From Thermoplasmata archaeon (GTDB lineage Archaea > Thermoplasmatota > Thermoplasmata > Thermoplasmatales > Thermoplasmataceae): DNA of 36,236 nt. Location of the stretch: assembly GCA_021819605.1 (NCBI GenBank), contig JAKAQT010000002.1, positions 1 through 36,236 of the forward strand, given 5' to 3'. Of this stretch, positions 1 to 36,236 are shown piece after piece (within the stretch, counting starts at the first letter, position 1; each line of letters opens with the position of its first letter). Both the position numbers and the translations under genes were made by a program. The notes under the pieces are model-generated. The model was not told the origin of the DNA. It saw only the letters and a list, made by a program, of their open reading frames with translations, and did no database searches.

Positions 1-2
1 AA

Positions 3-1898
3 GCAAGAAGTATATTCGACAAGCTCTATCCCGACAACCAGATCACGGAGGTAGACTACGAGGGGCCAACCATTGTAGTCTACACCAAGAACCTTGATCT
101 GTTCTCACACCGGGATGATCTGGCAAAGCAGATCGCGCAGGAACTCAGAAGGAGGATTGCCATAAGGCCGGACCCGAGCATTTTACTGCCCGAGGAGGAA
201 GCAACGCTGATCATACATGAGATAATTCCTGATGAGGCCGGGTTCAGGGACGTGTATTTTGAATCCGACACTGGAGAGGCAGTCATCGAGGTGGAGGAAC
301 CATCAATTATAACCGCCAGGGATGCTGAATATGTATCCACCATAAAGGAGAAAACAAAGTGGTCTCCCAGGTTCGTCAGGGCTCCACCGATGCATTCCAG
401 AACCGTCAAGGAAATGAGGGAGTTCATGAGGGAAGTCAAGCAGGAACGCAAGGTCTTCCTCCACAATCTCGGGGAAAAGCTGAACATCCCGCCCATGCCA
501 GGGGAAACCTGGATTCGCATAACGGCAGTTGGCGGGCACAGGGAAGTGGGGCGCAGTGCCACCCTTGTTTCAACCAACAACTCACGCATCCTGGTTGATT
601 GCGGCATGATGAATGTCAGTGGTGATGAGGATTCCCCGTGGGCCAGCGCACCATACCTATATATTCCTGAAATGCAGCCGTTCAGTGCCATAGATGCCGT
701 TGTTTTGACCCATGCTCACCTTGACCATTCCGGACTCCTGCCGATTCTTTATAAGTACGGTTATGAGGGGCCCGTCTACATGACACCCCCCACCAGGGAT
801 CTTGCGGCACTGCTCCAGAATGATTACATAAAGGTTGCCCATGCTGAAGGCCATAAGGGGCCATACGAATCAAAGCATATCAGGGAGGCACTTAAAAGAT
901 CAATAGTCCTCCGGTACAACGAAACAACCGACATTACAAGGGATGTGAGGCTGACATTCTACAACGCCGGGCACATTCTTGGATCAGCATCCGTTCACCT
1001 CCACATTGGGGAGGGCCTGTACAACGTGGTACTCAGCGGTGATGTGAAATTCGAGAAGACATGGCTATTCAACCCTGCAAACAACAAATTTCCCAGGGCA
1101 GAGACATTCATGACAGAATCAACATATGCTGGAAGAAATGACTATCACCACCCGCGTGCGGAGGCATCAAACAATCTTGTGGACATAATAAACAGGACTT
1201 TTGAAAGGTCCGGATCAGTGCTCATACCCGTCTTTGCAGTGGGAAGAAGCCAGGAGGTCATGCTGGTTCTGGAGGAGGCCGTCAGAACCGGTAAACTGCG
1301 TGATATGCCTGTCTACCTTGATGGCATGATAATGGAGGCAACGGCCATTCATGCCGCTTATCCAGAATATCTGAACAAGAATCTCAGGGAAGCCATAATG
1401 GTCAAGAGAGAGAACCCGTTCCTGAGCCCTATATTCAGGAGAGTTGAATCAAAGAAACAGCGCGAAGACATATGCGATTCAACTGAGAACCAGATTGTCC
1501 TTGCAACATCAGGAATGATGAACGGCGGACCTGTGATGGAATACTTCAAAAGCTGGGCTCCTTCGCCCAAGAATTCCCTTGTTTTTGTGGGTTACCAGGC
1601 AGATGGGACGCTGGGGCGGCGCATTCAGCGCGGATCTCCAGATGTAACCCTGTCGGAGAACGGCAGGCAGGCGAAATACGAGATCAAGATGGCAGTTGAG
1701 AATGCTGAAGGATTTTCCGGACATTCCGACAAGAGACAGCTGCTTGCATATATCGCCACAATGCAGCCAAAGCCCCACAGGATACTGGTCAACCATGGTG
1801 ATGGCGAAAACGCAGTTGAATTTGCACGGCTCATACGTTCCAGGTTCGGAATTGAGGCAATCTCCCTGAAGAATCTTGAGACACTGAGACTGTATTGA
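3..1898 (+). CDS. fttA: aCPSF1/FttA, archaeal CPSF-type KH + beta-CASP metallo-beta-lactamase ribonuclease (5' end outside window)
   Basis: Frame is open from base 3 (ARSIFDKLYPDNQITEVDYEGPTIVVYTKNLDLFSH...), upstream of the listed Met. Contains HAHLDHSG metallo-beta-lactamase motif, beta-CASP motifs (TSGMMNGGPV, FSGHSDKRQL, LVNHGD) and the typical C-terminus NLETLRLY. Confidence 0.95.
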   Translation, partial: ARSIFDKLYPDNQITEVDYEGPTIVVYTKNLDLFSHRDDLAKQIAQELRRRIAIRPDPSILLPEEEATLIIHEIIPDEAGFRDVYFESDTGEAVIEVEEPSIITARDAEYVSTIKEKTKWSPRFVRAPPMHSRTVKEMREFMREVKQERKVFLHNLGEKLNIPPMPGETWIRITAVGGHREVGRSATLVSTNNSRILVDCGMMNVSGDEDSPWASAPYLYIPEMQPFSAIDAVVLTHAHLDHSGLLPILYKYGYEGPVYMTPPTRDLAALLQNDYIKVAHAEGHKGPYESKHIREALKRSIVLRYNETTDITRDVRLTFYNAGHILGSASVHLHIGEGLYNVVLSGDVKFEKTWLFNPANNKFPRAETFMTESTYAGRNDYHHPRAEASNNLVDIINRTFERSGSVLIPVFAVGRSQEVMLVLEEAVRTGKLRDMPVYLDGMIMEATAIHAAYPEYLNKNLREAIMVKRENPFLSPIFRRVESKKQREDICDSTENQIVLATSGMMNGGPVMEYFKSWAPSPKNSLVFVGYQADGTLGRRIQRGSPDVTLSENGRQAKYEIKMAVENAEGFSGHSDKRQLLAYIATMQPKPHRILVNHGDGENAVEFARLIRSRFGIEAISLKNLETLRLY

Positions 1899-2100
1899 AA
1901 CTACACCATTTCCGTGCAGTACCTGGCTGGTTCAGCACCTGTACCCTGGCAGGCTGCTATTATCCTGACCAGTTTGCCGGGAGCTAAAGGCTACCTGTCC
2001 TGTATTTTCACCCCTTTCAAATTAGATTCACCTGAGAATTGCTCATTTTTAAATTTTGTAAACTGATGACTTTAATAATGTTGGGTAGCTGTGTACAACT

Positions 2101-3003
2101 ATGATTTCAACAGCAGACGATAGTGACGTGGCCGAATTTGGAATAGAGAGAAGCATTTCCGTCCTGGAACAGTGTTTCATTGAGCGTTGCCACGGGACAC
2201 TGGAAAGCCCGCCCAGACTGCATGTAGAGTTGACAGAAGGACAGATTGTATTCACTGCTGGAGGCAGCATTATGCAGCATGTTGCAGGCTTCAGGGTCTA
2301 CACAACATTTCCTGAAGACCGGCAGATGACTGTTGTATATGATTCTGCTTCAGGGCATCTTGATGGAATTGTTGAAGGATCTCTTCTGGGCGCCTACAGA
2401 ACAGCCTCAATTGGGGCACTATCCATAAAATACATGTCAAAAAGAAATGCTGAATCCCTCGGAGTAATTGGATCAGGTGTACAGGCTTTTCACCAAGTCC
2501 TGGCTGCTCTCAAGGTGAGAAATTTCTCAGCCATATATTCTCATTCGAGAAATCCCGTTCATCTGCATTCCTTCGCGGATCGGCTAAGAAATTACACCCA
2601 TATGCCAGTATATGAGCTGAAAGGTGCAGAAGAAGTGGCTGCAATATCTGATGTGATAATCACCGCCACAAGGAGCGATTCTCCCCTATTCGATCCTGAG
2701 AATATCAGGAGAGGCACCCACATGGTTGCAGTTGGACGAAAGTCCGTAGGAAGCAGCGAAATAGATCCTTCCATGGCAAAACTCTGTACAGTGATGGCCA
2801 CAGACTCTCCTTTACAGCTTGAGAACTACGATCCGCCACACATAATGGCTGGAAAAAAGATCATGGACCTCAGTGAAATAATATGCGGGAAATTCACGGG
2901 AAGGAATTCTCCTTATGACATAACACTGTTCCTTTCTGTGGGCCTATCCGGCACAGAAGTGATGCTGGCAAAGTCAATCCTGGACAGAAAAATTAAGTTA
3001 TGA
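2101..3003 (+). CDS. Ornithine cyclodeaminase / mu-crystallin family (OCD/alanine dehydrogenase-like) protein
   Basis: Rossmann motif LGVIGSGVQAFHQVLAAL, DVIITATRSDSPLF, family-typical GTHMVAVG. TTTAATAA box about 26 nt upstream of the ATG. Confidence 0.85.
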   Translation: MISTADDSDVAEFGIERSISVLEQCFIERCHGTLESPPRLHVELTEGQIVFTAGGSIMQHVAGFRVYTTFPEDRQMTVVYDSASGHLDGIVEGSLLGAYRTASIGALSIKYMSKRNAESLGVIGSGVQAFHQVLAALKVRNFSAIYSHSRNPVHLHSFADRLRNYTHMPVYELKGAEEVAAISDVIITATRSDSPLFDPENIRRGTHMVAVGRKSVGSSEIDPSMAKLCTVMATDSPLQLENYDPPHIMAGKKIMDLSEIICGKFTGRNSPYDITLFLSVGLSGTEVMLAKSILDRKIKL

Positions 3004-3011
3004 TGGTGATC

Positions 3012-3683
3012 CTAGAGCGGGAAACTTCCATCCGGGGATACCTTCTTCCAGTCGTCCAGAAACCTTGCAAGCCCCTCGTCTGTCTTTGGATGGGACGGCA
3101 GTTTTTTCAGGACATCAAAGGGAAGGGTTATCACATCAGCCCCTATGATTGCTGATCTGAGGAAATGTATTGGGTTTCTGACTGAGGCCACAAGAATCTT
3201 TGTGGAGATGCCATAGTTAACAAATATTGTCTTGATCTCGTCAATGACCTGCATTCCATCCTCGCCTATGTCGTCAAGCCTCCCAACAAAAGGTGACACA
3301 TATTCTGCACCGCTCTTTGCGGCCAGCAGAGCCTGGATTGGGTTGAATATGAGCGTGCAGTTCACCGGAATCCTCTTTTCCTTCAGGCTCTTTATTGCCT
3401 TCAGGCCGTCGAGAGTCATTGGAATCTTTATGACGGCATTTGCACCCAGTTGGGAGATCTTCAGTGCCTGTTTCATCATGTTATCGTAATCTGTTGCCAC
3501 GACCTCCACGCTCACCGGGCCAGGCGTTATATTGAGTATTTCCTTGATTATATCCTGGAAGCTCTTTCCCTTGCCAGCTTCTCTTGCAGCCAGGCTGGGA
3601 TTTGTGGTTACCCCGTCAACCAGCCCAAGATCTACGCCCTGTTTAATCTCTTCAACATTTGAAGTATCAAGAAAGATTTTCAT
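3012..3683 (-). CDS. tal: Transaldolase (TalB/fructose-6-phosphate aldolase-like class)
   Basis: [78 protein letters not shown]. Listed ORF starts at 3716; the family-consistent start is 3683. Confidence 0.93.
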
Positions 3684-4623
3684 ATCTAGGTTCCTCCCTG
3701 AAGCAAGCTTCAGCAAACTTTACCATATCATTAACTCCCATATGAAAATAATCAAAAAGTTCCCATGATTTTCCAGACTTTCCGAATGTATCCCTCATTC
3801 CCATCCTCCATACCGGTACAGGATACTCTTCCGAGGCAATCTCGGCAACCCTGCTTCCCAGGCCGTTGTATATGGAGTGTTCCTCAACGGTTACAATCTT
3901 GCCTGTATCCCGTGCAGCATCAATTACTGCCTTCCTGTCAATTGGCTTGATTGATGACATGTTGACAACCCTTGCATCTATACCTTTGGATTTCAGCGCA
4001 TCGGCTGCCTGAAGGGCGAATGAGACCATTATGCCTATTCCCATTATGGTGATGTCGTCCCCGTCCTTCATAACGGTTGCCTTCCCTGGCCTGAACTCAT
4101 AGGACGGATCATTCAGCACCGGGAACTTCTCCCTTGTCAACCGGACATAGTATGGTCCCCTTCCCTGATTTGCAAGATAATCAATAACGCTCCTGGTTTC
4201 CACAGAATCAACCGGAACAGTCACCTTCATGTTTGGAAGGCCGCTCATTATGCCCAGGTCCTCCACTATCTGATGCGTTGCCCCGTCTTCACCCACTGTT
4301 ATTCCTGCATGGGTCACAACGAAGTTAACGTCAAGATTGTTGTAGCAGACAGACTGTCTCAGCTGTTCGTAAGTTCTAGTAAGAAAAACTGCAAATGTGG
4401 ATGCAAAGACTTTTTTCCCTGAAAGTGCAAGGCCGGCTGCAGTCTCCACCATAGATTGCTCTGCTATGCCCATGTTGAAGAACCTGTCAGGGAACTCCTT
4501 GCCGAATATGGCTGTTTTTGTTGAAGTGGAAAGATCAGCATCAAGAACCACTAAGTTGCTGTGTGTGCGACCCAGATTTCTGAGCTCTTCGCCATAAGTT
4601 TCCCGAAGGCTTTCGGTTTTCAT
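3667..4623 (-). CDS. Transketolase, C-terminal (pyrimidine-binding/C) subunit of split transketolase
   Basis: [72 protein letters not shown] at 4623 fits the family start; listed ORF is extended to 4689. Confidence 0.93.
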
Positions 4624-4624
4624 T

Positions 4625-5449
4625 TCACTCTCCTCCAATCTCTTCCAGCGCCTGCCTGTATTCCTCATCATTTGCAGGAGGAGAGCCATGGTATTTTGGG
4701 TTGTTTTCCATATAGCTTACTCCCTTGCCCTTTACTGTATGGGCAAGAATTAACACGGGCCTGTCTGTAGCTTTCTTAGCCTTTTCAACCGCAGATATGA
4801 TCTGGTTGAAATCATGGCCGTCTATATCCAGAACTTCCCACCCGAAGCTTTCAACCATCCTGCCGATGTCGCCAAGTGGCATTATGTCGCTGGTATATCC
4901 GTCAAGTTGCACACCATTCCGGTCCAGAATGGCAATAAGATTGTTGAGGCGGTATTTTGAGCCGGCCATGAATGATTCCCACACGCTGCCCTCCTCTATC
5001 TCTCCATCCCCAAGGATAACATACGTACGGTAGTCCCTGTGATCAAGTTTTGCGGCAAGTGCAATACCTACGCCGATTCCCAGACCCTGACCAAGGGAGC
5101 CTGTAGAAGCCTCCACTCCGGGTACGCCCCTGTGGACATGCCCTTCGAGCTTTGAGTTCAGCTTCCTGAAACCACCCAGAAGAGATTCAGGAAAGTAACC
5201 TCTCAGGGCTAGAGTTGCATAGAGGCCGGGTGATGCGTGCCCCTTGCTCATGATAAGTCTATCCCTGTTGGGGTCATCCGGCTCAAGCGGATCAATGTTC
5301 ATCTCCTTGAAATAGAGTACAGCAAGAATATCTGCAATGCTCAGAGATCCGCCTGGATGCCCGCTTTTTGCCTCATAAACCATTTCTATGATTTTTCGTC
5401 TAATGTTTCTGGCAATGTTTTTCAGGTCCATCACATTATATTGTTCCAT
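4625..5449 (-). CDS. Transketolase, N-terminal (TPP-binding) subunit of split transketolase
   Basis: KSGHPGGSLSIADILAVLYF, GSLGQGLGIGVGIALAAKL, TPP motif GDGEIEEGSVWESFMAGSKYRLNNLIAILDRN. Confidence 0.93.
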   Translation of the reverse strand: MEQYNVMDLKNIARNIRRKIIEMVYEAKSGHPGGSLSIADILAVLYFKEMNIDPLEPDDPNRDRLIMSKGHASPGLYATLALRGYFPESLLGGFRKLNSKLEGHVHRGVPGVEASTGSLGQGLGIGVGIALAAKLDHRDYRTYVILGDGEIEEGSVWESFMAGSKYRLNNLIAILDRNGVQLDGYTSDIMPLGDIGRMVESFGWEVLDIDGHDFNQIISAVEKAKKATDRPVLILAHTVKGKGVSYMENNPKYHGSPPANDEEYRQALEEIGGE

Positions 5450-5543
5450 GAATTTTCCACCGCAATCCCGGTCCCGGTTGTGTCATACAGCCATCGGCCG
5501 GCAAGTAACCATGCCGTATTTTCACCAGTATTAAAAATGTTCT

Positions 5544-5612
5544 TTAATCCATGCTGCAACAAGTATGCTCATCCGGATTTCCACAGGCAGTACAGGCCTG
5601 TAGCATATCCAT
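5544..5612 (-). CDS. Candidate 22-aa Cys-rich microprotein directly downstream of ftsZ (MDMLQACTACGNPDEHTCCSMD)
   Basis: ATG begins 4 nt after the ftsZ stop on the same strand. Translation reads CxxC-x7-CC. Too short for the ORF track; read by hand. Confidence 0.35.
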   Translation of the reverse strand: MDMLQACTACGNPDEHTCCSMD

Positions 5613-5616
5613 CGGC

Positions 5617-6690
5617 TTATGATACCATGTCTATGTCGCTTCTGGAGTCCTTCTTCTCCGTGCCCTGTATCTCCGCGGCGCTGACTCCTGTTGCGACGAT
5701 TAGAACTTCCACCCTGTTGTCATAGGCCTGATCAACAGTTGCACCCCAGATGATTCTGGTGCTCCGGCTCACCTTCTTCCTGATGAATTCTGCAGCATTG
5801 CTGGCCTCCTCAAGTTGCATGTCCCGGCCTCCGGTCACGTTTATGATCACGCCACTTGCGCTGGAAAGATCAAACTGGAGAAAAGGTGAATTCATTGCCT
5901 TCTGAACTGCGTCATCTACCCTTGGCCCGGGTTCGCCTTCTGACATGCCCATACCAATCATGGCAAGGCCCGAATCTTTCATGACCGTCCGGAGATCATT
6001 GAAATCCAGATTTATGAGGCCGGGCTTCGTTACAAGGTCTGATATTCCTGAAATGGCTCTTACTATTATTTCATCGGCAACCCTGAATGCCTTTTCAAGA
6101 GGAAGATCCGGGACGAGCTCCTTCAGCTTGTCGTTGGGTATAATTATTACAGTATCCGAGGATTTGAGGAGCTTCCCCAGTCCCCACATTGCGTTTTCCA
6201 TCCTGATCTTGCCCTCCGACGTGAATGGCAGGGTGACCACTGATATTGTGAGTGCACCGCTGTCCTTTGCCCTGCCTGCTATGTAGTGTGCAGACCCCGT
6301 GCCTGTTCCTCCGCCCAGGCCTGCCGTAACAAATGCTATGTCGGTTCCGGTGACATATTTCATGATGTCCTGGTCAGATTCCCTTGCCGCCTGTTCACCT
6401 ATGCGCGGATCAGCCCCGGATCCCAGGCCCCTGGTCAGGTTCTTTCCCATGAGTATCTTGTGATTTGCCCTGGTCTTCAGCAGATGTGGCGCGTCCGTGT
6501 TGCATGCTATGAGTGTGGCACCTTTAATGCCTTCCCTCATCAGCCTGTTAATTGTATTGGAGCCGCCACCTCCAGCTCCGAATATCTTGATTTTTACCCT
6601 CAGTTTTTCAAGGTACTCCTGAAGTTCAGCATCTGATGTCGTAAAATCTTCATCGTTGTCTTCCAAACCAAAACCACCTGAAGGCATCAT
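5617..6690 (-). CDS. ftsZ: Cell division protein FtsZ
   Basis: KIKIFGAGGGGSNTINRLM, tubulin signature GGGTGTGSAHYIAGRAKD, NLDFNDLRTVM. Confidence 0.97.
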   Translation of the reverse strand: MMPSGGFGLEDNDEDFTTSDAELQEYLEKLRVKIKIFGAGGGGSNTINRLMREGIKGATLIACNTDAPHLLKTRANHKILMGKNLTRGLGSGADPRIGEQAARESDQDIMKYVTGTDIAFVTAGLGGGTGTGSAHYIAGRAKDSGALTISVVTLPFTSEGKIRMENAMWGLGKLLKSSDTVIIIPNDKLKELVPDLPLEKAFRVADEIIVRAISGISDLVTKPGLINLDFNDLRTVMKDSGLAMIGMGMSEGEPGPRVDDAVQKAMNSPFLQFDLSSASGVIINVTGGRDMQLEEASNAAEFIRKKVSRSTRIIWGATVDQAYDNRVEVLIVATGVSAAEIQGTEKKDSRSDIDMVS

Positions 6691-6805
6691 TTATGCCAAA
6701 TAAATACTATTAATCCTATTAAGATTTGCAAACCCTTCCTGATTGGAAATGAAGATTTTGGAAGATATACTTGCCCTGTTCAGCCGAACCATTCAGGCAT
6801 CGGGA

Positions 6806-8035
6806 TTATCTGGTGAGCCAGTGATTTCCGCCCTTCCAGAAAGTGAATATGCCGTAAATGTTTGTTACAAACAGCACCAGGAGCCCCAGTGCGCCGAATG
6901 CAATGGTTTTGAGCTTTTCCCCTTTCATGCGGGTTATTACTGCACCCAGAAATATCATTGAACCTGAAATGTTCGCAAAAATGATTGTGAGCTTGGTGTA
7001 GATGAGATATCCGACATCTGACGGCCTTATGAGCAGTATGTCATCAACTATATTCATGAAATGAAGTGCACCCGGATTGGCCTGGAAGAAGGCAAAGAAC
7101 CTGAAAATACCAAATCCCAGAACAATCACTGGGAGCAGATATGTGTATATGAGTTCAAATGTGTAGAATTTTCCGGCCCTTGTGGCGGTTCCATCCATGA
7201 GTTCGCGACCAAAACGTATCCAGCCTGATCTGGCCCATCTTACATTCTGCTTAAGGAACTTTCTGGCATCTTTCTGCGGATAGCTCTCCACTCTCGTGCT
7301 GTAATCCTTGACGGCCCGATATCCTTTATTGATTATGTATCCGGTGATCAGCCAGTCCTCTCCAAGTACGCTTGGTCTGCCAAATAACTTGAATTCCAGA
7401 AACTCATCGGATTTAATGAAAGGCCTGACAAGCTCCGTTCTTAGCATCACACACGCACCATCCAGATTCATCACATTACCATGGGCAGACATGGCTCTGA
7501 ACACCACTTCCCTGGACCTTTCTATGAACTCGGATGCATACGCCACTGCAGATCCGGTCTTCTTTATGCCTATATTGGCGCCAACACCCCCAACTGTGCT
7601 GTCGAAATAGCTCTGCATGCTGGCCACGGCATTGGGTGGAAGAATTGTGTCGCTGTCCACCAGAAGGACAAATTCTGTATCAACGAAATCAAATGCCCTG
7701 GAAATTGCCTTCTTCTGGCCTCCCCTGGTTTCTTGAAGAACGAATTTTCCCCCGGCCCTTTCCACAATTGAGTGGTAAGGTTCATCACTCGAGTCTCCGA
7801 CCACAACGAACTTGCATCCCTGCATTGCCACTGAGGCTATTGATTCCCTGAAAACATCCACATCCTCATTGTATACAGGCATTGCTATGGTAACCTTGCT
7901 TAGATCCACATTCTCAGGATGGGTTACGCCAGAATACTTCATTGAACTGTACGAGTTCAAAACGTAATATATGACTGAAATGCCCGTAAGGGCAGAAATT
8001 ACAATGAGGATAAGATTGTATAACACAACAATCAA
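6806..8035 (-). CDS. Membrane-associated family 2 glycosyltransferase (hyaluronan-synthase/cellulose-synthase-like)
   Basis: N-terminal TM, TIAMPVYNEDVDVFRESIASVAMQG, LLVDSDT (DxD), LGEDWLITG, QNVRWARSGW (QxxRW), C-terminal TM helices. Listed start codon is TTG; a GTG nearby is also possible. Confidence 0.9.
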   Translation of the reverse strand: MIVVLYNLILIVISALTGISVIYYVLNSYSSMKYSGVTHPENVDLSKVTIAMPVYNEDVDVFRESIASVAMQGCKFVVVGDSSDEPYHSIVERAGGKFVLQETRGGQKKAISRAFDFVDTEFVLLVDSDTILPPNAVASMQSYFDSTVGGVGANIGIKKTGSAVAYASEFIERSREVVFRAMSAHGNVMNLDGACVMLRTELVRPFIKSDEFLEFKLFGRPSVLGEDWLITGYIINKGYRAVKDYSTRVESYPQKDARKFLKQNVRWARSGWIRFGRELMDGTATRAGKFYTFELIYTYLLPVIVLGFGIFRFFAFFQANPGALHFMNIVDDILLIRPSDVGYLIYTKLTIIFANISGSMIFLGAVITRMKGEKLKTIAFGALGLLVLFVTNIYGIFTFWKGGNHWLTR

Positions 8036-8122
8036 TTGATGCGGAATATTAAACCTTATAGGTACAGTCCTGCGTTATTCACGAAGAAAGGACACAAAAA
8101 AATAACAGCAACATTGATATTT

Positions 8123-8917
8123 ATGGCCATGAAGATACTTGTTACAGGCCACAGGGGATTCATTGGAAGCCAGGTATTCAGTACATTGCAGGCTCAGGGA
8201 TATGATGTCACCGGTATTGATATCGGCGACCAGTTTGTTGACAGGAAATTTGATTATATAGTGCACATGGGGGCCAGGACCCTCATCAGGATGTCCAAGG
8301 AGAAACCATTTGAGTATTTTGACGATAACATGGTGTTCTCCCTCAGGATGCTTGAATACTGCAGGAAAAATGAGGCAACATTCATATTCCCCACATCAGG
8401 ATCGGTCATGGAGGCCACCAACCCATATTCTCTTTCAAAGAAGCAGACAGTTGAGTGGATAGAGCTTTACCACACCATGTACGGAACAAAAAGGCATGTT
8501 ATGAAATTTTTTAACATCTATGGCCCCACAAGCAGGAAAGGTGCCGTATTCCTCTTCTCAAGGGCTGCACTGAAGAACGAAGAGGCGGTCGTATACGGTG
8601 ATGGCAACAATGTCAGGGATTTCATCCATGTCAGGGATGTTGTCAGGGCCATCAGGATGATAATAGATGGTAAAGTGCAGGAGGGATATCATGAGATTGG
8701 AAGTGGTGTTGGAACATCTGTGAACAATCTCCTGAAGCTTGTGGAGGATGTGACCGGAAGAAAAATAAAGACCCACCATGAAGACTATGTGCTTCCGGAG
8801 GCATCGGAGCTGGTTGCAGCAAATCCCCTGATAAAGGACCCAACGCCTCTCAGGAAGGGCGTAGAGGAGGTTGTTCAGGCCCTCCGGACGGAGTTTACTG
8901 CGAATAACGCTCCCTGA
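8123..8917 (+). CDS. NAD-dependent epimerase/dehydratase (nucleotide-sugar, extended SDR)
   Basis: MKILVTGHRGFIGSQVFSTLQAQGYDVTGID (GxxGxxG), NPYSLSKKQTVEW (YxxxK), FFNIYGPTSRKGAV, VYGDGNNVRDFIHVRDVVRA. Start at ATG 8123 or 8129 rather than 8036. Confidence 0.9.
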   Translation: MAMKILVTGHRGFIGSQVFSTLQAQGYDVTGIDIGDQFVDRKFDYIVHMGARTLIRMSKEKPFEYFDDNMVFSLRMLEYCRKNEATFIFPTSGSVMEATNPYSLSKKQTVEWIELYHTMYGTKRHVMKFFNIYGPTSRKGAVFLFSRAALKNEEAVVYGDGNNVRDFIHVRDVVRAIRMIIDGKVQEGYHEIGSGVGTSVNNLLKLVEDVTGRKIKTHHEDYVLPEASELVAANPLIKDPTPLRKGVEEVVQALRTEFTANNAP

Positions 8918-10493
8918 GGGGTTTTTTATCAATTTTGCCGGTGCTGGTTTTCTGGAACGAATCAACTGGAATGAACTCATCTGGAATCCAGAACTTTGCT
9001 ATCCTCCCTGATTCCACATACTTCATCATGTGGTCTACAATTTTCTTTGGTTCCACTGTTTTCAGCCCCGATATGAATGCCACCGGCCTTTCACCCCATT
9101 TCTTGTCTGGCTTGGCCACAACTGCAGCCTCAGCTATGCCGGGATATGTGCTGATTACATCCTCGAGTATGATTGTGGGAATGAATTCGCCTCCTGACTT
9201 GACCGCATCCTTTTCCCTGTCAACTATGGATAGGTATCCAAGATCGTCCACAACTGCCAGATCACCTGTATGCATCCAGTCGTCCTTCCATAATTTCCTG
9301 GTGTTATCCTCGTCCTTAACATACTCCCTTGTGAGCCATGGGGATCGGACTATTATCTCGCCTATGGACTTCGAATCATGCTTCACTTCTTTCCCATCGG
9401 AATCCACAACCCTGATTTCCACAAGCGGTATGGGAATGCCCGTCTTGGTGCGGTATTCTATCTTCTTCCTTTCGTCCATGGAATCGAGTTTCTGGTTGTA
9501 GGTTGCAAGCGTGAGCACGGGCGCTGTTTCAGACATGCCATAGCCCGAAATCACCTTGATCCCGAAAGAATCTGCCATCTGTGCAAGGCCGGATGAGAGG
9601 GCCCCTCCACCGACAACCACCCTCAGATCAAGATTCTTCAGTTTCTGGCTGTTCTTGCTGGACATCAGCATGTAGAGGATGGATGGCACCATTAGGCTTA
9701 CCTTGACACCTTCCTTCTCCATTATCTCCGGCATCCTGTCAAAGTCGTACCTGCCTGCAAGCACATACTTCTGTCCCTTCATTATTGCCATGTATGGGAC
9801 GCCCCATGAGTGAACGTGAAACATGGGGACAATGGGCATTATCGGGCTTGTACTCTTGAGGTTTATGGGTTCGTCAGAGAGCCCGGAAATCATTGCCATG
9901 GTGTGAAGAACTATCTGCCTGTGTGTGAACCGAACACCCTTTGGCAGACCGGTTGTGCCCGATGTGTAGAATGTGGTGGCCACATCGTCCTCGTTGACCT
10001 CGGGCAATGAAACCCCCTCAACTCCACTGAGAAGGTCCTGGTATACAAGTGCGTCAGGAAGCATCATGGCAGGCTTTGGGCCGTCCGATGAGACTATCCA
10101 CTTATTTACAAAGTCAAAGAGCTGAACGCTTTTTTCTATGAGCGGTATGAATTCATCCCTTATTATGACAAACCGGTCCTCGGCATGCTGCATGGTGTAG
10201 AAAATCAGCTCCGGAGGATATCTTATATTGACCGTGTGAAGGACGCCACCTGCCATTGGAACTGCATAATAGGCTTCCAGGTACCTGATTGTGTCCCAGT
10301 CAAGCACTGCAACCCTGTCGCCCTTCTTCAGGCCAAGCTTTACAAGGCCGCGGGCAATCTTTTCAACCCGTTCCATGAATTCTCTGTAGGTAACCCTCTC
10401 CTCTCCCTTGTAGGAAATTATCTGTTCAGGGTTGTTCCTGACTGCGGCCGCAAATATCTTTCCTATTGTGAGTTCATATTTTTCCTGATACAT
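8895..10493 (-). CDS. AMP-dependent fatty acyl-CoA synthetase/ligase (ANL superfamily)
   Basis: TTFYTSGTTGLPKGV (P-loop), VISGYGMSETAPV, WMHTGDLAVVDDLGYLSIVDREKDAVKSGGEFI, TSTGKIDKKPLRE. Confidence 0.93.
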   Translation of the reverse strand: MYQEKYELTIGKIFAAAVRNNPEQIISYKGEERVTYREFMERVEKIARGLVKLGLKKGDRVAVLDWDTIRYLEAYYAVPMAGGVLHTVNIRYPPELIFYTMQHAEDRFVIIRDEFIPLIEKSVQLFDFVNKWIVSSDGPKPAMMLPDALVYQDLLSGVEGVSLPEVNEDDVATTFYTSGTTGLPKGVRFTHRQIVLHTMAMISGLSDEPINLKSTSPIMPIVPMFHVHSWGVPYMAIMKGQKYVLAGRYDFDRMPEIMEKEGVKVSLMVPSILYMLMSSKNSQKLKNLDLRVVVGGGALSSGLAQMADSFGIKVISGYGMSETAPVLTLATYNQKLDSMDERKKIEYRTKTGIPIPLVEIRVVDSDGKEVKHDSKSIGEIIVRSPWLTREYVKDEDNTRKLWKDDWMHTGDLAVVDDLGYLSIVDREKDAVKSGGEFIPTIILEDVISTYPGIAEAAVVAKPDKKWGERPVAFISGLKTVEPKKIVDHMMKYVESGRIAKFWIPDEFIPVDSFQKTSTGKIDKKPLRERYSQ

Positions 10494-10579
10494 TCAATCC
10501 AGTTGATAGCTTTCTTCTGTTTTTAAGCTTTCTTATCAGATAATATTTTAGACAGATGATAGTTTATCTACAGCAACAA

Positions 10580-11557
10580 TCACATTGTCTGGATAAGCCC
10601 CACTTCCCTGATATTCAATGCCTGAAGATGCACAGGTTTGACCAGATAAATATGGACAGTACCGCTGGCAACATTCACAGCCACGTTTACTCCCGTAAAA
10701 TTCCATGAAGAGAGGCTGCTTGTGAAGGCATAACTGGCAAGTGAATTGTTGAATTGCGTGTAAAGGGCATGGTTCCACGCTTCATAGAAAGTGCTGTTTA
10801 TGCTGTACGACATGGAATGCAGGGTTATGTTTGATACTGCAACAATCTGCCCGGAATAAGCCGACAGGCTGTTGTTGGAAAGTGAAATCTGAGTCCCATC
10901 GGAGATCATGAATGAGAGAGTTGCCGGGCTGGTGCCGGAAAATGTTTCGTTTTGCCCGGATATTCCGAAAATATCTACTCCAAAGGCAGATGGTGTCACG
11001 GTAATTGGCAGCGGCCCGAGGAACGAGGCAGGCTGCGATGACCCGTAGGATTCCAGGAGTGCCCCATCCTCTATTATGTAATTTATTGCAGTAATGTACT
11101 GCATCTGGCTTCCGGATTGAATCTCCCCTGTTGCGGTGATATTATGCTGCACGTATACAGTCCTGGAAGCCGATGAATTTGTGACTGTGTATGATAAATT
11201 GACTGAAAGCTGAGAATGGTATGATGCTCCGGAGGAGTAAATGGACACGGATGTGTCTGTTGCAGGTTCAAATGGCGGAGCACCGCCTATTCCCAGTGGA
11301 ATGGTTTGCGTTATGGTGGATCCGTTTCCTGACCGTGAAGAGTGCATCTGGGAATCCATGTCAGAAAATGCGGTTCTTTCACTGATCTGAAAACTGCTTT
11401 CATTTGATGCTGTTGTGGTTGGTATATACCATGCAAGAAATCCCGTAAAAGCAACTATAACAACTGCTATGAGAAGGATTGTCCCTATAATCTCAGCAAC
11501 TGCGTCATCCTGACCATCAGGCTTTATTCTGGCAAATCTGGGAACTTTCAACACCAT
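10580..11557 (-). CDS. Archaeal type IV pilin-like secreted protein (pilin_N/DUF1628-type N-terminus)
   Basis: N-terminal DDAVAEIIGTILLIAVVIVAFTGFLAWYIP resembles the archaeal class III signal/pilin hydrophobic segment; long Ser/Thr/Asn-rich beta-type ectodomain. Confidence 0.75.
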   Translation of the reverse strand: MVLKVPRFARIKPDGQDDAVAEIIGTILLIAVVIVAFTGFLAWYIPTTTASNESSFQISERTAFSDMDSQMHSSRSGNGSTITQTIPLGIGGAPPFEPATDTSVSIYSSGASYHSQLSVNLSYTVTNSSASRTVYVQHNITATGEIQSGSQMQYITAINYIIEDGALLESYGSSQPASFLGPLPITVTPSAFGVDIFGISGQNETFSGTSPATLSFMISDGTQISLSNNSLSAYSGQIVAVSNITLHSMSYSINSTFYEAWNHALYTQFNNSLASYAFTSSLSSWNFTGVNVAVNVASGTVHIYLVKPVHLQALNIREVGLIQTM

Positions 11558-11720
11558 GTGATTGTACTTGTGCCTTAATTAATTATCTGCAGGGTTCGTC
11601 CGTACAGAAAAGTTTCATGCGAAAACATTTGGATTTTTGTACCGCATCTGTATGGACCCATCAGCCACCAGAGTATCACCCCTCTGGAAAGTTTTTAGGA
11701 CATCATGCCAATAAACCCAT

Positions 11721-13085
11721 GTGTCGATATCACCCATAGAATACAGATATGGCAGAGATGCCGTGAAATCCATATTCTCCGAGGAGTCTAAGCTTCGCCA
11801 TATGCTAAGAGTCGAAAAATTCCTGGCCCAGGCGGAAGCAGAGCATAACCTGATTCCCAGAGAAGCCTACCTGGACATAGAGAATGTTGTGGATTCCAAC
11901 GCTGTTAAAGTGCAGAGAGTCAGCGAAATAGAGGCTGAAATAAAGCATGACATAATGGCAATGGTGCGGGCACTGACCGAGAAATGCCATGAAGGGGCAA
12001 GCTATGTCCATTTTGGAGTTACTTCCAATGATATAATAGATACAGCAACAGCCCTGCAGATACAGGAGTTCTATACTTACCTTCAGGAGGATCTTTCAAG
12101 GATTCAGGAGGCCATGTCCTCACTTGTCAGGAAGCACCGGGATTCTGTAATGCTTGGAAGAACCCATGGGCAACACGCCAGTCCAATCACATTCGGGCTG
12201 AAGATGGCTGTGTACCTCTCAGAGATGAACCGGCATGTTATAAGAGTAAAGGAAACCCGAAAGAGAATACTTGCCGGAAAGATAATGGGGCCCGTTGGAA
12301 CAGGCGCCGCCCTTGGAGACGCAGCCCTTGAAATACAGGACCGGGTTATGGAATTGCTTGGGCTTGTTCCTGAAAGCGCATCATCGCAGGTAGTCAACAG
12401 GGACAGGTACATCGAGTTCCTGTCGGTCATCAACGGCATAGTAACCTCACTTGAGAAGGTGGCCACGGAGATAAGGAACCTGCAAAGGCCCGAGATTGGT
12501 GAGGTTTCTGAATTTTTTGATATGGAAAAGCAGGTTGGGTCAAGCTCAATGCCCAGCAAGGTCAACCCGATCAATTCCGAGAACGTATGCAGTATATCGC
12601 GCCTTGTGAGGAGCTTCATAATACCTGAATACGAGGGAGCTGTCACCTGGCATGAGCGTGACCTTACAAACAGTGCTGCTGAAAGGTTCATAATCCCATA
12701 CGTCTGCATCCTTTCGGACCATGCAATGGTCAAGATGGCTGAGATTCTTGAGACCCTGCTTGTTTTTCCTGAGAGGATGCTGCAGAATCTCATGGACGAT
12801 GATTTTGTCCTTTCCGAAAGACTGGTTTCGGAACTGACAAGAGCAGGACTTCCGCGCCAGGAGGCACATGAACTGGTGAGGGAGGCCGCCATGAAGGCCC
12901 ATGCAACGCATTCAACACTCCTGGAGACGCTTAAGGGTGAAGGATACCTGGCAAGGCTTCCACCCGGTGTCCAAATTGGGCTTGCCGATCCCAGAACATT
13001 CACCGGAAGTGCATCCAGGATATGCGAAAGAGTACTTGAGGAAACTTTGAACATCAATGCAGGAAAGGATGGTGGAAACACATGA
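11721..13085 (+). CDS. purB: Adenylosuccinate lyase
   Basis: HFGVTSNDIIDTA, MLGRTHGQHASPITFGLKMA, signature GSSSMPSKVNPINSENVC. Confidence 0.97.
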   Translation: MSISPIEYRYGRDAVKSIFSEESKLRHMLRVEKFLAQAEAEHNLIPREAYLDIENVVDSNAVKVQRVSEIEAEIKHDIMAMVRALTEKCHEGASYVHFGVTSNDIIDTATALQIQEFYTYLQEDLSRIQEAMSSLVRKHRDSVMLGRTHGQHASPITFGLKMAVYLSEMNRHVIRVKETRKRILAGKIMGPVGTGAALGDAALEIQDRVMELLGLVPESASSQVVNRDRYIEFLSVINGIVTSLEKVATEIRNLQRPEIGEVSEFFDMEKQVGSSSMPSKVNPINSENVCSISRLVRSFIIPEYEGAVTWHERDLTNSAAERFIIPYVCILSDHAMVKMAEILETLLVFPERMLQNLMDDDFVLSERLVSELTRAGLPRQEAHELVREAAMKAHATHSTLLETLKGEGYLARLPPGVQIGLADPRTFTGSASRICERVLEETLNINAGKDGGNT

Positions 13086-13669
13086 ACTCTCTTCACACTG
13101 AAAGGCCGCTGAAGGATGACATTATCTCAGACCTCACCACGGAGGAAAAATCAATATCTGGGCTCCAGAAATCCCTTGAAGAGAAGGGCAGATCTCTCCA
13201 TCGCCTGGTTCTTACGGGATATCTCAAGGCAATGGTGGATTCCGGTTTCCTGCGCGAAAAAGAGATAAAACCTTCAAGGATTTATTCCATCAACCAGAGC
13301 GGAAGCCGCGATATCTATGATCTTGTGGGCCTGGCAGTAACAAGGCTAGGAAGCGAGAATTCCGGGGATGATGCACTCCTTGTGCTGAACTACCTTTTCA
13401 ACAGGCCCATATTTGCCAGGGAACTGGAGCGCTGCAACGTGGACCCGGCAAGGGATTACAGGAAGGTAATGCCTCCAAAGAAAATGGAAATAATCGAGAA
13501 ACTGGGCGATCAGGGAATAAAGATACCGCAATCCAACACAATGATGGAGCCGGAGACCAGGGATCTGTCCAGATTAATGAGAATACTCAGGGAAATTATC
13601 TACATCTCAATGGATCTGAAGCGTTTCTCTCCAGCTGATCAGGACAATGTTCAGACCACTCTTGACTGA
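13082..13669 (+). CDS. Uncharacterised wHTH-containing protein, translationally coupled to purB
   Basis: Start overlaps the purB stop by 4 nt (ATGA). N-terminal LHRLVLTGYLKAMVDSGFLREKEIKPSRIYSI reads as a winged-helix segment. Confidence 0.6.
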   Translation: MNSLHTERPLKDDIISDLTTEEKSISGLQKSLEEKGRSLHRLVLTGYLKAMVDSGFLREKEIKPSRIYSINQSGSRDIYDLVGLAVTRLGSENSGDDALLVLNYLFNRPIFARELERCNVDPARDYRKVMPPKKMEIIEKLGDQGIKIPQSNTMMEPETRDLSRLMRILREIIYISMDLKRFSPADQDNVQTTLD

Positions 13670-14307
13670 GCAAGCTCAGCATCGTCTATGATCATGTATC
13701 CATGGGAACCTTCCCAGATCATGTGGGACCGGTTGATTCTTATTCTGCATCCATATGCAGACTGCACAAAGCTTTCGTATTCACCGCCTTCCCCGGCAAT
13801 GTTAATCCCGTAACGCCTGTTCCGGCTTTCCAGATCACTGAGGAATACCTCGTCTATAGACCTTCCGAGATCTTTTTCTGTAAAACCTTCCGCTGACACG
13901 GAGACAATAATTGAGCCTATTCCCCTCAGTATAAGCTCCCTGATAATGTCTGACTGATCCTTATGCCAGAGGGGCGTGAATGATTCCATTCCTATTTCAG
14001 TGCATATCTGTTCAAGGCGCGTCTTCTGGTACTCTGAGGCAATGGCCCCAGAGATCAGTTCATCATAACCTAGCTTCCTGAGGCCGGTGAGAGTTGAAAC
14101 CAGCCGGTCTTCTGAGACACTCATCCACGGAGTTCCACGCATGGCAGCCACAAGCTCGGCCTTTGACGCATTCGGGTAATGATACATCAATGAGAATTCT
14201 TCCGGGATTACGGTCAGGGCTATGCCTATCTCATGCCCCTGATCCCGTGCTGTCTCAGCAGCAAGAAAAGAGTCCTTGCCTCCAGAAAGAAGCCATACGG
14301 ATTTCAA
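13651..14307 (-). CDS. dph6: Diphthine--ammonia ligase (ATP-pyrophosphatase family)
   Basis: WLLSGGKDSFLAA (PP-loop SGGKDS), DELISGAIASEYQKTRLEQIC, GINIAGEGGEYESFV. Confidence 0.92.
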   Translation of the reverse strand: MKSVWLLSGGKDSFLAAETARDQGHEIGIALTVIPEEFSLMYHYPNASKAELVAAMRGTPWMSVSEDRLVSTLTGLRKLGYDELISGAIASEYQKTRLEQICTEIGMESFTPLWHKDQSDIIRELILRGIGSIIVSVSAEGFTEKDLGRSIDEVFLSDLESRNRRYGINIAGEGGEYESFVQSAYGCRIRINRSHMIWEGSHGYMIIDDAELAQSRVV

Positions 14308-14449
14308 CCCGGGTGAATCGGAAAATGGTATTTATGCTATTGCGACACGCCCTGTATCATGAATCAGCAAATGATAGGAAATGGCCTTTCTTAACGCACA
14401 TAATCAGGGCTTGCACACAGTCCTTTGTCCTGCACAAAATTTAGAAGTC

Positions 14450-14457
14450 TTTATATG
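14450..14457 (+). promoter_or_regulatory. Putative TATA box for the uORF-peroxiredoxin transcript
   Basis: TTTATATG in the intergenic region, at archaeal promoter distance from ATG 14482. Confidence 0.5.
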
Positions 14458-14481
14458 TCTTGGTGCAATGATTTGAACACC

Positions 14482-14556
14482 ATGTGTGCCCTGAAAGGGC
14501 GTATGAATTGCATTATCCAAAGTGATGCAATGTGCATGGTATGTATTGAGAGGTAG
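14482..14556 (+). CDS. Candidate 24-aa Cys-rich upstream ORF (MCALKGRMNCIIQSDAMCMVCIER) in the peroxiredoxin leader
   Basis: ATG lies about 28 nt downstream of TTTATATG (14450-14457), so near-leaderless. Stop TAG (14554-14556) overlaps the SD-like GAGGT (14550-14554) of the next gene. Confidence 0.4.
   Translation: MCALKGRMNCIIQSDAMCMVCIER
14488..14531 (+). promoter_or_regulatory. Two perfect inverted repeats (hairpins) in the peroxiredoxin leader
   Basis: GCCC-TGAAA-GGGC (14488-14500) and ATTGCAT-11 nt-ATGCAAT (14507-14531). Confidence 0.45.
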
Positions 14557-14563
14557 AAGTTAT

Positions 14564-15037
14564 ATGTCAGTAAATGTCGGAGAAAAGGCACCGGAATTCA
14601 AACTGCTTGATGCGTCGCTGAAGGAAAAGAAGCTGTCAGATTACAAAGGCCAGAACGTGGTGCTTGCGTTCTTCCCTGGGGCATTCACTTCTGTCTGCAC
14701 CCAGGAAATGTGCACCTTCCGTGATTCCATGGCAAGCTTCAACAACCTCAAGGCAAAGGTCATAGGAGTCAGCACAGACACTCCATTTGCCCAATCTGAA
14801 TTTGCAAAGGCCAACAAACTGAACTTTGAGCTTCTCAGCGACATCACCACGGATGTTAGCAAGCAGTATGGGGTCCTTTACGACAGTTTCCTTAACATAA
14901 AGGGATTTCACGCATCGAAGAGGGCAGTGTTTGTGATAGGCAAGGACGGTACCGTGAAATACAAGTGGGTAACTGAAAATGCCGGCAACCTTCCGGACTT
15001 CGAAGCAATCAAGAAGGAAGTTGAAAAGCTGAACTGA
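14564..15037 (+). CDS. Peroxiredoxin (AhpC/TSA family)
   Basis: MSVNVGEKAPEFKLLDASLKEKKLSDYKGQNVVLAFFPGAFTSVCTQEMCTFRD (peroxidatic Cys in PGAFTSVCT). SD-like GAGGT upstream; listed ORF start 14522 is less likely. Confidence 0.95.
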   Translation: MSVNVGEKAPEFKLLDASLKEKKLSDYKGQNVVLAFFPGAFTSVCTQEMCTFRDSMASFNNLKAKVIGVSTDTPFAQSEFAKANKLNFELLSDITTDVSKQYGVLYDSFLNIKGFHASKRAVFVIGKDGTVKYKWVTENAGNLPDFEAIKKEVEKLN

Positions 15038-15098
15038 TTACTGAAAGTTCATTATATTTTTTGCTATTTTCAGCTTCTGGTTTATCACAATATTTGCA

Positions 15099-15731
15099 TC
15101 AATCCTTATCAACATGTGGCCGTATGAGAAACCTGCAGACGCCATGGCCATCGACCTGTCTGTGAGTCGATTCCACGTCCATGTCCAGAACAGATGAAAA
15201 CAAGCTCGTTTCCAGATTGCAGGCAATTCCGAAATATCTGGAGATCTGATATATGGGGCAGTTGAATTCCTGCAGATCAAATGAGTCGTGGCCGATATCC
15301 CGGAGGACAGGAAAATAACTCTCGTCTTCCCTCATCCTTACCAATTCCTGGATTTTCTGGTCTTTACCAACGTGACTCAGCCTCTTCTCGTAATCAATTC
15401 TTATCTGTTCATACCTGTCCCTGAGAAACTGCTCCATCAGGTCTGAATGCCCGGTTTCTCTCAGGTAGCCGACCAGATTCTGCAGCATCCAGGCGTTTGA
15501 ATTTGCCAGATTCTCTTTGGAATCCTCGGTAACAGCGAATAGATAGTATGGTCTTCCCACGCGTCCTTTCTTCTGGATCCTTCTCACAAGCCCCCTGGAT
15601 TCAAGGTGTTTTATGTGATTCAGCACTCCCATTTTGGAGATTCCAAGGTCGTGCGATAGATCCTGGAGGCTTCTCTGTCCTTTTTCCTTCAGAACAAGGA
15701 TCAACTTCGTTTCAGTGGGATATTCCTGCAT
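15099..15731 (-). CDS. wHTH transcriptional regulator with Cys-containing C-terminal domain (SufR-like)
   Basis: N-terminal wHTH (LQDLSHDLGISKMGVLNHIKHLESRGLVRRIQKKGRVGRPYYLF) and C-terminal C-x13-C...C pattern (NCPIYQISRYFGIACNLETSLFSSVLDMDVESTHRQVDGHGVCRFLI) resembling SufR-type regulators. Confidence 0.75.
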   Translation of the reverse strand: MQEYPTETKLILVLKEKGQRSLQDLSHDLGISKMGVLNHIKHLESRGLVRRIQKKGRVGRPYYLFAVTEDSKENLANSNAWMLQNLVGYLRETGHSDLMEQFLRDRYEQIRIDYEKRLSHVGKDQKIQELVRMREDESYFPVLRDIGHDSFDLQEFNCPIYQISRYFGIACNLETSLFSSVLDMDVESTHRQVDGHGVCRFLIRPHVDKD

Positions 15732-15834
15732 AATCTGCCAGTGCTTTCGGGCAATTAAATTTTATCATATTTGATTTATAAACTTTACAAATTGTTTTAT
15801 TTATTATTTCCCCCAGACTGATCCAGCGTTCACA

Positions 15835-17053
15835 ATGAATGATGGCAGTCAATTTCGAAACCTATCCATGGCAAGGTTTGCAAGCCTCATCGCACCTGTG
15901 CCTGCGGATATCGATGTAATTTTCAGGCTCGCCGACCACAGATCATTCCTGGCAGCTTTCGGCTCTGTAATGATCCTGTCGCTGGTTGCCGAACTCCTGA
16001 TACAGCCATACCTGTCCAGGGCTATAGACCGGTTTAACCGAAAAAAAAATACAGATGATCAATCAGGCGGTGTTCTCCATCTCGACTCTGGCAGCCGGAT
16101 TTGAGATTATCCTGAGGGGGCACTATGAAGTAATACTTCTCATGATGCTCCTCATTATTGAAATTTATTATACCGTTTCATACCAGGTCTATGCTTCAAT
16201 GGCGCAGTCCATGATAGGGAGCAAGGATGCCGGAAATTACAATGGACTTTCGGAGGTACTGGGGCAGACGCCCGTCATCATGGGAGCGTTACTTTCCACA
16301 ATACTCTGGAACGTCGTGCCACTTTCATACATTCTCCTGGCCAGCGGTGCAGCCGGAGTGCCATTATTGCTTCCGCTCGCATATGTCCGTAATGTCTGTT
16401 TACAGTTTCCTGCCCGAAGTTCACCCAGTGCTGGTATTTCCACAGGCCGGAAGATGAGATGGAGCACGGTCCTGTTCATATTCCTGTTTAACATGCCCTA
16501 TGTGGCTGTAGTCTCAGGCAATTACCTTAAACCCATCTTCATAGCTCAACTGCTCAATGGGACACCGGGGACTCTTGCTGAATCCGAAATAATTTATGCC
16601 CTGTCCGCAGTGGCAGCAGGCATTTTGGCTCCGTTGTTAATTAAGAAAATGGGAGAATTCAAGTCCGCCATGATGTTTTCGCTGATCTATGTAGCAGGAA
16701 GCATCCTGATGCCTATGTTTCCAATTATTGCAATATTCTTTCTCTTTCAGGTCAGCCATGGCACGGGAAATGCTGGCAATAGAATATCAAGAAATACACT
16801 TGTCATGCGGAATGTCCCTGCTGAGGAGATTGGGCGTTTCATTGGAAATGTGCACATTCTAGCAGTCATCGCCAGAATATCTTTACTGGTTCTCTACATA
16901 TTAACCATTGAACTGATTGGTGTCCGGATGCTTATGATAATTACGGGATCAATGGTTCTAATTGCAGTTATTGCAGGAACGGCACTTCGGAGATCTAGCA
17001 TAATTCAGGCGGAAAACCTGCGATTGCTTGAAAAGGGGTTATCAGTCCAGTAA
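15835..17053 (+). pseudogene. MFS-type transporter split by a frameshift at an A9 tract (ORFs 15835-16104 and 16055-17053)
   Basis: Frame 1 reads ...LLIQPYLSRAIDRFNRKK; skipping one A at 16041-16049 continues as IQMINQAVFSISTLAAGFEIILRG..., matching the MFS D-R-x-[ND]-R-[KR] loop followed by TM helices. Confidence 0.75.
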
Positions 17054-19732
17054 ACCGGCAAGGCGCATGTCAAGGTCACGCTGAGGCTTCCTGGAAAGAA
17101 GCGACTGAATGAACATTTCCGGATCTTCCCGGAACTGCACCACCTTCAGTATCCCTTCCTTCACTGTCCGGGACTGCCTGTTCAGATCACTGAATTCCCT
17201 GATGATAAGATCGGTTTCAGGCGTCCCGGAATTAACCGGTCCCCTGAGATTCACATAGGCTATTGCTCCCTGGATGCTGGCAGGATCTGTGCCCGTTGAG
17301 GCTGAAAAAAGCCTGCAGTATGACCATACTTGCTGCCAGTATTCGCTCTTTATATCTCTACCGGTCTTGTAATCCAGGATAAGATAGGAACTCCCGTCCT
17401 GAGCAGAAAAAACCGCATCTATAGTTCCCTTCATGATCATGTCAGGCGGTATATGATCCATGCCAAGAAACTCCCTGAGTGGAATTGAAAATCGGGCCTC
17501 GGTTTTCCACGGTACTCTGGTATATTTACCCGGCATACTGCTGATGATCTGATCAAGGGCTCCTATCATTCCGGATAATGCATCCGGGATTTCGCTGGTA
17601 TGGACCCTGCCGGTTGTGTATTGTTCAGCAAGGCGATGAAATTCAATGCCAGTAGCAGCGCTTTGCCTCTGCTCCCTTATTCCCAGTATATTTTCATGCA
17701 GGAAGTCCCACGGCGAAGCTGCCAGCTTTACCAGTGATGGCGAAAGTTCAGTAAGATTTGAAAAATACTCTGAGATTCTCCTCCTGATCCAGTCCCTGTC
17801 TTCTCTTATTATTTTAGCTGCGTCCTCTGTCCTCCCATTGATAAACATGGAATATGCCGCATCATATTTTCTCACAAGACTAAAATCTGATTGCGTATGA
17901 TTCTCCACAATCTGGCATATTTTATCATCGAAGTAGAATTCCTTCCATGTTCTGCGATCTGTAACAACACTGAGCCTCTCCCTTGCCCGCGTCGTTGCGA
18001 CGTAGTCAATCCTGTAGGGTTCGTCACGAAGGTCAGATTCCACGTCTGTCCCGGTCATGCCAGATACAATGGCATATGACAGCAGATCCAGGAACTTCAA
18101 CCTCCCGTTTGTGCGTGAAGGAATATAAATTACATTATGGAACTCCTGTCCTTTTGCCTTGTGCACAGTCAGTATATTGATTTGAGATTTCTTCAGGTCT
18201 TCCTCCTGATCGAGAACAGACATGTCCAGGAAATCCAGATAATCCTTTGGCTGAAAGTCAGTGACATTGTTCTGATAGTCAGCGGAGGCAGAATAAATGG
18301 AGGAGGCAGCAGAGAAGTATTCCTGTCCCAGGGAAACAGATATGGGGATTATGACCTGATCCAGTGCTGTACGCACAACCTCTATGCCTGTGTTCATTCC
18401 ACGCAGGTCTGAGATGCGGGACGGGATGATGGATTCGTCCTGATTATTATTAAGTTTCTCTGAAATTTCCACAGCCTCATGGAATGCCAGTCCGGAAAAT
18501 GGTGTGAAAAGGCCCCTCTTAAGATAATCTCTGCCGGGCAGGAGAATACATCTTAAGAAGGACATTACCTCACTCAGTTGATCCGATGGACGGCCCTTGG
18601 TCAGTGTTGAGGAGAACTGCAGTCCAGTGCTGGAAAGAAGTTTATGGATCCTTGCAAGCTGTGTGTTTGTCCTGACAATAATTGCATAATCTCCTGCAAT
18701 TCCTCTGTTCAGCATATCAGTAAGTGCATTAACTGCAGCGCTTTCCGGCTCATCAGCAGTAATTACCGTAACCTTCTCGCCGTCTCCCTTCTCCGGATTA
18801 TGGAAGCCCTGAAGTTCGCTGGAAATTGAGCGATCTGAAATCCTTGACTCCAGCAGCCTTGATGAATAGTTCAGAATATTGTTGGTGCTTCTCCAGTTGA
18901 TTTTCTTCGTCACCTTGCTGTAGCCCTGCCGGGAAATGAAATCGTTGAACTGGGACAGGCTTCCGCCCTGGAATCCGAATATGGACTGCTTCCTGTCCCC
19001 CACAAAGAATCTCCTTGTTGCAATCCTCTCTGCAAGCGCAACCTGTTCCCTGCTCAGGTCCTGAAACTCATCCACAAGAACATAATCCTTCACCGGAGCA
19101 TCTATCTGGATCAGGTAATTGTGCAGGATGTCATTGTAATCAACCATTCCATGGCCTTTCTTGTAATCCTCATAGAATGCGTAAATTTCTGTGAAATCAT
19201 GCAGAAGGCGTTCATAGCCATCCATCCCGATCTGATCATCTTCCTGGTCCACCAGCTTTTCCCTTATAATTTCCAGAACCTGCTCTGAGTTTATGTCCTG
19301 TGGATAAATCCCGAAGCTCTTGATGTACCTGATCATGTTTTCGAACCGTGGCACAATATCTGATTTCACATAATCATCTGAATAATTGAATGTCTTCAGC
19401 TCCCTGAGTTTTCTGAAAATTAAGAAGCGGAGAAGTGAATTTGAAACAAGATCGTCAGGAGTGCTCCCCTCATCCATTCTGAATGCCAGGCTGTGCATGG
19501 TGCCTATGTCCATTAAATAGATGGATTCGAGAAGTACGGGATCGCCAGCAGCCATCTGCATTATCCTATCAAACATCTCTCTGGCTGCCCTGTTTGTGAA
19601 CGTAAGGCAGGCGATCCTCTGGCCGGGTACCCCGTTCTTCAGCAGGCCAATAACAGTGTCTGCAATCTCCCATGTCTTTCCTGTTCCGGGGTTTGCAACG
19701 ACCAGTACATCACTGTCCGGTGGAAGAAGCAT
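17042..19732 (-). CDS. UvrD/Rep-family helicase fused to a RecB-type PD-(D/E)XK nuclease
   Basis: Walker A ANPGTGKTWE, ACLTFTNRAAREM, Walker B DYVLVDEFQD, GDRKQSIFGFQG, INILTVHKAKGQEFHNV, YVATTRARERL; C-terminal HRLAE, GTIDAVF, LILDYKTGR, QVWSYC nuclease motifs. Confidence 0.92.
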   Translation of the reverse strand: MLLPPDSDVLVVANPGTGKTWEIADTVIGLLKNGVPGQRIACLTFTNRAAREMFDRIMQMAAGDPVLLESIYLMDIGTMHSLAFRMDEGSTPDDLVSNSLLRFLIFRKLRELKTFNYSDDYVKSDIVPRFENMIRYIKSFGIYPQDINSEQVLEIIREKLVDQEDDQIGMDGYERLLHDFTEIYAFYEDYKKGHGMVDYNDILHNYLIQIDAPVKDYVLVDEFQDLSREQVALAERIATRRFFVGDRKQSIFGFQGGSLSQFNDFISRQGYSKVTKKINWRSTNNILNYSSRLLESRISDRSISSELQGFHNPEKGDGEKVTVITADEPESAAVNALTDMLNRGIAGDYAIIVRTNTQLARIHKLLSSTGLQFSSTLTKGRPSDQLSEVMSFLRCILLPGRDYLKRGLFTPFSGLAFHEAVEISEKLNNNQDESIIPSRISDLRGMNTGIEVVRTALDQVIIPISVSLGQEYFSAASSIYSASADYQNNVTDFQPKDYLDFLDMSVLDQEEDLKKSQINILTVHKAKGQEFHNVIYIPSRTNGRLKFLDLLSYAIVSGMTGTDVESDLRDEPYRIDYVATTRARERLSVVTDRRTWKEFYFDDKICQIVENHTQSDFSLVRKYDAAYSMFINGRTEDAAKIIREDRDWIRRRISEYFSNLTELSPSLVKLAASPWDFLHENILGIREQRQSAATGIEFHRLAEQYTTGRVHTSEIPDALSGMIGALDQIISSMPGKYTRVPWKTEARFSIPLREFLGMDHIPPDMIMKGTIDAVFSAQDGSSYLILDYKTGRDIKSEYWQQVWSYCRLFSASTGTDPASIQGAIAYVNLRGPVNSGTPETDLIIREFSDLNRQSRTVKEGILKVVQFREDPEMFIQSLLSRKPQRDLDMRLAGLLD

Positions 19733-19836
19733 TGAAATATATAATGCCGGACCTTAAATAATTAACCTGCGGCACATGGCAATGCTGCTAAGAATCTTGT
19801 GACGTTCTCGCCTCCACTGATTACCTCCCAGATCCG

Positions 19837-20463
19837 TCAGTAATCTATGCCCTTTCTGGCAGGAACACCTGCAGCATAGGGGTGCTTTACTTCCCTCATA
19901 TCTGTTATGAGGTCCGCTCTTTCAATTATCTCATCAGGCATTTTCCTTCCGGTCAGAACTATTTCCGTGTGGATTGGCCTGTTGTCTATAAAATCAAGGA
20001 CCTCCTGCAGGGGGAGCAGATCATAATAAACTGCAACATTGATCTCGTCCATTATGACAACGTCCCAGTTTCCATCATAGACCTGTTCCTTCATTGTTTT
20101 GAAAGCTTTCATGGTTTTTTCGGCATATTCCTCGGGAGGGCTGCCCCGCGGCCTGATTACCACATTTCTGATCCTCTTCCTGTCCTCAGCAGGAATGTCT
20201 TCCTCCCATGCTATGAAATAGGGCATCCCCACGTATTCCACCACAAGGTTGCTGTCAATTTTTGATGCCAGCCTGTTCTCGCCGTAAGTGCCAAGCTTCA
20301 TGAACTGGATTACGTAAACTCTCAGGCCCCATCCAAGCGCCCTGAAGGCAAGGCCAAATGCAGCCGTTGTTTTTCCCTTTCCATTTCCTGTATATACTTC
20401 CACGAGGCCTTTATTCAGCTTGACAGCCACTTTCTCCACCTTTTGACTTGATGCAGCAAGCAC
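19837..20463 (-). CDS. cobO: Cob(I)yrinic acid a,c-diamide adenosyltransferase (CobA/CobO/BtuR family)
   Basis: GLVEVYTGNGKGKTTAAFGLAFRALGWGLRVYVIQFMK, DVVIMDEINVAVYYDLL, LTGRKMPDEIIERADLITDM. Listed start is GTG; an internal GTG (20439) is possible. Confidence 0.93.
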   Translation of the reverse strand: MLAASSQKVEKVAVKLNKGLVEVYTGNGKGKTTAAFGLAFRALGWGLRVYVIQFMKLGTYGENRLASKIDSNLVVEYVGMPYFIAWEEDIPAEDRKRIRNVVIRPRGSPPEEYAEKTMKAFKTMKEQVYDGNWDVVIMDEINVAVYYDLLPLQEVLDFIDNRPIHTEIVLTGRKMPDEIIERADLITDMREVKHPYAAGVPARKGIDY

Positions 20464-20471
20464 ATATTAAT
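20463..20471. promoter_or_regulatory. Putative shared AT-rich promoter element between cobO (-) and nep1 (+)
   Basis: CATATTAAT containing palindromic ATTAAT, about 24 nt from GTG 20491 (+) and about 28 nt from GTG 20439 (-). Confidence 0.35.
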
Positions 20472-20490
20472 CATGTTCAGATTATGGTCA

Positions 20491-21159
20491 GTGCTTTCAC
20501 TGGTTGTCGTAGATGCTGAACTGGAAACCATACCGGACATTATGAAGGATGATTATTCAATTAGAATTCAGGCCAAGAAGAGAGGAAAACCTGCTTCCAA
20601 GATGCTCCTGGACAGTAATTTCATGCATTCGGCTATTGAACGTTACTTCCCTGGTGAATCAACCAGAAGAGGCAGGCCAGACATAATCTTTCATTTGCTG
20701 ATGACATCGCTCGAATCAATTCTGAACAAGAAATCAGGGCTCAGGGTTATAATACACACCAGAAACAACCGGATTATAGAAATTAACCCTTCCATCAGGC
20801 TTCCTAAATCATATAACAGATTTGTGGGGCTTATGGAGGACCTGTTTGACAAAAAGGCAATCGGATCTCAGTCTGAAACTCTCATGAAGGTTACAGATGG
20901 GGGCTGGAAAGATGCCCTCAATATGGCAGGGGGAGAGAAGATCCTGCTTTCTCCGAAAGGAATCCCGGGGAAAATCGCTGACGTTTTTCATGGCACCGGA
21001 GACAAGTCTGTGATCATTGGAGGTTTTTCTCAGGGAGACTTCATTTCTGATGTTTATTCCCTGGGGTCCGGGATTTCCATATACCCGGATGAGCTCACCA
21101 TCTGGTCTGTGGCAATGGAATGCATATGCCAGTACGAGAGAGACTATGGATTCATATGA
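20491..21159 (+). CDS. nep1: Nep1/Emg1, rRNA pseudouridine N1-methyltransferase
   Basis: LVVVDAELETIPDIM, LLDSNFMHSAIERYFPGESTRRGRPDIIFHLLMTSLES, GFSQGDFISDV. GTG at 20491 gives a family-like N-terminus; listed ATG is 20473. Confidence 0.9.
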   Translation: MLSLVVVDAELETIPDIMKDDYSIRIQAKKRGKPASKMLLDSNFMHSAIERYFPGESTRRGRPDIIFHLLMTSLESILNKKSGLRVIIHTRNNRIIEINPSIRLPKSYNRFVGLMEDLFDKKAIGSQSETLMKVTDGGWKDALNMAGGEKILLSPKGIPGKIADVFHGTGDKSVIIGGFSQGDFISDVYSLGSGISIYPDELTIWSVAMECICQYERDYGFI

Positions 21160-21269
21160 TTGATCAGGATCGCCCCCTTATTGCTTCAAACTTTTTTAAG
21201 CGGAGCGGCACAACAAAAAAATAAATTAATACGGTAAAGATAAAGGAAGACCAAAAGGTTAGGATCAAA

Positions 21270-21707
21270 ATGGCACGAATGCATACCAGAAAAAGAGGAA
21301 AATCAAAGTCCAGAAAGATATACGGCAATCAGAAACCCAACTGGATTCAATTTTCGAACGATGAAATAACGAAAATGATAGTGGACATGAAGAAGTCGGG
21401 CACTTCGCCCTCAATGATAGGAATAAGGCTCAGGGATGAATATGGAATTCCAGGAGCTAAGACCATCCTTGGCAAGAAGCTTGGCCAGGTGCTGGTTGAG
21501 GCAGGTCTAACTGATCCTGTTCCTGAAGACCTCATGAATCTCATAAAGAGGTATCAGAATGCCTCAAAGCATATGGAGCTCAATTCAAAGGATTTCAGCA
21601 ACAAGAGAGGCCAGATGCTTATAATGTCAAAAATACTCAGGATGGTAAAATATTACAAGAGAGAGGGCAAGCTGGCACCTGAATGGAACCTGGCCAAGGT
21701 ACTTTGA
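21270..21707 (+). CDS. rpsO: 30S ribosomal protein S15 (uS15)
   Basis: [72 protein letters not shown]-like C-terminus ([24 protein letters not shown]). Confidence 0.97.
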
Positions 21708-21711
21708 ATAA

Positions 21712-23064
21712 ATGCTTAAGGATATAGTGGATGAAAAATTCTACAGCATTCTTCAGGAGGGTGCTGCCAGAATACTCAGCAACGATTATGTGAGGCTATT
21801 GACCCATTATGATGGGGACGGAGGCAGTGCTGCCATAATTCTTGCCAGAGCATTGCGCCGAAAGAACATAAAGTTCCATATTGGATTTATAAAGAGCCTT
21901 GATGGGATCAAATTCAGGGAAAGGTTTGAAGAGGCCAGGGATCTCTTCACCGTGATCACCGATGCCGGTTCTGATCAGGCAGGATCAATAAGCGAATATG
22001 AGAATGTGGTGATTCTTGACCACCATTTCTTCCGGGAAACTCCTTTTAAGGGCCTGAATATAAATGCCCGGAATTACGGCGTCGACGGGACTAGAGAGGC
22101 ATGTGGCGCCACAATGGCTTTCCTGATGGCAATTGCCATTGATGAGACAAATGCTGATCTCCTGCCTTTCATGGTATCAGGGGCCATAGCTGACAAACAG
22201 GATATTGGTGGCTTTCGTGGCCTCAACAGGATAATAATGGAACATTATGGCAAAGGGCTGAAACCTGAGCACACATTGAATCTTGAAGGGCAGACCCTGC
22301 AGGAGGGTATCACCTACTCCACGGACCCGTTCTTTTTTGATCTTTCAGGAAAGCCTGAAAATGTGAAATCCGAGTTGCAGAAACTTTCCATAGACGGCAA
22401 CAGGAGCATTTTTGATCTTACTGACGATGAGAAAAGAGTGCTGGCAGAGTACCTGTCCTGGAGACTGCTTTCCCAGAACGCCGGCCCGGAAGCAATTAAA
22501 TACGTTGAAAGCGACATCCTGAAATTCCCCGGCAGCGATTTCAGCTCCAAGGAAATCAGTTCAATTGTAGACGGCAACGCCAAGGTTGGAATGAATTCTG
22601 TCCCGGTTGTGTATTTTCTTGGTGACGATAGCTTCCGCAACGATATGATAGATAACTGGAAGATTTTCAAGACGAAACTGATAGAGTATGCCTACAGGGC
22701 ATACAAGGAAATATTCGAAGATACAAACGTTCGATACTTTTATGCTCCGGAATCTGAGATGGCCGGGGCAATAAGCGGGATTCTCATGCTTTACATGCTG
22801 AAGCAGGACAAGCCCCTCATAGGATTCAACGTCGGGACAGGTGATACCAAGGTTTCTTCAAGGGGATCAAGAAGACAGGTTGAACGGGGGCTCAACCTTT
22901 CACTTGTGATGAAGAAAAGCGCTGAAGAAGTTGGTGGATCCGGAGGTGGACACGACATTGCCGCTGGTGCCGTGATCCCCAGAGGAAAGGAAAAGCAGTT
23001 TGTGGAAGTTGCCAACAGGATAGTTGGGGATCAGCTCAATCATCTCTTCAACGATCAAAATTGA
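21712..23064 (+). CDS. recJ: Archaeal RecJ-like DHH/DHHA1 exonuclease (GAN-type)
   Basis: RLLTHYDGDGGSAAIILARAL, VVILDHHFF (DHH), GATMAFLMAIAI, C-terminal GGSGGGHDIAAGAVIP (DHHA1). Located 4 nt after rpsO. Confidence 0.93.
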   Translation: MLKDIVDEKFYSILQEGAARILSNDYVRLLTHYDGDGGSAAIILARALRRKNIKFHIGFIKSLDGIKFRERFEEARDLFTVITDAGSDQAGSISEYENVVILDHHFFRETPFKGLNINARNYGVDGTREACGATMAFLMAIAIDETNADLLPFMVSGAIADKQDIGGFRGLNRIIMEHYGKGLKPEHTLNLEGQTLQEGITYSTDPFFFDLSGKPENVKSELQKLSIDGNRSIFDLTDDEKRVLAEYLSWRLLSQNAGPEAIKYVESDILKFPGSDFSSKEISSIVDGNAKVGMNSVPVVYFLGDDSFRNDMIDNWKIFKTKLIEYAYRAYKEIFEDTNVRYFYAPESEMAGAISGILMLYMLKQDKPLIGFNVGTGDTKVSSRGSRRQVERGLNLSLVMKKSAEEVGGSGGGHDIAAGAVIPRGKEKQFVEVANRIVGDQLNHLFNDQN

Positions 23065-23132
23065 ATGACGGATTTCGTTAAAGAGCGATAGCTTTTTTAT
23101 TCAAGTCAAACTGAAGCAACAGGAAGAAATCA

Positions 23133-23747
23133 ATGAGCGAAGAAAGTAGTGAGGATAGCCTGTATTTGCCAGGGGAAGAGAAGTTTGGCCTCTTCTCGTC
23201 TGCCTTTTACGGGATTGTGAACACAGTGCCGACCCTCCGGAGATTCTACAATTTCGTGGAGTCACAGGTTGCGTCAATGAAATTTGATTCCATACTGGAT
23301 ATAGGGTCCGGGCAGGGCACCGTTCTCCTCAGAATCATGAAGGATAACATGACCGCCAAAGGAATGGGCATAGACCCATCACCCGGAATGGTGAGGATAT
23401 CCATGAAGAAGTGCATGCGAATGGGCATGTGCGATCGTGTTTCATTTCTCCCTGGAAGCAGCCGCAATATACCTGGAGACAGGAATTTCGACATTATCTA
23501 CACCAGCATTTCCTTCCATCACTGGAAACACAGGGCCGAAAGCGTCCAGCAGGTTCTGCAGCATGTAAACAGGGGAGGGAAGTTTCTGATCTTTGAGATT
23601 ACTAATGATGGCAGTTTCAACAGAAGATTTGTCAGGTCGCATCTGATGGAAAGAAGTGATTTTATTGAAATTGGAAAGGCCTTAAATGTGGTGCCGGAAT
23701 TGATAGAATCCGGAGGCTACATAATGGCGGCCTTCAGCAGAGACTAG
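23133..23747 (+). CDS. Class I SAM-dependent methyltransferase
   Basis: DSILDIGSGQGTVLLRIMKDNMTAKGMGIDPSPGMVRIS, FDIIYTSISFHHW, VLQHVNRGGKFLIFE. Confidence 0.9.
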   Translation: MSEESSEDSLYLPGEEKFGLFSSAFYGIVNTVPTLRRFYNFVESQVASMKFDSILDIGSGQGTVLLRIMKDNMTAKGMGIDPSPGMVRISMKKCMRMGMCDRVSFLPGSSRNIPGDRNFDIIYTSISFHHWKHRAESVQQVLQHVNRGGKFLIFEITNDGSFNRRFVRSHLMERSDFIEIGKALNVVPELIESGGYIMAAFSRD

Positions 23748-23750
23748 GCA

Positions 23751-24095
23751 TTACTTTTCGGTTGCCTTGCCCGACCCGTGCCATGCCATCATGCCTCCCT
23801 TAAGATGGCCAACATTCGAAATGCCATTTCTGAGAAGAGCAGCCGCTGCAGCACGGCTCCTGTGTCCGGTGGCACAGACCAGGAGATAGGAAGAATTCCT
23901 GTCCAGGCTGGCCAGATTTCGCTTCAGGGTGCCAAGAGGTTTCAATTCAGATCCCTGTATGTGCCCCCTACCATATTCGGGTGGCGTTCTCACATCTATA
24001 ACTCTGTGATTTTCCTCCCTCATCATTTTTTCAAATTCTTCGGGATCATATTCCCTCAATCCTTCTGGTGTCCTGAAATAATCCATTATACCCAT
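23751..24095 (-). CDS. Rhodanese-like domain protein
   Basis: HRVIDVRTPPEYGRGHIQGSELKPLG, active-site loop CATGHRSRAAA, HLKGGMMAW. Start is 24101, 24095 or 24086; ATATATAT lies about 23 nt upstream of 24095. Confidence 0.88.
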   Translation of the reverse strand: MGIMDYFRTPEGLREYDPEEFEKMMREENHRVIDVRTPPEYGRGHIQGSELKPLGTLKRNLASLDRNSSYLLVCATGHRSRAAAAALLRNGISNVGHLKGGMMAWHGSGKATEK

Positions 24096-24137
24096 AATCA
24101 TCCCATACAGGCAGGATATATATTCATATTGCCGGTC

Positions 24138-24260
24138 TCAGACGGACATTCGGGAATTACTGAAATTCGTGTGCCCTGAAAGATGGGCTGCTGCCAGAAG
24201 CTCCAGCATCAGAAGTTTGCCTGCCTTTTCATCTGCAATTTCTATATTAATGGCGCCCAT
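24138..24260 (-). CDS. Candidate 40-aa small ORF (MGAINIEIADEKAGKLLMLELLAAAHLSGHTNFSNSRMSV)
   Basis: Hand-read minus-strand ORF with ATG about 22 nt from the centre of palindromic ATTTAAAT (24279-24286). Confidence 0.3.
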   Translation of the reverse strand: MGAINIEIADEKAGKLLMLELLAAAHLSGHTNFSNSRMSV

Positions 24261-24278
24261 GGATTCTGAATGCAAAAG

Positions 24279-24286
24279 ATTTAAAT
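24279..24286. promoter_or_regulatory. Palindromic TATA-like element ATTTAAAT serving + gene at 24308 and possibly a - small ORF
   Basis: Centre is about 25.5 nt from ATG 24308 (+) and about 22.5 nt from ATG 24260 (-). Confidence 0.4.
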
Positions 24287-24307
24287 GGATGAGGAATTAT
24301 GAAGTGA

Positions 24308-24964
24308 ATGGCTCGAATAGGAGTCCTTACATCAGATTTCAAGTTCTACCACGATGTAATTGAGCTGCTTAAGATGTGGCAGCTTCCTTTTGTAAGTTTG
24401 AATGCGCATGATGAAGTACCGTCAGATGTCGGTGTACTGTTGAGTTCATCCAGGGATGAATTTTCCATGCCAAACCAGTTCAAGGGAGACAGTCCACTTC
24501 AGGCCCTTCGAGCCTCCCTGGCTAAACTTTTAATGAAAGAAAGATTTGACAACCTTGTAATAGGCATCGATCCTGGCCCGTATCCCGGCCTTGCTGTTTT
24601 TGCTGATGGGGTCATGATGGAGGCTTATGAATGCCCTGTTCGTGAAAACCTGTCTGATGAAGTCCAATCCATTGTAAACACATACTGCTTTAATCAGCTC
24701 CAGGTGAAAGTTGGAAATGGGGATGCACCGAATCGTGATTACATTATAGACCGCCTGAAAAGCCTGAACCTCAGAATTACAATAGTTGACGAGAAGAATA
24801 CGAGTTTCCCGCATAAGGTTCATGATAATGCACTTTCTGCTGCCAGAATTGCAAATGTGGATATCAGGTACGAACTATCTCACCAGTGGACCAATGTAAG
24901 CAGGAAAAATATGTTTGAAAAGGAATTTAAGACCCTGAGAAACCAGATCAGGACCTCGCTTTAA
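24308..24964 (+). CDS. RuvC/YqgF-like RNase H-fold protein, uncharacterised
   Basis: LVIGIDPGPYPGLAVFADGVMMEAYECP, VKVGNGDAPNRDYIIDRL, ITIVDEKNTS, HDNALSAARIA, in the order of RNase H-fold catalytic strands. Confidence 0.65.
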   Translation: MARIGVLTSDFKFYHDVIELLKMWQLPFVSLNAHDEVPSDVGVLLSSSRDEFSMPNQFKGDSPLQALRASLAKLLMKERFDNLVIGIDPGPYPGLAVFADGVMMEAYECPVRENLSDEVQSIVNTYCFNQLQVKVGNGDAPNRDYIIDRLKSLNLRITIVDEKNTSFPHKVHDNALSAARIANVDIRYELSHQWTNVSRKNMFEKEFKTLRNQIRTSL

Positions 24965-24992
24965 GATTATTCATGAAAAAATATCTGTGAAC

Positions 24993-25769
24993 TCACTTTT
25001 TCCATTTCGGCCGGTTTGGTGTTGATGATCTCCTTCCGGCGGTCATTGCCAGAAATATCATGAATGCAATCACAATGGCGGCCACATAGTAGATCCAGTT
25101 ATAGTTTGGCGGTTTGCCATAGTAGAAGTGCGTTGTGTAAACAGCAGCAGAGCCGTCCACCCTGATTGCTTTGTTGTTTACTGAAACTGTCAGTGTATGT
25201 TCTCCATTTGTCAGGTACGGGTTCACGTAGGTGAAATTAACTGTCACCGAAGCTCCGGCTGGAACAAATGTGGCCACCGTACTTCCCACGAACTGATTGT
25301 CCACGGAGAAATCAACGGTCAGGTTATGTATGCCAGATGAGCCCGTGTTTTTCACAACAGCATAGAAGTATATTGGTTCAATGACGTGAACGCTGAAACT
25401 CTGCTGGCTGGTGACATATTTGGACCCGAAGTTTGCTCCAGATATTATGTTGATGTACAGTATCTGTGTCGCATTAGGGGCCCTCAGTGAAACCCTGAAA
25501 TCCGGATTTGATGCCTGGAAATTGTGATAGGAGAAACTCGGGCTGGCACCAGTAAGATTCTCACCGGAGAGATACACAGTAACTGTATAATTGGAAAAAC
25601 CGTTGGTGTCATTGACATAAACTGTGAAATTCTGGTTAGTTGTCACATATGTAGGAATGGTCACCGAAGGTGTCATTGGCGGGACATATGATGCGTGTGA
25701 CACCCCCACTACCGAGAATGCAAGAAACGCCATCATTACAACGGTAAGGATTGAAAAATACTTCCTCAT
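24993..25769 (-). CDS. Secreted/membrane-anchored Ig-like (CARDB/NEW3-type) protein overlapping aglB
   Basis: N-terminal signal peptide (MRKYFSILTVVMMAFLAFSVVGVSHA), beta-sandwich sequence NTGSSGIHNLTVDFSVDNQFVGSTVATFVPAGASVTVNFTY, C-terminal TM YYVAAIVIAFMIFLAMTAGRR plus basic tail. ATGA overlap with aglB stop. Confidence 0.8.
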   Translation of the reverse strand: MRKYFSILTVVMMAFLAFSVVGVSHASYVPPMTPSVTIPTYVTTNQNFTVYVNDTNGFSNYTVTVYLSGENLTGASPSFSYHNFQASNPDFRVSLRAPNATQILYINIISGANFGSKYVTSQQSFSVHVIEPIYFYAVVKNTGSSGIHNLTVDFSVDNQFVGSTVATFVPAGASVTVNFTYVNPYLTNGEHTLTVSVNNKAIRVDGSAAVYTTHFYYGKPPNYNWIYYVAAIVIAFMIFLAMTAGRRSSTPNRPKWKK

Positions 25770-28700
25770 TTCTTGCGCCCCCTGTATCCTGCCACGAATA
25801 CTCCTGCCACCACGGCCACAGCTATAACTACGAGACCTATGATGAGGCTTTCATACGGATCACCAGTGTAATTCCCTATAACTCCAGGCCCTACAGGATA
25901 TGGAGAAACCGATGATAGAGACGGAGTGGCAGCTGAGACTGTTATGTTTTCATAGTGACCTGCTCCTCTGGTTGATAGTTCGAAACTGAAACTTTTGATT
26001 ACGTTTGATGTTGAAGATGGCGTGAGTACTATGTATATAACCTTAGACTGCCCAAATGGTACCGTTATGTTTGCGTACACGTTGCTTGACAGATTTCTTG
26101 ATATGTAAGTACCGTTATAAACGAACATTGAAGACCATCCGTAGTCAGCTGGAGAAGTTCCAACCGAGGAGTTTGTGCTGATGCTCAGATTAACCGCAAT
26201 CGGGGAATTCCCTGTATTTTTTATGGTTATTGGAAGATACAGCTCAGTTCCGTTTGTCATTGAGGATATATTCTGAACAACAGTGTAGTTGGACACCCTC
26301 TGGATGTTTACCGGAACAGTAACAGTAGTATTGCCTCCGGCATATTTGAGAAGCACAGGTATGTTCTCCCTGCCGTAGGGTATGCTGCCCGTCAGCGTTG
26401 CATTCATGCTCAGATTGGCAGACTGACCTGGCTTGAGGTCCACACCGCTCACGTTGAACTTAACCGCCCATGAAGAACTGCCTGAACTGAGCGTGATATT
26501 TTCCAGTGAGTTTCCCTGATTTGTCAGCGTTACATTTCCACTCATTGTTCCTCCGGGGAGTATACTCCGGATTGGCGGTGTGAGCTTCATGTTGAACGCA
26601 TGGTATACTACAAGCTGGAGACTTATCTGCAGCGATCCAGGAGAGTTGACGTATATTGTCTCAGACTGGGAATAGCTTAGGCTGATTACAGTCCCGTTGG
26701 AGGCTTCGGTTGTGCTAGAAAGTGCCGAAGAAAACGTGTAATTGCCCCTTGGGAGAATAACGCTGCCAACACTTGAATTGAATGCATAGACATTTGTGCC
26801 GATTGAGGCGGTTACAAGGTGGTTTATAATGGATGTGCCAAGGTTCACGGTAACGTATTCCCTGAAAGCCGGCACCAGAGTTTCGTTCTGGTAAACAACA
26901 TCAGCGAATCCCGGCACAGTTACGGAGCCAAAGTAGCCTGAGCCTGTGGCATTGTCAAGTATGTATGCAGTATAGTTTCCGCTGGGTACAGTCATGCTAT
27001 AGTAGCCCAGATAGTTGGAGTTCCCTTTGGCGATGACGTCCCCGGTAGAGTTAAGTAACATTACGGAAGCATATGGGGCAGGAGACCCACCATATGCAAG
27101 GTACCCACGAAGTGTAGAATAAACCTCAGACTGGCTGACCTTGAGATTCAATATCATATTCCCTGTAAGATCAAAAGATGACGTCCCATTTATGAGATAT
27201 GACCCAGTATTATTCGATGTGTGCTGTATATAGCTCACAGAATATGTTCCCACCGGCAAAGATACATTTCCTGACGGGAACGACATATTTAGATTATCTG
27301 CGCTGATGAAGTAAGTTCCTGATGCCACTCCCAGAGAGTTGGTTAGAGAAACCGTATTATAAGCTTTAAAAGCCGGTTCAAACCTGGCGTTCCCGTTAAC
27401 CTTCAGCGTTGATAAATAAACGCCCCTGGTAGAGTTGAATGCATATAAAGTGTAGGTGGCATCCGGTGTATGCTGTATATTGTTTACAGCAATTCCGGTT
27501 GAATTGAAGAGGAAGACCTCTGTAGAATTCTCAACTGTAATGTCGGAATACGCTGATGAATTGATTGATACAGCAGACGGCATGCCTGTTACCACACTCA
27601 TGAATGCTGGTGTGGAAACTATCTCATAGTTCTTCTGCGAAATATTCAGTAGATATACAGAAGGTTGCAGCTTAACATTCGCAAATCCAGTGGCGGAAGT
27701 GTAGTTAAAAACACCGTTATTACCGACGAATGACACAGTTGTGCCTGATGGCAGGAAGTTATCTCCCCTGACCTGGATGCTGAATCCTATGGTCCTTGGC
27801 GTAAGAGGTAGGTTAACAGTTCCTGAGGAAGCCTTCGCACTGAAATTGCCAAAGAATGCTCCGGAATAATTCAGATTGGTCATTCCAGATGCGTATGAGG
27901 GGTAGAAGAGTTGAGCATAGCCTTTTACGCCGATTGGCTGGAATGATATTGGCACATTATCATACTGCAGTACAGCCAATCCACTGAATTCAGATGATGA
28001 TGTTGAATAACCTGTTGCAGTGTTGGAATTTATAAATGGAAGAGCAGTTACTGAGAGATTATATTGCAGCGAAAGATTCACGAATGTACTTCTTCCCGTA
28101 TTGAGCTGATACATCCCTGATAGTGTGTTTCCAGTGTATGTTCCAAGTCCCGATACCGTATAGTAACCCTCTGGCACCAGCATGGTAAATGTATGATTAG
28201 TAAGGAACTGGTCCTCCAGAAGAACTGAGCTTGAAAGAATCTCATAGTATCCAGAGTATGCTGATACGCCATGTATATGTGATGTTATGGTGAGATTTCC
28301 CGATGGAACCAATGAAACTGTCATCGTTGTGTTTGTAGTAATCTGAAGTGTGCGCAGGTATGACAGGTTTCCGGATACAGCATAAAGTGTGTATGTGCCA
28401 TACGGTACAAGGGAGGTATAGGTTTTCCCAGCCAAGCGTGACATGCTTAAAGGACTGGCCAGCTGGCCATCATGGTATAACACCACGGAAGTGTTTCCTG
28501 TTGATCCGGCGACGTTCACTGATACCAGGGCTGCAGGTTCAGGGGTGAGATTAACAGATGTGTTTTCATTCCAGTTGTTAAAAGTTACCTTCACGGGATA
28601 GGAGCCTGTGAAATTGCCTGATACCCTTACTTCATAAGTTCCTGGGGTGACAAACAGCTTTGCCACGCCGGTAGAGTTGGATACATTGGATGACCACACC

Positions 28701-31700
28701 ATACCATTGTTTGTGGCGGCTGATAGTGACATTCCCGTTACAGGTTTTCCAGCAACTGTTGTGTTGACGAAGGCCACATCAAATGGTACCTGAATGTTAT
28801 ACACAACATTGCTTCCCAGCGTAACGTTAACCATTTCCACGTTTGCGAAATAATGTCCGCCAGTATACAGGCTTGCTTCATATGAAAGCGGAGGCACATC
28901 TTTCAATGACCAGCTTCCATCCTTCATGGTAAGGTTGTAGGTCAGGTTGTACGTGGAGTTGCGTAAAATTACATTGCCATTGTTTATTGGAGTCGAAATT
29001 ATGGCTTTGCTTCCGCCGTTTGTTACATTAGTCACCTGCTGGTAAGAATAATGGGCAGATCCTGAAACGGTGCTTGATGAGACATTAAGGTTCTCGGTGA
29101 AATAATAATCTGGAAGGCCTGTTGTAGAGTTATAGCCGGTTGTGGTTCTTTCCGCCTGGCTGTTGGAGACTGTTATTGCCCGATCTCCCACGCTGTTAGA
29201 ACCTATGAGATATTGCTGGTTCAGAGTGCCAGTAGAATAAATAAGTGTATCGTTACCTGGAACGGCCATTAATGAATAATCACCCTTGCTGTTTGTTAGA
29301 ACCGTCTGATGAGGTATGCCATACTGATCGAAAATAGTCACCCGTACGTCCGGAACTGGAGCACCATCGGGAGTGGTTACCTTGCCCTGCACTATGGCCC
29401 CCGGGAAATATTTAACTATTGGATCACTGTATGAGAGCATCTGCGACGCTGATGAAAACATGATTACAGTACCATTGTTTTCCTTCTGTAGCTTGTATGC
29501 CTCCTGAAGTGGTATTTCCTTGAAATCATTGGGATGTGCCTGATAGTTCTTGTATGGGTTGTAAAGGCTGTTCTCGTAGACTATCTCGAAGTTGCTCATA
29601 TTCCACGCCGGCATAACCGTATCAGTGGACTGCCCGTAATCAACACCGGGAATTCCATTTGTCTGGCTAACGGCGGACGGAGGATATCCTATTGTGAATC
29701 TGTAAATGGAAGTGTTGTAAAACTGCGGGGTGTACTGGATGTTATATGAAATCGGTATGGCCGTTGCAGACAGGTTGTTGAGTGGGAAAGTCCCGTTTGT
29801 TGTGGTCGCGTAAACATTGTAGTATTCTGTGGGAATAACCTCGCCGCCGGTAGATGTGTAAGATGGGGTGTATGTGAGGTAAGCTGGGGCATAAAATATG
29901 CCAGGATTTGTTGCCGAGCTCGGGAACAGATTGTGATCGATCTGAATGTACCCAATTTTGTAGCCTGTTTCCTGTTCTACACTCTGATACAGGTTAACAA
30001 GAGTGGTTGTTGGGAAATTGTACGATAAGTTGCCCTTCATAAAGGCGTAATAAACGTTGGCAGAAGTTATGGAGCTAATGTACTGTCCATAAACTGCAGG
30101 GCTGGAAAGAACCGTCTGAGTGAACGCCCCCGGGTTCTTGGATGCATTAAGGATAATCTTGTACTCATTTACTCCAAGTGCTGAAATCAGGGTGTTAGTG
30201 ATGTTGCTGCTGAAATGGTCACCGTTCTGCTGGAAGTTAGCCTGGAGATCAATGGCTATGAAAAGGGCAATATCCTGGCTCTGATTCTGTGCCATTAGCA
30301 ATTCGCCCGCTTGCGGTATCCCCTGCTGGAAGTCATCTGCTACTGTGGGATGCTGTCCCTGATAAAGTTCCTGGAAACCATAATCCCACCAACTTACATA
30401 GGCAGGCTTTTCCGTTAATGGAAGATTGGTATCCTGGCTTGACAGCCATGCCAGAGAGAGCGCAATTGGCTGAGTTGCATTATCTATTGGCACCCCAAGT
30501 GCCCCAGCAAATGAGACTGTTGTATTATTGGTTCCCTTCAAAAAGGCTGGAATTGCGCTACCCAGTTGTGTGTTAACCTGTGTAGCAGAGTTGGCTGGAA
30601 CTGAAGCAGAAACCATTGAAAGCCCTGACGGAACAAGAAGCACCAGTGCAATGACCACTACGAATGCTGCCTGCACCCATTTTATATTTCCCTTAATTGA
30701 CTTCCGCACAGAGCCGTATCCAACGTTCTTCCTATTTTTCAGGTCATCTATCCTGGCCATCTTTGCAAAATACATTATTATGGCTCCACCCAGAATGGCG
30801 TAGGCAGGGGCCGCAGTTATGTTAAAACGCGCGGCAGCAAAGCTCATGTAAATTGAAACAAGTGAAAATACCATTATGAAGAGCACTTCTTCTTTACGCT
30901 CTTTCAGGTAGAGATAAACCACATAAATCATACCTGCAATTCCAAAGATGAACTGGGCAACCCCAAATCCTGAGATATACGATCCCAGTGCCGGTGCCTG
31001 AGCCTCTGCTATGGTGGAATAAACTCTTGTCTTGATGAAATAGCCGTCACCACTTATGAGTGTGTGGAACAGAGATGGAGCGAAAAAGTCCATACCAAGT
31101 ATTCCCACTGCTGAAACTACTATCAAAATGGGAATAATGAGTATCCAGGGTCTTCTCCCAATTATGTTTATAACTGCCGAGAATAGTATGATGAGTATCC
31201 CGATCAGCAATTCAGCGTTGTACCATCCGGGGCCTTCTCCGATAGCCTGGTAATAATAGGCCCCCATCGCAAAACCAAGTATGATAAAAAGAGCAAAATA
31301 GAATGTAATGTATCCGGTTGGTCTCTTAAGAATAAGGTTAGCTATGAGCTGGATTACTATGTATATCAGTATAATTGCTTCAATATAGGCATAACCCTGC
31401 CAGGCAAGCATCAGGCCCCCAAGCGAAGCGCCCGCCAGCAAGGCGTACGTGGTTGATTTTCTGTTTTCATGGTAAAAATCCCTGAGTCTGGACGGAAGTG
31501 TCCTGAAATCTTTCAGATTTTCCAGTATTCTTCCCTTTCCGGAATATTTTATAGCCATGGCAAAGAAGTATATTGTGAAAAACGCAAAAATGAGCTCAGG
31601 AGTATGCATCCTGCCACCTGAGAGTATTCCAGCTGAAAGGTTGCTTGGCATGAGTGTATACAGGAACGCAGATATGTAACCCGCCCTCTTACCGAAAAGT

Positions 31701-32131
31701 TCCTTGGTGACGAGGTAAACAGGGATTATGAGAAGTGCACCGAATACTGCATCGAATTCCTCGAAAGCGTAGAAAGCAGCCATCTTTGCCCCAAATATTG
31801 GGGAGAGCACCTCAGCTACAAAGACTAGCATCACGTGGAAGAATGGATTCCTTGGATTGGTTGAACCGAATGGAAAGTTCAGTGCCGGGTCGTGAACAAG
31901 CCAGTGTCCGGTGGAAAGAAAATGGAGTATCAAGTAAAAGTTATAGTAGGGATCGCTTCCTCCTGATGTTGGAAGGGTACTGATCCCACCGCCATTGACA
32001 AATGTTAGTCCCCAGGCAAAATAGTTGGCAAAGAAGAGATAGAATACAAACAGTATTCCAACGACCAGAAAGTCGGTGTGCTTTGCCACCCTTGCCCTTA
32101 AAGTGATATTCTGTTCCAGCTGATTTTCCAT
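25766..32131 (-). CDS. aglB: AglB/STT3-type oligosaccharyltransferase with a very large C-terminal extracellular extension (2121 aa)
   Basis: Multi-TM N-terminus with GSDPYYNFYLI, archaeal TIxE-type TIAEAQAP and catalytic WWDYG (aa 581-585, 30377-30391). From about aa 905: CarboxypepD_reg-like repeats, then NEW3-like domain, C-terminal TM SLIIGLVVIAVAVVAGVFVAGYRGRKK. Confidence 0.92.
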   Translation of the reverse strand: MENQLEQNITLRARVAKHTDFLVVGILFVFYLFFANYFAWGLTFVNGGGISTLPTSGGSDPYYNFYLILHFLSTGHWLVHDPALNFPFGSTNPRNPFFHVMLVFVAEVLSPIFGAKMAAFYAFEEFDAVFGALLIIPVYLVTKELFGKRAGYISAFLYTLMPSNLSAGILSGGRMHTPELIFAFFTIYFFAMAIKYSGKGRILENLKDFRTLPSRLRDFYHENRKSTTYALLAGASLGGLMLAWQGYAYIEAIILIYIVIQLIANLILKRPTGYITFYFALFIILGFAMGAYYYQAIGEGPGWYNAELLIGILIILFSAVINIIGRRPWILIIPILIVVSAVGILGMDFFAPSLFHTLISGDGYFIKTRVYSTIAEAQAPALGSYISGFGVAQFIFGIAGMIYVVYLYLKERKEEVLFIMVFSLVSIYMSFAAARFNITAAPAYAILGGAIIMYFAKMARIDDLKNRKNVGYGSVRKSIKGNIKWVQAAFVVVIALVLLVPSGLSMVSASVPANSATQVNTQLGSAIPAFLKGTNNTTVSFAGALGVPIDNATQPIALSLAWLSSQDTNLPLTEKPAYVSWWDYGFQELYQGQHPTVADDFQQGIPQAGELLMAQNQSQDIALFIAIDLQANFQQNGDHFSSNITNTLISALGVNEYKIILNASKNPGAFTQTVLSSPAVYGQYISSITSANVYYAFMKGNLSYNFPTTTLVNLYQSVEQETGYKIGYIQIDHNLFPSSATNPGIFYAPAYLTYTPSYTSTGGEVIPTEYYNVYATTTNGTFPLNNLSATAIPISYNIQYTPQFYNTSIYRFTIGYPPSAVSQTNGIPGVDYGQSTDTVMPAWNMSNFEIVYENSLYNPYKNYQAHPNDFKEIPLQEAYKLQKENNGTVIMFSSASQMLSYSDPIVKYFPGAIVQGKVTTPDGAPVPDVRVTIFDQYGIPHQTVLTNSKGDYSLMAVPGNDTLIYSTGTLNQQYLIGSNSVGDRAITVSNSQAERTTTGYNSTTGLPDYYFTENLNVSSSTVSGSAHYSYQQVTNVTNGGSKAIISTPINNGNVILRNSTYNLTYNLTMKDGSWSLKDVPPLSYEASLYTGGHYFANVEMVNVTLGSNVVYNIQVPFDVAFVNTTVAGKPVTGMSLSAATNNGMVWSSNVSNSTGVAKLFVTPGTYEVRVSGNFTGSYPVKVTFNNWNENTSVNLTPEPAALVSVNVAGSTGNTSVVLYHDGQLASPLSMSRLAGKTYTSLVPYGTYTLYAVSGNLSYLRTLQITTNTTMTVSLVPSGNLTITSHIHGVSAYSGYYEILSSSVLLEDQFLTNHTFTMLVPEGYYTVSGLGTYTGNTLSGMYQLNTGRSTFVNLSLQYNLSVTALPFINSNTATGYSTSSSEFSGLAVLQYDNVPISFQPIGVKGYAQLFYPSYASGMTNLNYSGAFFGNFSAKASSGTVNLPLTPRTIGFSIQVRGDNFLPSGTTVSFVGNNGVFNYTSATGFANVKLQPSVYLLNISQKNYEIVSTPAFMSVVTGMPSAVSINSSAYSDITVENSTEVFLFNSTGIAVNNIQHTPDATYTLYAFNSTRGVYLSTLKVNGNARFEPAFKAYNTVSLTNSLGVASGTYFISADNLNMSFPSGNVSLPVGTYSVSYIQHTSNNTGSYLINGTSSFDLTGNMILNLKVSQSEVYSTLRGYLAYGGSPAPYASVMLLNSTGDVIAKGNSNYLGYYSMTVPSGNYTAYILDNATGSGYFGSVTVPGFADVVYQNETLVPAFREYVTVNLGTSIINHLVTASIGTNVYAFNSSVGSVILPRGNYTFSSALSSTTEASNGTVISLSYSQSETIYVNSPGSLQISLQLVVYHAFNMKLTPPIRSILPGGTMSGNVTLTNQGNSLENITLSSGSSSWAVKFNVSGVDLKPGQSANLSMNATLTGSIPYGRENIPVLLKYAGGNTTVTVPVNIQRVSNYTVVQNISSMTNGTELYLPITIKNTGNSPIAVNLSISTNSSVGTSPADYGWSSMFVYNGTYISRNLSSNVYANITVPFGQSKVIYIVLTPSSTSNVIKSFSFELSTRGAGHYENITVSAATPSLSSVSPYPVGPGVIGNYTGDPYESLIIGLVVIAVAVVAGVFVAGYRGRKK

Positions 32132-32239
32132 TGGAGTCGTACCTGAAGAGCACTAATGGAAACAATATATAAAAAACTGATCGGAAGATCGTTCCCTGAT
32201 TTTCTTAAAGATAGAATAACAATTTTCTATATCTCGTCC

Positions 32240-33310
32240 ATGCGTATTCAGATACATTTGAACAATGAGGGACGTAAAACTGCCAGGGCGAAAACCATCG
32301 CAAAAATATCCAGGGTAATTGTTAGGGGTGGGTCGTCCGGAGTAACGCAGTCTGAGCTAGAAAGGAAGCTTTCCATCTCCAGAAGTTACTGCTCTGAACT
32401 TGTAAAGTCTCTGGAAGCCCAAGGAAACCTAATGAGAGTTGCAAACGCAAACACATGGAGGATTTATGACAGAAAATTTTATCCAGGTCCAGTTCCGGGG
32501 CTTGTCAGAGTTGGTTTTTTAAGATCGTCTGAATATGTTCCAATTCTTTCCCACATAATAAGGGCAGCCAGAGCAATGGGATCGGAAATCATGCCAATTG
32601 AGTACGATTCAGCCATCAGGGCGCTTGAGGACCTCAGTCATGGTACATTAGAGCTATCCCTTGTACCCACTCTTCCCTCGCTGGATTTTTCTCTTATGAA
32701 CAGGAATACACTCATCCTCATGGGCGTTTCCTCCGGAGGATCAGGCATAATCACATCGGATCATAACTGCAAAGATTGCATCCTTACCTCGGAATCCTCC
32801 ACAATGATATCTCTCGTGATGGAATTCATGAAAGATTACCCCCAAACACAGGTGTTTTTAGATCCACGCTCGGGAATTGAAAACTTCGTCAATGGAAAAT
32901 GCTGCAGTATTGCCATCTGGGAACCTTTCCTGAGTGAGCTTATTTCTGATGGGAAGTATAAGTTGACCCGTACTTATCATGAGGTTCTGGGTGGCTTCCC
33001 ATGCTGTGCCCTTTCGTCAAATATAGAGTTCACCGAAAGGGAAGTTGCAATGGTTCATCTCATCCTCAGGGGATACGTGTCAGACCCCTTAGCACTGAGG
33101 AACACTGATGACTGGTTAAGGTCAGTTGGATACATTGCTAGGGCCACCAGGTGCAGTAGGGAACTCATTGAAAAATCCCTTGCAAGCTATAACTTCAAAG
33201 ATACAACCATCGACCACGATGAAGTCCGAAGGCTTGGGATAAGGATGTCTTCTTCCCAATCTGATAAGATATTTTACAAATTTTCGGGATACTCTGGAAC
33301 TACCCAGTAA
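32240..33310 (+). CDS. wHTH plus type-2 periplasmic-binding-like (NMT1/SsuA-like) domain, putative cytosolic one-component regulator
   Basis: N-terminal HTH (VTQSELERKLSISRSYCSELVKSLEAQGNLMRV) then SBP-like region GLVRVGFLRSSEYVPILSHIIRAARAMGSEIMPIEYDSAIRALEDLSHGTLELSLVPTLP... No signal peptide or TM. Start at ATG 32240 likely; listed start is 32156. Confidence 0.65.
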   Translation: MRIQIHLNNEGRKTARAKTIAKISRVIVRGGSSGVTQSELERKLSISRSYCSELVKSLEAQGNLMRVANANTWRIYDRKFYPGPVPGLVRVGFLRSSEYVPILSHIIRAARAMGSEIMPIEYDSAIRALEDLSHGTLELSLVPTLPSLDFSLMNRNTLILMGVSSGGSGIITSDHNCKDCILTSESSTMISLVMEFMKDYPQTQVFLDPRSGIENFVNGKCCSIAIWEPFLSELISDGKYKLTRTYHEVLGGFPCCALSSNIEFTEREVAMVHLILRGYVSDPLALRNTDDWLRSVGYIARATRCSRELIEKSLASYNFKDTTIDHDEVRRLGIRMSSSQSDKIFYKFSGYSGTTQ

Positions 33311-34925
33311 GAGCACTAATATCTATCTCAAAGACAGATACTGGATTTGCCAGATCAAATTTCAGCAGACTTGCTGGATTTATTTCGCCAATAATCCCTG
33401 CTTTTTTTCCATTAATAACTATTGTTCCGGATCTTCCCTGAATGAATTCTTCACTATCTGCCGGAAGTATGGTTTCAATAGACTGGCCAAACCTTTGCAG
33501 AAGCGCCTCAAGGGGTTGTTTTATGTCCGAGAAACCGGATCGCGGAGAAATCATTGCAAAGCAGAGTGAAGTTTTCTGAATCCCGTTAACGATTACATCG
33601 CCAATCTCGAATACTTTCTGGGGCAGTGATCGCCTCTTGTTTATTCTGAAAAATTCCAGAATGTTCAGGCGCAGCCTGTCCCTGACTATGCTGAAGTCGA
33701 GACTTTTGGGATTGTGCACAACAATGCCATCTTCCCTGTGAACCCCATCATAGAAGGAAGATGATGTCACCACGAACGTCATCACCTCCTGGTGTCCGAG
33801 TCCAATTGAAATTTCGCGTATCCTATCTCTCAACACTGTATCTGGCCGGCTGCTTCCAATCACGTCGAGAACGGGGACAACCGGGACAACGTTGTCATAG
33901 CCTATTGCCTTTGCAATGTCCTCAATGATGTCCATTTCTCCCATCACATCAGTCCTGTTTCCCGGAACAGTTACATCAATGCTTGCTTTCTGCCCAGAAG
34001 ATTCGCACTTAATGTAACCCATTTTCAGAAGGGCATTAGATATTTCTTCCTCCCGAATTTTTTCCACCCCAAGTATCCTTGCTGCCTTTGGCACATTTAT
34101 TTCAATTGATCGCCCATCCATTTTGGCAATGGAGCGGAAATCCATCCCTCCATCCTGTTTCGTAACGAGTATTGAAAACCCAGAATTCTGCAAGAAATAC
34201 TGAAGGAGCTGCGAGGCCTGAGCCACTGACCTTGAATCAGTGCCCGTGATGTCCACAAAGAAATGGCCTGTGTCCTCACTGACTCTTGAAACATCTCCGT
34301 TGATTACTGGTGGCATTGAGAGTACCCTGTCCTTTGAGTCCATGATAACTGGAACATGTCTGGTGTCCGTGAGGAGCTTTGAATATTCAATTCCCTTTGG
34401 GTGCTGGCTTAGTATCTCATGAACAGACATCTCTGCGGAACTGTCATAAGGGGTGAACCTGAGCTTCTCCGAATCCAGGGATACGTACCGAAGAGGAGGA
34501 ACTACCCGCTTCATGTCATGGAGTCCTATTGACACCTTGGTTCGGTTCTTGCCAATGCTCTGGTGAACCCGCTCCTGAAAGTCTATAAGGTCCCTGAAGC
34601 GATTTCCAATGGCTGTCCCTACAGCCTCAAAGGATGTTACAAATGGTCTCAGTTTAATGGCTTCGTCGGATACTGAAAAGACAACTTTGCCATTTATGTA
34701 ATTAATGGGTCCAATCCTCTTTCCGTCATAATAGCAAGAAATAGCAGACTGAAGTGTGGTGAAGGAAAAAAGGTCTGGTCTATCTGGATTGAATTCAACT
34801 TTTATTTCACTACCATCTCTTTCAAAAGTATATCCAATTATTCCAGAGAAATCCCATATCCTCCCGATGAGGTCGTTTCCGAAAGTTTCGATTATGAACT
34901 TCTCTTCAGCCCGTATTACTACCAT
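33300..34925 (-). CDS. pheT: Phenylalanyl-tRNA synthetase beta subunit
   Basis: EVKFEFNPDRPDLFS-like segment (IKVEFNPDRPDLFSFTTLQSA), SIGLHDMKRV, VTVPGNRTDVMGEMDIIEDIAKAIGYDNV, GHQEVMTFVVTS. Confidence 0.95.
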   Translation of the reverse strand: MVVIRAEEKFIIETFGNDLIGRIWDFSGIIGYTFERDGSEIKVEFNPDRPDLFSFTTLQSAISCYYDGKRIGPINYINGKVVFSVSDEAIKLRPFVTSFEAVGTAIGNRFRDLIDFQERVHQSIGKNRTKVSIGLHDMKRVVPPLRYVSLDSEKLRFTPYDSSAEMSVHEILSQHPKGIEYSKLLTDTRHVPVIMDSKDRVLSMPPVINGDVSRVSEDTGHFFVDITGTDSRSVAQASQLLQYFLQNSGFSILVTKQDGGMDFRSIAKMDGRSIEINVPKAARILGVEKIREEEISNALLKMGYIKCESSGQKASIDVTVPGNRTDVMGEMDIIEDIAKAIGYDNVVPVVPVLDVIGSSRPDTVLRDRIREISIGLGHQEVMTFVVTSSSFYDGVHREDGIVVHNPKSLDFSIVRDRLRLNILEFFRINKRRSLPQKVFEIGDVIVNGIQKTSLCFAMISPRSGFSDIKQPLEALLQRFGQSIETILPADSEEFIQGRSGTIVINGKKAGIIGEINPASLLKFDLANPVSVFEIDISALTG

Positions 34926-34949
34926 TGGCTTTCATGATGCTCAGGAATA

Positions 34950-35306
34950 TTATTTAATGTTCTCTTCCTTGGAAATTTCCTTGATCTCCTTGCTTATCCT
35001 GCTGAGAGTATAGTCCCTGAGAATCACCCGAATGAGATCGTCCAGAGAAATTGCCGACCCCTGGTTTAAGTCGGATTCAAGGTCCTGCATTACCTTCTTT
35101 GGCAGCACAAGGTCTATCTTTGCCGTTGGCCCCTTTCTGTAATTCCTCTCTATAAATTCATCGATTGCCCTTCTTACTATATCGGATACCGTTTCATACT
35201 GGAAATTTTCGACCAATTCTTCAAGCTGGTTCATGGTATCCTTGGACACCCTTACTGTAATTCTGTACGGTACCGACAATGATCTCACCTTAGATGCATG
35301 ATTCAA
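34950..35306 (-). CDS. Tandem ribbon-helix-helix (RHH/CopG-like) regulator
   Basis: First RHH: YRITVRVSKDTMNQLEELVENFQYETVSDIVRRAIDEFIERN; second: AKIDLVLPKKVMQDLESDLNQGSAISLDDLIRVILRDYTL. Listed start codon is TTG; GTG at 35288 possible. Confidence 0.75.
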   Translation of the reverse strand: MNHASKVRSLSVPYRITVRVSKDTMNQLEELVENFQYETVSDIVRRAIDEFIERNYRKGPTAKIDLVLPKKVMQDLESDLNQGSAISLDDLIRVILRDYTLSRISKEIKEISKEENIK

Positions 35307-35389
35307 TCAGGCATGGAATACCATTTTGATCATACAATCGTCTGACAATTTAAATATATCATATAAAGTTATCTATGACAGGATATTGC

Positions 35390-35527
35390 ATGGATTCCTT
35401 GCTCAGTTCCAACATTTGCAACTTTTTTCGTTTTTATGAGTGCAAAGATATGCCCTATTCCAGAATTTCAACCTGTTATGGTAAGTCTCACTTAATTTGG
35501 GCGAGAATAGGCACCCGCATATGTTAA
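35390..35527 (+). CDS. Candidate 45-aa small ORF with four Cys (MDSLLSSNICNFFRFYECKDMPYSRISTCYGKSHLIWARIGTRIC)
   Basis: ATG lies about 25 nt downstream of ATATAAAG (35361-35368), consistent with a leaderless transcript. No homology support. Confidence 0.25.
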   Translation: MDSLLSSNICNFFRFYECKDMPYSRISTCYGKSHLIWARIGTRIC

Positions 35528-35551
35528 ATAGAATTCTGAAGATAACAGGTT

Positions 35552-36076
35552 ATGGCAATTTCCATAGGAAAACAATGCTTTATAGCAACTTCGGCAACAC
35601 TGATTGGCGATGTTACAGTAGGAGATAACGTGGCCATAATGGACAATGCTGTTCTCAGGGGTGACCAGAACAGAATCATTATTGGTGACAACTCAAATAT
35701 ACAGGATAACGTGACTGTGCATACCGATGATGATTATCCCACAACCATAGGCAGACATGTGTCGGTAGGCCATAACGCAATTGTCCATGGTTCCACAGTT
35801 GAGGACTACGTCATAGTGGGAATGGGCGCCATCACACTCAATGGTTCGCGAATAGGAAGCGGAAGCGTAATAGCTGCCGGTTCGGTTGTAACCCAGAATT
35901 TCTCTGTTCCTGAAAAATCTCTGGTGGCAGGTATACCTGGGGCCGTGAAGAGGAGCAATGATTCCTCACTCCTTGAATACGCAAGGCTCAATGCCCTTGC
36001 CTATTCCAATCTGAGGGAGGGATATCTCCAGGGGAAATATGAGATAATACGTGGATCAGAACTCAAGCAACATTAG
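35552..36076 (+). CDS. Gamma-class carbonic anhydrase-like left-handed beta-helix protein
   Basis: Hexapeptide repeats; IMDNAVLRGDQNRIIIGDNSNIQDNVTVHTD, VSVGHNAIVHGSTVEDYVIVGMGAI, GSVIAAGSVV, LVAGIPGAVKR. His residues placed as in gamma-CA. Confidence 0.9.
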   Translation: MAISIGKQCFIATSATLIGDVTVGDNVAIMDNAVLRGDQNRIIIGDNSNIQDNVTVHTDDDYPTTIGRHVSVGHNAIVHGSTVEDYVIVGMGAITLNGSRIGSGSVIAAGSVVTQNFSVPEKSLVAGIPGAVKRSNDSSLLEYARLNALAYSNLREGYLQGKYEIIRGSELKQH

Positions 36077-36167
36077 ATAGGCCATATAGTCACCACTTTT
36101 ACATACATAAATACTGATTCCATAAGATATTGTATTTTGTGCAAAAAATGCCTATTAGAACTCAGAG

Positions 36168-36184
36168 CCTCAGCACTGTTGAGG
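36168..36184 (+). promoter_or_regulatory. Hairpin CCTCA-GCACTGT-TGAGG that would sequester the SD-like GAGGTG (36181-36186)
   Basis: Perfect 5-bp inverted repeat overlapping the SD placed 4 nt before ATG 36191. Confidence 0.35.
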
Positions 36185-36190
36185 TGTCTA

Positions 36191-36236
36191 ATGAATAGAG
36201 CACTATATAGGGGAGCTAAAAAGCTCCAGAAAGTAT
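36191..36236 (+). CDS. Possible 5' end of a new gene running off the window (MNRALYRGAKKLQKV...)
   Basis: ATG preceded by SD-like GAGGTG; open to window end. Only 15 codons visible. Confidence 0.35.
   Translation, partial: MNRALYRGAKKLQKV

Follow-up and report, generated by a model that had tools for sequence, protein, structure and literature searches.

An AglB homolog of about 2000 residues with an extracellular beta-domain array and a conserved CARDB partner gene is standard in the archaeal class Thermoplasmata

Introduction

AglB is usually regarded as a single-subunit enzyme of about 600–1000 aa. In AglB from Archaeoglobus fulgidus (AfAglB), the metal ligands are Asp47, Asp161, and His163 (PMC8342417). 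For Thermoplasmatales, models of the Oxyplasma archaellum and the Cuniculiplasma pilus include N-glycans (PMC12448462), so that oligosaccharyltransferase (OST) activity exists in this order. The two species imaged are devoid of an S-layer and display a dense, unordered exterior layer of unidentified protein, about 20 nm thick (PMC12448462). All three culture-fluid samples from Picrophilus contained an STT3 subunit, alongside cytosolic proteins (PMC8345856), whose presence makes lysis a possible source.

Here, we describe an aglB locus in a 36,236-nucleotide stretch of DNA from a member of the Thermoplasmataceae (contig JAKAQT010000002.1; hereafter, the window) and its counterparts in related genomes.

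Gene organization and domain architecture

The giant AglB of the window is encoded by one uninterrupted frame, which comprises an STT3/AglB core (aa 1 to about 905), an all-beta array, and a transmembrane (TM) helix (Table 1). The core was matched by Pfam STT3 (aa 59–455, E = 8e-7) and by TIGR04154 (aa 39–750, E = 2.9e-51), the latter scoring 175 bits, below its cut-off of 450. AF2 models were obtained for aa 1–1200 (pLDDT 88) and aa 1000–2121 (pLDDT 87.8); the second of these shows successive beta domains and, at its end, a single TM helix.

A preliminary description of this DNA had reported the 2121-aa frame without its strand, together with an extracellular beta extension beyond about aa 905 and a terminal TM anchor. 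All three are borne out by the frame itself, the CarboxypepD_reg match, and the AF2 models. Of the CarboxypepD_reg-like repeats reported there, one is a clear domain, while further stretches at 28547–28762 and 26918–27091 are weak. Matches to the proposed NEW3-like domain are also weak: a sialidase NEW3 region (profile, E = 7e-4) and, in one relative, NPCBM_assoc (E = 0.003).

Table 1. Features of the giant aglB locus in the window
Feature	Coordinates	Strand	Evidence and remarks
Partner gene, 258 aa	24993..25769	minus	Pfam CARDB, E 2.9e-6; ATGA overlap with aglB
Giant AglB/STT3 open reading frame, 2121 aa	25766..32131	minus	ATG start
Multi-span TM catalytic domain, aa 1–520	30572..32131	minus	AF2 model, hydrophobic segments
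First metal-motif Asp60 (EL1), equivalent to AfAglB Asp47	31952..31954	minus	Alignment; invariant
Second metal motif, altered, GGRMHTPE, aa 172–179	31595..31618	minus	Alignment
TIAE motif (TIXE of EL5), aa 373–376	31004..31015	minus	T373 and E376 invariant in relatives
Globular OST domain with WWDYG, aa 521–905	29417..30571	minus	Motif alignment, AF2 model
WWDYG motif, aa 581–585	30377..30391	minus	Alignment
Extracellular all-beta array, N-x-S/T-rich, aa 906–2090	25862..29416	minus	AF2, sequon count, Pfam
CarboxypepD_reg domain, aa 914–968	29228..29392	minus	Pfam, E 3.7e-14
NEW3/FixG_C-like Ig domains preceding TM	26250..26600 (approximate)	minus	Profile match; FixG_C/NPCBM_assoc in relatives
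C-terminal TM anchor, aa 2091–2121	25769..25861	minus	AF2 (helix aa 2092–2120), hydrophobic segments

In close pairs of genomes, dN/dS was 0.06–0.11 in the extension versus 0.01–0.03 in the core. The frame is coding and constrained, and the extension, the fastest-evolving part of the protein, is under purifying selection. A search for a second such gene in the same genome gave none, and giant AglB was the single oligosaccharyltransferase found there.

The gap between the aglB start (32131) and a divergent HTH gene (32156–33310) is just 24 bases, which leaves a very short promoter region. The same strand as aglB encodes, at 17042–19732, an 896-aa UvrD-like helicase fused to a PD-(D/E)XK nuclease domain.

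Distribution in the class and phylum

Of 250 class genomes, 238 gave homologs of giant AglB, and the frames listed are mostly single and about 2050–2300 aa long. Among the carriers are Ferroplasma acidarmanus and clone ASS_A1, both with complete genomes, as well as Thermoplasma and Cuniculiplasma assemblies. The size of the protein, initially taken as unusual, is thus the standard architecture of the class, an outcome that the preliminary description had itself named as refuting its proposal, and the claim to novelty is reduced accordingly. This standard emerges from computation; in the open-access literature we found no published description of the giant form, AglB being simply listed there for these organisms.

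In the phylum as a whole, AglB-core frames measure about 926 aa, about 1200–1430 aa, 2050–2740 aa, and up to about 3000–3300 aa. Forms of about 3200 aa occur in relatives that possibly belong to Poseidoniia/Marine Group II (loci L172–L176), with a subtilase-like gene downstream in both loci whose downstream frame was read. A tree of 93 cores, with the short forms as root, shows the family of the window organism as a single clade and, for the genome families, the grouping that vertical descent predicts. Acidiplasma-type proteins of about 1430–1450 aa (L109, L031–L033, L107, L108) lack the equivalent of window aa ~1295–1941, i.e., about 650 aa, and retain the C-terminal domains and the TM helix.

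The preliminary description had named an assembly join of two genes as an alternative. Two broken copies would fit such an artefact or a recent fusion: aglB of E-plasma consists, in a draft assembly, of two frames offset by a frame change of one base (L105, L205), and the Thermogymnomonas copy is split into several. The E-plasma break, however, is one frame change within an otherwise complete homolog, and single intact frames are present in most genomes of the class, complete single-contig ones included. This rules out a join of two genes, to which we assign a negligible probability. Programmed frameshifting in E-plasma was also considered and rejected, as the single frame change is confined to one draft assembly and the relatives are intact.

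The size data bear as well on the idea of the array as a passive brush of glycoprotein, under loose constraint and contributing bulk only. Its evolution, faster than that of the core, agrees with this idea, as do the size variation across the phylum and the deletion tolerated in Acidiplasma-type genomes. The dN/dS range of the extension in close pairs, the near-constant length in most of the class, and the retention of both the C-terminal TM helix and the partner gene speak against it, and we consider a mere brush improbable.

Catalytic core and altered metal site

The best PDB match of the AF2 core model was AfAglB (7e9s; E = 1.7e-25, TM-score 0.67 on target). The model predicts the OST fold, namely a GT-C type multi-span TM domain followed by a globular domain. 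T373, E376, and W581–G585 were invariant among 74 relatives. The STT3/AglB motifs had been called canonical beforehand; this holds for TIAE and WWDYG but not for the second DXD (DXD/DXE/DHH) motif, where alignment places R174 at the position of AfAglB Asp161 and H176 at that of His163. We therefore refer to the protein as an AglB homolog and variant, not as a canonical AglB. By-eye inspection of the region downstream of WWDYG gave no clear candidate for the DK/MI motif of the Ser/Thr pocket.

Many members of the class have ADHD as the second metal motif, and several other families vary there; AfAglB has DHH. In the window's family, R-x-H-T-P-E was present in 62 of 62 sequences with a readable second motif; the residue two positions before Arg is Asp in 48 of these (DGRxHTPE) and Gly in the other 14, including the window sequence. 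This is an unusual natural change at the metal-binding site of an OST. It makes activity in the window's own clade less than certain.

Conserved CARDB partner gene

Directly downstream of aglB in the window lies a gene that the preliminary description had left out. An apparent N-terminal signal sequence and a C-terminal TM helix flank the CARDB domain of its product. Among 199 loci with sufficient sequence, a set that includes some repeat copies from the same genome, 173 have a homolog immediately after aglB; outside the class, it is present in only 1 of 20 loci tested. The partner profile matched 116 of 120 class genomes. This gene pair suggests that AglB and the CARDB protein probably form one complex, although gene adjacency is no proof of a complex.

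The possibility that the partner is a copy of the AglB C-terminus was rejected, the match being weak (50 columns, probability 60%). PTO0604, a CARDB protein of the Picrophilus secretome, was rejected as a partner because the locus tags of this protein and of the STT3 gene, PTO0786, lie far apart.

Sequon content of the array and partner

The extension had been described as rich in N-x-S/T sequons, which the counts confirm: aa 906–2075 contain 55, versus 25.9 ± 4.2 in 2000 shuffles (maximum, 38). In the partner proteins of the window's family, 442 sequons were counted versus 231 expected. Enrichment in the extracellular part of AglB amounts to 2.05 in this family; the remainder of the order reaches 2.30, and other members of the class 1.97. 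The array is plausibly glycosylated by its own catalytic domain, as had been proposed. A GT2-family glycosyltransferase, possibly a glycan-assembly gene, is encoded on the same contig (6806–8035, minus strand).

Homologs with lost catalytic motifs in methanogens

One family of the class carries mcrA and is methanogenic; by inference, it corresponds to Methanomassiliicoccales. WWDYG, the TIXE Glu, and the second metal motif are all lost from giant AglB (1818–2544 aa) in 12 of the 13 genomes examined from this first methanogen family, while the EL1 Asp is kept in 4 of these 12 proteins. WWDYG and the TIXE Glu are also lost in genome G160 of a second methanogen family. G160 is placed beside an intact relative in the tree and apart from the first group, which indicates a separate loss. 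The loci concerned (L208, L211–L218, L220, L221, L223, and L224) encode putative pseudo-oligosaccharyltransferases. A search for a second STT3 in these genomes found none.

The two separate motif-lost clades keep the long array as well as the CARDB gene. Sequon enrichment of the extracellular part falls to 1.18 in the motif-lost lineages (bootstrap 1.07–1.30), which supports the view that the sequons are used in the other lineages; the partner proteins of this group have 34 sequons versus 27 expected (1.26-fold). Motif loss and sequon loss do not coincide perfectly, since enrichment is only 1.32 in the two methanogen AglB proteins that keep WWDYG. The motif-lost lineages evolve faster, with dN/dS mostly 0.2–0.7, so part of the array retention could represent slow decay. 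The simplest reading of these sequences is that N-glycosylation via giant AglB was lost in these methanogens and the surface protein was kept. Survival of the array after loss of the active site suggests that it has a job of its own.

Possible role of the array

We propose the following arrangement. The N-terminal ~905 aa would act as the AglB enzyme and move glycans onto Asn of N-x-S/T. The remaining ~1200 aa would extend from the membrane as a string of small beta domains and come back to it via the C-terminal TM helix, and the protein would be made together with the small CARDB membrane protein of the adjacent gene. The array, N-glycosylated itself, would serve structurally at the cell face, linked to the enzyme without depending on it, and may belong to the disordered protein coat of cells that have no S-layer. 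A rough estimate of about 13 beta domains of about 4 nm each, anchored at both ends, gives a hairpin of about 25 nm, a value that indicates compatibility only. A structural role as a scaffold or as the S-layer-like module suggested in the preliminary description is likewise compatible with the retention of the array after motif loss and with the shell of about 20 nm (PMC12448462). Substrate scaffolding, also suggested there, is conjectural.

We give an even chance to the reading that the OST is part of a two-gene surface assembly in which the array is structural beyond catalysis and possibly a component of the coat. It draws on the fold and motifs, the architecture shared through the class, the single gene in this genome, the CARDB neighbor, the sequon enrichment, the retention of array and partner after motif loss, the published N-glycans and exterior layer (PMC12448462), and the Picrophilus STT3 subunit in culture fluid (PMC8345856). 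Points against it are the limits of gene adjacency, the faster evolution of the motif-lost lineages, the possible lysis in the Picrophilus cultures, the altered second metal motif, and the shortened array with which Acidiplasma-type relatives manage.

Alternatively, the array might mainly serve the enzyme, by capturing or presenting secretory substrates or by shielding the OST from acid, as may be done by the accessory subunits of eukaryotic OST or by arrays linked to the translocon. Its physical fusion to the enzyme, the conserved partner gene, and a similarity to NOMO would agree with this. A profile built from the array had eukaryotic NOMO as its best PDB-sequence match (E = 1.6e-16, two significant stretches), and in a Pfam scan of seven members of the extension alignment, two relatives exceed the cut-off for NOMO_5th. 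CarboxypepD_reg-type domains are, however, common in other proteins of these archaea, so the match is a lead as to how the array might work, perhaps at the superfamily level. A single-sequence search with another family member gave no NOMO match. For these reasons, and because the array is fused to AglB, membership in NOMO was not adopted. The 50 best Foldseek matches of the array in the PDB were generic multi-domain Ig-like chains only, and its assignment as a eukaryotic OST accessory subunit was rejected. These matches argue against an enzyme-serving array, as do its rank as the fastest-evolving part and the persistence of array and partner where the catalytic motifs are gone. We hold this alternative to be a minority possibility, although a better one than the brush.

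A more far-reaching version of the surface-assembly reading is that giant AglB and the CARDB protein make up a coat assembly with its own glycosylating enzyme built in, and that in the methanogens the enzyme is dead and the coat protein persists as a pseudo-oligosaccharyltransferase. We advance it tentatively, with about the same weight as the enzyme-serving array. If true, it would give a molecular identity to part of the exterior layer of archaea without an S-layer; the protein is a concrete candidate for part of the shell of Thermoplasmatales, whose cells live at very low pH.

A whole archaeal class carries AglB as a surface protein of about 2000 aa with a fixed partner gene. It is of interest for this partner, for the evidence from sequons, for the change in the metal motif, and for the methanogen versions that have lost catalytic motifs. 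The surface protein that outlives its active site in some close relatives separates the two roles and provides natural controls for both.

Comparison with known systems

AfAglB-L (868 aa; PDB 7e9s, 3waj) shares with the window protein the OST fold, the EL1 Asp, TIAE, WWDYG, and a His at the His163 position. It differs in the second metal motif, D161-x-H163, where the window protein has R174 at the Asp161 position, and it lacks both the ~1200-aa array and the C-terminal TM anchor. Eukaryotic multi-subunit OST has the catalytic STT3 fold in common with giant AglB, with membrane-anchored lumenal domains near it, but its accessory subunits are absent from the 50 best structural matches of the array. 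NOMO, a component of the BOS complex of the eukaryotic multipass translocon, is likewise a prealbumin/CarboxypepD_reg-like chain on the lumenal/extracellular face; it stands alone, whereas the array described here is fused to an enzyme. Archaeal S-layer proteins are also large, sequon-rich extracellular arrays of beta domains with a TM anchor. No S-layer was seen in the two Thermoplasmatales species imaged (PMC12448462), and the array of giant AglB, unlike these proteins, is fused to an enzyme.
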